From IMG/VR virus record IMGVR_UViG_3300042541_002829, positions 1 to 45,840 of that record: DNA of 45,840 nt. One strand, written 5' to 3'. Below are positions 1 through 45,840 of this stretch, in pieces. Made by a program: the position numbers and the translations under genes. The notes under the pieces are model-generated. The model did no database searches. It was not told the DNA's origin and was given only the letters and a program-made list of their open reading frames with translations. Numbering within the stretch: position 1 is the first letter of the stretch; each line of letters starts with the position of its first letter. The DNA comes from a virus.

Positions 1-888
1 TATATATAGAACTGCGGAATAATTAACCACCCCATAGTTCAATTCCGTACAGCTTTCTCCCCAGTGATGCCCGCTGGTCACCCTGTGTCTTTGAGCAAAC
101 TCTCTTATAAGGTTTCTGCCTGTTTCTATTCGAATCCATCTATTTCCAGAATTAACTTGAGCCTGCATATCGTTTATTGAGTATGTCCAGTAATCTCCAT
201 TGACTTCTCGTAACGCTTCGATTACTTCGGCAAATGGCTCTATGCCCCTATTGTCTAACTCAAAGGCAGCAAACCACTTAACATTTGGGAATCTTCTTGA
301 AATTTCTACTTTGTCTGCAAGCCAATCAAGATGCTCTTTTGCATCACACTTCCAGGCTACTAGTGGTGTTCCGATTACAAAATGCTTATCGTAATCAATT
401 GGTTTGAATACTGGTGAATCGGGTGTTTTTATTTCTGGTTTATTCAGCTCTGCAATAAAGTCTGAACAGACACCGGCGAATTGGGTTTTCCAGCCAGAGT
501 TAATTTCCCACCAAGAAAGTTCTGGTAAAACTTTAATGCATTTAGTTGAGGTTGATTTCTTGCCCGGATAAGCCCAAACATAACCCCTGCTTGTAATCGT
601 GTAATCGTCTGTGTCGTGAAAAAAACAATGTAAATCGTGTTGCATTGCAAAACTCAACGCTTCTTTGTTTTTGCAATGAATCCATATTTGGTTAGTTCTA
701 TCAATTAACCATTCTTTTGGTACGGAATACTGGGGTCCGTCGTGTCCAAGGAAAAGTCCAGAATCATTAGCCCACAGGTCAACTTCAACATCAAATCCAC
801 TGGCTATTGCGGCCTCTATGTATTGTGGATTATTTTCAAGTTCTGGTTTTGGGCCGTTTAAATTGCCTCTATGAGATATATAAATCAT
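1..888 (-). CDS. GDPD-like / glycosyltransferase two-domain protein (partial, runs off left edge)
   Basis: An open frame of 296 codons with no stop reaches the window edge, so the C-terminus is missing. The N-terminus (ISHRGN, then EVDLW and FLGHD within the first 50 residues) has the HRG / E-D / H pattern of the glycerophosphodiester phosphodiesterase TIM-barrel family. The stretch DDYTITSRGYVWAYPG is typical of the small bacterial and phage branch often found in sugar clusters. From about residue 170 the sequence changes to a second domain (FVIGTPLVAWK, WFAAFELDNRG, RIETGRNL) resembling phage GT-A glycosyltransferases. Its ATG overlaps the stop of the FkbM gene as ATGA, so it is translationally coupled as the last visible gene of the operon. 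The first domain is reasonably sure; the donor and acceptor are unknown. Confidence 0.8.
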   Translation of the reverse strand, partial: MIYISHRGNLNGPKPELENNPQYIEAAIASGFDVEVDLWANDSGLFLGHDGPQYSVPKEWLIDRTNQIWIHCKNKEALSFAMQHDLHCFFHDTDDYTITSRGYVWAYPGKKSTSTKCIKVLPELSWWEINSGWKTQFAGVCSDFIAELNKPEIKTPDSPVFKPIDYDKHFVIGTPLVAWKCDAKEHLDWLADKVEISRRFPNVKWFAAFELDNRGIEPFAEVIEALREVNGDYWTYSINDMQAQVNSGNRWIRIETGRNLIREFAQRHRVTSGHHWGESCTELNYGVVNYSAVLYI

Positions 889-1487
889 AAAATCCTTGTG
901 AAATGGATGTCCGCTTCCTTGCCTACATTGTCAGGGACAACACTACATGAGAAACTATTTGCCTCTAGCCAAGCGACGATATCTTCTACTCTGTTTTCTT
1001 GAGTTTTATATAGGTCGACTGTATAAGCGCCTTCGCACTTGCCCTTTAAAACAATCCCTATTTTTTCGCCAAGGCTCTTCAAAACTCTAAAATCGTTACC
1101 CTGAGCATCAACCCATAGGTAGTCAATTTTTTCAATTCCATTGTCAATTATGAAAGTATCAAGTCTTGTTGTTTGAACTTCGGCAGTGTGGGTTACCTGG
1201 AAGTCTGGTCTACCTTCCCATTTCTCGTGAATATCATCGGCAAATTCGTACAGAGAAGAACACCCCCAATCTCCGCCACCAGCAATATTGAAAACTTTTG
1301 TTGTTTCCTCAATATCTACCGCCTTGCCAATAAGGTGGAAATTGCTATCCTCCTTGAACCTATTTGACAAATGCTCTATTAGTTCTGGGGTTGGCTCAAA
1401 GGCCCAGACTTCATTATTTTTATCATTGATAAAATGCGCTGTGTCATTTCCATAGTTTGCACCGACCTCAACAATTATAGATTTCAT
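885..1487 (-). CDS. FkbM-family SAM-dependent methyltransferase
   Basis: About 200 residues. The SAM-binding start IVEVGANYGNDT is followed by FEPTPE and later LDTFIID and YLWVDAQGNDFRVLKSL, the characteristic FkbM methyltransferase motifs. Members O-methylate sugars or polyketides. An upstream in-frame start at 1538 is possible, but the ATG at 1487 overlaps the preceding stop as ATGA and gives the normal family N-terminus, so I use it. The neighbours are sugar nucleotidyl- and glycosyltransferases, so methylation of a glycan made or attached by this operon is the likely role; that is inference. Confidence 0.85.
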   Translation of the reverse strand: MKSIIVEVGANYGNDTAHFINDKNNEVWAFEPTPELIEHLSNRFKEDSNFHLIGKAVDIEETTKVFNIAGGGDWGCSSLYEFADDIHEKWEGRPDFQVTHTAEVQTTRLDTFIIDNGIEKIDYLWVDAQGNDFRVLKSLGEKIGIVLKGKCEGAYTVDLYKTQENRVEDIVAWLEANSFSCSVVPDNVGKEADIHFTRIL

Positions 1488-2857
1488 TTGTTGTTCTCTA
1501 AGTAGTAATTGAGGTCTTCTGGCGTTCCGATTCCCCACATCTTAGGGACTTCTTTAATTCGTATCTTTTTACCGTCCTGGATTGCTTCATTAAATACCGG
1601 GCAGACATAGAACTCATTATTTGTTCTAATATCTTTTTCAATCATTTGATTTGCATATTTGACATAATCCGAGCCGTGCTTCCAGTAGTAAATGCCAACC
1701 GTTGCATTGTCTGAAATTGGATTTTTTTCTGCCACCTCTGTTACAAGACCATCATCACCGAGCTTTGCATAAGACCATTTTGGATGGGTCGCCTTGAACG
1801 TGAGGATTCCACCGTCAATACCCTCGACTCCAAATGCATACAAGCAATCATTGCTACTCCACTCAACTATTTGGTCGGAGTTTGCCATCAATAATGGTTC
1901 CTCATTATCAATCAATCCAGATGCCAGCAAGGTTGTACATGCGGCCCCCTCTGTCATTCCATCAACCAAAACAATGTCGCACCCAGGCTTAATGAGACCT
2001 AGGACTTGTTTTAAGTTATATTTCTCGTAGTGTTCTTTTTGCACCAAGAAAATAAAATGAGCATCAATATTTAGGTTCTCAACTACGACCTGAATCATTG
2101 GCTTGCCATTTACCTCAATCAATGGTTTTGGAAATGTATAACCAGCCTGTGCGAAGCGTGAACCAGCCCCCGCCATCGGTATCAAAACATTCATCTTTTC
2201 ATTCCTCCATGCAACAGGCTTTTTGCCCCTTGTCTCAATTTCTTCAACGAAGCGTAGTAGGCGCTCCTTAATAAGGTCATCAGCATTCTTGATTGCATGG
2301 AGGTTTGCTCCAGAGCTGAGCGCTCCCTCTCTGCCAACATGTGAATCCTCAATAATTATAGTATTTGCTGGGCTTGCATCCAGCGAGACCATGCACTGCC
2401 AGTACATCTCTGGATGTGGCTTATGGTTCCTTACATCCTCGTTGCTCATGATGTAGCTCACATACTTAAGTACCCCGATTGCGTCAAGCGCCGTTATCAC
2501 GGTGTCTCTTATGGCATTTGAGGCAACAGCAATCCGCCACCCTTTTTCCTTGAGGGTCTGCATTATGTCAATCGCTACATAGTTTTTTGGGAAGTCTGCA
2601 AGTATCTTCAATGTTGCTTTTTGTTTATCTTCCCAGACTTGTTGATGCATTGATTCCGGAAGACCTTTTTCTTCTGTAAGCATCTTTAGCTTGGTTGTCG
2701 TCCCTAATCCGTCGTATTTTGACAGATGCTCTTCTTGGGAAATTATGTATTCTTTTCCAACCCTGCTCAGGGCGATATTGAGAGAATCATAGTGGACTTC
2801 TCTTGACTCAATTAAAACTCCATCAAGGTCAAAGATAATAAGAAAGTTATTTTTCAT
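1484..2857 (-). CDS. HAD-family phosphatase fused to sugar-phosphate nucleotidyltransferase
   Basis: 457 residues with two domains. Residues 1-210 are a HAD hydrolase of the beta-phosphoglucomutase-like type: nucleophile motif DLDGVLIES, then ASNAIRDT and IIIEDSHVGREGA. Residues about 220-457 are a nucleotidyltransferase: the signature-like GAGSRFAQAG followed by FPKPLIEVNGKPMIQ, later LLMANSDQ and MWGIGTPEDL. Together the two activities could dephosphorylate and activate a sugar phosphate (phosphorylated sugar to NDP-sugar). The start at 2857 overlaps the upstream gene by 11 bp; a longer start at 2914 exists but would lie mostly within that gene. The fusion of both enzymes in one phage polypeptide is unusual. 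Confidence 0.85.
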   Translation of the reverse strand: MKNNFLIIFDLDGVLIESREVHYDSLNIALSRVGKEYIISQEEHLSKYDGLGTTTKLKMLTEEKGLPESMHQQVWEDKQKATLKILADFPKNYVAIDIMQTLKEKGWRIAVASNAIRDTVITALDAIGVLKYVSYIMSNEDVRNHKPHPEMYWQCMVSLDASPANTIIIEDSHVGREGALSSGANLHAIKNADDLIKERLLRFVEEIETRGKKPVAWRNEKMNVLIPMAGAGSRFAQAGYTFPKPLIEVNGKPMIQVVVENLNIDAHFIFLVQKEHYEKYNLKQVLGLIKPGCDIVLVDGMTEGAACTTLLASGLIDNEEPLLMANSDQIVEWSSNDCLYAFGVEGIDGGILTFKATHPKWSYAKLGDDGLVTEVAEKNPISDNATVGIYYWKHGSDYVKYANQMIEKDIRTNNEFYVCPVFNEAIQDGKKIRIKEVPKMWGIGTPEDLNYYLENNK

Positions 2858-3503
2858 CTGGATTAGGTCCTGCGTGCCTGTGCCATTTATTGTGACGAAC
2901 AATGCTTTTTCCATTGCATTTCATTACATACTTGTCGCGGACTCGCATTGACCACTCAACATCTTCTGCTTCGTTCCATCCACGTGATTCGTCAAGAGGT
3001 TCTTCAATCATCACATGTTTTTTTACTATAAAAAAACCGCCCGATATATACATGTACTGAGTTTGGGTCCAGTCGTTGTAGTCAAGTGACCATGCCCGAC
3101 CGTGATTAGGCTTGTCCCAGAGAGACCAGTCCATAGGATTTCTGGCTCCATTTATTAGATACTGCGGGCATGAGCAAATATCCCAGTCCGTACCAAATGA
3201 CTTAAACTCCTCATACCAGCTTGCGTCAAATAGGTGGTAATCGTGCATCAGCACGATATTCTCGTACGTTGAATTCTGGGCAAGGATGTTTTTCTTCCTA
3301 GTAATCCACTTTGGTTTTACCGATTCGTCAAAGTCAATTTTTACAACCTCAGGGCCATCAACACCAGATGAGTCACCACCACCAACAATCAGTATTTCAA
3401 AACTGGGAATTTTTAGACTTTGAATATTTTTTACTATTTCGTTGAGACGCTGTTTATCTTCGTAAACTGTAATTATCCCAAACGTGAAAGATATATCACT
3501 CAT
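2847..3503 (-). CDS. Glycosyltransferase, family-2-like (GT-A)
   Basis: 218 residues. The N-terminal strand pattern FTFGIITVYED, then FEILIVGGGDSSG, is the nucleotide-sugar binding half of a GT-A fold. VLMHDYH supplies a metal-binding acidic position in place of the classic DXD. GWNEAEDVEWSMRVRDKY is the acceptor-side ED motif common in GT2-like enzymes. It lies between the GT-B gene and the HAD/nucleotidyltransferase gene in the same coupled operon. The target, either virion protein or host surface glycan, cannot be read from the sequence. Confidence 0.8.
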   Translation of the reverse strand: MSDISFTFGIITVYEDKQRLNEIVKNIQSLKIPSFEILIVGGGDSSGVDGPEVVKIDFDESVKPKWITRKKNILAQNSTYENIVLMHDYHLFDASWYEEFKSFGTDWDICSCPQYLINGARNPMDWSLWDKPNHGRAWSLDYNDWTQTQYMYISGGFFIVKKHVMIEEPLDESRGWNEAEDVEWSMRVRDKYVMKCNGKSIVRHNKWHRHAGPNPDEK

Positions 3504-3510
3504 AATACTT

Positions 3511-4608
3511 CTACATGCTGTCCAAGATAAATTTTAGTGTCGAGTCCCACTCTGGTGCTCTAGCTTTGACGGTAAAATTTTTTAAGTTTTCTAAATTAAT
3601 TTCTGCATCGTCAATTCTCTTTTGAGGGTCACGCAGCTCATTAAAGTGATACTCCCAGTCTTCCCAGTTGTGCGCAATTCGACCTATTCCCGCTTTTGCT
3701 AGTTCTAGGTATTCCGGGGACGGAGAAGCAATGAACGGAACGCCAGCGGCAGCGTACTCAAGGCCTTTTATGTACGATTTTGCATCGTTAAATTTAACTG
3801 GGCTCAGTGGCACTAAGCCAATGTCAATATGCTTGAACAGTTTAGGATAATCACTAATTGGCAACATGTGTGAAACACTGCAATGCATAACATGCACTCC
3901 GGCCAACTCATGAGCAAGTGGCGCATTGTCTGTATGCCCAGAGTGATGAAACTTTAACTTATTTTTTTGTATATATTTACCAAATTTTGGCCCCAATACC
4001 TCAAGGTCGTTTGACCTCCATGGAGTTGCCCCCACCCAACCGATTGTAGGGTTCCAGGTATCTCTAACTTTTCTCTTTACCCATCTATCTAAATCTATTC
4101 CGTTTCTAACCATAAAAACATTTTTATGGAATTGTTTGTAGTAATCCAGTAGAAATGGAGTGGATACAATAAGGGCATCGGCTTGTTCTATTATTTTTGC
4201 ATAGTGCCCTCTGTTTACTTCTGGATTTTTTTTGGGGTCAGTTGTTTCAAATGCTCTATTGGTTGGCTCTAAGCCGTCAAACCAGTCGTCAATATCTACT
4301 ATTATCTTTTGACCCAATTCTTTGGCAATTGGCATAAAATCGGCAAAAGTTTTATGCATTATTAACTTTAAGATTATTAAATCCCAGCCGTGTATTGCTT
4401 TATCATCCTCTATAAGCAAACCAATACCTTTTGATTGATTCAAACCAGGCAGTCCAAGACCGCAAACCCAGTTATAATCTTTCTGCAACTCGTCCATTGG
4501 CAGTTTGCACCTGTAATGAGCGCAGCCGTTTGGCTGGATTGGCTGCAAACCGAAAGACCAATCAGTGGTCAAAAAAGCGGCCGTAGGTCTTCTTACTTCT
4601 TCGGTCAT
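3511..4608 (-). CDS. Glycosyltransferase, GT-B fold (family-4-like)
   Basis: 365 residues. The early NGCAHYRCKLPMDEL resembles phage and bacterial GT-B proteins that begin with a GxAxYR-type acceptor loop. Residues about 95-170 give the inter-domain region (IVDIDDWFDGL, ALIVSTPFLLDYY, VRNGIDLDRW). The C-terminal half has IGWVGATPWR and KGLEYAAAGVPFIAS, the donor-binding E-x(n)-G signature of family 4. The start overlaps the stop of the upstream gene as ATGA. The likely role is transfer of a sugar onto a protein or glycan chain with the adjacent GT-A enzyme. Confidence 0.85.
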   Translation of the reverse strand: MTEEVRRPTAAFLTTDWSFGLQPIQPNGCAHYRCKLPMDELQKDYNWVCGLGLPGLNQSKGIGLLIEDDKAIHGWDLIILKLIMHKTFADFMPIAKELGQKIIVDIDDWFDGLEPTNRAFETTDPKKNPEVNRGHYAKIIEQADALIVSTPFLLDYYKQFHKNVFMVRNGIDLDRWVKRKVRDTWNPTIGWVGATPWRSNDLEVLGPKFGKYIQKNKLKFHHSGHTDNAPLAHELAGVHVMHCSVSHMLPISDYPKLFKHIDIGLVPLSPVKFNDAKSYIKGLEYAAAGVPFIASPSPEYLELAKAGIGRIAHNWEDWEYHFNELRDPQKRIDDAEINLENLKNFTVKARAPEWDSTLKFILDSM

Positions 4609-5054
4609 TGGATAGATTCTAGTACAAGCTTGTAGGGGTTGATTTGATGGGGCCAGAAATAAGGAATTGATGGATTAACTTCCCCAAACAAAGGGATGTA
4701 ATATTCTGGTAATTTACGTACGAGATTAGACTTGTGACTTTCATGTATGCGCTCATCACCAATCCATGGAGGTAGAGCATCAAAGCTTGGTTCCACCAAC
4801 GATGAAATTTTATCTAGGCATGTATCCTTGTACCCACGAGCAATCCACGCTTTGCAGATTTCTACTCCGTAGGCTGAAAGCGCAGACTCAAAACCTACCC
4901 ACATTTTTACAGCTGGGTGGCTTTTCCATCCGTATTCTGGGTCAAGTAAGCTTTTGAGGATTTGCAGTGTCTCTACGCGCTGTTTGCCGAGTCGCCTGTA
5001 GTCGAGTACTGATGCCGATTCCTCAAAACTTGGATATGGTAAAAATGTTTGCAT
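4605..5054 (-). CDS. Pyrimidine-dimer glycosylase-like protein (MSMEG_6728 family)
   Basis: About 149 residues beginning MQTFLPYPSFEESASVLDYRRL, with GKQRVETLQIL next. This opening is characteristic of the actinobacterial MSMEG_6728 family, which belongs to the T4 endonuclease V / pyrimidine-dimer excision superfamily. Members are thought to act on UV-damaged DNA, but the activity of this subgroup is unproven to my knowledge. The ATG at 5054 gives the family N-terminus; in-frame ATGs at 5078 and 5075 would add eight residues. It is the first gene of the sugar operon and overlaps the next as ATGA, although its role seems unrelated. Confidence 0.75.
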   Translation of the reverse strand: MQTFLPYPSFEESASVLDYRRLGKQRVETLQILKSLLDPEYGWKSHPAVKMWVGFESALSAYGVEICKAWIARGYKDTCLDKISSLVEPSFDALPPWIGDERIHESHKSNLVRKLPEYYIPLFGEVNPSIPYFWPHQINPYKLVLESIQ

Positions 5055-5098
5055 AAATAGATAGTACCCTTGCATCATGAGAATTTCAATGGATTTTT

Positions 5099-5542
5099 AT
5101 GGAAATTAATAAAAAAAGTGCTCCCCAAAATAGTGTTGTTGACATAATAAGACAGGGTCAATGGGGTGGTGTTGTATACCTTCATAAGCTTTCCTGTGGC
5201 CATCTTGAGCCACGAAAGAGGCCGGCAAAGACCGAAAAGATTGCATGTTCAATGTGCGTCAAAGCCTCAACATTTACAAAAATGTCAGCTGAGTTTATTA
5301 GAACAGGTGTGGGGTACGAAGGATACGACGAAATAGAGGTAGAAGAGAACCAGTCTGAGGTTTTGCTTTCATCACTCCAGGAAGAGGTCTCTAGGATGCG
5401 CGTGCATATAGCAAAAAAGCTACAGCTACTACCAGACGACATAATCATACACATTGAAGAATCTGAAGATGGTTCAAATATTAGTGGCGGCTCTATCTTT
5501 CTTGATAGAGACTCGCTATTTAGACTTTCCGAAGAGGGTTAG
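5099..5542 (+). CDS. Hypothetical protein with a possible zinc site
   Basis: 147 residues, not recognised. LSCGHLEPRKR followed by IACSMC gives a C-G-H...C-x2-C cluster near residues 32-53 that could bind zinc. After that come an acidic linker and a helical segment (SSLQEEVSRMRVHIAKKLQLL). It is divergent from the sugar operon and converges, with a 4-bp overlap, on the next minus-strand gene. The ribosome site is weak. Confidence 0.6.
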   Translation: MEINKKSAPQNSVVDIIRQGQWGGVVYLHKLSCGHLEPRKRPAKTEKIACSMCVKASTFTKMSAEFIRTGVGYEGYDEIEVEENQSEVLLSSLQEEVSRMRVHIAKKLQLLPDDIIIHIEESEDGSNISGGSIFLDRDSLFRLSEEG

Positions 5543-5751
5543 TCAGCATCATCAATAATTGTTTTTTTCTTCTTTTTCCCAACAGGACCATACAGGTCAT
5601 GAGTTCTCTGTGGATGACCCAAGGGTAGTCGAAGTCTTTTTTTGCCGGCTTTTGTACCAGCAACGGTTTCGACTTCTTTGGTTATCGGGTTAATTCTGGT
5701 TCTGCCTGATGATTTTGAATTGTTATTTGCCACAAGTGAATAGTAACCCAA
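5539..5751 (-). CDS. Small basic hypothetical protein
   Basis: 70 residues and strongly basic. The middle reads SSGRTRINPITKEVETV and the tail carries a KKKKK run followed by an acidic IIDDAD. Such charged peptides are often nucleic-acid associated, but nothing specific is recognisable. It follows the lysozyme-like gene by 18 bp and is probably cotranscribed with it. Confidence 0.5.
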   Translation of the reverse strand: MGYYSLVANNNSKSSGRTRINPITKEVETVAGTKAGKKRLRLPLGHPQRTHDLYGPVGKKKKKTIIDDAD

Positions 5752-5769
5752 CGCAAGTAGTACTGGTTG

Positions 5770-6351
5770 CTACTTGCTCTTTTTGCACCTGTGGGCGTGT
5801 TCCGGACCCCATGCACATGGGTCCCATGGGTCCCATCCGGCAAGCTTGAATAGCTCTCGCCCGACTTTTAGGTTGTTTACAGGGTCAAGAAGGTCTTCCT
5901 GCGTGCAGAATCCAAATTGGACGCACGCAATGGCGTTCTTGTTCCGGCTCAGGTCCCAGTTTACTCCGTTGATTTGCAGGAGGCCCGAATCTGACTTATT
6001 TGTTGCTTTGGTATACCCGGTGATATTGCAGTTCTTATCAACGATGGAGCTGCCGATGCGGTTTGGGCAGCCACCAGACTCGCGGAGGACGATTTTCTTG
6101 AGCTTCGGTATCTGTTTTGCCGGCCAACCAACGCTTAGAGCCATTTCATCAAGCCATGAAACATCGCCATGGGTGAACTTTACTGCCTCAAAACTGCTGA
6201 TTTCGTTACTCTTTTCGCGCTGAATCAACGCTGCAGATTCACGGCCAATGCTTGCATATGGAGCTTTTGCCTCCATTGCATTTACTACCGAGACCCCTAC
6301 CTGGGCGATAACCATAAAAAAAATAGCGTAAATTCCAGTTTTGACGTTCAA
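5770..6351 (-). CDS. Secreted lytic transglycosylase / lysozyme-like protein
   Basis: 193 residues. A hydrophobic N-terminus (TGIYAIFFMVIAQVGVSVVNA) looks like a signal peptide with cleavage near residue 25, or an uncleaved anchor. The catalytic domain shows VLRESGG (the glutamate of the SLT/lysozyme fold), SDSGLLQINGVNW, LLDPVNNLKVG and GWDPWDPCAWG. This is the pattern of secreted actinobacterial transglycosylase-like enzymes that cut peptidoglycan. Several cysteines could form disulfides outside the cell. The start codon is TTG, chosen because AAGGAG stands 6 bases upstream. A promoter lies about 100 bases upstream. A role in lysis or cell-wall passage is likely. Confidence 0.85.
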   Translation of the reverse strand: MNVKTGIYAIFFMVIAQVGVSVVNAMEAKAPYASIGRESAALIQREKSNEISSFEAVKFTHGDVSWLDEMALSVGWPAKQIPKLKKIVLRESGGCPNRIGSSIVDKNCNITGYTKATNKSDSGLLQINGVNWDLSRNKNAIACVQFGFCTQEDLLDPVNNLKVGRELFKLAGWDPWDPCAWGPEHAHRCKKSK

Positions 6352-6449
6352 GTTTGACTCCTTGGTTAGGTGTGTAGGACGTAGAGACGATGCAACCCCA
6401 GTGGGGACCTATCTCAGTTTGAAAAAACCCTTCGTGTATCCATACATCA

Positions 6450-6479
6450 ATTATAGCCTTTTGTGGAATCTTTCCGCAA
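6450..6479 (-). promoter_or_regulatory. Sigma-70-like promoter for the lysozyme-like gene
   Basis: On the minus strand TTGCGG (6474-6479), 18 bp, TATAAT (6450-6455). It faces the lysozyme-like gene, leaving a leader of about 90 bases that contains a small CCCC/GGGG hairpin (6399-6409). Confidence 0.6.
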
Positions 6480-6633
6480 TTTTACTGAAGTTTTGAGAAA
6501 ATAAAATCCTTACCAACAAAGGGTTTTAAGGGTTTTGGTTAAAAAAATATATTTTTGGTGCGATTTTGCGGTCGTATTGTTCGTATTTGCACCAATGACC
6601 AAGAACTCTTGAGCGTCGACCGATAGGAGAAAA

Positions 6634-7032
6634 TTACTCTTCTATTTTATTTTTTACCTGGGAGTACTTTGCGTAATGAAGAGTTCTCTCTGCATATTCA
6701 GGATTTAGTGTTTTAAACCAGTTTCCAACCGACCTCATTAGAACCCCCGGTTTGCCGGTTGCCTCGCATGTCCTGCCTGCAATTTCCTCGTACCTCGCAA
6801 CGACAGCGTCCATCTCGTCACGTAAGCCTGGATTTGAAGACTGGAAATAGTACCTAAGCCCACCAAATTTTTCTTTTACCTGGAACAAGTCGTATTTTGG
6901 GTCAATTTTGGATAGCTCTTTATCGCAATCAATAATCAATTGATACCAGCCCTCGTCGACTTCTATCCGAGAGTAATAGGGGGGTTTTATCTTCTTTGCT
7001 AGTTCTTCTACATGTTTACTTAAGTCATTCAT
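6634..7032 (-). CDS. Conserved phage protein with FGGLRYY motif
   Basis: 132 residues. The segment VKEKFGGLRYYFQ, followed by a helical stretch and CEATGKPGVLM, recurs in small phage and prophage proteins of unknown function. CEATGKPG suggests a partial cysteine knuckle, but only one cysteine remains here, so zinc binding is doubtful. It is the last of a small minus-strand series (7829-6634). No function is assigned. Confidence 0.7.
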   Translation of the reverse strand: MNDLSKHVEELAKKIKPPYYSRIEVDEGWYQLIIDCDKELSKIDPKYDLFQVKEKFGGLRYYFQSSNPGLRDEMDAVVARYEEIAGRTCEATGKPGVLMRSVGNWFKTLNPEYAERTLHYAKYSQVKNKIEE

Positions 7033-7041
7033 AAAGCTCCC

Positions 7042-7323
7042 TTACCTGATTACCTTTACACCGCGTTTTGTACGCTCGCGTTGTCGCTGTCTATGCGAAA
7101 GTCCACCCCATATTCCCTGAACGCCCATGAATTGCAATGAAAAATTTAGACAGTCGTTTTTTGAATTGCAAGAATTGCAAATCTCAACAGCTTTCTCACT
7201 ATTGAGCTTATCCTGCCCCCCAGCATGTTTTTCTGGAAACCACCAATCCGTTGGAAATCCCCTGCAGGCACCGTCAAAACTTGGAACCGGAATATTTGCG
7301 TTTAAAAGGTCAATGTCATACAT
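7042..7323 (-). CDS. WhiB-like Fe-S transcription factor (first of four)
   Basis: 93 residues. The cysteine near residue 20 (GACRGFP) and the trio CNSCNSKNDC give the four [4Fe-4S] ligands in C...C-x2-C-x5-C spacing. GIWGG follows, then the basic tail RQRQRERTKRG, which contacts DNA or sigma factor in WhiB proteins. The family is restricted to actinobacteria and their phages; phage copies can down-regulate host whiB genes. It overlaps the next gene upstream by 8 bp. Confidence 0.92.
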   Translation of the reverse strand: MYDIDLLNANIPVPSFDGACRGFPTDWWFPEKHAGGQDKLNSEKAVEICNSCNSKNDCLNFSLQFMGVQGIWGGLSHRQRQRERTKRGVKVIR

Positions 7324-7555
7324 TTTTATTGTTTGAATCTTTCATTCGTCCCCTGACCTTGTCGTACAAACCGCTTCTGATGTCATCATAGACCTCGGCG
7401 GCATATTCTGGATGCCCCAAATCAAGGGCAAGAATTTTTGCAGTTTTTTCCCAGTCGCTAACCGTCTTGCGTAAAAGCTCAATCTCTGCAATTGCTTCGT
7501 CGGCGTCAGACCAAAATAGTCTATGTTTCAATCTCTTGACAATGTCCTCAATCAT
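7316..7555 (-). CDS. Hypothetical helical protein
   Basis: About 79 residues from the ATG at 7555, which has AAGG upstream and overlaps the previous stop by 8 bp. A TTG at 7597 would add 14 residues but lies deep in the upstream gene. The composition is charged and helical (EAIAEIELLRKTVSDWEK). HPEYAAEVYDDIRSGLY resembles small phage proteins of unknown role. Confidence 0.6.
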   Translation of the reverse strand: MIEDIVKRLKHRLFWSDADEAIAEIELLRKTVSDWEKTAKILALDLGHPEYAAEVYDDIRSGLYDKVRGRMKDSNNKNV

Positions 7556-7829
7556 TTTTAGACATACCTTTTGTTTTTCGGGCAATGATTTTTTCAATTT
7601 TTTTTCTTATTTTTGACATTTCGTTCCATATTCTGTCAAATTGTTCTTTTTCGTTGCGAGTTACTGCAACGCAATTGTCTTCAATTTTTGGAATAAATTG
7701 CTGAATTTCTTTTGACAAAACAACATGTTGCTCACGGAGGGAGATTATTTTTTTTCTAGATTTCTCATCAACATCTATTTTTTCAATGTCTTTTATCACT
7801 GTCCAAAAATTTATTCTGCCTATATTCAT
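7548..7829 (-). CDS. Hypothetical coiled-coil-like protein
   Basis: 93 residues, rich in Lys, Glu and Ile, almost entirely predicted helix (SRKKIISLREQHVVLSKEIQ, IWNEMSKIRKKIEKII). No family is recognised. It begins just downstream of the tRNA on the same strand and is coupled to the following gene. Confidence 0.55.
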   Translation of the reverse strand: MNIGRINFWTVIKDIEKIDVDEKSRKKIISLREQHVVLSKEIQQFIPKIEDNCVAVTRNEKEQFDRIWNEMSKIRKKIEKIIARKTKGMSKND

Positions 7830-7851
7830 ACATCCTCCGTTGGTGCGTTGT

Positions 7852-7923
<72 letters not shown>

Positions 7924-7926
7924 GAT

Positions 7927-8064
7927 TCAATCTTGCTCTTCATTTTTGGGTTCAGGTGCGCAGTCTTCTTCTTGTTCTAAATAATAAATTTGTTCTTGCC
8001 CGCCAAGAGACGTTCGCTCAACATTTATTATTTTTTGAATTATTTTTTTTATTTCTGCCACCAT
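7927..8064 (-). CDS. Short hypothetical ORF (45 aa)
   Basis: ATG at 8064 to TGA at 7927, beginning MVAEIKKIIQKIINVERTS, with an acidic tail (EQEEDCAPEPKNEEQD). It fills the gap between the reductase and the tRNA on the same strand. The ribosome site is weak and no family is recognised. Codon composition resembles its neighbours, so it is plausible but unproven. Confidence 0.4.
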   Translation of the reverse strand: MVAEIKKIIQKIINVERTSLGGQEQIYYLEQEEDCAPEPKNEEQD

Positions 8065-8103
8065 AGTCCACACAGTAGAACAAAGTTTTACAAAAGTCAA
8101 GAC

Positions 8104-10032
8104 CTACTTGATTGGACAGGCTCCTGTTGAGCAGTCATCTAGGGCCAGTGCATCCCCAAATGCTGCATCCTGCAATGGAACAAAGAAATCAATTTTTGAG
8201 AGCAGTTTCTCGTAGGCCTCTTTTGCCACTTCCTCGTAAGGAGGCAATGGAAAGTTGTGGTCTGCGTGGAGAAGGAATGAAACGGACTTTACACCCTTGT
8301 CATAATTCCTGGACAGCCAGTCTTTGATTGAGTCAAGCTCTTCCTTGCGGTAGTAGACAGTCACAGATACAGCGTTGTCAGCCCAAATTGTCTGCATTTT
8401 CTTAACCCACTCAAGTTGCTCAACTGCAGTCATGGCTGATGCGAGGACAGCACTTTCTGGAGACTTGCATGGGAATTCAACAACATATCGAGTGTGGTCT
8501 TCTCGGCCGTCGATACCAATGTCCCAAACGACCTTGTACCCACGCTTGCGACAGGCATCAACCAACGGGTCCGAGGAGCCAAAGCGAACACGCCTGATGT
8601 AGAAAGGGGCAAATGCTGGATGAATGCCCGGAGTCACTCCAGGAAGCAGTGAGAGCGTTCCAGATGGCTGGACAGTCGTCAGACGGACGGATTCAGGGAA
8701 ATCATGCTCAGATGAATAAGCAGCGTCTACGGACCGCAGGTAGCTATAGCCACCAGACAGCCAACTAATCTGCTCTTCTGAACACTGGAGAACTCCGGTA
8801 ATACTCTGTCCAAGTCGTGCGTTTTTCGTAACCATAGTTACGGTTTTTTCGTATGGATAGTTCATTCGCGTAATGTGCTTTTGGGTCATGTACAGAAGTT
8901 TGGACACAGAATGAAGCTGTTCTTCTGACTCAATGTTTGGCAGGAAGATTGTTGACAGGTTGCACGACTCTCCGTCGCCTAGTGCAATTTCTGCGCATGG
9001 ATTAAAGCCCTCAATCGTTGGGTCTGGGCGCTTTTCTCCCAAGCGACCGTACTGGCGTGCAAGCTTGCGATTAACAAGACCGTATGGCTCTCCAGTTCCG
9101 TCATAGCCCTTCCAAAGCTCAGGCATGATTTCATCGTAGGCATCTGCATAGATTGAGTTGTTTGAGTTTGCTCGCCATGCCGGAACATTCCCTGATGCCC
9201 AGTTCTTTGCACGAATAAAAAGCACATCGTCTGGGTCACCAATTGCAATTTGGGCTGAACGACGTGAGGAGCCAGAGACAACGATGCGACCAATGATGTT
9301 GCAAATATCAAGCACATCGATTGAACGGAGCTTCTTACCTTCACGATTCTGCATCACCTTTGAGATGTCTGCAATTCCGTCAATAAGTGCACCAGGGCCA
9401 GATGCAGTGCCTCCAAATGTCTTCAGCGGTGCGCCGTATTCACGAATAAGAATCGTGGAGTACGAAAAAGACTTTCCGGTGTCAAAATAAGACTTAAGGA
9501 CTGCATGGAGGAGTCGTTTCCAGCCTTGACGTGAATCCGGAACAATGATGTCCGCATCGTTGGAACGCTCATGAACGATTGACACTCCGGACTTTACCTT
9601 TGGCAAGTCGTGAATCTTTGAACGCTCAACGGAGAAGCCAACTCCGCCACCAAGCATCAAATACTCAAACAGAAGTTCAAAGTCTTCAATTTTTTCGATG
9701 TTTGTGAAGTAGCAATTATTCAATGATGAACCACTGAACTTCTTAACCAATGGGGTTCCGAGCTGCCAAAGGGCGCGTCCAGAAAAAGAACAACGAAGAT
9801 TGAACATGTGGTCAAACAGTTCTTCCGCTTCGTCTTTTGTGTAAGGAACGCCAATTTCAATAGCGCCGTCGATTACGCGAGTGATTGTCTCTAACCATGT
9901 CTCGTTTCGTCCGAGCTCTTCAATCCTGCGGCTATAGGTTCGGAGGTAAACAACCTCGCCAAGGCCACCAAAACCCCAAGGCGGTGTTTTGGTCTTGTAC
10001 GGAAAAAGAAATTCTTCGGAAAAAATTGACAT
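8104..10032 (-). CDS. Class II (adenosylcobalamin-dependent) ribonucleoside-triphosphate reductase
   Basis: 642 residues. Motifs of the monomeric B12-dependent reductase are present. RCSFSGRALWQLGT and SLNNCYF hold the first active-site cysteine, LGGGVGFSVE is the substrate-loop region, and SGSSRRSAQIAIGD follows. NPCAEIALGDGESCNLST carries the radical cysteine and glutamate. VQPSGTLSLLPGVTPGIHP is also present, and the C-terminal redox pair is CSTGAC (C-x4-C). The enzyme makes dNTPs for phage replication without oxygen dependence and needs host cobalamin and a reductant, plausibly the thioredoxin encoded at 23.3 kb. The start is supported by GAGGGG 7 bases upstream. It is shorter than the roughly 740-residue Lactobacillus enzyme, as is common in phages. 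Confidence 0.93.
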   Translation of the reverse strand: MSIFSEEFLFPYKTKTPPWGFGGLGEVVYLRTYSRRIEELGRNETWLETITRVIDGAIEIGVPYTKDEAEELFDHMFNLRCSFSGRALWQLGTPLVKKFSGSSLNNCYFTNIEKIEDFELLFEYLMLGGGVGFSVERSKIHDLPKVKSGVSIVHERSNDADIIVPDSRQGWKRLLHAVLKSYFDTGKSFSYSTILIREYGAPLKTFGGTASGPGALIDGIADISKVMQNREGKKLRSIDVLDICNIIGRIVVSGSSRRSAQIAIGDPDDVLFIRAKNWASGNVPAWRANSNNSIYADAYDEIMPELWKGYDGTGEPYGLVNRKLARQYGRLGEKRPDPTIEGFNPCAEIALGDGESCNLSTIFLPNIESEEQLHSVSKLLYMTQKHITRMNYPYEKTVTMVTKNARLGQSITGVLQCSEEQISWLSGGYSYLRSVDAAYSSEHDFPESVRLTTVQPSGTLSLLPGVTPGIHPAFAPFYIRRVRFGSSDPLVDACRKRGYKVVWDIGIDGREDHTRYVVEFPCKSPESAVLASAMTAVEQLEWVKKMQTIWADNAVSVTVYYRKEELDSIKDWLSRNYDKGVKSVSFLLHADHNFPLPPYEEVAKEAYEKLLSKIDFFVPLQDAAFGDALALDDCSTGACPIK

Positions 10033-10038
10033 TAGGTG

Positions 10039-10057
10039 CCCCTCTGGTTGTTAGGGG
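10039..10057 (-). promoter_or_regulatory. Hairpin covering the reductase ribosome-binding site
   Basis: In the mRNA, CCCCT, a 9-base loop and AGGGG form a 5-bp hairpin whose 3' arm contains the GAGGGG Shine-Dalgarno sequence of the reductase. It could limit translation. This is seen directly but short, so it may be fortuitous. Confidence 0.35.
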
Positions 10058-10099
10058 AACGATAATACACCCCTTTGCATGAAAACAACTGTCAATTTA

Positions 10100-10429
10100 T
10101 TAAATAATCCCAAGTTCTTTTGCACGTGCGACTGTGACATATGAACCCTTTTTCACAATAATCACTCGTGCTGTTGTGAACGGGGTTATCTGTCGGTTTT
10201 CGTAAATTGTTTCTTCAACTAATATTTTTTGAACATCTTTAAAAGATTCAAGCGTTTCTGTTGCGAATGCAATTTCGACTTTTCCATGACTTTCTGGCGA
10301 GCAATCTCCAGTTGGGTGACCACAAACAATACAGGGCGACCTATCTGCTCTGTGTATAGGTATTCCATCAGCTGTCTCGTCAGTTCTTGAAAAAATACTG
10401 AAGCTTGATGAATAAAAAGAATCGCTCAC
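10100..10429 (-). CDS. Hypothetical protein with CxxC...C cluster
   Basis: 109 residues from a GTG start. SPCIVCGHPTGDCSPESHGK in the first half could bind zinc. The C-terminal stretch (FTTARVIIVKKGSYVTVARAKELGII) resembles a short conserved tail of actinophage proteins of unknown function. It is upstream of the reductase on the same strand, separated by about 70 bases. Confidence 0.6.
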   Translation of the reverse strand: MSDSFYSSSFSIFSRTDETADGIPIHRADRSPCIVCGHPTGDCSPESHGKVEIAFATETLESFKDVQKILVEETIYENRQITPFTTARVIIVKKGSYVTVARAKELGII

Positions 10430-10680
10430 ACAAAGATGTTACCACCATTCAAAAGTAAGGCTTAAAAATCAAGAACGAGGGAAACGGCGGCCACACCCAA
10501 ATCAATGTCAGATAGATTAATCCGAGGTTTCCGGACCACCACAAATTAGGGGGGCTACCAAAAAATCGGAACTAGCCATACGGCATACCCATATAGAAAA
10601 AGGGAACTGTCCTTCGCAAAATTTTTTTCTAGGACCCTCTTTTTCAGATAAATCTATTTCAAATGAGATGATGCCTGCTA

Positions 10681-10686
10681 TATATT
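10681..10686 (+). promoter_or_regulatory. -10 box of a probable leaderless promoter
   Basis: TATATT ends 7 bases before the ATG at 10693, so transcription would start at or beside the start codon. The -35 is weak (TTTCAA region). Confidence 0.4.
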
Positions 10687-10692
10687 AGGGCT

Positions 10693-11127
10693 ATGACAAA
10701 TCAGTACTGGCTAGCGACATACCCGGACCTAATCGAGGGAATCGAGAATGATGGGATAACAGAGTTCAACGAAGACGATGGCAAATACTTCTTGACTATG
10801 TTTGAAAGCGACTATGACGCAGCCGTGATGGTTGCTGTTTTTGATGGCAAACGAATGGTTGGATTTCAAGAAGCGGACATCAACGGCCGTAAGTATCAGA
10901 TGCCGGCATATGTCACATTCACAGAAGCTATATGCGTTGAAGTAGATGTCAACAAGCTTGTAGAAGAAGGTATCGCAACTGTTACTGAAACAGAAATGTT
11001 TGACGTACCTGCATACATAATCACAACAGACTCCCCCCTAATAAAAGCAGAGAACATCATCAACAAGTCAATCGTCTCTATAAAAGATAAGCGCATTCCT
11101 GGTCTAAAGGAGAAGTTCATAAAATGA
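10693..11127 (+). CDS. Hypothetical acidic protein
   Basis: 144 residues, acidic and soluble, with no recognised family. The regular alternation of strands (YFLTMFESDYDAAVMVAVFD, CVEVDVNKLVEEGIATV) suggests a small alpha/beta fold. It probably starts without a leader (see the -10 box at 10681). Its stop overlaps the ATG of the following membrane peptide as ATGA. Confidence 0.65.
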   Translation: MTNQYWLATYPDLIEGIENDGITEFNEDDGKYFLTMFESDYDAAVMVAVFDGKRMVGFQEADINGRKYQMPAYVTFTEAICVEVDVNKLVEEGIATVTETEMFDVPAYIITTDSPLIKAENIINKSIVSIKDKRIPGLKEKFIK

Positions 11128-11252
11128 ACCGAAGTAAATTCATTGATGTAGCTCTATTGGCCGCAACCATTTTAGGAATTCTTATTGCCGGCATGAGGCT
11201 TACCAAGAACATCCAACTGCGTACACCTTCAGATAAATCTATGTGGGAATAG
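11124..11252 (+). CDS. Small single-span membrane protein (42 aa)
   Basis: ATG overlaps the previous stop as ATGA. The hydrophobic segment FIDVALLAATILGILIAGM is one membrane span, followed by a short polar tail with positive charges near the span. No family is recognised. It is one of several tiny membrane peptides in the window. Confidence 0.6.
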   Translation: MNRSKFIDVALLAATILGILIAGMRLTKNIQLRTPSDKSMWE

Positions 11253-11340
11253 CGGCTTCAAACACTGTCGTATAGCTACACACACACTTCCGGGCTGCGC
11301 AAAAAGTTCGAGCGCCCTTGACTATTTGAGACACTATTTT

Positions 11341-11465
11341 TCTATCTCGCACCTTGTTGCTTGCCTTGTCACCTAATCACTTGTCACCTTGTCACCTAAA
11401 CCCTCGCCTTGTGTCTCTCTTTGTCTCTCTAATCGCTTGTCACCTTGTCGCTTGACTTGTCTCTA
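11341..11465 (+). repeat. Low-complexity CTTGTCACC-type repeats
   Basis: Irregular copies of CTTGTCACCT and TTGTCTCTCT, strongly C/T-rich on the plus strand. No gene is seen from 11253 to 11601 apart from this and the promoter at 11529. Confidence 0.6.
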
Positions 11466-11528
11466 TATATAGGTATCTAGTGCCATAAATACCCCTTGTG
11501 ATATATCTAAAGTATTTTCTAATATAAC

Positions 11529-11558
11529 TTGACAATATCCCACAAGTACCCCTATACT
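11529..11558 (+). promoter_or_regulatory. Strong sigma-70-like promoter
   Basis: TTGACA (11529-11534), 18 bp, TATACT (11553-11558). It drives the 66-residue gene at 11602, which has a good AAGGAG site and a perfect terminator, so this is a compact monocistronic unit. Confidence 0.75.
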
Positions 11559-11601
11559 GATATTTGTAAGGCACAAGCCCTACCAAAACAAGGAGATAGA
11601 T

Positions 11602-11802
11602 ATGAATTACAAAATGGCAGAGACAAAAGTAAGAGTAAAAGGACTACCAACGGCGGTTTATGCCACTGGCAACCAAGTCCATATCTGGATAGCAAGCCCA
11701 ACTGGTGACAGTTCAGACAGTTTCCAATACTCAATTCCTTGCCTTAGCGAGACACAAGCCGAGCAAGTAGCGACAGAGTGGAATAACCTACTTAGCAAGT
11801 AG
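11602..11802 (+). CDS. Small hypothetical protein in a monocistronic unit
   Basis: 66 residues, soluble. YATGNQVHIWIASPTGDSSD is strand-rich and ETQAEQVATEWNNLL is a helix. The gene has a strong promoter, an AAGGAG site 8 bases before ATG, and a perfect terminator, so it is probably well expressed, possibly early. Function is unknown. Confidence 0.75.
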   Translation: MNYKMAETKVRVKGLPTAVYATGNQVHIWIASPTGDSSDSFQYSIPCLSETQAEQVATEWNNLLSK

Positions 11803-11813
11803 TCAAGCGTTAC

Positions 11814-11854
11814 AAATAGCCACCTAGCACCCCTCGCTAGGTGGCTATTTTTTT
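11814..11854 (+). terminator. Rho-independent terminator
   Basis: Perfect 15-bp stem (AAATAGCCACCTAGC with its complement) around a 7-base loop, ending in a run of T. It closes the unit at 11602. Confidence 0.9.
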
Positions 11855-11955
11855 GCCCTGTATGCCTTGCCTCGCCTAGCCCCTTACCTTGTTGCCTTGC
11901 CTTGCCCCTTGCCTTGCCTTGTGCCTTGCCCCTTGCCTTGCCTTGTGCCTTGACT
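11853..11955 (+). repeat. CCTTG-type low-complexity repeats
   Basis: About 100 bases built from CCTTG, CCTTGC and CCCCTTG in irregular tandem order. No gene is visible between 11803 and 12106 apart from the terminator, these repeats and the promoter. Confidence 0.7.
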
Positions 11956-11992
11956 ATCGCTATGGGCTACCTATCCGCCACCCATACCCGAT

Positions 11993-12040
11993 AGAGACAG
12001 ACAGACAGACAGACAGAGAGACAGAGAGACAGAGAGAGAC
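11993..12040 (+). repeat. GACA / GAGA microsatellite
   Basis: Pure-purine plus C simple repeat: five tandem GACA units running into GAGAGACA units, ending 6 bases before a -35 box. Length variation here could tune the promoter spacing to upstream factors. Confidence 0.75.
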
Positions 12041-12045
12041 AATGC

Positions 12046-12074
12046 TTGACATAGTTCCACCTATGCCCTAAGGT
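12046..12074 (+). promoter_or_regulatory. Sigma-70-like promoter for the LysM-like gene
   Basis: TTGACA (12046-12051), 17 bp, TAAGGT (12069-12074), then a 32-base leader with AAGGAG before ATG 12107. Confidence 0.65.
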
Positions 12075-12106
12075 GTAATCACAAGCAACTAACAAGGAGA
12101 TACACA

Positions 12107-12349
12107 ATGAAAAGAATAATGGCAGTATTCATAGCAGTAGGATTAGGACTAGGTATCTACTCTTTCACTAGAGAGAGTGGATACACTTGCCCTAGTAGTC
12201 CAGTATTGGTATCGCAAGGCGATACGATTACGGGCTTAGTACACGCCCTATGCGAAGGCAATACACGCCGAGCCATAGACGATACCTATGAGATATATGG
12301 CAGTCTCATTATGCCTAGCCAGCAGATATACCTACCAAGTAGCAAGTAG
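12107..12349 (+). CDS. Exported LysM-like protein
   Basis: 80 residues. Residues 1-20 are a hydrophobic signal or anchor (MAVFIAVGLGLGIYSF). The remainder (VSQGDTITGLVHALCEGN, then IYGSLIMPSQQIYLP) follows the LysM pattern of GDT at the start and a GQxIYLP-like end. LysM binds N-acetylglucosamine polymers, so peptidoglycan attachment outside the membrane is likely. Two cysteines could form a disulfide. It has its own promoter. Confidence 0.7.
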   Translation: MKRIMAVFIAVGLGLGIYSFTRESGYTCPSSPVLVSQGDTITGLVHALCEGNTRRAIDDTYEIYGSLIMPSQQIYLPSSK

Positions 12350-12357
12350 CAGTAGAT

Positions 12358-12477
12358 GGAGAGAGTGTCATAATCGGCACTCTCTCCAACTGCTAAACCT
12401 TGACGGCAGGCGTACCACCCCGAACGCCTGCCGTCGCTTGGTTGTCACTAATAAAGCGCCACACGAAGCATTAGTGA
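12358..12477 (+). ncRNA. Cluster of three strong hairpins (candidate structured RNA or 3' UTR)
   Basis: Three successive inverted repeats: a 10-bp stem (12358-12367 with 12378-12387), an 11-bp stem (12402-12412 with 12425-12435) and an 8-bp stem (12445-12452 with 12470-12477). None is followed by a T run, so they are not ordinary terminators. They lie just after the LysM-like gene and may stabilise its mRNA or form a separate RNA. Confidence 0.45.
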
Positions 12478-12555
12478 GGAGAAAGGAAATAGAAAACCTC
12501 ACCAACGAGATTAGATTAGCAAAAGATTATCCCACCTAGCGAAAGTGGCTACGGG

Positions 12556-13197
12556 CTAAACAAATGACCTAGTCGAGAAGCCTTTAGCAAGTAAGCCAAA
12601 TACAAGCGCACCGTAGAAGTCGTCTGACGCTATCCACATGACCTCGTCATCTGGTTGCTCAACTGGAAGCCTTAGTGCTGTGTGGAATAGGAGTGGATAC
12701 ATACTCTCCTCGTTGCGCACCATCATTCTGCCTGGTACGAACACTTCCTCGTGCCACACCATCTTTCTTGGCACATCATAGGAGTATCCCTTGCTGACAA
12801 ATGAGACTTCGTCATTTTGCACATGGGTGACTGTTATGCACTCGTTTACTGCCCTATTGCCTATAGCGAACTCTTTGGCAAGGCTCTTTCCGTCTGTGTC
12901 TGCTGGACTAGAACTGACATAGCCCTCAGCGACCATTGAGATAGCATCTACGCCCCAGCCCTGTCGAAGTATGGCAACTGCGTCGGAGATGGCTGTAAAG
13001 CGCTCGTATGCCGTCTTACGCTGTACTGCGTCGGTCATCTGAGACACGACACAGAGAGATGACCCTCGCCAGCCGTATAGGACCTGATTTATGTCCTCGC
13101 CTATCCCGCTCTCTGCGACCATCTCGTTTTTGGCCTCTACAGCGGTAGCCAGAACCATAGCCAGTTTGAGCATTCTGCTGTCGTAGTCGTTCTCCAC
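12556..13197 (-). CDS. Hypothetical protein
   Basis: 213 residues from a GTG start with no clear ribosome site; internal ATGs are possible. It contains a mixed alpha/beta region (AVEAKNEMVAESGIGED, DAVAILRQGWGVDAISMVAEG). No family is recognised. It reads toward the hairpin cluster on the opposite strand. Confidence 0.6.
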   Translation of the reverse strand: MENDYDSRMLKLAMVLATAVEAKNEMVAESGIGEDINQVLYGWRGSSLCVVSQMTDAVQRKTAYERFTAISDAVAILRQGWGVDAISMVAEGYVSSSPADTDGKSLAKEFAIGNRAVNECITVTHVQNDEVSFVSKGYSYDVPRKMVWHEEVFVPGRMMVRNEESMYPLLFHTALRLPVEQPDDEVMWIASDDFYGALVFGLLAKGFSTRSFV

Positions 13198-13276
13198 GAC
13201 CCAATGCTAGAGCTTAAAATCCGGCACGGGTAGCACTTACACCACAGAGCGATATCACCTGACTAGTATTTGCCCT

Positions 13277-13513
13277 ATGACACAGAAAAAGAAAGCACCA
13301 AACAAGAAGAAGCCAGCAGCTGCAAAAAAGGCTGCTCCGAAGAAGGCTGCACCAAAAAAGAAGCCAGTTCAGGAGAAGCTTGCAAGTATCCCTCAGCCAA
13401 CACAACAAGACGTTAAAGAATTTCAAGTTGTGATTGAAGAGCTCAAGGATGTTCGTGAAGCAATTGCCAAGACTTCGTTCTTTGGCCGACTCACCAAGTG
13501 GTTTAGAAGCTAA
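13277..13513 (+). CDS. Lys/Ala/Pro-rich nucleic-acid-binding-like protein
   Basis: 78 residues. The first 35 are a histone-H1-like tail of KKPAAAKKAAPKK type, typical of DNA-compacting tails in actinobacteria. Residues 40-78 form an amphipathic helix (DVKEFQVVIEELKDVREAIA) and a basic end. A TAGTAT box 7 bases before the ATG suggests a leaderless message. Non-specific DNA binding is likely. Confidence 0.65.
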   Translation: MTQKKKAPNKKKPAAAKKAAPKKAAPKKKPVQEKLASIPQPTQQDVKEFQVVIEELKDVREAIAKTSFFGRLTKWFRS

Positions 13514-13833
13514 TTAGCGTTAGCCATTTCGTGCGCACCTAGAAACGGTGCAACACGCAAACCAAAAGATGAGAGACGCCACTTAGTTAGTCCGACTTTG
13601 TCTATTTGTTCAAACACCCCACGGGATGTCAGCTCAGATAGCAAGGTCGCTAACTCGTTGCCATCCTCAAACATCACAGAGTTGTGCGCCAGAACATCAT
13701 CAAGAGTAAATGAACTAGCTCGACGTTGCTTGACAAGCAAACCGTAGTACACGCACATACGCATTTTCTTGTTTTCGTATATTGCTTCGGCAGCATTCAT
13801 CTCGTTAATCCAGCGCGTCATATTCCCATTCAT
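13510..13833 (-). CDS. Winged-helix-like hypothetical protein
   Basis: 107 residues. LDDVLAHNSVMFEDGNELAT, then LLSELTSRGVFEQIDKVG and LTKWRLSSFGLRVAPFL, matches helix-turn-helix plus wing of small winged-helix proteins. It overlaps the upstream gene, which has the same design, by 29 bp; an ATG at 13821 is an alternative start. It is probably a paired regulator with its neighbour; the function is inferred from fold only. Confidence 0.55.
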   Translation of the reverse strand: MNGNMTRWINEMNAAEAIYENKKMRMCVYYGLLVKQRRASSFTLDDVLAHNSVMFEDGNELATLLSELTSRGVFEQIDKVGLTKWRLSSFGLRVAPFLGAHEMANAN

Positions 13834-14182
13834 TCTGTTTGGCTTTGTTGCGAGACTTTAGCTCGTTTGACCGCATGTTTGAAGCTTTTGCATCAATATG
13901 TTTCTTGCGATGTGTCTCTCCAAGAGCAATCAATGCATACTTACCCCATTCGGTGATTTTGTATAAAGACACACCATTAAGAATGCGACTTTCAATAAAG
14001 TCATTCCTCTCTAATGTTTCCATAGTTCGGTCAATGTCCTTCATCCACTCACGACGGTTCAATTGAAAATTAAAATACTGCTCACGGGTGAACCATCCAT
14101 CTTTCATCTTCGCATAGCAAAGAATCACATATGGCTTACCGCCATGCTTCATGTAGTTATTTGGGTTTTTGTTTTTGTTCAT
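13805..14182 (-). CDS. Winged-helix-like protein
   Basis: 125 residues. MKDIDRTMETLERNDFIESR followed by GVSLYKITEWGKYALIALGE looks like recognition helix plus beta wing. The C-terminus is a basic tail (RKKHIDAKASNMRSNELKSR). It lies directly downstream of a tRNA-like sequence. DNA binding is likely but the target is unknown. Confidence 0.55.
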   Translation of the reverse strand: MNKNKNPNNYMKHGGKPYVILCYAKMKDGWFTREQYFNFQLNRREWMKDIDRTMETLERNDFIESRILNGVSLYKITEWGKYALIALGETHRKKHIDAKASNMRSNELKSRNKAKQNEWEYDALD

Positions 14183-14184
14183 AG

Positions 14185-14261
14185 TGCCCTCGGTTGGATT
14201 TGAACCAACGTGTCACCAACTACGGTTTCTACACCTTATAAGAGTGGGCCGATACGAGGGC
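14185..14261 (-). tRNA. Unusual tRNA-like sequence (possible Ile UAU, atypical D arm)
   Basis: The ends pair as GCCCTCG/CGAGGGC (7 bp). A canonical T arm GTTGG-TTCAAAT-CCAAC abuts the 3' acceptor strand, and the span of 76-77 bases fits a tRNA. The best anticodon arm is CACT-CTTATAA-GGTG (anticodon UAU), but then almost no D arm remains and the variable region is 20-odd bases long. It could be a degenerate tRNA, a tRNA mimic or an unusually folded tRNA. Confidence 0.5.
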
Positions 14262-14317
14262 TGAATGGACAACCACCTGTACATCGTTCCCACTAATGCC
14301 AGGTGACTACCCAATCG

Positions 14318-14551
14318 TTACTTACTTATCTTGTTCTTTGAAGTCTTTAACGACTCAAGCTCAACTGAGAACAGACCTGCAAACTCATCAGAGTAGCGAT
14401 GTTGCAAAACAAGTGCGGCCCTACGGCGTGCCTCCTGTCGCAGTCGATTCTGTTCCTTTTGCAATTCAATTCGTCGTTGCTTTTCATCTGCAGGCAATGG
14501 CTTCCGGCCACGCTTGGTATTGCCTTGAACGAGCTTCTTGTATTCGCTCAT
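14318..14551 (-). CDS. Small basic hypothetical protein
   Basis: 77 residues. NTKRGRKPLPADEKQRRIEL begins with an AT-hook-like RGRKP and continues in an Arg/Gln-rich helix (EQNRLRQEARRRAALVLQ). Nucleic-acid binding is likely. It has a GGGA site and a matching promoter at 14587-14615, divergent from the operon at 14701. Confidence 0.6.
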   Translation of the reverse strand: MSEYKKLVQGNTKRGRKPLPADEKQRRIELQKEQNRLRQEARRRAALVLQHRYSDEFAGLFSVELESLKTSKNKISK

Positions 14552-14586
14552 CTTGTCCCTTTCGTTTCGGCATTAATTACTGAATC

Positions 14587-14615
14587 AATATAAATGCTCA
14601 CGGGCAATAAATCAA
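14587..14615 (-). promoter_or_regulatory. Divergent promoter, minus side
   Basis: TTGATT (14610-14615), 17 bp, TATATT (14587-14592) reading toward the gene at 14551. Confidence 0.55.
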
Positions 14616-14629
14616 CCCCAAAAATAATG

Positions 14630-14658
14630 TTGACAAAATAAAATCCCCCCTGTATAGT
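14630..14658 (+). promoter_or_regulatory. Divergent promoter, plus side (strong)
   Basis: TTGACA (14630-14635), 17 bp, TATAGT (14653-14658), followed by a 40-base leader with AAGGAAG before ATG 14701. It drives the six-gene operon to 16846. Confidence 0.8.
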
Positions 14659-14700
14659 TCAGTCAACCCAATTAAATACACCTACATAAAAAGGAAGCTT

Positions 14701-14952
14701 ATGGCATCAAGGAATCACGGCAATAAGGTAGTCAAAGAGCTGTTCAGGCAGCTCTCAGCTCTTGGATTCATTATTGAACACAAGGGAAGCACTGGATATA
14801 AAATCACACCACCACCAAGCATCCATGGTCCTGTCTATTACACCCATGGCACGCCACAGGCTGTAAAGCCAATCCTCAACCAGTTCCGCAAAATCTATGG
14901 AGTTTCACTCCATGACCCAGCGAAGCCACCAAAGAGCAAGGCTAAGCAATGA
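14701..14952 (+). CDS. HicA-like small protein
   Basis: 83 residues. NKVVKELFRQLSALGFIIEHKGST.. GYKITPP, then YYTHGTP and VKPILNQFRKIYGVSL, recalls the HicA mRNA-interferase fold: a helix, then a GF...GSHY-type strand, then an H near TP. The usual catalytic His of the GSHxxY motif is not clear (GSTGYK here), and no HicB partner follows, so toxin activity is doubtful. It is the first gene of the operon and overlaps the next as ATGA. Confidence 0.55.
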   Translation: MASRNHGNKVVKELFRQLSALGFIIEHKGSTGYKITPPPSIHGPVYYTHGTPQAVKPILNQFRKIYGVSLHDPAKPPKSKAKQ

Positions 14953-15413
14953 GTAATGCTGACATCCCATCAAAGAAGTTCAACTTCTCAAACGATTTAG
15001 CCTACGGGCATATGGGTGAGTCTGTAATTAAAGACTTCCTCGAATCACTTGAGCAAGGAGACTTTGAAGTAAAGACCGACAGGTTTAGGAATGGGAACAT
15101 GGCTGTTGAGCTATACCAGAATCCACGACGACAGCTTGACCAAGACCAAAATCAAGTTTGGGTTGCAAGCGGACTAAACATCACCACTGCCAAATGGTGG
15201 GTGTATCAGTTCACTCTTGGTGAATCGTTCATTATCGTCTCGGTTAAACGTCTTCGCAATTTCATAAACATGAATTCTGGGGACTTCAACGAGAACACAT
15301 TTACGCCATTCGCACCAAAGAGTGACAATCCGGCTATGGGCTTTGTATTGAAGCCGCATCATATCAATGACATGATGATTAACCCTAAGTACGACGAAAT
15401 GCCCGGAGGCTGA
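14949..15413 (+). CDS. Putative PD-(D/E)XK-type nuclease
   Basis: 154 residues. HMGESVIKDFLES with FEVKTDRFRNGNMAVELYQN gives the helix-E ... E-x-K pattern of restriction-endonuclease-fold or resolvase-like phage nucleases. WWVYQFTLGESFIIVSVKRL fits the later core strands. Processing of recombination or branched DNA is the likely role; the call rests on motif spacing only. Confidence 0.5.
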   Translation: MSNADIPSKKFNFSNDLAYGHMGESVIKDFLESLEQGDFEVKTDRFRNGNMAVELYQNPRRQLDQDQNQVWVASGLNITTAKWWVYQFTLGESFIIVSVKRLRNFINMNSGDFNENTFTPFAPKSDNPAMGFVLKPHHINDMMINPKYDEMPGG

Positions 15414-15414
15414 T

Positions 15415-15837
15415 ATGTCGGTAACAAACACAGACCAACATGACAATCATGTATGCGACGAATGCCACCGGCCAATCCTCCTGTTTATGCCAGAACGCTA
15501 CAAAGAGGACGGGTACAAACAAATCATTGGTGGCATGTGCTTTGACGCAAGTGGCGACTATGCAGAGTTCAATGACACATCTCAGTACTGGTTAACCAAC
15601 ACATGGGTTAACGGTTACATCTGCTTGTGCCATGACTGCACTGCTCGTTTATGGTCAGTGCTACCTAGGGCTATGAGCAGGTTTGGAAAGCCGCTCCACT
15701 TTGCAATTGACCCTGATAGCGAATTGCCTTGTTGCAGGTGGGGGTGGACCTGGCGTATGGTTGACGGGGTTAGGAAGCTATTCCGCTCAGGACCAGACGG
15801 TCTTGAGTGGGAACAAGTAGAAGATGCAGGGAGTTAG
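15415..15837 (+). CDS. Hypothetical zinc-binding-like protein
   Basis: 140 residues. The clusters HVCDECHRP and CLCHDC provide paired C-x2-C ligands for one zinc ion; ELPCCRWGWTW follows. Tryptophan-rich, no family recognised. It starts one base after the previous stop and is part of the 14701-16846 operon. Confidence 0.6.
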   Translation: MSVTNTDQHDNHVCDECHRPILLFMPERYKEDGYKQIIGGMCFDASGDYAEFNDTSQYWLTNTWVNGYICLCHDCTARLWSVLPRAMSRFGKPLHFAIDPDSELPCCRWGWTWRMVDGVRKLFRSGPDGLEWEQVEDAGS

Positions 15838-15839
15838 AA

Positions 15840-15980
15840 ATGGGCAACGTAAGCAACGAGGAAGCAGACTACGGGTACGCACAGTACCAAGATTTCAAAA
15901 TGCAACAAGAGGAGCTTGGTTACTATGCCGGAGAACAACAAGACGAAGACATTCACAATCAAGGTGAACCGCCTAAGTGA
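15840..15980 (+). CDS. Short acidic hypothetical protein (46 aa)
   Basis: ATG two bases after the previous stop. Begins MGNVSNEEADYGYAQYQDF and is rich in Gln, Glu and Tyr. It overlaps out of frame with the next small ORF. No function is visible. Confidence 0.45.
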   Translation: MGNVSNEEADYGYAQYQDFKMQQEELGYYAGEQQDEDIHNQGEPPK

Positions 15981-16080
15981 CGACATCCTTACATCTATGC
16001 ATTCTGATGAAGAGCTAATATTCCTACTATTGCAAAAAGGCGGAATGATGAGTGTCTCGGCGGTTAAGGAAAATGAATAA
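15925..16080 (+). CDS. Short hypothetical protein nested out of frame (51 aa)
   Basis: Runs from ATG 15925 inside the preceding ORF to TAA 16080, beginning MPENNKTKTFTIKVNRLSDD and containing EELIFLLLQKGGMM, the look of a small helical phage protein. Its stop overlaps the ATG of the oxygenase, so it may serve translational coupling. Confidence 0.45.
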   Translation: MPENNKTKTFTIKVNRLSDDILTSMHSDEELIFLLLQKGGMMSVSAVKENE

Positions 16081-16846
16081 AGCTGTTTCGATATACAAGA
16101 ACTTTATTACGGGCTCAATACCGCCCACTCCGATATCACTTGATGTTGATTCAGAGCTTTTTACTGATTGCGATGAGAAGCTTCTTGAATATGCAGGCTC
16201 GATTGGCCAACCAATCGGTTACCAGCAAGAACAAAAAGGTTCTCTTGTTCAGAACATATTCCCAATAAAACAAACCGAGGCCATGCAAATATCAAGTAGT
16301 TCCAAAGTTGAGCTTGGTTTGCATACGGAAACAGCTTTTCATCCATACAAGCCGGACATCGTTGTTTTGCTTTGTGTTCGTGGAGACCCCACGGGCATTA
16401 CGACCATCTCTGAAGCTGCAGATGTGGTTTCAAAGCTTGATAAGCATGTAATCAATGAGCTGTGCAAGCCGAACTTCTTGACATCGTTAGACCCAAGTTT
16501 CATGCTTGAAGGAGAACAGGATGCCTCAATACCAATTACGGTTTTAAACAATACAGATGGTCAGTGGCATCTCGTGTACGACGAAACACTCGTGACAGGC
16601 ACAACAGACGAAGCTGCGCATGCTTTGGTTCATCTAAAAAAAGCTATTCGAGAGTCAGTGGTTGACTACATACTTGATACGGGTGACTTGATGCTCATCA
16701 ATAACAATATGGCAGTGCATGGACGCAAGCCTTTTGTTGCCAGGTACGACGGAACCGATAGATGGTTAAAGCGAGTTCTAATAAGAACAAAAAATACACC
16801 TTCGAGTGACATCGAAGGAAATGTAATCAATACTAAGTTTTATTAA
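16073..16846 (+). CDS. Fe(II)/2-oxoglutarate-dependent oxygenase, clavaminate synthase-like
   Basis: 257 residues from ATG 16073, chosen because AAGGA lies just upstream; a GTG at 16052 is the alternative. GLHTETAFHPYKPDIVVLLC carries an HTE (H-x-E) iron motif near residues 84-86. The distal histidine is in NMAVHGRKPFVARYDGTDRW, whose arginines bind 2-oxoglutarate. H-x-E rather than H-x-D is the mark of the clavaminate synthase / VioC / asparagine oxygenase group, which hydroxylates free or carrier-bound amino acids. The phage substrate is unknown: an amino acid, peptide or modified base are all open. Confidence 0.8.
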   Translation: MNKAVSIYKNFITGSIPPTPISLDVDSELFTDCDEKLLEYAGSIGQPIGYQQEQKGSLVQNIFPIKQTEAMQISSSSKVELGLHTETAFHPYKPDIVVLLCVRGDPTGITTISEAADVVSKLDKHVINELCKPNFLTSLDPSFMLEGEQDASIPITVLNNTDGQWHLVYDETLVTGTTDEAAHALVHLKKAIRESVVDYILDTGDLMLINNNMAVHGRKPFVARYDGTDRWLKRVLIRTKNTPSSDIEGNVINTKFY

Positions 16847-17370
16847 ACGGTTAATCTCTTCCCACACTTCATGCATCTCTGCATCCACGGGTAAATCTTT
16901 CTTTGTTCCATTGGATGTTGGCACTCTGTTGTTCCGGCAGCCTTATTGCATACATCTCTAACAAACTCAGCAAGAGAGATGCCCAGCTCTGCAGCAGCTG
17001 TCTTCCATCTTTCGTGGTCTTCATCTGTTGCCCTAATCAATACCTGCTTATTCGCTGGTAGACCGGGCTTAGAGCCGGTGTTTGGCTTACGGGTTAGTTC
17101 TTCCATCTTCATCACACCATCAACGGCGGCCTGGATGTTGTCCTGAATCTCGTACTCTTCTTCGCTGGGCAGTCTGGGTTCATTCATAGATATAAAAACT
17201 ACATCATGAACATGAAGTTTTGGCAGTTCTTTGTTTTTACTCAAACCTTTGAACTTATTACCAACACTAAGAAATCCTTTGGCAATGCTTCTCTCCACTT
17301 TATCCACTTCCTTGACTACAAGAGATACGGGCCTATGCCTGAGTTCCGTCAGATACGGTTTCCTCAGCAT
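16843..17370 (-). CDS. Ribbon-helix-helix-like protein with C-terminal zinc knuckle
   Basis: 175 residues. The middle (KQVLIRATDEDHERWKTAAA, then ELGISLAEFVRDV) matches a CopG/Arc ribbon-helix-helix. The tail ECQHPMEQRK...WMQRCMKCG gives C-x-H ... C-x2-C ligands. The N-terminal 60 residues are unmatched; MNEPRLPSEEEYE at 17187 is an alternative start, but GGAG before the ATG at 17370 and overlap with the upstream gene support the longer form. It is probably a DNA-binding regulator. Confidence 0.6.
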   Translation of the reverse strand: MLRKPYLTELRHRPVSLVVKEVDKVERSIAKGFLSVGNKFKGLSKNKELPKLHVHDVVFISMNEPRLPSEEEYEIQDNIQAAVDGVMKMEELTRKPNTGSKPGLPANKQVLIRATDEDHERWKTAAAELGISLAEFVRDVCNKAAGTTECQHPMEQRKIYPWMQRCMKCGKRLTV

Positions 17371-17956
17371 CTATTATCTCTCCATCTTCTATTGCAGGTT
17401 CATCAAGTATTGAGTTAATCACATCCGATGGCAACACACCGCTTCGGCCCATTATCTCCAAGAGCTTACGGGCTTCTGACTCAGGAGAGAATTGACTTGT
17501 AGTACTTACATCTATAACGCCAGAAAGCGTAGACCTAACATTAACCTGCGAATTGACATCCATTTGTATGTTGAGATTTGTTTGTTCCATGCCAAGAAGT
17601 CTTGAGCGTCTGTCCATTATCGAAAGAACCTGCTGGATTGCCTTTAGGTCTGGCTCAGCAGTTACCTGCGTTCCGTCGTCCATTTCAATCTTTCGGTGTT
17701 GAGTCATGGGCCAGATAGCGGACTGAAGAGAATCAAGTCTTTCAAGCTCCATTCTGAGAAGCTCTGGATATGCAACAAGGGCTTCTGAGTTGAGCTTTTC
17801 AAGCTGTCTTCTTATTGCAGTACCTACAGCACGACTCGTCATGCCGAACCTACGGGCTATCTCGGTATGGGTAACTCCAGCTTGTCTTAGCTTGAATATA
17901 CGCAAGTCTCTTTCAGCAAGAAACTCCCTTGTCAGCCCACCTTCGTTTTTAGACAC
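17333..17956 (-). CDS. HTH protein resembling a terminase small subunit
   Basis: 207 residues, GTG start abutting the primase-helicase stop. FKLRQAGVTHTEIARRFGMT, then SRAVGTAIRRQL, is a clear helix-turn-helix at residues 22-52. ELERLDSLQSAIWP and VLSIMDRRSRLLGMEQ follow, the helical segment seen in many phage terminase small subunits. Without a large subunit nearby, a replication or regulatory role is equally possible. Confidence 0.6.
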   Translation of the reverse strand: MSKNEGGLTREFLAERDLRIFKLRQAGVTHTEIARRFGMTSRAVGTAIRRQLEKLNSEALVAYPELLRMELERLDSLQSAIWPMTQHRKIEMDDGTQVTAEPDLKAIQQVLSIMDRRSRLLGMEQTNLNIQMDVNSQVNVRSTLSGVIDVSTTSQFSPESEARKLLEIMGRSGVLPSDVINSILDEPAIEDGEIIDAEETVSDGTQA

Positions 17957-19705
17957 TCATCCAGCTTTCATGTATTCAAGAACTTCAAACGGGAACATCT
18001 TCCCACGTTTCATTTTAGTAGGCCACGGGCGCTCATCGCGGCCACCCCTAAAGTGTCTCACATCGTAGACATATCCCTCCATTGATGTTGGGTCGGGCTG
18101 CAATGAGATACCAAATTCAGGCCAACGAGACCACACTGCTGAACCAAACGGCCGAAGCTCGCGGGTTGTAAGGCTTGTGCCAAGTGGGGCGTGATGCTCG
18201 AGCCACAGCGCACATCCGAACTGGTCCCTGATGTAGTCAAGAAAGCGAGCCACCTCTACGGCTACAGCTTCGCTAGTCCTATTACCAGAGTCAATGAACG
18301 ACTTGTACAACGGCCCAATCACAAGCAAGTCGGGCTTTGTGCGCTCTACTGTCTCCTCAACCAAAAGCCTGTCAGAAACGCTCAGGAGGTCAATTCCGGC
18401 TGGTTTAATCAACAGATGAGCCTCTACTTGCTCAATACGCCTGCCATTCATCAGTTGCGTACGGGCTATAGCTGCGTTCATAATGCTACGAGATGTGCGT
18501 CGGATAATTCGCTCTGGGTTCTCAAGGTCAATTGTCAATGTCCTAATTGGAGGCATTGATTGGTATGTGAATGGATTGACTCCGGCCGCCGAGAGAATGG
18601 CCACCTGACGGGCAAGCATTGTCTTACCAACACCTTCGGCCGCAACTACGATTACTCGCTCTTTCCGCTCAAGCAGACCTGGTATTACCCAATCAAAGCT
18701 GTCGTTGTCTGTTTCGGAAATAAAACTTTCCCAATTAACAAGGCGTCCAGTATCTGTTCGCTCAGTGATGGTCATTGATGTAAGAGCAATGCTTGCACGA
18801 TTGAGCTTTTGGGAGTCACTCAAATTCTCTGAATCAAAGATGTCGTTAATCTTTACAAGAATTGAATCCATCTGAGATGGTTCTTCTTCTTTTTCCTCTA
18901 CGGGTGATTCCACATAGTCGGACAGGGGAATGAAATCGTCAAAAGTCTTTCCGGCAGCAAGGTGGTCGTATGTGTCTTTGCCTGAAGCCGGCAACCATAC
19001 ACCTCCGGTACACCCAGCTTCGTCTAGCTTTACACGAACATCCATAGCGAAAGACTTACCAACATCATCGTTGTCAGAAACAATTTCGACATGGGCTCCT
19101 GCAAGAGTCTTTGTAAATCCATCCTCCCATTTGTTCCTACCTGCACCACCCGGGCCAGTTGTGGCAATAATTCCTAGCTCAATAAGCGCATCTGCATCTT
19201 TCTCACCCTCAACAACCCAAATCGGGTCATTGTTCTTCACTCCCTCAATGACTGCGGGGAGGTTGTACAGAATCTTGCTGATTCCAGAGAGCGAGTAAAG
19301 CCAATCTCCACTTTTTTCTGGGTTGGGGCGACGCTGAAGGAAAGACTTTGTTCCGTCTTCACGCAAGAACCGTTGCTTCTCGTACGCAAGCTCTCCATCA
19401 GCATCAATGTATTTGTAAGTTTTTACAAGCCGCTGTTTTGGTTTGCTGTTCTTGTCAAATGTCGAAGATGGGGGGAATAAGTCTTTCTGCGTCAAACCAA
19501 CAGCATCGCAAATCTCAGCGGCGCTACACGGTTTGCCTCTGTGGCAGTAAACAACAACCTTCCCATTGTCATCTTTTATTGACAAGGAAGGATTGTTGTC
19601 ATCGTTCCTGCACGGGCACCTAGCTTGCCACTGGCCGTCTCCACCACGTACGCCCTGCAACTTGCCAAGGAAATTTGAAACTGTCGGGGATGATATGTAA
19701 GTCAT
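17957..19705 (-). CDS. DNA primase / helicase (zinc finger, Toprim, RecA-like ATPase)
   Basis: 582 residues in three parts. Residues 25-80 hold a zinc-binding primase head (ARCPCRNDDNNPSLSI, YCHRGKPCSAAEI). Residues about 150-240 are Toprim (IWVVEGEKDADALIELG, EIVSDNDDVGKSFA), the catalytic fold of DnaG-type primases. From about 335 comes a RepA/DnaB-like ATPase: PGLLERKERVIVVAAEGVGK with Walker A ending GKT, LTIDLEN (Walker B region), LLVIGPLYK and LWLEHH. It would prime and unwind the phage fork with SSB (28.0 kb). It lies between WhiB and the HTH gene, end to end. Confidence 0.88.
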   Translation of the reverse strand: MTYISSPTVSNFLGKLQGVRGGDGQWQARCPCRNDDNNPSLSIKDDNGKVVVYCHRGKPCSAAEICDAVGLTQKDLFPPSSTFDKNSKPKQRLVKTYKYIDADGELAYEKQRFLREDGTKSFLQRRPNPEKSGDWLYSLSGISKILYNLPAVIEGVKNNDPIWVVEGEKDADALIELGIIATTGPGGAGRNKWEDGFTKTLAGAHVEIVSDNDDVGKSFAMDVRVKLDEAGCTGGVWLPASGKDTYDHLAAGKTFDDFIPLSDYVESPVEEKEEEPSQMDSILVKINDIFDSENLSDSQKLNRASIALTSMTITERTDTGRLVNWESFISETDNDSFDWVIPGLLERKERVIVVAAEGVGKTMLARQVAILSAAGVNPFTYQSMPPIRTLTIDLENPERIIRRTSRSIMNAAIARTQLMNGRRIEQVEAHLLIKPAGIDLLSVSDRLLVEETVERTKPDLLVIGPLYKSFIDSGNRTSEAVAVEVARFLDYIRDQFGCALWLEHHAPLGTSLTTRELRPFGSAVWSRWPEFGISLQPDPTSMEGYVYDVRHFRGGRDERPWPTKMKRGKMFPFEVLEYMKAG

Positions 19706-20058
19706 TATGTGCTCATTAGGTTCTGGAGTCTGATTGTCTCATCGTATCGGCGTGTTTTGAAACTCATCTTCTGTCGGAGGAATTTTCGTTGGCTTTCTGT
19801 CATACCTCCCCATATTCCAAAAGGCTCCCACTCCATTGAGTAAGTAAGGCATTCCATCTGTATTGGGCATATGGCACAGATGCTTTTAGCTTTATTTATC
19901 TTCTCAATCTCTTCTTTCCCTATGGGCGAATCTGGGAAAAACCATTCTGTTGGATGAGACGTGCATGCTCCACCTTTGGGGAAATCTGGTGGACCTAAAA
20001 GGTTTAGCGATTCATGTCTGCCGTTGAACTGCTGATTCTTTTTTTCATCCAAAGTCAT
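19705..20058 (-). CDS. WhiB-like Fe-S transcription factor (second of four)
   Basis: 117 residues. ACTSHPTEWFFPDSP holds the first cysteine (near 32) and CAICPIQMEC the other three. FGIWGGMTESQRKFLRQK is the hallmark glycine turn and basic region. It overlaps the primase start by one base, so it is cotranscribed with replication genes and may switch host or phage transcription at that stage. Confidence 0.93.
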   Translation of the reverse strand: MTLDEKKNQQFNGRHESLNLLGPPDFPKGGACTSHPTEWFFPDSPIGKEEIEKINKAKSICAICPIQMECLTYSMEWEPFGIWGGMTESQRKFLRQKMSFKTRRYDETIRLQNLMST

Positions 20059-20072
20059 GGACAGAAAGAGTA

Positions 20073-20639
20073 TTACTTACTGAACCTCGCGTCAAGTGCT
20101 TTCCATGATGACCAAAGAAATTTCCTGATTGAAGCTCTGGTTTTATCATCTCTGCCGTATGGAGCTGCGATTTGTTGTGTTGCTAAATCCATGGCTCGAC
20201 CTGAGATGTATGCGACTTTGTAAATAGCTTCTTGCCACTCATCGCTGTTCTTGACTTTTTCCCATGCGTATGGGTCAAATTTATTATATTTATTAATCAT
20301 TTCGTCATCAACATTTGCCCGAGAGCCCATTATCTCCATGTGCCATCCGGTTGCTTTTTCAATTGCAAACAAAAGCTGTATGACCCCACGGTCTCCTTCT
20401 GTATCTTTCAGCTCTTGCACCATTCGATTGAACTTTCGTTCAGAAATCATCTGACAATAGACATCAAGCATGTTTGAGTAGTCAGTTGCTTCGGCCATAA
20501 ACGGGTTATCGCTTGGGTCTTGAAATGAAGAATCTTCAATCATCTCTTGTATTGCATCAAGATAATCAGCTTCTGCAGCTATCGGGTCAACTTCAGAATA
20601 ATCTTCAAATTCTTCGTCCATTGGTTCCCAGTCTTCCAT
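20073..20639 (-). CDS. Hypothetical acidic protein
   Basis: 188 residues, very acidic at the N-terminus (MEDWEPMDEEFEDYSEVD). The body is helical (MEIMGSRANVDDEMINKYN, WQEAIYKVAYISGRAMDLA). No family is recognised. It is sandwiched between WhiB and DUF932 with gaps of 14 and 2 bases, so the same operon. Confidence 0.65.
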   Translation of the reverse strand: MEDWEPMDEEFEDYSEVDPIAAEADYLDAIQEMIEDSSFQDPSDNPFMAEATDYSNMLDVYCQMISERKFNRMVQELKDTEGDRGVIQLLFAIEKATGWHMEIMGSRANVDDEMINKYNKFDPYAWEKVKNSDEWQEAIYKVAYISGRAMDLATQQIAAPYGRDDKTRASIRKFLWSSWKALDARFSK

Positions 20640-20641
20640 TT

Positions 20642-21661
20642 CTATGTGCCCAACAATGCTTTTTGTACTGCTAATTTCTTTTTTGTTGCAGAGGAATTTT
20701 CATCCATACTCGCTATTGCAAGTTCTTCCGGACTAGTGAATCTGTAGTGGTCTAAGTATTCACAAACAGCATTATATACAGACCATGCGTTGTATCCATA
20801 CCCGGCAGCATTTCTTTCGTTTTTATAAATCGAGTTGATTGCATCTTCAATTGAATTGCGATGCTCTCTTTGTCTTTTTGTTTCAGCTTTTTGATACGGA
20901 GCTACTATCTTTAACACTGAATCAGGTACAGCAGATACGGGTGTCTTTATTGAAAGCAATTGCTCAGCGCTACGGGTGAATTCGTCAGCCCATCTTGTAG
21001 ATATCTCAAGAACTTCTTGTGCATCGTCAATGATTGTGTCTACATTTCTTGTATGTCTTGCTGTAAAGACCCTTCTTGCTGTTCTTTCGCCAAGCACCAC
21101 AGTGTTGTTGCATACTGCTCTTATTTCAGTGTTTGAATATCTGATTGGCCACACTCCGTCATGACCTGCTGATATGACCAAGTATCTATCAAGCTTGTCG
21201 TTGACTCCTGCCGCATCAAGAACCAATGGACCAAGGTCTATCGTTGCGAAGAATCTTGAACCGCCTTTCAGGCACCCACAGGTATCTACAACAGCATCAC
21301 CCTTTGAGGCTCCCACAACTGCGAGAGCTCTTTCTAAGACCTCGCTGTTCTGTCTGACCTCATATCTTGTCCCTACTGTTGCAAGGGAATCAAAAGAACC
21401 ATCAAAATTCTGCCTAAGAGTTGCTCTACTGTCATTGATGATGACTGCTGAGCCGTCTGAGTTTCTAATAAGCTCTCCTGAGTCGTCAACAGCTGCAACC
21501 TTGGTGAGGACAACATCGTAGTTTGCGCTGGCGGCTTCAAGCATCGCCTCCATCGTCTGGAGCCCTCTCATGGGCGTCCCAAGTCGATGCCAAGGCACCT
21601 GACGGTCGTTGTAGGCCATCCGAATCCGACCATTTTTGGTTTTATCTAGTTCGTGAGCCAT
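20642..21661 (-). CDS. DUF932 phage/plasmid-like protein
   Basis: 339 residues. The opening with VPWHRLGTPM, then TLRQNFDGSFDSLATVGTRY, VVDTCGCLKGGSRFFATIDL and TEIRAVCNNTVVLGERTARR, is the standard pattern of the DUF932 family (phage/plasmid-like TIGR03299). Members are widespread in actinophages and plasmids; biochemical function is unknown. An AGGAGG-like site precedes ATG. It is the first gene of the minus-strand replication operon; a TTTACT-17-TAATTA promoter may stand just upstream. Confidence 0.88.
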   Translation of the reverse strand: MAHELDKTKNGRIRMAYNDRQVPWHRLGTPMRGLQTMEAMLEAASANYDVVLTKVAAVDDSGELIRNSDGSAVIINDSRATLRQNFDGSFDSLATVGTRYEVRQNSEVLERALAVVGASKGDAVVDTCGCLKGGSRFFATIDLGPLVLDAAGVNDKLDRYLVISAGHDGVWPIRYSNTEIRAVCNNTVVLGERTARRVFTARHTRNVDTIIDDAQEVLEISTRWADEFTRSAEQLLSIKTPVSAVPDSVLKIVAPYQKAETKRQREHRNSIEDAINSIYKNERNAAGYGYNAWSVYNAVCEYLDHYRFTSPEELAIASMDENSSATKKKLAVQKALLGT

Positions 21662-21707
21662 TTTTCCTCCACTTAATTATCGCACAGCCACACTTTAGTA
21701 AAAATAC

Positions 21708-21736
21708 TTGCAATTCCAGAAAAGCGGCTGTACTCT
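21708..21736 (+). promoter_or_regulatory. Promoter of TTGCAA type giving a probable leaderless mRNA
   Basis: TTGCAA (21708-21713), 17 bp, TACTCT (21731-21736); ATG 21743 begins 7 bases after the -10 box. Confidence 0.65.
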
Positions 21737-21742
21737 TTTGCC

Positions 21743-22402
21743 ATGACAACAATTTACCCCCCAAAAACCCAAGAATTCCTCACTAAATTTTCAGACCAAG
21801 CAATCCAGATGATGATGGCAACCAAGCTTCTGGGTAGCAAGGTGGACAAGGGACCCGTGGACACCCCAGCAGTCCTGTTCTATGCGGTTCCTAGCAAAGA
21901 CAACCCACTTGAAGAAGAAGTGGGCGTTGTGCAGATTGACCCAGAAGATGGTGCTCCTGGTGACCATATTTTTGATTGGCTCATGAACGTTTATAAAGAT
22001 GTTTTGGTGGCCCCAATATGGGGTGGAATCATTTCTGATGTAGTTGCATTTGTCGGCGGCAAGAATGAAGACGACTCTCTTAGCCAGATGAAAAAAATGA
22101 AAGAAAAATACCCAGACAAGAACCTGCAACAGATTTTCAACGAAAACCCACTAGAAAGTTCGCTTTCTGAGGGCTTATCAACAGTCATCTTTGACAGTTG
22201 TGGCAATCTCGCTACAAACTTCACTTCCTACAAGTACTCGGACGCCGGAACTCCAGTGTTTGATTTTAATAAAAGTGAATTTGCTGGCTCCATGTTCGGC
22301 AGTCAAGCTGAATCTTTCTTAAACCAAAAACTTACTTCTCAGATTATGGCTTTTATTGTTGCTGTTGAAGTTGCAGAAAGCACTAGGCAATATGCAGAAT
22401 AA
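21743..22402 (+). CDS. Hypothetical protein
   Basis: 219 residues, not recognised. A soluble first half includes TPAVLFYAVPSKDNPLEEEV and VGVVQIDPEDGAPGDHIFDW. A small hydrophobic patch (APIWGGIISDVVAFVGG) follows, then a C-terminal helix. It is expressed from its own TTGCAA promoter, probably leaderless, and overlaps the next gene by 11 bp. Confidence 0.7.
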   Translation: MTTIYPPKTQEFLTKFSDQAIQMMMATKLLGSKVDKGPVDTPAVLFYAVPSKDNPLEEEVGVVQIDPEDGAPGDHIFDWLMNVYKDVLVAPIWGGIISDVVAFVGGKNEDDSLSQMKKMKEKYPDKNLQQIFNENPLESSLSEGLSTVIFDSCGNLATNFTSYKYSDAGTPVFDFNKSEFAGSMFGSQAESFLNQKLTSQIMAFIVAVEVAESTRQYAE

Positions 22403-22631
22403 TAAAGCCCACATTGACTCAGTTCTAGCTCAGTCCGCACATGTTCTCCGACGTGTTGCTGTTATACGAGACCACGGGTTTGCCTTTGATGCAGAAACAT
22501 CAATTCTTGTAGACCAAACAATAAAAATGCTTGATGAAGCATTCAATGAAGAACCAAGTCAAAGCAATGGTTACAATGACTATGACACAGGACCGCATTG
22601 TGACGGAATGAAGATTAGGAAAAATCGATGA
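22392..22631 (+). CDS. Hypothetical protein (79 aa)
   Basis: ATG 22392 lies within the end of the previous gene. Helical (HIDSVLAQSAHVLRRVAVIR, DQTIKMLDEAFNEE) with a polar tail. A longer frame from 22356 is possible but would overlap more. No family is recognised; overlaps the next gene as ATGA. Confidence 0.6.
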   Translation: MQNNKAHIDSVLAQSAHVLRRVAVIRDHGFAFDAETSILVDQTIKMLDEAFNEEPSQSNGYNDYDTGPHCDGMKIRKNR

Positions 22632-22960
22632 TATTTTCATTTGAGTTTAACTTGTCTAAACTCCAAGCAGAATTAATCACTGAAGCATTGCTTGGAATGA
22701 TTAATGCAGGTAAGCGGCTTGCTGTTGCAATTGACGAAAACGGAGATTTAAAAACTACACTCAATGGTCGTTCGTTGAGCGAAAATGAAAAATCTCAATT
22801 AGTTGTTGCCTTTCATCAAGCTAACTCAATACTCGCAGACATTGAACAAATTGAAGAAGAAGAGAATCGGGTCGAAGCAGAGAAAAGCATTTCTGGAGTT
22901 GTTGAAGGTTTTTATGACATGCTTCAGTCACCAGAGAATCCCCCACCCTTCAACTTGTAA
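22628..22960 (+). CDS. Hypothetical protein with acidic helix
   Basis: 110 residues. Begins with strand-rich IFSFEFNLSKLQAELITEAL and has an acidic coiled segment (ILADIEQIEEEENRVEAEKS). Unknown. Its 3' end overlaps the convergent minus-strand gene by 37 bp. Confidence 0.6.
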   Translation: MIFSFEFNLSKLQAELITEALLGMINAGKRLAVAIDENGDLKTTLNGRSLSENEKSQLVVAFHQANSILADIEQIEEEENRVEAEKSISGVVEGFYDMLQSPENPPPFNL

Positions 22961-23334
22961 ATTCCGTTTTCTAGGTCATTACCCAATGACTCCCTCCACC
23001 TAAAGCTGAACTCCTTATGGGTCTCATGGCTCTTTGGTGAGAAGTCAAATGAGTTATTAGCCTCCTCAACAGAAACCGCCTCTTCATCTATCAGGCCATG
23101 TTTTAGGTAAAGGTCCTTAAGTGCTTCGTCTGGTGTGTTACCTACACCAATCATCTTTGATTCTTCTGAATCCCAGAAGTCCAATGCATCACAATCGTCT
23201 CCGTGTATGTAGGCCTCTAGGGCTTCTGACTCACCCGAATACTCTGCTATGGCAAACCACTTTCCACCTTCGTAAACACCGGAATATCGTGCCTCTCTTA
23301 TGACTACTGGGTAAAGAGATATTTCGTCACTCAT
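22924..23334 (-). CDS. Hypothetical protein coupled to thioredoxin
   Basis: 136 residues from MSDEISLYPVVIREARYSG; the ATG overlaps the thioredoxin stop. GGKWFAIAEYSGESEALEAY and GVGNTPDEALKDLYLKHG give a YxGxxxAExY-like layout resembling small HicB/antitoxin-like or DUF folds, but this is weak. Convergent overlap with the plus-strand gene. Confidence 0.6.
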   Translation of the reverse strand: MSDEISLYPVVIREARYSGVYEGGKWFAIAEYSGESEALEAYIHGDDCDALDFWDSEESKMIGVGNTPDEALKDLYLKHGLIDEEAVSVEEANNSFDFSPKSHETHKEFSFRWRESLGNDLENGIYKLKGGGFSGD

Positions 23335-23665
23335 CTTCGTATGACTCAGCTGATAGAACTTTTTCAAGTTCTGTGATAATGAAGTCTGGTCCGGCAGCTC
23401 CAACTATTGTTGAAACAACTTCGCCATCAGCAAATATCAAAAGAGTTGGGATGCTCATCACATTGAAGCGCTTTGCTAGGTCTGGGTTATTGTCGACATC
23501 AGATTTAACAAACCGTATTAGACCTTCATAAGCAGTACTCAGCTCTTCAAGCAATGGAGCCATGTATTGGCACGGTCCACACCATGTAGCCCAAATATCA
23601 AGGACCATTGGCGTAGGTCTCTCCGTGAGGACTGCGTCAAACTCTTGTTGCGTGATTTCTCTCAT
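23327..23665 (-). CDS. Thioredoxin
   Basis: 112 residues starting MREITQQEFDAVL. The active site WATWCGPCQYMAPLLEEL has the classic WCGPC. The cis-proline loop SIPTLLIFADGE and the fold length match thioredoxin. Its likely partner is the class II ribonucleotide reductase at 8.1 kb, whose C-terminal CSTGAC pair needs a dithiol donor. In-frame codons reach back to 23752, but the family N-terminus fits 23665. Confidence 0.92.
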   Translation of the reverse strand: MREITQQEFDAVLTERPTPMVLDIWATWCGPCQYMAPLLEELSTAYEGLIRFVKSDVDNNPDLAKRFNVMSIPTLLIFADGEVVSTIVGAAGPDFIITELEKVLSAESYEDE

Positions 23666-23713
23666 ATATCTATTGTATTCCTTATTGTTCCACCTGTGAA
23701 TATGCCTTACGGG

Positions 23714-23742
23714 TTGCAACAGGCCAGTGGAGTGTGTATATT
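23714..23742 (+). promoter_or_regulatory. Promoter of TTGCAA type for the WhiB/helicase pair
   Basis: TTGCAA (23714-23719), 17 bp, TATATT (23737-23742), then AAAGGAG before ATG 23771. Confidence 0.7.
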
Positions 23743-23770
23743 GACTCAACACCCGTATTAAAGGAGCTTT

Positions 23771-24001
23771 ATGATTTACTCAGGCGATACCTGGCGTTCA
23801 GCACGTGCGTGCATTAGTGCAAATACGCTCACATTCTTCCCGCGCAATCGCAAACAGCGCCTTGAAGCTCTTGGTTATTGTGGAATTTGCCTTGTTCGTG
23901 GAGAGTGCCTCAAGTATGCTCTTGATAATTCAATTGAGTTTGGCATCTACGGGGGAAAGACTGAAGACGAGCGAAAAATCTTGTTGCGTCGCAGGCGATG
24001 A
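23771..24001 (+). CDS. WhiB-like Fe-S protein (third of four, short)
   Basis: 76 residues. Cysteine 14 and CGICLVRGEC (three more) give the four ligands. GIYGG replaces GIWGG and is followed by RKILLRRRR. The N-terminal arm is shorter than usual. It overlaps the helicase as ATGA, so the regulator and helicase are made together. Confidence 0.88.
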   Translation: MIYSGDTWRSARACISANTLTFFPRNRKQRLEALGYCGICLVRGECLKYALDNSIEFGIYGGKTEDERKILLRRRR

Positions 24002-25935
24002 ACGAAAAACGACTCTGGCTAAATGACGACCATCTAGTAATCGACTTTCCATACGACCCAGACGAGGTCGCAGCGATTAAGAAGATACCTGGGGCTAAAT
24101 GGGACAAGCTCGCCCGTGTTTGGCGTGCTCCTGCTACATCTCTTTCTGAAATTAGAGATTTTGCAATCCTTCATGACTTTGAAGTTGAAACATCAATAAT
24201 GCTTTTTGATGAACCAAAACGATTGAACAAGTCATTTGGCATGTGGAGCGACGATATCTGGATTTATCTTGGCTTTAATTACGACCAAGTAAAAGTTCGC
24301 TCAGTAAAACAACTCCCAGGTGTTACATGGGATTCAAAGTCAAAAGCATGGAGAGTGCCTAGAACGGCTGTTCGTGAAGCAATTCAATGGGCTGCAATCT
24401 TTAAAATAGATGTACCGGCTGAACTACATCTTGATGCGGAAGAGTTTGCTGAGGTTAGTAAAAAACGAGCAGATGCATCACGGGCTCATAGTGCCGTGCT
24501 GTTAGTGCCAAACATTTCTGGCTCACTACTTCCATATCAAATGGCTGGAGTCTCCTATGCTCATCAGACAAGAAGGTGCTTCATTGCTGATGACATGGGT
24601 CTTGGGAAAACACTGCAAGCATTGGCAACACTTGAGTACTCTGCTTCGCTTGGAGAAGATGTATACCCAGCAATAGTTATGTGTCCGTCAAATCTTGTTC
24701 TTAACTGGAAGTCAGAAGTAGAAAAATGGATACCATCTAGAAAAGCAAGCGTTGTAGTTGACCGCTCAACCTTTCCGAGCGAAGAGCACGACATAGTAGT
24801 TATTGGGTATGCAAACATAAGCCATTGGGTGAAGAGTTTAAAAGGTTACAAATCTCTTATTTGCGATGAATCTCACTACCTCAAAACACCAACAGCACAG
24901 CGCACAAAAGCTGCAATAAAGATTTCAAAAACAATAAAATCTGGTTTGGTTCTATGTCTAACCGGTACACCAGTGACGAACAGGCCAGCAGAGTACGCAA
25001 GTCAATTAGACATCATTGGCAGGCTTAACGAGCTTGGTGGCACCTGGGGCTTCTATAGACGCTATTGCGGAGCTTTTAAAGACAAATGGGGACATTGGAA
25101 TACATCCGGTGCTACAAACTTAGAGGAACTCAATGAGATACTTCGCTCACTTTGTTACATACGACGCACAAAGGAACAAGTGCTTCCAGAACTGCCAGAT
25201 GTAATCCATGATAAGCATGTTATTAATCTCTCAGATAAGCATCGAGCTGAATATAAAAAAGCTGAAGACGATATTGTTGAATACCTTGTTCAGCGAGCAA
25301 AAGAGATTGCTTTAGAAATCGGAAAATCTCCTTATTCGGCTGCGGTTGTAGCAAAAATAAAAGCCGAGTCAAATGTTCACTTGGTCAAACTTTCTGTATT
25401 ACGTAGGTTGGCAGCAAAAGGGAAGATGGAATCAATTAAAGAATGGGTGCAGACTCAGGTGGAAGCTGGTGAGAAAGTTGTAATTGCTGCTCACCATCGT
25501 GATGTAGTTGACTATTTGGCTAATGAGTTTGGTGGTTTAAAAATACAGGGTGGGATGGATGTTGAAGATGTTGAGAAGGCAAAGAAGATGTTCCAAAACC
25601 TGTCCACCGAAGAAGCCCCTGTAATAGTCCTGTCAATGCAAGCAGCCAAGACCGGCCACACTCTAACCGCTGCTCAAAAAGTGCTGTTCGTGGAGCTCCC
25701 ATGGACTCCGGCTGATGTTGACCAGCTCTATAGTCGATGTCACAGACTTGGGCAAAAAGGCTCAGTGATGGTTACATATGCTATAGCGGTTGACACAGTT
25801 GATGAACAAATCTATGACTTGATACAGTCAAAGCGCCACATCGTTAATGCGGCCGTAGATGGTTCGTATGGTGAAGAAAGCGAGTCGTCTAGCCAGCTTG
25901 TTCTTGACTACCTAAAACGAGGTTTCAACCGCTAA
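23998..25935 (+). CDS. SMARCAL1/HARP-like SNF2 helicase
   Basis: 645 residues. Residues 1-150 contain two HARP-like repeats (KKIPGAKWDKLARVWRAP and KQLPGVTWDSKSKAWRVP), as in SMARCAL1 annealing helicases. The SNF2 core follows: ADDMGLGKTLQALATLEY (motif I), CDESHYLKTP (DExH-type motif II), LCLTGTPVTNR (III), and the C-lobe ending VELPWTPADVDQLYSRCHRL with GQKGSV (VI). It probably remodels or anneals forked or recombining DNA, as T4 UvsW does. The full catalytic set is intact. Confidence 0.9.
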   Translation: MNEKRLWLNDDHLVIDFPYDPDEVAAIKKIPGAKWDKLARVWRAPATSLSEIRDFAILHDFEVETSIMLFDEPKRLNKSFGMWSDDIWIYLGFNYDQVKVRSVKQLPGVTWDSKSKAWRVPRTAVREAIQWAAIFKIDVPAELHLDAEEFAEVSKKRADASRAHSAVLLVPNISGSLLPYQMAGVSYAHQTRRCFIADDMGLGKTLQALATLEYSASLGEDVYPAIVMCPSNLVLNWKSEVEKWIPSRKASVVVDRSTFPSEEHDIVVIGYANISHWVKSLKGYKSLICDESHYLKTPTAQRTKAAIKISKTIKSGLVLCLTGTPVTNRPAEYASQLDIIGRLNELGGTWGFYRRYCGAFKDKWGHWNTSGATNLEELNEILRSLCYIRRTKEQVLPELPDVIHDKHVINLSDKHRAEYKKAEDDIVEYLVQRAKEIALEIGKSPYSAAVVAKIKAESNVHLVKLSVLRRLAAKGKMESIKEWVQTQVEAGEKVVIAAHHRDVVDYLANEFGGLKIQGGMDVEDVEKAKKMFQNLSTEEAPVIVLSMQAAKTGHTLTAAQKVLFVELPWTPADVDQLYSRCHRLGQKGSVMVTYAIAVDTVDEQIYDLIQSKRHIVNAAVDGSYGEESESSSQLVLDYLKRGFNR

Positions 25936-26131
25936 TCACTTTTAGACACTGCTTGCAAGTGACTAAATCTTTGTTATAAGTGACAATGTAGGTTGCATCT
26001 TGAAGTCCGCATGATGTCAAATAGAACGGCAGACCGTGCCAACCATTTCCGTTGTGCACTAAATCACGCGTCGGCGTGTCTGGTACTTCTTCTATTATTT
26101 TAGCTCCAGCATGAATGTGTCTGATTCCCAC
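25925..26131 (-). CDS. Small hypothetical protein with cysteine pair
   Basis: 68 residues. TSCGLQDATY and TCKQCLKV give C ... C-x2-C, and GNGWHGLPFYLTSCG is reminiscent of short actinophage zinc-finger proteins that open with an H and end with C-x2-C. It overlaps the upstream gene by 37 bp and converges on the helicase by 11 bp. Confidence 0.6.
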   Translation of the reverse strand: MGIRHIHAGAKIIEEVPDTPTRDLVHNGNGWHGLPFYLTSCGLQDATYIVTYNKDLVTCKQCLKVISG

Positions 26132-26634
26132 ATAATACCAATGGCTGCGTAGCCAATTACATCCATAACATTGTCTTGGATTGATTCATTGTTGGGTGTT
26201 GAGTTGTTCTCTATGAGGTTCTCAAGTCTGGCAACTTTGTCATGAACTCTGACCATAAGGCCGGCTCTACCGAAACGCTGAATGTTTGAGTGGCCGTAGT
26301 CATGTTGCTTCCGGCACAAAACCTCATGCACATAAGGAATGGTTAGATTGAATCCAAGAGAATAAGCCAGCATGTTTGCAAGCCTTCCTATTGACTTCCA
26401 TTCACTTGAAGCATTCTTCTTGTCGTCGTAAAACATCTCATTGATAAAAATATCAAGATGGGTTCGGAGCATCTTTACGGTTGCGTTGCTCGATTCGTCA
26501 AAAGAAGAAACCAGCCTCAATATAGTGTCACCAACAAAACTCAATTCTTCATCTGCAGGAAGTATTTTTTTTAGTGCTAGCAATGATGCGTCATTCCATG
26601 TTCGTGGCAATTCACTAACTGATTGTTGATTCAT
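26095..26634 (-). CDS. DUF1599 / nucleotide-modification-associated protein
   Basis: 179 residues from ATG 26634, which has AAAGGAG 7 bases upstream; a longer start at 26661 overlaps the methyltransferase more. CRKQHDYGHSNIQRFGRAGL, then VRVHDKVARLENLIEN and QDNVMDVIGYAAIGIMW, match the DYG ... FG ... R-DK-RL ... D-D-YA pattern of the phage DUF1599 (nucleotide modification associated) family. These all-alpha proteins resemble MazG-type pyrophosphatases and occur beside DNA-modification genes, here next to a C5-methyltransferase. Confidence 0.75.
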   Translation of the reverse strand: MNQQSVSELPRTWNDASLLALKKILPADEELSFVGDTILRLVSSFDESSNATVKMLRTHLDIFINEMFYDDKKNASSEWKSIGRLANMLAYSLGFNLTIPYVHEVLCRKQHDYGHSNIQRFGRAGLMVRVHDKVARLENLIENNSTPNNESIQDNVMDVIGYAAIGIMWESDTFMLELK

Positions 26635-28006
26635 CCAATACTCCTTTAAAAATTTTTCCAAGCCATTCTGCTACTGGTGCAGCTACTCCGTTACCGGTTT
26701 GCTTATACCTAGCTGTATCGGGCTGTTCTTTTCCGTCTGCACGCCATCTGGTGTGGTCCACGGGCCAGCCCATCAAAATCTCACATTCTTTTGGCAAAAG
26801 GCGTCTAACCACCATGTTCTGCAACACCCCGGTTGACTGTTTTGTACCAGCCCTGATTGCATGATGTATGCCGCCGTCAATAAGCTTGTCGTTGTATTCA
26901 TCGTAAGCAATTGCATCAATGACAAGGTTTTCACCCCTGCTTGACGGCACTCCACCGTCGCCACCACTACGAAGTGTCATTGCTATCCCGTCATTGAGTT
27001 CTTCGTTTTGTGCGACCATTGGAGTGTTTAGGCCACCAGTGCCCATAAACGCAGTCAATGTGTTGATGGTGTCGCCCTGCAAGCGAACCCCATCCTGTCT
27101 GTGCGGGTGGAACACTATTGGTGAATCATCGTTTTCGTAAGCAACACTTGGTGACTGCTGTGTAGCTTTGAGTGTTGGTGAATGGTCTGTAAATACATTT
27201 GCATTTGAGCCGAATTGGGTGTCAAAGGAATAAACTTCTTCATTTGTAACAATTGTTCCAGGGCCTTTTGCGTCACGGGCTCGCAATGTTAGAGCTTTGT
27301 CGGTTTCTTGCCATTTAGCAAAACCGCTGTTCTCAAATGCTAAGACTCCCTGTTCGCTACTGCTTCTAGTGCTTGACGAAGCTTTTCCGGCAACTTCTTG
27401 TTTCGCCTGTCTGCCCTTCTGAGAATGCCTTCGCATGCCCTCTTGGACAGGTAGTAACGGGAGGGGACTTCGCTCTGCGGCACCAATATCGTATGTAGCA
27501 CACACGAAGATGCGGCGCCGTCGCTGGGCGATTCCGTAGTACTGAGCATCAAGGATTGCCCAGTCAAGCGCCACGCACCCTGATTTGGCCATTTCATCGA
27601 GGACGACCCCAAAGTCAGCACCCTTGTTGGAAGTAAGTGCTCCGGGAACGTTTTCCCAGATTGCGAGTCGTGGGTATTGTCCATTTGTTGCATCACGCAT
27701 CTCCTTGATAATTCTTATTGCTTCATGAAATAAACCAGAGCGCTCACCAGAGAGGCCTTTTCGGACGCCAGCCACGGAGAGGTCCTGGCACGGGCTACCG
27801 AAGTTTATGCAGTCAACTGGTTCTATTTCATTGCCTTTAACATCTCTAACATCAAGATATTTAGGGATGTCTGGCCAGTGTTTCTTAAGTATCTGCTGGC
27901 ATGCGGGGTCCCATTCAACTTGCCACCGGCATTGCCAGTCGGCGGCTTCAAACCCAAGGTCGAAACCGCCGACTCCGGCGAAGAGGCTGCCAAATGTCAG
28001 GCTCAG
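26615..28006 (-). CDS. C5-cytosine DNA methyltransferase with apparent CTG start
   Basis: 463 residues. Motif I is LTFGSLFAGVGGFDLGFEA, motif IV GSPCQDLSVAG (catalytic Cys), motif VI ENVPG, motif VIII QRRRRIF and motif X GNGVAAPVAEWL. The target-recognition region carries repeated ALTLRA-like segments (KALTLRARD, AMTLRSGG) as in phage multi-target enzymes. The frame is open only from a TGA just upstream of motif I, and between them there is no ATG, GTG or TTG. CTG at 28006, overlapping the SSB stop as CTGA, is the best start; ATT slightly upstream is the alternative. A purely ATG/GTG/TTG search would truncate the gene at 27775 and lose motifs I-IV. Confidence 0.85.
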   Translation of the reverse strand: MSLTFGSLFAGVGGFDLGFEAADWQCRWQVEWDPACQQILKKHWPDIPKYLDVRDVKGNEIEPVDCINFGSPCQDLSVAGVRKGLSGERSGLFHEAIRIIKEMRDATNGQYPRLAIWENVPGALTSNKGADFGVVLDEMAKSGCVALDWAILDAQYYGIAQRRRRIFVCATYDIGAAERSPLPLLPVQEGMRRHSQKGRQAKQEVAGKASSSTRSSSEQGVLAFENSGFAKWQETDKALTLRARDAKGPGTIVTNEEVYSFDTQFGSNANVFTDHSPTLKATQQSPSVAYENDDSPIVFHPHRQDGVRLQGDTINTLTAFMGTGGLNTPMVAQNEELNDGIAMTLRSGGDGGVPSSRGENLVIDAIAYDEYNDKLIDGGIHHAIRAGTKQSTGVLQNMVVRRLLPKECEILMGWPVDHTRWRADGKEQPDTARYKQTGNGVAAPVAEWLGKIFKGVLDESTIS

Positions 28007-28482
28007 AAAGGCTCTTCCCCGAATGAATCAAAGTCATTGCGGGTTGTAGCTGGACGAGCGCCTGCTCGTGCTGGTGCTTTCTGTGCAGGACGAGCGTTGA
28101 CAGGGTTGCCAGAAGCATTCTCTGCCTTTGCTTTGCGCTGCAATGTCTCAATGTTGCGAACAGAAATACCGATTTCGTCTGCAAGAACGTTCACTGCTGA
28201 ACGCTTCTTACCTGTTTCTTTGTCGTCCCATGTTTCTTGCTCAAGACGACCGGTCACGGTCACACGAATTCCCTTTTCAAGAACTCGTACTGCATCTTCG
28301 GCAAGGTTTCGCCATGCGATTACATTGAAGTAGGAAGTCTTTTCCTGCTTTTCGCCCTTGGCGTCTGTCCAGAAGTTATTGACTGCTACGGAAAAAGAAA
28401 GCTTTCCTGCTCCTGAGTCAAAATAACGGATTTCTGGGTCCGCCGTTAGGTTCCCGGTTATTGTTACTGGCGCTGATGACAT
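28003..28482 (-). CDS. ssb: Single-stranded DNA-binding protein
   Basis: 159 residues. SSAPVTITGNLTADPEIRYF, then FSVAVNNFW, TSYFNVIAWRNLAEDAV, KGIRVTVTGRLEQETW, is the SSB OB-fold. A flexible Ala/Pro/Arg-rich linker ends in the acidic tip DFDSFGEEPF that recruits partner proteins. It coats single strands for the primase-helicase and recombination genes. AAGGAG precedes ATG, and a TTGACA-17-TAAGCT promoter lies at 28524-28552. Its stop overlaps the methyltransferase CTG. Confidence 0.95.
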   Translation of the reverse strand: MSSAPVTITGNLTADPEIRYFDSGAGKLSFSVAVNNFWTDAKGEKQEKTSYFNVIAWRNLAEDAVRVLEKGIRVTVTGRLEQETWDDKETGKKRSAVNVLADEIGISVRNIETLQRKAKAENASGNPVNARPAQKAPARAGARPATTRNDFDSFGEEPF

Positions 28483-28523
28483 GTTCGTATTCTCCTTGTG
28501 TTGAGTTGATTATCGCCAAAAGC

Positions 28524-28552
28524 AGCTTATCACCCATGATAGGCTCTGTCAA
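28524..28552 (-). promoter_or_regulatory. Strong promoter for SSB and downstream minus-strand genes
   Basis: On the minus strand TTGACA (28547-28552), 17 bp, TAAGCT (28524-28529). Confidence 0.75.
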
Positions 28553-28770
28553 TGGCTACTAATCCTTTTGAAATAAGGCTTTCGTTAACCAATGCGATTG
28601 CCAATTCGCTGTTTGATATTGCTTTTGACCAAAGCTTATCCGACGCTGAGCTTAAACAGCAACTTGAAGACTACAAAGATGTTGCGGCAATGATTCTTGA
28701 AGACCTTGGATGTGAAGTCCTTGAACTCAAAGAAGGAAAGATGATTTGCTCCTTCAGTCCACAAAAATAA
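28552..28770 (+). CDS. Hypothetical protein immediately before the array
   Basis: 72 residues. IANSLFDIAFDQSLSDAELK and AAMILEDLGCEVLELKEGKM, mixed helix and strand, not recognised. No ribosome site is visible; a TAGGCT 6 bases before ATG could make it leaderless. Its TAA is 2 bases before the first array motif, so the array may be its 3' extension. Confidence 0.6.
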   Translation: MATNPFEIRLSLTNAIANSLFDIAFDQSLSDAELKQQLEDYKDVAAMILEDLGCEVLELKEGKMICSFSPQK

Positions 28771-28772
28771 TA

Positions 28773-28991
28773 CGGGACTAGTAAGTGACAGGAGTAAATT
28801 GAAGCGCAGAAGAAGCGAAGCGACTGGTATTCCAAAGAAATACGGAAGGCCCCATTTACTCCATTTACGAATGGCTGTAGGCCGAAGGCCGTAAGCCTGA
28901 AGAGCGAGCAGCGTTAAATGGATAAATGGAGGGAGTATTGCTTTGGAATGCGAGCAAGCAATTTCGCCGTGGACTTTTATTCAAATATATT
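28773..28991 (+). ncRNA. Array unit 1 (219 bp), nested long hairpin
   Basis: Nested stems: AAATTG with CAATTT outermost; ATTCCAAAG (28829-28837) with CTTTGGAAT (28941-28949); CCATTTA-type arms with TAAATGG arms; at the tip GGCT-GTA-GGCC-GAA-GGCC-GTA-AGCC (28873-28897), a symmetric internal loop and GAA triloop. It shares TACGGAAG and GGGAGTA internal-loop strands with the unit at 29648. Confidence 0.7.
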
Positions 28992-29647
28992 CGGGACTAA
29001 AAACTGGGTAAGCATTTGCGTACGAAGTCGAAATGCTGCGCAGCTGTTTAGGGTGTTGTGCACGCCCAGCGTGCAAGCGAAGCGTCATAAGCCCTAATAG
29101 CGAAGCAACAGTTCGACTGTATGCAATGCGGTAATTGTGATGAGACTAAATACGGGACTAATAACTGCTGGGAGCAAACAGCGAAGTTGCTTTCTTTTTG
29201 AGCATGGCGGGAGCGAGAAGGTTCCAGGAGCGGAGTTATTTTACGATTAAAGAATTTAAGGGAACAAGCGAGGATGCGAGCGTTGAAGGACGAGAAGCTT
29301 GAATGCAAACAGTAAAAGTTCGGGACTAGAGACCATTCAAGCGGTGAGTCGTTTGAGGCGAGCTGCGATGCGCAGTGTACTTAAAGGATTTAAGAGTGAG
29401 ATAACGAGCATTCTGGAATTTCGAGCGTTCGCCGAGTGAGAAAAGAAGCACGAGCACAAGTTGTGATTTTTGTAGCAAGCGAAGCTTGCGGGACTATAGA
29501 GAATGTTTTATAAGCAATGTTTAACAAACAGCTTTACGAAGTGAAACCGGGCAGCTGCTGAAGGTTGGTGGTAGCTCTTTTGCGGACACCACCGGAAGCA
29601 TCTGCTGGTGAGCGAGTAGGCGTGGACTTTTATTTATCAAAAAAAAA

Positions 29648-29866
29648 CGGGACTAATAACCACATGGTTAGGCATGTGCCTGTTTTGAAAAGGAGTGGAG
29701 CGACTGTTGGTTTTTAAAGTTTACGGAAGAGGCTCTTTTTGTCTTTTTTGAGCGAGGCACGAGCGAAAGCGACGCTTGCGGAGCGGTAAAAAGAAAAAAA
29801 GAGAGGGAGTAAAATTTAACAAACCATGAAAAACGGCACTGCCGGGAGTTGTTAGATAAATTATTA
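29648..29866 (+). ncRNA. Array unit at 29648 (219 bp), homolog of unit 1 by structure
   Basis: Same length as unit 1, with the same GCGACTG, TACGGAAG and GGGAGTA segments, but the stem between them is TGGTTTTTAAA (29708-29718) with TTTAACAAACCA (29815-29826). An inner T-rich/A-rich stem replaces the CATTTA stems. It also contains GCGAAAGC. Confidence 0.65.
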
Positions 29867-30009
29867 CGGGACTTACTTCTATAAGCCAACAAGCATTGCG
29901 TCTTTCTGTTCGATGTGAATGAGCGTGCTGGTAACGAGGTACGAAGTTACGCAAAGCGAAAGAACAACGAAAAAGAAAACGCATGCGGTAGCTTTTATTT
30001 GAAACGCAT
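29867..30009 (+). ncRNA. Array unit at 29867 (143 bp), covaries with 30146
   Basis: Outer stem GCAT(T)GCGT(C)TTTCT from 29893 pairs with AGAAAACGCATGC ending near 29986. Inner stem GTAAC (29931-29935) pairs with GTTAC (29946-29950) around loop GAGGTACGAA. Confidence 0.7.
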
Positions 30010-30145
30010 CGGGACTAAAAACCAACAACAACGAGCATTCCGAACGAAGCCAGAGTAGCCGCCGAGGCTTCCCGTAGTTTGCGTAGGGAGCCTGGCGTCT
30101 ACCTGGCAAGCGAGGAGGCGAAGTGAAGCTTTATGTTTGCCTTTA

Positions 30146-30284
30146 CGGGACTAGTTTTTGCGAGCGAGCAAGCATTGCATTTTCGTTCGACTCGGAGTGA
30201 GCGTGCTGTTCCGAGGTACGAAGGAACGCAAAGCGAACGTAGGTCGAAAAGAAAATGTATGCGGTGAGTGAGTACTAAGAAAAA
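30146..30284 (+). ncRNA. Array unit at 30146 (139 bp), covaries with 29867
   Basis: Outer stem GCAT(T)GCATTTTC (from 30172) pairs with GAAAATGTATGC (30251-30262). Inner stem GTTCC (30208-30212) pairs with GGAAC (30223-30227) around the same loop GAGGTACGAA as the unit at 29867. Confidence 0.7.
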
Positions 30285-31453
30285 CGGGACTTATATGTTG
30301 CAGGACTGTTTGACGAGTCGCATAGCGACGAAGTGTTATTTTGTGTACCCAGAAGGAGGAGTAAGGTATGCGTAGGGAGATGCGAAGCAACGAAGTGCGA
30401 CAGCAATTCGGCGCTAGCATAAGCGAAGCGACCTTGCGACCGAACTTCTGGGGTAGCAAAATACACGAGAAGCGTTGCGACGAGGCGAATGTCCGGGATG
30501 TCGCAATCAAAGATAGATATTTATTGAAGTCTCGGGACTCAGTAGTTGTTGAATCAATGATGTATTTCTTTCCTTCAAACAGCTTAGACAGATAAGAAAT
30601 CTAGGCGATTCTAGAGAAGCGAAGCGAAGCTACGAATCGACGGTTACCGGGTTCAAAAGCGGAGGGTTGTTGAGACCGAGCAGCGGTCGAAAACATCCGT
30701 AGCGTTGAACTCGGTAAAGATTTCGTATATGGATAAGCGGGAACCATTCATTCAATGTCCGTACGGGGCTGAAAACCTAAACAGTTATACCCGTTATCCG
30801 GGATGAGGAAGCGTACTTCCCACGGCCCCCCGCTCAGCGAGCACGAAATCATTTTTGATTTCGATGCCTCGCTCCGTGGGAATTCGCTGGTGCCAAAGTT
30901 GTTAGATAAATCTGCACGGGACTTGATAACAAGATTTTGTAGCACCACGGGTGGAGCGATGACTTGAGTGCGAGTATCGCTGTAGTGGAGCGGGTAAATC
31001 GATGAAGCTAGCGAGCGATTTTTGTGCAACAAAATGAAGCGAGCGTTGCTGAAGAGATTTCTCGCGTAACGGAAGTGGACGAGCGACTCAGTCAGAGCGT
31101 AACTCCGTTGGTGGTGCAAAATCTGGTGAGCTTTATACAGCTTTCTACGGGGCTTAAGAACAAATCCGGGCGTTCGTTTCTTTCTGTGAACCAGAGGTAG
31201 TGAGCAACGGTCAAGCCTCTTGACGAAGCGAAGGCGATGCAGCGCAATCGGTTGCGTCGGCTCGCTAAATGAGTTAGCGATGACTAATCAATCATCTGTC
31301 GGATAATCGGGACTAGAGACTTGATGCCGGGAAGAAGCTAAATCATTTAGTGATGCGTAAGCAACGATTGAGCTGACGGAGACGAGCCAGAAGTCAAGGG
31401 CTTGCAGTTGCGAACGGTCTCTGGAGAACAGAAGAACGAACATGGTAATTAAT

Positions 31454-31619
31454 CGGGACTATAAAGTTCTTTCTTTTATCAGTAAGGGTTAGTTATCTCG
31501 ACCGAGCGAGTGTGCTGCGACGTTTCGGTGCGAGGAGTTCGGATTACTCCGAAACCGAGCATCGAGCGGAGCATCACGTGAGCGAGAGAGAGTAACGGTG
31601 GTTGTCCGGTGGATATTTA
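31454..31619 (+). ncRNA. Array unit at 31454 (166 bp)
   Basis: Stacked hairpins: GTTTCGG pairs with CCGAAAC around an inner GGAGT-TCGGATT-ACTCC hairpin. Outer arms GTG-TGCT with AGCA-TCAC and GTTA...CTC with GAG...TAAC complete a long imperfect rod. Confidence 0.6.
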
Positions 31620-31910
31620 CGGGACTAATAAGTAGCGAGCAGTTTCTGAGTACGCAACATTCAAAAGCGTAGTGAAGCATTTTCTGGATTGGAGACATCG
31701 CTAGGTACACGAAGGAGTGATGTTTGTGTTCGGACTTGCCGAAATACCAATCTATTGGTATGAGGTTGGTGGTCCGCAGGACTCACCAATCCGACAAGCA
31801 AACTGAAGCGACTGAAGTGTCCGCAGTGATGTCGGAGAGCCAGAATTGCGAACTTAGCGTTGAATGTGGAGTACTCGGAACGCAAGCGGTGACTGTTATT
31901 CAATTACCTA
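31620..31910 (+). ncRNA. Array unit at 31620 (291 bp), covaries with 32072
   Basis: Stem ATACCAA (31744-31750) with TTGGTAT (31755-31761). Then TTGGTG-GTCC (31766-31775), loop GCA, GGAC-T-CACCAA (31779-31789). Conserved CAAACTGAAGCGA follows, as in the unit at 32072. Confidence 0.7.
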
Positions 31911-32071
31911 CGGGACTAAAGAGTCTGAACAAGAGCGCTCTTCTGGGGCTATCCAGTAGCCAAGCGCAGCCTCGTGCGTGCGTGGGCAGCATGCCCTTGC
32001 GTGCACGGGCGAAGCGGGCGGTTGGATAGAAACAGAAAGTGCGTCTACCGGAGTTGTGTTCTTACTTATTG

Positions 32072-32366
32072 CGGGACTAGTGAATAGCGATGTTTCTCTT
32101 TTTACGCAAGAAGCCTGCGGAGCGAGCAGTTCCTGAATCGTAGCCATGGCCGAGGTGGACGAATGAGCGATGTTTGTTGTACGGGCTTGACTACATATCG
32201 AAGCAGGATTCGATATGTAGTTTGGCGGTTCGTAGAACTCGCCAATCCGGGAAACAAACTGAAGCGATTGAAGTACCCGACGCTATGGCGGAGAGGCAGG
32301 ATTGCGAGAGTAGCGAGGCTGTTTGCGGGAAAAGGAACAAGCGGGGATAGTTATTCAATAATCAAT
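32072..32366 (+). ncRNA. Array unit at 32072 (295 bp), covaries with 31620
   Basis: Stem CTACATATCG (32191-32200) with CGATATGTAG (32211-32220), a perfect 10-bp replacement for the 7-bp stem in the other unit. Then TTGGCG-GTTC (32222-32231), loop GTA, GAAC-T-CGCCAA (32235-32245). Confidence 0.7.
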
Positions 32367-33445
32367 CGGGACTAATAAGCGTGCGCATTTCGCGTAGGAA
32401 ACGGAGCTCGTGACGTAGCTTCGTGGAGCGCGGAAGTTCCTTCAAGCGAACACGAGCGGAGCACGAGCGGTGTTTCCGAGAGAATGCGGTAACCAAACAA
32501 ATTACTAGGTCAATGTTATTAAGGTCGGGACTAATTACCAATTTAGGCAAGTAAGCCATTTCATTGACTGAACAACCGTGAGCGAAGCTTTCCCAGGCCG
32601 AGGCACGAGCGCCGGGAAGCGGAGCGGTCGGTAGTGAAGTCATGAATGGCGTCGGTTAGTGCGATTGGTGGCTGAGCATGGCGTAGAAGGCAAGCGAAGT
32701 ACTTGCCGACGCGTGATAACGCATCGGTGCACCGAAGACGAGCCGCTTGTCGGCAGCGGATTCGAGTGCATACGAAGCGAGCCTGCGAAGCCGTGCTGTG
32801 ACACCAAGCAAGCACGACAGTTGTCATGGGGGCTTCGGGACTAAAAAGTAATTACAGGTAATCAATATTTCCGGGTGTTGAGACATTTCATCGCGCAACC
32901 AGCACCGAAGCGGAAAAACTGCTTGTAGCGAAGCGGAAAGCGTTTTGTAGCGGTGGTGCAGGTGGAGCGTGAATGTCGACAAAGCGAGATAAGACCGAGC
33001 CTTGGTGGAGCGAGGAACCCAGGTGAAGCCAAGACGAAGTCTGGCGTAATCTGGGCTGCGAAGCGGAGCCAGTGTGAGGGTGAAATTGAGCGTGGATTGT
33101 TATGTCGGTCATCGGGACTAATAAATAACGATTGCGGCTGTCGAATAGTTATTTCATCCGCAGAACCACCCGTAGTGAGAAAACTGATGAGCACATTTAT
33201 GGGCGAAATCGTTTTCGAACGGGGGGTGGTGAGCGGTGAATAACGTCAAGCGCAATAAAACTGAGCCCAAGGTGGAGCGAGAAGCCGGGCGCTGCCACGC
33301 CGAAGGGTGGCCGCGTCTGGATACGAAGCGCAACCTGAGGCGAGGTTGCAATGGAGCAGGGACTGTGATTAGAGTCGGGACTGAAAGACATGCAGCAGCA
33401 GGGCTGTTCTACCTATTAGTATCTCTTTCGCCAGGATGGAGAAAA

Positions 33446-33679
33446 ATGATGCAAAATGAAATGACTATGACACGCAGAAAAAGTAAACCACAGTCCCGTA
33501 CGGAATTATGGCGTTGCCCCAACTGCGGGCATGAGGTTAGTATTGGCGTTCCTGCAATGCAAGCGTCCTGCAGTAATAAAGAAAAGCACACTTCTAGCAC
33601 TGTTGAGATGGAATTAGTCCATTCTTTTTGGGATGACAACATCAATGGTCGGAACGTCAAGTTTTATGAGCGCTCCTAA
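33446..33679 (+). CDS. Small zinc-ribbon-like protein at the array end
   Basis: 77 residues from ATG 33446, with GGATGGAG just upstream. LWRCPNCGHEVSIGVPAMQA followed by SCSNKEKH gives C-x2-C ... C...H, a zinc ribbon. The open frame extends back to 33236, but that part lies in array DNA and is not believed. The coding sequence contains AGTCCCGTAC, an exact complement to the array head GTACGGGACT. Its TAA overlaps the first block of element E1. Confidence 0.7.
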   Translation: MMQNEMTMTRRKSKPQSRTELWRCPNCGHEVSIGVPAMQASCSNKEKHTSSTVEMELVHSFWDDNINGRNVKFYERS

Positions 33680-33801
33680 GCCCCGCCCGACTTCTTCGCA
33701 AGCCATCTCCAGGCAATAAAATAAGCCAAACCCCATACGGGACTCCAGACCGGTTTTCCCGGGGTTTTCAAAAGCAAAAAACAAATGACGGTGGCGGATG
33801 A
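33679..33801 (+). repeat. Dispersed element E1
   Basis: AGCCCCG (33679-33685), CGGGACTCCAGACC (from 33738) and ATGACGGTGGCGGATGA (33785-33801). It lies between the zinc-ribbon gene and the promoter at 33822. Confidence 0.7.
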
Positions 33802-33821
33802 GAAATATTCTGCCTTGGGGG

Positions 33822-33850
33822 TTGCAAGCCGCAAGTATCCTCGCTACTAT
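33822..33850 (+). promoter_or_regulatory. Promoter of TTGCAA type, probable leaderless start
   Basis: TTGCAA (33822-33827), 17 bp, TACTAT (33845-33850); ATG 33858 starts 8 bases after the -10 box. The stretch GCAAGCCGC...GCTACTAT...CCCC is shared with the promoter at 37190. Confidence 0.7.
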
Positions 33851-33857
33851 TCACCCC

Positions 33858-34067
33858 ATGCAAACCAAGCGGATTGAGCAGCTCGCAGTAGGGAACATCT
33901 TTACTTGGGCTTTTCACGAGCACTATCGGGTAACTGAAATCAAAGCACCGACACGCAGCAACGGCAGCACTTATCTGCTCAGCTATGTCGGTCTAGAAAC
34001 TGGAACCAAAGTTCTTGACCGCAAGATGCCTAAAAAATCAATCTGCGAATTCATCAAAGGGGAATAG
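33858..34067 (+). CDS. Small hypothetical protein
   Basis: 69 residues beginning MQTKRIEQLAVGNIFTWAF. LAVGNIF plus YRVTEIKAP and TYLLSYVGLETGTKV suggest an SH3-like small barrel of the kind seen in short phage proteins. It is the first gene of the plus-strand operon 33858-35862. A longer frame to 33798 would read through the promoter. Confidence 0.65.
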   Translation: MQTKRIEQLAVGNIFTWAFHEHYRVTEIKAPTRSNGSTYLLSYVGLETGTKVLDRKMPKKSICEFIKGE

Positions 34068-34069
34068 CA

Positions 34070-34240
34070 ATGGCTAAAAAACCACTTTACAAAAAAACAG
34101 TTATTTCAGGAAAGAAGTTCCGCAAGGCGTTGTACGAGTTTCTGCCTACAGCAGACATCGAGCACGACAACGAGGGCCAGGTAATTATTTACACAGGTCT
34201 CACCGAGGGAAACGGTGACAACTACGTACTTATTGACTAG
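34070..34240 (+). CDS. Small hypothetical protein (56 aa)
   Basis: ATG two bases after the previous stop. Begins MAKKPLYKKTVISGKKFRKA and continues with an acidic C-terminal half (DIEHDNEGQVIIYTGL). Unknown; same operon. Confidence 0.65.
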   Translation: MAKKPLYKKTVISGKKFRKALYEFLPTADIEHDNEGQVIIYTGLTEGNGDNYVLID

Positions 34241-34288
34241 AATAAAAATCACCCACTAAAAAATCAATTACTAAAAAAAGGAAACATC

Positions 34289-34765
34289 ATGAAAAGCAAT
34301 TTAGAGCTGACAGAAGCTGCAACAGAAATTTTCAATGACTTGGCTAACTGGCCGGGTCTTACAAAGTCCACGTGCCATATTTTCAAGAGCCGTGACGGGC
34401 AACTGGTGACACTTGGTGTCTACGGTGATATCTATGTTGGTTTGGAAAACATCGCCAACGAGACCGACGAAGAAACACTTCACGACTTCGAGTTTCTTGG
34501 AGTTGAAACCTCTGGCTGGGCAGCTCCTATTCGGGAAGGGGGCGACGATGACATCATCCCTAGCAGGCACCCAGAACGTCGTCGAGTGCGTATGTTGAGT
34601 GTTATTGACCGGACATGCCGCATTGCTTCGGTGATGAGCCTTGACGACGACGGAGAAATTCTTACCGACCTTGCAGGGAGTGGAAGCCTTGCTGATGCAT
34701 TGCGTCTCGTGATGGCAAATGTCCTTGCAGCGGAAAGCATCACTGCGGCTTGGGCAACAAAATGA
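34289..34765 (+). CDS. Hypothetical protein
   Basis: 158 residues. AAGGAAAC precedes ATG. Mixed alpha/beta with an acidic loop (GGDDDIIPSRHPERRRVR) and a C-terminal helix (SLADALRLVMANVLAAESI). Not recognised. Overlaps the next gene as ATGA. Confidence 0.7.
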   Translation: MKSNLELTEAATEIFNDLANWPGLTKSTCHIFKSRDGQLVTLGVYGDIYVGLENIANETDEETLHDFEFLGVETSGWAAPIREGGDDDIIPSRHPERRRVRMLSVIDRTCRIASVMSLDDDGEILTDLAGSGSLADALRLVMANVLAAESITAAWATK

Positions 34766-35031
34766 GGTTGACACTCACGGTAAGCATGTTCAAGTTCGTT
34801 TGGGACGGCGGTCCGTACTGCAACATCTCCCACATCAAAGCTCCCTTGAAGCCGTTTACACAAATCCGGCTATGGGACATCGAGACAGCAAAAAGCATGA
34901 TTGGAGAAATTGGGCAGCAGGGCACGGCAGAGCGTTTTGCTGTGAAGTGCAACGATTGGATTTCAACCGAAGCTTTTGATTGGCTTCGTTCTGGTGAACT
35001 TTCTATTCACATCATGGAGAATGCATCATGA
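34762..35031 (+). CDS. Hypothetical protein
   Basis: 89 residues from ATG 34762, overlapping the previous stop as ATGA. Tryptophan- and strand-rich (FKFVWDGGPYCNISHIKAPL). TAKSMIGEIGQQGTAERFAV is a helix. Unknown. Overlaps the next gene as ATGA. Confidence 0.65.
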   Translation: MRLTLTVSMFKFVWDGGPYCNISHIKAPLKPFTQIRLWDIETAKSMIGEIGQQGTAERFAVKCNDWISTEAFDWLRSGELSIHIMENAS

Positions 35032-35312
35032 GTACAAACATTGGGTATGTGGTCAACAAGTACACGGGAGAAGCCTGTCCACTTGAACGGGTTCTTATTG
35101 TTGGCTCGACGGGTGAAGCTTCTGCTTACAGGAAAGACAACGGTATTCGTCTTGGAGGTGATAAGCATGTCGTTGTTGTTGGAAAAGACGATACGTCTGA
35201 AGGAATGTACAACCACCCTGCGTGGCGAGCAAAAATGATGCTTGTTGCCGGCCAGGCTGGCTTGCCGCTCTCTGCCTCGTGGGGAATTATGAGCATGACG
35301 AGGAGTAAGTAA
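35028..35312 (+). CDS. Hypothetical protein
   Basis: 94 residues. IGYVVNKYTGEACPLERVLI and GSTGEASAYRKDNGIRLGGD, a Gly-rich small beta protein. GMYNHPAWRAKMMLVAGQAG is a helical region. Not recognised; abuts the next gene. Confidence 0.65.
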   Translation: MSTNIGYVVNKYTGEACPLERVLIVGSTGEASAYRKDNGIRLGGDKHVVVVGKDDTSEGMYNHPAWRAKMMLVAGQAGLPLSASWGIMSMTRSK

Positions 35313-35813
35313 ATGGGTTACACGCACTACACGGACAGGCCTGTCGGTAATCATGGAACAGCAGAAATGTTTGGGAAGCTTGCACTAGATGCAAAGCTGA
35401 TTTGCGAGCACGCACAATCCATGGGCATTCGCCTGGCAGGACCTTTTGGAGAGGTCGGAACATCACCTGAATTTACCGAGGGTTATTTTGCTTTCAATGG
35501 TGAGGACGGCCCTGACGGTGATTTGTCGCACGAGACATTCCGGTGGGAAGCAAATCCCGTTCAGCCTGAGTGGCGGCAAGACGAGTTGTTCTATTTTGAC
35601 TTTTGCAAAACAAATCAGAAACCGTACGATGCGGTAGTTACAGCTATCCTTATTCGAGCAAAAGTAATCTACGGTAAATTGCTGCAGGTAAGTTCTGACG
35701 GAGAATGGACAGGAGACCAACTGTCGTGGGGTACATGGGCCTCAGGGAGGGCGCTATATGAAGAGGTATTCAACATCGAGGCTCCTTGCCCGTTCGTCCG
35801 GACTGAGGTTTAG
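35313..35813 (+). CDS. Conserved phage protein, MGYTHYT type
   Basis: 166 residues. The start MGYTHYTDRPV and later FAFNGEDGPDGDLSHETFRW are characteristic of a protein found in many phages and plasmids (opening MGYTHYW/T, then a DLSHETF segment). Its function is unknown. The C-terminus is overlapped out of frame by a membrane peptide gene. Confidence 0.75.
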   Translation: MGYTHYTDRPVGNHGTAEMFGKLALDAKLICEHAQSMGIRLAGPFGEVGTSPEFTEGYFAFNGEDGPDGDLSHETFRWEANPVQPEWRQDELFYFDFCKTNQKPYDAVVTAILIRAKVIYGKLLQVSSDGEWTGDQLSWGTWASGRALYEEVFNIEAPCPFVRTEV

Positions 35814-35862
35814 GTTGTATGCAATCGTCGTCCTGTTGATTATTTTCTGCGTATTCAACTAA
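35758..35862 (+). CDS. Small membrane peptide nested out of frame (34 aa)
   Basis: ATG 35758 preceded by AGGGAGG at 8 bases, a strong site for so short an ORF. Basic N-terminus (MKRYSTSRLLARSS) and a hydrophobic span (LYAIVVLLIIFCVF) ending FN. It overlaps the previous gene by 56 bp in another frame. Likely real, one span, inside positive. Confidence 0.55.
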   Translation: MKRYSTSRLLARSSGLRFRLYAIVVLLIIFCVFN

Positions 35863-36056
35863 AAAAGTTTGTCCATCGGTATTTCTTGATGCTTTACTTC
35901 TACACAAATTTTGTGTGCGTATAGAAAAAGTTCATCAATACTCTTTGCTCCGGAAATGCTACCGCACGGTAACCATGCTCTCACTAGACGCATCGTTGAT
36001 TTACTTGTAGTGTCAACAGGGTTGCCACAGAAGTTACAAGGGACTAAACCTGACAT
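35859..36056 (-). CDS. Small zinc-finger-like protein
   Basis: 65 residues on the minus strand. PCNFCGNPVD and AHKICVEVKH give C-x2-C ... H-x2-C, and MRLVRAWLP between them is typical of short actinophage zinc-finger proteins with RxVxAWL. TAGAGT 6 bases before ATG with TTGTAA 18 bp upstream suggests a leaderless message. It is the only minus-strand gene in this cluster. Confidence 0.6.
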   Translation of the reverse strand: MSGLVPCNFCGNPVDTTSKSTMRLVRAWLPCGSISGAKSIDELFLYAHKICVEVKHQEIPMDKLF

Positions 36057-36081
36057 TCAAACACTCTACATCGGAGGATGC

Positions 36082-36285
36082 ATGCCTTACAAGGATAAAT
36101 CAAAACATTTAGAGTGGCAGCGTGAAAACCGAGAGAATACATTCGCCAAAAAGCTTCGCAGGCGTGAATACGAACGAGAACGAAAGCGCCGCAAGAGGCT
36201 TGAGCAGATAAATTCTCTTCCTGAACCTGAGCGAAGTAAAAAGCTGGCCAAACTCAGGGGACCATACTCACGAAGCCTGTTATAA
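36082..36285 (+). CDS. Small Arg/Lys-rich protein
   Basis: 67 residues from ATG 36082 (GGAGG at 4 bases). HLEWQRENRENTFAKKLRRR continues into a long basic helix, the pattern of small phage proteins with KAYxREY-like repeats resembling an HNH-associated or basic DNA-binding helix. The frame extends to 35911 but overlaps the divergent gene. Confidence 0.65.
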   Translation: MPYKDKSKHLEWQRENRENTFAKKLRRREYERERKRRKRLEQINSLPEPERSKKLAKLRGPYSRSLL

Positions 36286-36294
36286 ACACTATTC

Positions 36295-36445
36295 AGCCCC
36301 GCTCCGCTCTTCTCTCTGCCGGCCGGTGCGCACGTAGAGCTATTTAGCCCCGCCCCCCACTTTCCCCCCAGCCCCAGACCCCTAGAAACAACTTTCGGGA
36401 CTGCGTTTCGCTCTTTGCGACGACTTGATGACGGTGGCGGATGAC
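36295..36445 (+). repeat. Dispersed element E2 (double first block)
   Basis: AGCCCCG at 36295 and again at 36346, CGGGACTGC at 36396, GATGACGGTGGCGGATGAC at 36427-36445. No gene lies from 36286 to 36770 apart from E2, E3 and the promoter. Confidence 0.7.
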
Positions 36446-36556
36446 GTGAGCTGCTTGCTCGACGTGGAAAAGTAAAACTTCCAGGCCAAAACTTCAGCTC
36501 AGCTCTTCGACTGCAGCTCCCGGGAATCAAACCAGAAAGGCAATTAGAAGCTATTC

Positions 36557-36662
36557 AGCCCCGCACGCAATCTTCTGAAGCGCGACATCCGGAATCTTGT
36601 GATTAAACCCCCTTCGGGACTGCAGTCCTTGAAATCAGCTTTTGATGACGGTGTCGGATGAG
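36557..36662 (+). repeat. Dispersed element E3
   Basis: AGCCCCG at 36557, CGGGACTGCAGTCC at 36615 (contains the 12-bp palindrome GGACTGCAGTCC), GATGACGGTGTCGGATGAG at 36644-36662. Confidence 0.7.
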
Positions 36663-36718
36663 ATTTGACTGGGCAGCTCGTTCGACCAGGAAGAAATAAA
36701 AAAATCTTTTTGTTGAGG

Positions 36719-36747
36719 TTGCTTTTTATCGTAGCTCTGGTTAATAT
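36719..36747 (+). promoter_or_regulatory. Promoter for a very short transcript
   Basis: TTGCTT (36719-36724), 17 bp, TAATAT (36742-36747). A terminator follows only about 45 bases after the predicted start. Confidence 0.7.
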
Positions 36748-36753
36748 GTCCAT

Positions 36754-36836
36754 ACCTACCTAAGGAGCTTCTATGCATAGAAGATAATCAGGGGGGTCGT
36801 TCTACCGAAAGGGTGAGCGGCCCCCCTTTTTTTATG
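36754..36836 (+). ncRNA. Short transcript with a ribosome site, four-codon ORF and terminator
   Basis: Between the promoter and terminator lies AAGGAG (36762-36767), then at the right distance ATG CAT AGA AGA TAA (36773-36787). The start codon sits in a perfect 16-bp palindrome, CTTCTATGCATAGAAG (36768-36783). It may be a minigene, a regulatory RNA, or simply an operator. The phage encodes tRNA-Arg(UCU), which reads AGA. Confidence 0.5.
36791..36833 (+). terminator. Rho-independent terminator
   Basis: GGGGGG-T-CGTTC pairs with GAGCG-G-CCCCCC around a CCGAAAGG tip, followed by seven T. Confidence 0.88.
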
Positions 36837-36936
36837 CCTTTTTTCTGTTTCCTTCTCACGGTAAAAATCCTGCAAAAACTTGCAATTCTCTAGGACCCGG
36901 GTAACAGCTCATCAAAAGCTAAGTTTCAAGCTTTAC

Positions 36937-37067
36937 AGCCCCGCCTCCCTCTACGTTGGCATTTTATCTCTTCGATGGCAGCACGAGTCGATGTCTGTGC
37001 ATAAAACAAACAGCGGGACTGCAGGGTTTGGAATTATTGGACATTTTTGATGACGGTGGCGGATGAC
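36937..37067 (+). repeat. Dispersed element E4
   Basis: AGCCCCG at 36937, CGGGACTGCAGGG at 37014, GATGACGGTGGCGGATGAC at 37049-37067. It stands upstream of the promoter at 37190. Confidence 0.7.
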
Positions 37068-37114
37068 GTGGCCACCCGGGTAGCTCAGCAAATAATTTTG
37101 CTTCGCTCGGCACC

Positions 37115-37160
37115 GTGGACCAGTTTTTCAGGTCTTGATAGTGGACCAGTTTTTCAGGTC
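37115..37160 (+). repeat. Two direct copies of a 20-bp sequence with internal dyad
   Basis: GTGGACCAGTTTTTCAGGTC at 37115-37134 and 37141-37160, 26 bp apart centre to centre. Each copy carries GACC ... GGTC arms, like a repressor site. It lies 30 bp before the -35 box at 37190. Confidence 0.65.
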
Positions 37161-37189
37161 AAAAAAAAACAAAAAATGTTTGGAAATGT

Positions 37190-37218
37190 TTGCCTTGTTG
37201 GTTGTAAGCCGCTACTAT
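37190..37218 (+). promoter_or_regulatory. Promoter of the 37254 operon
   Basis: TTGCCT (37190-37195), 17 bp, TACTAT (37213-37218), then AAAGGAGGG before ATG 37254. The -10 region resembles that at 33845 (AAGCCGC..GCTACTAT..CCCC). Confidence 0.7.
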
Positions 37219-37253
37219 GTACCCCATCAAGTACATCTATTAAAGGAGGGCTC

Positions 37254-37535
37254 ATGGGCCGTAAGTATATTGAAGACCTTATTGAAGAGGGGTGGAGGCT
37301 CGACTTGGATTCGCTGATTGCAATCCATCTGTCAAACAACCATTATCCAAGTGTTCCAGCAGTCATGGTTAAGCCATGCAAGGAAGCAATCCTCCACGCT
37401 GAGCAGGAAGCTCTCCATGAGCTTGTACAGCTCCCAGCTGGCGTCATGTGGCGCAACCAGACCTCCATTAAGGCTGGAACCCTCATGGACGCATTCCACC
37501 TGTGGTCATTCCTTGACCAAGTCCAGGAGGCGTAA
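37254..37535 (+). CDS. Hypothetical protein
   Basis: 93 residues from ATG 37254, which has a strong AAAGGAGGG; the open frame continues upstream through the promoter and E4 and is rejected there. Helical (KYIEDLIEEGWRLDLDSLIA). No family. First gene of the operon 37254-39027. Confidence 0.7.
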   Translation: MGRKYIEDLIEEGWRLDLDSLIAIHLSNNHYPSVPAVMVKPCKEAILHAEQEALHELVQLPAGVMWRNQTSIKAGTLMDAFHLWSFLDQVQEA

Positions 37536-37537
37536 TC

Positions 37538-37828
37538 ATGTGGGAAGACGTTGAAAAAGCAACAATGAGCGCACTGCTCATCTCTTGGGATTCATGCCAC
37601 AAGATTTACCTCGCTATGGACGCTGAACAAGCTGCCTGGTTTGAGAGGAACTACACGGAAGAAAACAATTCAGTTTCTTTTCGTGGCGCTCCTTGGGAGA
37701 TGTATGAGAAAATTCAGGAGTGGTGGGATGTCTCATGTTCACTCCGCTTCATCTCAGCTGTATGGACCGATAACGACAATCCAAATGATGGTTTCATTAG
37801 CTTGATTCCACAGTTCGCAGGAGTGTGA
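37538..37828 (+). CDS. Hypothetical protein
   Basis: 96 residues. Acidic, Trp-rich (AAWFERNYTEENNSVSFRGA, WEMYEKIQEWWDVS). Begins 2 bases after the previous stop. Unknown. Confidence 0.65.
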   Translation: MWEDVEKATMSALLISWDSCHKIYLAMDAEQAAWFERNYTEENNSVSFRGAPWEMYEKIQEWWDVSCSLRFISAVWTDNDNPNDGFISLIPQFAGV

Positions 37829-37829
37829 A

Positions 37830-38069
37830 ATGACTATTTACCATGTAACAAACCGTGAATCTCGCCTGCAGACGCAGGACCGCTACATTGTCTACAACTT
37901 GACCAAAGAGCTTCCAGTCGAGTGGAAGTACTGGACCGTTGACCAACAGGGTTACTGGCTCAACGAAAACGCCGAGTTCATCAGTGACTCTTTCTCCGAT
38001 GTTGAGCTGGAGGATATGGAAGAAGACACAATCCATATTGAAAAAGACGAACTGCAAGGGGACCTCTAA
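37830..38069 (+). CDS. Hypothetical acidic protein
   Basis: 79 residues. Strand-rich start (IYHVTNRESRLQTQDRYIVY), acidic end (DVELEDMEEDTIHIEKDEL). Unknown. Stop overlaps the next ATG as TAATG. Confidence 0.65.
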   Translation: MTIYHVTNRESRLQTQDRYIVYNLTKELPVEWKYWTVDQQGYWLNENAEFISDSFSDVELEDMEEDTIHIEKDELQGDL

Positions 38070-38242
38070 TGGACCTCTCCGTTCACAGGGCAATCTTTAT
38101 CGCAACCAGCCTCTCGACCGTCCTGATGGCCTGGATGGCATTTGCCGCCCCGGTTATTACTTCAAAAGAAATTGTTTGGAGTTGCATTATTGCTGGGGCA
38201 CATGTAGTATCTGGTTATCAGTTATTAAAGGAGTTCAAATGA
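38069..38242 (+). CDS. Small two-span membrane protein (57 aa)
   Basis: TAATG overlap with the previous gene. Two hydrophobic segments (AIFIATSLSTVLMAWMAFAA and IVWSCIIAGAHVVSGY) and a short basic tail. No family. Overlaps the next gene as ATGA; AAAGGAG for that gene lies inside it. Confidence 0.6.
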   Translation: MDLSVHRAIFIATSLSTVLMAWMAFAAPVITSKEIVWSCIIAGAHVVSGYQLLKEFK

Positions 38243-38589
38243 AATCAGTTAAATCGGTTGAAGAGTCAAGGGAAGAAGCTGTAGAGCTTTGCTTGTTTGC
38301 TGAAAACGATAGCCGTTGTTATCACAACTACTTAGTGCCGGCATTCAAGAACCAGCAACGTCACTATGACCGTAATCTGAAAAAAGGAGTAGAGAGCAAC
38401 TTCGACCTTACCGTTTTACTTTTCACGCACACCATGAAGCTTTGCGCGCAGGAATATTGCCGTCAACATGGTTCGCCAACTGTTAAGTGGCATGAAGTCT
38501 TCGATGTGCTTACACGAATTTACGCTGCTCGTCACTTCGCAGAATATTTCGTTGCAGAATACAACGCAGGAAATCGGTGGGAAATCTAA
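38239..38589 (+). CDS. Hypothetical helical protein
   Basis: 116 residues from ATG 38239 (AAAGGAG 5 bases upstream). Begins MKSVKSVEESREEAVELCLF; HEVFDVLTRIYAARHFAEYF is a long helix. The open frame reaches back to 37939 but overlaps two genes there. Unknown. Confidence 0.65.
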   Translation: MKSVKSVEESREEAVELCLFAENDSRCYHNYLVPAFKNQQRHYDRNLKKGVESNFDLTVLLFTHTMKLCAQEYCRQHGSPTVKWHEVFDVLTRIYAARHFAEYFVAEYNAGNRWEI

Positions 38590-38765
38590 TGCAGAAGTAT
38601 TCAATCAATATTGAGTTCTCTACTGACAGGCCAATGACGGACGACGAAATTGCTGCCATGGAGACTGCTGTTTATGTTCAGGTATCTGAGCCAAGTGGAT
38701 TAGACGGCGACAAACGTGCCGGCTTCAACACACGAACAGTTGAAATCACGGTAAACGAGCTTTAA
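38589..38765 (+). CDS. Small hypothetical protein
   Basis: 58 residues, TAATG overlap with the previous gene. SINIEFSTDRPMTDDEIAAM and NTRTVEITVNEL look like a short alpha/beta domain. Unknown. Confidence 0.55.
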   Translation: MQKYSINIEFSTDRPMTDDEIAAMETAVYVQVSEPSGLDGDKRAGFNTRTVEITVNEL

Positions 38766-38814
38766 AGGTTTCTGGCCACTAGGTCAGGATTAACAAATAA
38801 AACAAGGAGAAAAA

Positions 38815-39027
38815 ATGCAATCACGCATCAAAAAAGTTGCATCACGCATCAAGTCAAATCGCATGGAGGCTGGGTTGACACAACAGCAGCTTGCCGATTT
38901 CGCTGGCGTGGACCGCAAAACAATTAACCGCATCGAGAATGGACACTTCTCCCCAAACATCGAGACGCTTCTTCGTATCTCAGTTGCTTTCGGAGTCAAG
39001 CCAGAAAGCCTTCTCGCTGGCGTTTAA
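38815..39027 (+). CDS. XRE/Cro-type helix-turn-helix regulator
   Basis: 70 residues. RIKSNRMEAGLTQQQLADFA, then GVDRKTINRIENGHFSPNIE and TLLRISVAFGVKPESLL, is the full five-helix XRE domain and almost nothing else. AAGGAG stands before ATG. It could bind the dyads at 37115 or the CGGGACT sites, but that is untested. It is followed by a 15-codon ORF and a terminator. Confidence 0.9.
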   Translation: MQSRIKKVASRIKSNRMEAGLTQQQLADFAGVDRKTINRIENGHFSPNIETLLRISVAFGVKPESLLAGV

Positions 39028-39074
39028 TGCAGGCGCTAGTAGTTCTGCTCATTCTGTGGGTGCTCTTCTTATGA
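39027..39074 (+). CDS. Very short hydrophobic ORF (15 aa)
   Basis: TAATG reinitiation after the XRE gene gives MQALVVLLILWVLFL and a stop inside the terminator stem. Entirely hydrophobic; it may be real or fortuitous. Confidence 0.3.
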   Translation: MQALVVLLILWVLFL

Positions 39075-39090
39075 GGAGCACCCACTTTTT
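39056..39090 (+). terminator. Rho-independent terminator
   Basis: GTGGGTGCTC (39056-39065) pairs perfectly with GAGCACCCAC (39076-39085), followed by five T. Closes the 37254-39027 operon. Confidence 0.85.
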
Positions 39091-39128
39091 GGTTGTGTTA
39101 CCACTTACAAGTCGTTAGGATTTAAATT

Positions 39129-39356
39129 ATGAAAGAATCAGTTACTAAACCAACAAAACTCTCAAAAGAGTTCTTAATTGCATTCAATGAGTACATTCTT
39201 GCTGGCTACAAGCTCCTGGATGCTTGGCAGTCGCTCGACGAGAATCAGCTCGAGATGGTTAACAGCGATGTTTTCCCATTCAACATGTCTTTTGATGAGT
39301 ACTTAGCCACAATGGCAAGCAACAAGTTTCGTTTAGAAAAGGAAAGCAGCTTCTAA
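39129..39356 (+). CDS. Hypothetical protein
   Basis: 75 residues, mostly helical (KLSKEFLIAFNEYILAGYKL, SFDEYLATMASNKFRLEKES). Unknown. Stop overlaps the next ATG as TAATG. Confidence 0.6.
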   Translation: MKESVTKPTKLSKEFLIAFNEYILAGYKLLDAWQSLDENQLEMVNSDVFPFNMSFDEYLATMASNKFRLEKESSF

Positions 39357-39574
39357 TGGAAAAACAAGTTATACGCACCTACTCACGTTCTGAACAAGTA
39401 GAGATGAACTCTGCTGTAGGAAAAGTTGGTGAAGTTTCCATCGAGGAGCTTCTCGTTGGAGTAAAAATCGTAAATGAGCGCTTTCGCTACGGCCATTACG
39501 ATGTTCTCGTATCTCCGCTCATCGGCAAAGGTGAGAAGTGGGTTGAATTCCACAAAGTTAGGGTAAAAAGCTAA
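39356..39574 (+). CDS. Hypothetical protein
   Basis: 72 residues. IEELLVGVKIVNERFRYGHY and KWVEFHKVRVKS are strand-rich. Unknown; coupled to the gene before. Followed by intergenic DNA containing element E5. Confidence 0.6.
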   Translation: MEKQVIRTYSRSEQVEMNSAVGKVGEVSIEELLVGVKIVNERFRYGHYDVLVSPLIGKGEKWVEFHKVRVKS

Positions 39575-39671
39575 AAAGGTATCGTTTTGAGTACTTTTTA
39601 GTCTTCCCGGGGTACTTCTCAGCAAAAATTACGCTTTTTAAATACTTTTACATGTTCTGGCCGTACTTTGT

Positions 39672-39726
39672 AGCCCCGCTTACGCGTTTTACCGTACTAT
39701 TGATGTGTTCTGACGGTACCGGATGA
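39672..39726 (+). repeat. Dispersed element E5 (short form)
   Basis: AGCCCCG at 39672 and TGACGGTACCGGATGA at 39711-39726; the middle CGGGACT block is missing. TACCGT and ACGGTA arms flank a 17-base loop. It stands just before ATG 39737. Confidence 0.55.
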
Positions 39727-39736
39727 GGAGTTTGAA

Positions 39737-39817
39737 ATGAGTTTTTTAGATGCTTGGCGGCTTCTTGGTGTATTTATTATCTTCGCACTGCTTCTGGTCT
39801 CTTTTTTTGGTGGTTAG
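39737..39817 (+). CDS. Small membrane peptide (26 aa)
   Basis: ATG 39737 with GAGGAG 8 bases upstream. MSFLDAWRLLGVFIIFALLL, then VSFFGG: a single membrane span. From 39818 to 40083 no gene is visible, only a GCCAGG/CCTGGC hairpin (39890-39909). Confidence 0.5.
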   Translation: MSFLDAWRLLGVFIIFALLLVSFFGG

Positions 39818-40083
39818 ACGCCGGGCCGGCTTTCTCGACCAATACCTACCGAAAAGAGCTTCCGAATGGGAGAAAACCGTACCCGACTTGCCAGGAGGGG
39901 GCCCCTGGCCGGCTTAAATACTACATCAAAAAGATTTCAGTCCCGTGCTTGACCGGATTCTGATTACGCGCTACGGTTCACCGCAAAAAGTAGTACATCG
40001 TGATTTACTTCTACGGATGTTAAAACGTTTCCTTCGACAAAGGTTTACTTCTCTCGCGTGATACTGATTCGGTAGTCAAATCA

Positions 40084-40602
40084 ATGTTCAATAAACTTGG
40101 CACGGTGGTTGATGACCTCGTTACTCCTGTAGATAGACCAGTAAAAACGTTTGTACTACAAAGGGTTTGTGAACAAGCAGTTGCTTTTTTGCAAATGTCG
40201 CGCCAGGATGTTTTCATGAATGAAAATTTGTTTGGTTTTGATGAGCCGGCAGCGCCCCGGGAAACAAAATCAAAGAAATCAAAACGTGCGAAGTCAAAGC
40301 TTGTAAGCCCCGCTGAGATTCAACAGGTTTTCGATGAATGGCTACGGTGGTGTAAGACAAGCAGCCGGGGTGTTCGGCCGAAGCTTTCAGAAGAACGAAG
40401 CATAATTATCGGCTCTGCGATTTATGATTACGGATTAACTGATTGTTTGCTTGCGGTTCAAGGCTGCAGCTTGTCTTCTTGGCACATGGGAGAAAATCCA
40501 ACAGGAACCAGGTACGACGATATTGAATTAATCCTTCGTGATGCAAAGCACGTCGAGCGATTTGCCGGCCTGGCAGCTGCAGAAGAAGCTAAAAACGATT
40601 GA
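40084..40602 (+). CDS. Replication-protein-like, conserved phage C-terminal domain
   Basis: 172 residues, or about 128 if translation starts at ATG 40216 (MNENLFGFDEPAAP). A basic linker (KSKKSKRAKSK) precedes a domain with VFDEWLRWCKTSSRGVRPKL, then IYDYGLTDCLLAVQGC and SLSSWHMGENPTGTRYDDIE, LILRDAKHVERFAGL. This W-H-M-G-x-N ... YDDIxLILRDAxHxERF pattern is the conserved C-terminal region of many phage replisome-organiser proteins. It probably loads the helicase together with the gene at 40845. Confidence 0.75.
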   Translation: MFNKLGTVVDDLVTPVDRPVKTFVLQRVCEQAVAFLQMSRQDVFMNENLFGFDEPAAPRETKSKKSKRAKSKLVSPAEIQQVFDEWLRWCKTSSRGVRPKLSEERSIIIGSAIYDYGLTDCLLAVQGCSLSSWHMGENPTGTRYDDIELILRDAKHVERFAGLAAAEEAKND

Positions 40603-40613
40603 CAAAGCTTTTA

Positions 40614-40747
40614 AGCCCCGCTACAATTACCGGATGGCCAAAGATGACGTGCAGATTCAAGTCGGGACTGCACAGTCTGCTGGTATTCAGTTGTCGGGAC
40701 TGCATACCAGCTGGCCGAGGTCTTTTTTGATGACGGCGGCGTATGAG
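40614..40747 (+). repeat. Dispersed element E6 (double middle block)
   Basis: AGCCCCG at 40614, CGGGACTGCACAG at 40663, CGGGACTGCATACC at 40695, GATGACGGCGGCGTATGAG at 40729-40747. GCTGGTAT and ATACCAGC form a stem that displays the second CGGGACT in its loop. Confidence 0.7.
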
Positions 40748-40770
40748 CTCGACGCGAGAGGTTGCAACGA

Positions 40771-40848
40771 ATGAGGATTTCTAGTGTTGTGCTTATTCTT
40801 GCCTACACATATGCCCTGTATGCGCTGACGCGGAAGAAGAGCCGATGA
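40771..40848 (+). CDS. Small membrane peptide (25 aa)
   Basis: ATG 40771 to TGA 40848. MRISSVVLILAYTYALYALT followed by RKKSR: one hydrophobic segment with a basic end. Overlaps the next gene as ATGA, so it may be a coupling leader for the replication protein. Confidence 0.5.
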   Translation: MRISSVVLILAYTYALYALTRKKSR

Positions 40849-41321
40849 CTCGTAACGATGTGGCGGCAATACTCCTCCATGTTTTCAACGCGTGGAACAA
40901 CCAAGTCCCCCAAGTAGAGAAGCGCTACAAAGAACTCCTCAGCACCTGGGAACAAATCTTGGGTGATTTGACGGTGGAGGAAGTGAACGGAGCTGTACGG
41001 ACTCTTATAGCTCTTGACAGGGCCAATATGCCCAGACCAGGGACAATACGCCGGGAAGCTCTCTCAAAGCGTCTGGACGCTCCTCCGGCAGCTTGGGAAG
41101 CTTGGGTCAAGCTGCGAGAACTGGGAGAAGGCGTAAACAGCGGAACCCAGTCTTTAGCGTCGGTGGGGGAAGTCCACGAGGTCCTTCGGAAAACAATCAT
41201 CCGCCTGGGAGGGAGTCAAGCGTTTACACTCGCTACCAACGGAGACCGACAATTCTTCATCGAAGCTTTTTCCCAGGAAGCTTCTCGGTGGGAGGAAGAG
41301 AACTACAGCACTCATGGCTAA
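40845..41321 (+). CDS. Helicase-loader / replisome-organiser-like protein
   Basis: 158 residues. VEKRYKELLSTWEQILGDLT, EEVNGAVRTLIALDRANMPR, then PGTIRREALSKRL and APPAAWEAWVKLRELG follow the pattern of a phage family thought to organise the replisome or load helicase. Adjacent to the protein at 40084, with which it probably works. Overlaps the next gene by 8 bp. Confidence 0.65.
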   Translation: MTRNDVAAILLHVFNAWNNQVPQVEKRYKELLSTWEQILGDLTVEEVNGAVRTLIALDRANMPRPGTIRREALSKRLDAPPAAWEAWVKLRELGEGVNSGTQSLASVGEVHEVLRKTIIRLGGSQAFTLATNGDRQFFIEAFSQEASRWEEENYSTHG

Positions 41322-41496
41322 GAACGGAAGACCACCAAAAGCTACTGCCGGCAAGTGGGCCGCAGTTACAATGCGCGTGCCGGCCGAATTCAAGAACCAC
41401 ATCATCGAAGTCTCTGATGGCTACGACATGACCATCACCGAATACATCAAAAGTCTGATTGAGCGCGATGCCCCATTTACCAGTAAGAGCAGGTGA
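41314..41496 (+). CDS. Ribbon-helix-helix protein
   Basis: 60 residues. AAVTMRVPAEFKNHIIEVSD and MTITEYIKSLIERDAPF are a CopG/Arc-type ribbon-helix-helix with a basic N-terminal arm (KNGRPPKATAGK). Dimeric DNA binding is expected. Overlaps the next gene, a second such protein, in another frame. Confidence 0.75.
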   Translation: MAKNGRPPKATAGKWAAVTMRVPAEFKNHIIEVSDGYDMTITEYIKSLIERDAPFTSKSR

Positions 41497-41812
41497 CGAC
41501 GACGGGGAGTACAACCTCGTCATCAGAATGTCCGGGAAGCTCAAGAACCAGATAATTGATATCTGCGAAGCAAACCACACATCTATTAACAACTGGGCCC
41601 TAGGGGTCATCTACGGTGCCGTAAGAGCCGGCAGAGGACTACCGATAGCACCGGAACCAGTAGCTCCACCGCCTGGAACGATTGAGCAGATACGCGCGTA
41701 CCTCGACGGCGAGCGGCTCATCATGCCTTGTGGTAAGTCCCGCTGCGATATTCAGCTGGAGCTCGTCGGTGGATTAGAATTCTGCAGCACGTGTGGTGTT
41801 CGCACCAGATGA
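41468..41812 (+). CDS. Ribbon-helix-helix protein with C-terminal zinc ribbon
   Basis: 114 residues from ATG 41468. YNLVIRMSGKLKNQIIDICE, then ANHTSINNWALGVIYGA, is a ribbon-helix-helix; MPCGKSRCDIQLE and EFCSTCGVRTR give C-x4-C ... C-x2-C. The stop TGA abuts tRNA-Arg. AGTCCCGC, complementary to the array head, occurs in the coding sequence near 41737. Confidence 0.7.
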   Translation: MPHLPVRAGDDDGEYNLVIRMSGKLKNQIIDICEANHTSINNWALGVIYGAVRAGRGLPIAPEPVAPPPGTIEQIRAYLDGERLIMPCGKSRCDIQLELVGGLEFCSTCGVRTR

Positions 41813-41886
41813 GCGTCGATAGCTCAATCGGATAGAGCAACAGACTTCTAATCTGTAGGTTGTAGGTTCGATTCCTACTCGACGCG
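41813..41886 (+). tRNA. tRNA-Arg (UCU)
   Basis: Acceptor GCGTCGA/TCGACGC, D arm AGCTCAATCGGATAGAGC, anticodon stem ACAGA/TCTGT with loop CTTCTAA, T arm GTAGG-TTCGATT-CCTAC. CCA not encoded. Reads AGA and AGG, codons usually rare in actinobacteria. Confidence 0.95.
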
Positions 41887-41901
41887 CTGTAATTGTAAGT
41901 C

Positions 41902-41930
41902 TTGACAGTAATACTTACTATTGCTATGCT
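41902..41930 (+). promoter_or_regulatory. Promoter for tRNA-Asn and following gene
   Basis: TTGACA (41902-41907), 17 bp, TATGCT (41925-41930). Confidence 0.7.
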
Positions 41931-41991
41931 TCCCTATGAGGGGGCTGTGTGTATAACGCGCCTTAAACGACACTGTGGTGTGCCCTCGCTT

Positions 41992-42067
41992 TGGCGAGTA
42001 GCTCAGCTGGCAGAGCAGCGGACTGTTAATCCGCTTGTCGTAGGTTCGAGCCCTACCTCGCCAGCCA
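41992..42067 (+). tRNA. tRNA-Asn (GUU) with encoded CCA
   Basis: Acceptor TGGCGAG/CTCGCCA, D arm GCTCAGCTGGCAGAGC, anticodon stem GCGGA/TCCGC with loop CTGTTAA, T arm GTAGG-TTCGAGC-CCTAC, discriminator G, CCA encoded (42065-42067). Confidence 0.95.
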
Positions 42068-42085
42068 GTGATGTAAAATAAAAGA

Positions 42086-42478
42086 ATGTCCGAGCAAAAC
42101 AATCAAAATGAAACCTGGGGAACATACAAGGGCGAGATTAAGGGTTTTCGTTTTGAAAACTCAGAAACAAAACGTCTTGGTCCACCTATCGGCGGAAGTG
42201 GTGTCCAATCCGAAATTGACAGAGACTCTGACGGGAATATAGGGGATGGAACCCCTGATGAAAGACCAGCCCCAAAGAAGGGCCCATCGAAGAACCCGCC
42301 CAAAGTTAGACGCATAGACGGGAAGTGGCAACCACAAAAACCATCACCATATAAGCCTGGATACATTCTTGAAGACCGCAAAGGGAACCTCAATCGATAC
42401 AACGGTAATCCACCAAAGAATAAAAAATACTTTAGAGAAAAACTTGATGGCAGCCTTCAGGAATTTGGTACAGCCTAG
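42086..42478 (+). CDS. Hypothetical Pro/Gly/Lys-rich protein
   Basis: 130 residues, low complexity and probably disordered (GPPIGGSG, PAPKKGPSKNPPKVRR, WQPQKPSPYKPGYILEDRK). Unknown. A TAAAAT 7 bases before ATG could make it leaderless, or it may be read from the tRNA promoter. Confidence 0.6.
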   Translation: MSEQNNQNETWGTYKGEIKGFRFENSETKRLGPPIGGSGVQSEIDRDSDGNIGDGTPDERPAPKKGPSKNPPKVRRIDGKWQPQKPSPYKPGYILEDRKGNLNRYNGNPPKNKKYFREKLDGSLQEFGTA

Positions 42479-42709
42479 AACGGGCTCTCAGTCTTCTTCT
42501 TCTTCTTTCTCACCGCATACAGGGTAGACCGGTATGAACGGGCACCTGCATGGCAATCCTGGAAGCAGCATACTTTTCCTCACGTAGATTTATTACGACT
42601 TGTACTTATTGTCGCATAGATTTAGTCGCACACAAAATGCAAATACAAAACTAGGGGTAAGCAACAAAAATCTGACACGGCGGCTTACTTTTCGTCCCCA
42701 ATTTGTCTT

Positions 42710-42952
42710 TTACTTGCTCGGCAACCCATCTGGTCGTACGAACTGCAATCGCCAGTTCTTCTGTTCAAACTCGAGCGTCTTCTCATACGCATTCTTAAGT
42801 CGCTCAAAAGCTTCCTTCGTCTCTGCATACTCCGATGTTCCGTTCCTCTGGCTCATCTTAAGTTCAGCCATCTTGGCTGTAAGCAACCTGCACAGCATCT
42901 TGTACTGGTACTCATTCATTACAACCGGCACTACATGATTCTTCTTGCTCAT
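42710..42952 (-). CDS. Hypothetical helical protein
   Basis: 80 residues from MSKKNHVVPVVMNEYQYKML; TAATG overlap with the WhiB gene. Long helix (ETKEAFERLKNAYEKTLEFE). Unknown. Confidence 0.6.
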   Translation of the reverse strand: MSKKNHVVPVVMNEYQYKMLCRLLTAKMAELKMSQRNGTSEYAETKEAFERLKNAYEKTLEFEQKNWRLQFVRPDGLPSK

Positions 42953-43338
42953 TAGTCGTTCCACATCTGGCTAAGCGTTGGCTTAGTAGGTGCGATTCCT
43001 CTCCTTCTTTGTTCGGCCGCTAATTGTCTTGATGTCATCCCTGCCCATACCCCGTGCATGTCAGCAGGTGGAAACTCTAGTGCATACTCCAGGCACTGTG
43101 GTCGAACAGTGCAGTACGCACACATCTCCCTAGCCCCCTGAATGTAACTAATGTCCTTGTGTCCTTTAGGAAACATCTCGTTAGTACGACCCTTGCATCT
43201 TGCTAGGTCCATCCAGTCGTATCTTTGTATAGCAATACCACTAGCTATGTCTTGTAAATTTCTTCTTACACTTTTGTTCTTAGACTTTCTTTCTTCAACA
43301 GTCTCTATAGATACTTCTACTGATTCAATTTCACTCAT
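42952..43338 (-). CDS. WhiB-like Fe-S transcription factor (fourth of four)
   Basis: 128 residues. LARCKGRTNEMFP, then CAYCTVRPQCLEYAL, give the four cysteines; GVWAGMTSRQLAAEQRRRG is the turn (WAG for WGG) and basic region. The longest N-terminal arm of the four copies, with an acidic then basic stretch (EERKSKNKSVRRN). Confidence 0.9.
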   Translation of the reverse strand: MSEIESVEVSIETVEERKSKNKSVRRNLQDIASGIAIQRYDWMDLARCKGRTNEMFPKGHKDISYIQGAREMCAYCTVRPQCLEYALEFPPADMHGVWAGMTSRQLAAEQRRRGIAPTKPTLSQMWND

Positions 43339-43378
43339 ATGTTTCTACCCCTATTCTTTTGTGTAGAAACTATTATGG

Positions 43379-44002
43379 CTACTTTTTAGGTCGCGTCCTG
43401 ATTTGCTGGCGCTCTTGTATCAGTGTGTGATAAGGAGGTCCGGTGAACGGGTCACACTTCGTGGCTATACCTAGGGCCTTTAGAAGTAGGTTCTTGCAGG
43501 CTATGTTGTGCCTCTTACTAGGAACTGTTGCCAGCATCGCCCCCATCGCATAAGCAGCTCCAGACCCAAGTGCGTACAACCCGTTAGAGTCGCTTGCCCA
43601 TGAGTAGTCCCCACCAATCACATAAGCCTGCCCATTCACTACAACGAGTATCTGGGAATCAAACTCAGCTAGCTTGGTGGATTCATTCGCTGATGTTGAG
43701 TAACCAGCTTCTTCAAAGCATTTACGTAAAGACGGTATGAACTCATTGGTAATAAACTTGTCTAACAGGTTCCCTTTCAGGGTTACCTTGGGTATCGGGG
43801 GACTGAAGGTAAACGAGACGATGTTGATTGCTCGAACATCTCCAGCTGCTCCTATCAAGTACGGTCCGTTCTGTACGACCTTCTTGATGTTGTCCCCCAA
43901 TACCGAGGCTGAACCTACTCCTGAGCTGTCTATATCCACTATCCGAGAGTCTGTAGCCACCATGCAGAAGCCATCTCCCTGTATTGCCAGTATTGTTGTC
44001 AT
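43379..44002 (-). CDS. Proteasome beta / HslV-like Ntn hydrolase
   Basis: 207 residues. MTTILAIQGDGFCMVATDSR places a threonine at position 2 as the candidate nucleophile after Met removal; D17 and K40 (DNIKKVV) fit the Asp and Lys of the Ntn-hydrolase active site. LIGAAGDVRAI and YALGSGAAYAMGAM are the typical glycine turns. Phage-encoded proteasome-like proteins are known in actinophages; they may degrade or compete with host proteasome subunits. No AAA unfoldase gene is seen nearby. Confidence 0.75.
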   Translation of the reverse strand: MTTILAIQGDGFCMVATDSRIVDIDSSGVGSASVLGDNIKKVVQNGPYLIGAAGDVRAINIVSFTFSPPIPKVTLKGNLLDKFITNEFIPSLRKCFEEAGYSTSANESTKLAEFDSQILVVVNGQAYVIGGDYSWASDSNGLYALGSGAAYAMGAMLATVPSKRHNIACKNLLLKALGIATKCDPFTGPPYHTLIQERQQIRTRPKK

Positions 44003-44069
44003 ATAGAGCTTTCTGATAAGCAGGGTCTAGGAAACATGGATTGGATTACGCGCCGTTTATCTGGCGAGG

Positions 44070-45287
44070 TTATTTAACCGGCTTGAGGGTTGGAGCTTTT
44101 GACTTTCTACCGTCAAACTCTTCCCCACGGAAAACGCACCAGCCGTCGTATATCAAGGCCGGCTCGTAGTTGAAGAACTGCTTTCCTGTCTCCTGGAAGT
44201 GGACAAGAGCGAAGCCTTGTTGCCAGTTCTCAACAACTGTTTTCGGTCGTCCGTAGACATCTATCCCGCCCTTGGTTGATGGCACTGCGCCGTCTACCCG
44301 TGCGAGAGTTCCCGGCGATGCAGCCATAATTGTTCTCGGACCGTCGTGGTCACGACGTGTTTTGTACGCCATTTCATTTCGGTGGATGTGGCCGTAGATA
44401 ACGGACATCTTCTCTGCGTTTAGGTACATGTGGGCGGTTGAACCGTTGGAGCGAACCTTGTCTCCGTGTATACATGCAAGCTGTTCATTGATGAGGTAGT
44501 AACCAGTTGGGTACCCATCGAGATATTGCACGCCATACTCATCCATGCGCAAGAGGTTTGGAACTGACAAGTCAGGCCAGCCTTCCGGTGTATTGCCACG
44601 ACTTATTCCGAAAGCGGCCTTTGCATTATCAAGAAGGTAATTGGTTAGACGCTCTTCGTGGTTTCCGGCAAGCCAAACTATCTTTGCATGAGGAACTGCT
44701 TCTCGCATTTCAGCGCAGAATGTTGTTGCTCTATCAATTGAAGCCTGAGTTGTGTTCGCAAAAGCCGGGCTCAATCTATATTTGCTCATCTCTGGCAAGT
44801 CAAGGTTGTCTCCAAGACAAATGATTTGGTCTGGTTGATATCGCTTTGCGATAGCAAGAACGATTGCGATAGCACGCTCGTCATGAGTAGGTACTAAGTT
44901 CAGGTCTCTATCACGATAATAACCGAACTGTATATCGGGAACTATCAGTGCCATCTTTAGGCTTGTATTCTTCTTTGGCGTAACTGTTGACTTTTGTATT
45001 TGCAACAGAGGCCCTTGTTCTGGAAGCTTCCACTGTGGACCGCTGTCCCACGTTGGGGAAAGCTGAACTGCCTGCAAGTCGTGAATCTCTGTATTGCCCT
45101 CTTCGTCTTTGGTGACAGTCTGGTACAGAGAAATTCTGTCTATGCTTCCGATGCTGTCGAAGTCAATACCTTTTTTAGATATCATCTGCTCGATTGCGTT
45201 AAGCATCTTCTTGCTTGATTCTTTTTTCTCGTGTTCTTTCTTAATCTTGCTGACGCCAGCTGCGATTTTATTGTTTGACTTGTTCAT
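44070..45287 (-). CDS. Calcineurin-like metallophosphoesterase
   Basis: 405 residues from ATG 45287 (ATGA overlap; GGGGGA just upstream). Catalytic motifs: LIVPDIQFGYY (D), IICLGDNLD (GDxxD-like), WLAGNHEERL (GNHE), CIHGDK and VIYGHIHRNEM (GHxH). Two metal ions and hydrolysis of phosphoesters follow from the family. The N-terminal 120 residues are a separate helical region. DNA processing or nucleotide turnover is possible; the substrate is unknown. Confidence 0.88.
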   Translation of the reverse strand: MNKSNNKIAAGVSKIKKEHEKKESSKKMLNAIEQMISKKGIDFDSIGSIDRISLYQTVTKDEEGNTEIHDLQAVQLSPTWDSGPQWKLPEQGPLLQIQKSTVTPKKNTSLKMALIVPDIQFGYYRDRDLNLVPTHDERAIAIVLAIAKRYQPDQIICLGDNLDLPEMSKYRLSPAFANTTQASIDRATTFCAEMREAVPHAKIVWLAGNHEERLTNYLLDNAKAAFGISRGNTPEGWPDLSVPNLLRMDEYGVQYLDGYPTGYYLINEQLACIHGDKVRSNGSTAHMYLNAEKMSVIYGHIHRNEMAYKTRRDHDGPRTIMAASPGTLARVDGAVPSTKGGIDVYGRPKTVVENWQQGFALVHFQETGKQFFNYEPALIYDGWCVFRGEEFDGRKSKAPTLKPVK

Positions 45288-45568
45288 TTTGTTCCCCCAT
45301 TGGTAATTTCGTTGATATTGCACTTATCCTCGTTTGAGCAAGCACATGCGTTATTCCTAAACAATTGAATTGACTCTCTAGCGATTGGGATTCCGGAGTT
45401 GTGTAACTCACGGTGAATCGTGCTTGTTGGTATATCTTCTTTTGACATCACGTCAATAAGAGCAACAGCCGTCTCCCGGTCAATATTATTTAGAAGCTTT
45501 CCCATCGGGCAAGGTAGATGCTTGCTTGATATAGAAAGATTTGCTAACCTGTCACCCAGCACTGTCAT
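45284..45568 (-). CDS. Conserved actinophage protein ending in C-x-C
   Basis: 94 residues from ATG 45568 (GGGGA upstream); the open frame extends to 45775 but that part is out of pattern. CPMGKLLNNIDRETAVALID, SKEDIPTSTIHRELHNSGIP and IARESIQLFRNNACAC match a family with an HTH-like core and an R-x-C-x-C end found beside terminase or metallophosphoesterase genes in actinophages. DNA binding is likely. Coupled to the phosphoesterase gene. Confidence 0.7.
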   Translation of the reverse strand: MTVLGDRLANLSISSKHLPCPMGKLLNNIDRETAVALIDVMSKEDIPTSTIHRELHNSGIPIARESIQLFRNNACACSNEDKCNINEITNGGTK

Positions 45569-45643
45569 GTGGTATCCCCATCTGGCTATGTTGTTGTTGT
45601 CGCCGAATAATAACACAAATGTAATTTCCGTCAAGGGGTAACT

Positions 45644-45840
45644 GTGAACCAGGATGAAAATAAATATAAGAGTCATGTTATTGCGGATGCTCTTGTTGAA
45701 TCTATTGGGATGCTGATGGAGCCAAAACTTGCCCAAGAGGTCAAGACTGCCGTAATGGACCAGCTTCAGAAACACAGGCTGATATCGTACGCCCGGCCAG
45801 ATGAAATCGGCCTCCTAAACGCCTTGGGAAGGACTCTGGT
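45644..45840 (+). CDS. Hypothetical protein (partial at right edge)
   Basis: GTG 45644 with AAGGGG 7 bases before; 65 codons remain open to the window end. HVIADALVESIGMLMEPKLA, then QEVKTAVMDQLQKHRL, is helical. Divergent from the 45568 gene. Cannot be identified from this part. Confidence 0.55.
   Translation, partial: MNQDENKYKSHVIADALVESIGMLMEPKLAQEVKTAVMDQLQKHRLISYARPDEIGLLNALGRTL

Follow-up and report, generated by a model that had tools for sequence, protein, structure and literature searches.

Rod-folding units in tandem under a shared CGGGRCT head: evidence for a modular non-coding RNA array beside a zinc-ribbon gene in large tailed phages

What kind of element is formed by a run of 24 copies of one short motif, all in the same orientation and with no gene among them, in the DNA of a phage? 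The question arises from a viral fragment in IMG/VR (one record, 45,840 bases), the whole of which we refer to as the window. Between positions 28773 and 33382, CGGGRCT occurs 24 times on the plus strand—22 times as CGGGACT and twice, at 30764 and 31148, as CGGGGCT—and not once on the minus strand. The first of these heads (CGGGACTAGTAAGT) occupies 28773–28786; those numbered 2 to 12 start at 28992, 29153, 29321, 29489, 29648, 29867, 30010, 30146, 30285, 30533, and 30764; those numbered 13 to 23 at 30917, 31148, 31308, 31454, 31620, 31911, 32072, 32367, 32526, 32836, and 33113; and the last lies at 33376–33382. The array proper (28773–33375, plus strand) accordingly comprises 23 complete units of 136–310 nt, in each of which a rod-shaped fold comes after the head, so that the number, orientation, and spacing of the heads given in a preliminary description of this DNA are borne out by the motif counts. 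That description had spoken of an eight-base word of non-chance density, nearly confined to one strand. The density is indeed beyond chance, CGGGACT being present 31 times in the whole window against 3.5 expected, a count attained in none of 100 shuffles; but the eighth base is an A in only 71% of the heads, and the full head is better written as CGGGRCT-N4-A(G/C)(T/C), which matches 26 sites in the window where 0.4 would be expected. The strand restriction, for its part, holds inside the array but not in the adjacent early-gene region (33.7–41.7 kb), where the motif is found on both strands; from 1 to 28.7 kb it is absent. The array was also said to be free of genes, and among its 35 ORFs of at least 50 aa none was open, conserved, and full length across all four relatives compared.

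Upstream of the array is a 72-aa gene (28552–28770, plus strand), whose stop codon lies 2 nt before the first head, and before it the gene for the single-strand DNA-binding protein, ssb (28003–28482, minus strand; phrog_44, E 1.3e-34), which diverges from the array. Directly downstream of the last head comes zn76 (33449–33679, plus strand), encoding a 76-aa zinc-ribbon-like protein with the pattern CPxC ... C-x-N-x3-H. The array is thus flanked by two plus-strand genes, as an early RNA might be, and its own plus strand is purine-rich, with a GC skew of about +0.2. Neither a consensus promoter ahead of the array nor a fixed -10/-35 pattern at each head was found.

The presence of homologous arrays in related phages had been named beforehand as a test, and such arrays do exist. 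Relatives were found by scanning for three heads in a row, and then by a scan with ssb. The former revealed many contigs that share the array, with the same order and spacing upon alignment; the latter, an array in every close relative long enough to show one (SSB 93–100% identical) as well as in L076/L077 (SSB 73%), whereas in the other relatives no array lay beside ssb. The more distant phage L077 carries 28 heads at the same ssb-side location, the ssb gene anchoring the synteny of the array both there and in the clade of the window. A third lineage, G007 (SSB 68%), has 32 heads, all on the plus strand, spread over some 14 kb of non-coding DNA whose distance from ssb is about 20 kb or more, so that the arrays range from 4.6 to 14 kb in length. 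Many of the first three-head matches were discarded as unrelated repeats with an even spacing of 72, 144, or 150 bp; several of these lie in frame and are likely to be repeats within proteins. A paired-head scan of genome contigs gave no array, scans for two full heads 145–175 or 180–210 apart returned only arrays of the same two lineages together with two unrelated repeats, and GA-word patterns were judged insufficiently specific to serve as an array finder. The carrier is a large tailed phage of an uncultured family, and its hosts are probably actinobacteria, to judge from the related phage proteins and from genes recognized by eye as WhiB-like.

That the DNA between the motifs folds into hairpins was indicated by the minimum free energies, whose z-scores averaged -3.0 in the 24 units and -0.4 in control pieces; in L077 the value was -2.4, and in G007 only -0.8 as against -0.2 in the coding DNA of that phage. 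Covariation above background, likewise named in advance as a test, was far above both kinds of control. In 23 alignments of orthologous units, double changes preserved pairing in 241 instances and broke it in 77, whereas the same alignments with the structure slid out of register gave 61–85 kept and 87–116 broken, all these counts being of non-independent events since the sequences are related. The paralogous units 17 and 19 (31620–31910 and 32072–32366), which form the best family (10 sequences, 71 pairs), had 98.4% of the cells paired, and 73 double-changed cells as compared to 29.7 in shuffles—none of 500 reaching 73—and at most 10 in slid controls; here too the sequences are related and the counted changes not independent. 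Compensatory changes thus exceed both shuffled and slid controls, as is required of a structured RNA; the folding has been preserved by evolution, under selection, and there is good support for an array of modular, structured RNA.

Which strand folds, and in what form, can be read from the changes on one side of a pair only. In the 23 alignments these produced 260 G-U against 157 A-C combinations when scored on the plus strand, the relation being reversed on the minus, while in units 17 and 19 there were 63 G-U cells and 4 A-C cells on the plus strand. Tolerance of G-U suits RNA better than single-stranded DNA, and the excess therefore designates the plus strand as the folded one and, on grounds of base-pair energetics, favors its being read as RNA. 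The best-resolved rod, that of unit 17, has 71 pairs in 12 helices, the head and the last ~24 nt of units 17 and 19 remaining outside the consensus rod. In the window the rods contain 30 U bulges in the 5' arm (5 in shuffles) along with internal loops of the types GA/GA (20 versus 2) and GNA/GNA (22 versus 0), which excesses are similar in L047, L063, and L077. The word GCGA(A)GC, moreover, has a density of 5.4/kb on the plus strand of the window array and 0.2/kb on the minus, and of 6.6 and 0.4 in the G007 array, amounting to a strand ratio of about 17–25 fold in those two arrays and about 7 fold in L077.

The units turn over as wholes. Both L009 and L050 lack unit 7 (29867–30009), a paralog of unit 9 (30146–30284), exactly from one head to the next; units 13–15 (30917–31453) are missing in the same manner in L050/L063; and a relative of unit 23 (33113–33375) is found between units 17 and 18 in L061, L047, and L065, having therefore moved. 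Of the breakpoints in the array alignments, 30 of 61 fall at or near a head, against 13% expected, a comparison whose P value is indicative only, the genomes being related and the breakpoints non-independent. Unit 1 (28773–28991) is 97% identical to that of L047, a phage otherwise at about 79–88%, and 84% identical to that of L053, despite the latter's 97.8% identity with the window over 6.5 kb; this pattern shows a mosaic ancestry through exchange between phages. The units had been described as unrepeated in sequence, and this is not so of the pairs 7/9 and 17/19, which are diverged paralogs; not all units differ. A covariance model of units 7/9 gave weak matches to other units of the same arrays and none in L077 or G007, so that a common ancestry of single units across the lineages is not supported.

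A constant neighbor is zn76, whose homologs are located directly downstream of the array in all three lineages—the window clade, L077, and G007—and in G007 the gene still adjoins the array, though both are far from ssb. A profile search of 27 records, many of them fragments, recovered zn76 in all five array genomes at E < 1e-25, weakly in four with no array seen, and in none of the other 18; a viral scan added to the same array phages a few distant contigs (L245–L248, L250) with no adjoining CGGGRCT array. The family had no convincing counterpart in Pfam or PHROGs, and the structure model (pLDDT 70) gave no significant match in a fold search, the best of the non-significant ones being ribosomal zinc-ribbon chains. 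The homolog of the 72-aa gene in L077 likewise abuts the first head, but according to tblastn with the L077 protein as the query this gene stays beside ssb in relatives with or without the array, and because it keeps to ssb regardless, the array and zn76 give the impression of moving together as a single module. In one of the phages with a distant zinc-ribbon homolog (L246), the reverse strand at about 1000–3100 consists of 2 kb of low-complexity DNA made up of GGCCAGGGC / GGCAGGCAGG, with a GC content of 0.75.

Of the three hypotheses in the preliminary description, that of a processed array of phage RNAs fits best, in that the folded strand is the plus strand and the array stands between two plus-strand genes, with processing at the heads as a putative step. 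We consider the chances about even that the locus is an array of non-coding RNA genes, a chain of rods with heads that are cut or bound by one factor and with the zinc-ribbon protein as partner. The array would be transcribed on the plus strand as part of a rightward, early-side transcription unit, and the transcript would fold into 23 or more independent rods of about 140–310 nt, joined by largely unpaired linkers that bear the head CGGGACU-N4-A(G/C)(U/C). The head would constitute the signal common to all units, at which that factor would cut or bind; the rods would serve as scaffolds that can replace one another, with tandem G-A loops and 5'-arm U bulges at regular intervals; and the zn76 product, encoded directly downstream, would be the best candidate partner. 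Several observations speak against this proposal. A rough folding of the whole array did not predict the heads to be less paired than the rest of the sequence, nor did local folding lend support to their being open loops; the occurrence of the motif in both orientations in the early region points to recognition at the DNA level too; a search ahead of the array turned up no consensus promoter; the four genomes in which no array was seen have weak zinc-ribbon homologs; and the fold of G007 is just slightly more stable than that of its shuffles.

A serious competitor is titration, though we hold it to be rather unlikely. According to this alternative, heads and rods would form a repertoire of RNA sponges or decoys that sequester some protein of the host or the phage, whether a defence factor, a nuclease, or a regulator, and the fast turnover of units would reflect an arms race instead of a scaffolding role or the supply of individual RNAs. 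The presence of one short word 24 to 32 times per putative transcript, the persistence of structure while sequence drifts, and the gain, loss, and swapping of units between phages, as in unit 1, are what such a sponge would lead one to expect, but a plain sponge has no need of selection on nearly every pair of the rods. Sponge RNAs of the CsrB/RsmZ type are a few hundred nt long and have GGA loops. The array resembles them in carrying many copies of a short word in a structured RNA, which could titrate a protein; it differs in that its word opens each rod and in that its RNA would measure 4.6–14 kb.

We attach a smaller probability to a regulatory array acting at the DNA level, in which CGGGRCT would bind a repressor or other protein and be massed, like stoperators, to titrate that protein or to stop transcription. 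This explanation is retained because the motif occurs on both strands of the early region, in intergenic DNA. At 36288–36402 the window has an outward-facing pair, with CGGGGCT on the minus strand at 36301 and 36352 and CGGGACT on the plus at 36396, and similar pairs are located at 33685/33738, 36563/36615, 36943/37014, and 40620/40663. The early regions of the window and of array-less relatives contain such pairs as AGYCCCG-N17-19 or N24-27-CGGGRCT, capable of forming hairpins, and in G001 34 of the 35 copies in 172 kb are within the first 16 kb. Since the pairs also exist where no array does, the arrays may reuse an older early-region signal. Among phages without an array, L251–L254, L096, L089, and L092 possess intergenic-looking AGYCCCG-N-CGGGRCT hairpins with two preferred spacers, 17–19 and 24–27. 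The site at 40620 on the minus strand lies inside a promoter-like stretch, TTGACA-17-TACAAT (40580–40640, recognized by eye), whose spacer contains the minus-strand motif CGGGGCTTAAAAGC. What a DNA-level array leaves unexplained are the covarying rods, the strand preference, and the plus-only orientation inside the array. The Cluster A stoperator consensus, GGTGGMTGTCAAG, is not enriched in the window, which has 2 matches with two mismatches where 1.7 are expected. In Cluster A mycobacteriophages stoperators are a short asymmetric motif repeated across the phage genome (PMC9283540), and in that respect they are like CGGGRCT; unlike the array, they have no covarying RNA rods between the sites. 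A strong avoidance of CGGGRCT elsewhere was dropped as an argument, because against a higher-order expectation it was only moderate (1 versus 7 in 156 kb of G001) and was shared by the array-less G013 (8 versus 25). As separate observations, several plus-strand CGGGACT sites between 33738 and 40760 precede a further common element, (TTTT)GATGACGGTGGCGGATGA, located at ~33.8, 36.4, 36.6, 37.05, and 40.7 kb, and at 37115–37162 there is a direct repeat of GTGGACCAGTTTTTCAGGTC, its two copies a few bases apart.

We regard it as improbable that the units move as cassettes through the action of an enzyme at the heads, possibly by way of folded single-stranded DNA. Units joined at a short conserved sequence are gained, lost, and moved whole at that shared site, as are integron cassettes, and this part of the cassette hypothesis stands on the exact head-to-head losses, the displaced unit 23, and the breakpoints near heads. 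The integron-like enzyme, in contrast, is not supported, since no tyrosine integrase (PF00589) was detected in the window or in three relatives, records that are possibly incomplete, with all controls positive; array units, unlike cassettes, carry no genes; the 7–14 bases shared by the heads would suffice for ordinary short-homology recombination with selection for whole units; and the tolerance of G-U speaks against a DNA fold. Least probable of all is a replication origin or packaging locus made of DNA hairpins, for which the neighboring ssb, the switch in gene direction and GC skew at this point of the window, and the strong strand asymmetry might be adduced, but which must contend with the G007 array far from ssb, with a skew in large part created by the array itself, and with a G-U tolerance favoring RNA.

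The array does not fit the description of a CRISPR or a tRNA array, nor does it match a named RNA. Instead of near-identical repeats of ~24–48 nt with spacers of similar length, it has 7–14 shared nt and units of 136–310 nt; the Rfam scan detected three tRNAs, all outside the array; and no covariance model, GOLLD and ROOL included, matched the array at its gathering score or above chance at a relaxed threshold. GOLLD and ROOL are non-coding RNAs from phages and prophages, of large size, elaborate fold, and unknown function (PMC12286853), and the array is likewise large, ornate, and non-coding; they are, however, single RNAs of about 600–800+ nt, each of one recognizable family, whereas the array has 23 or more mostly unrelated rods of 140–310 nt with only the head in common. 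The Pleft RNA of the mycobacteriophages L5, D29, and StarStuff, an abundant non-coding RNA that these actinobacterial phages make from their early lytic promoter (PMC5712189), resembles the predicted early-side RNA of the locus; but Pleft is about 500 bp long, with neither an array nor shared heads. The guide arrays of TIGR-Tas are also phage-borne tandem RNA arrays (PMC12045711), from which the present one is set apart by its architecture, in having no repeated scaffold with short interchangeable spacers.

An RNA locus that expands as folded modules with one head in common are added and swapped, and to which a small protein is linked, was absent from Rfam and from the open papers searched, which absence is not proof of novelty. 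We suggest, tentatively, that a transcript of 4.6–14 kb with dozens of modular, mostly non-homologous rod RNAs, all under the CGGGACU head, might form, with a dedicated zinc-ribbon protein, a large ribonucleoprotein evolving by module shuffling, and hence a new class of phage RNA locus. The locus supplies a testable head sequence, a rod architecture, and a candidate partner protein. Phage genomes are compact, and yet in one relative about 14 kb of the record, which totals 98 kb, is given over to predicted non-coding RNA, from which the phage may derive some benefit. The same phage has, at the start of IMGVR_UViG_3300020214_000005 (L223:60–4200), about 4 kb of low-complexity DNA, almost A-free on one strand, with an AT skew to -0.94 and words such as GACACGGCACGG.
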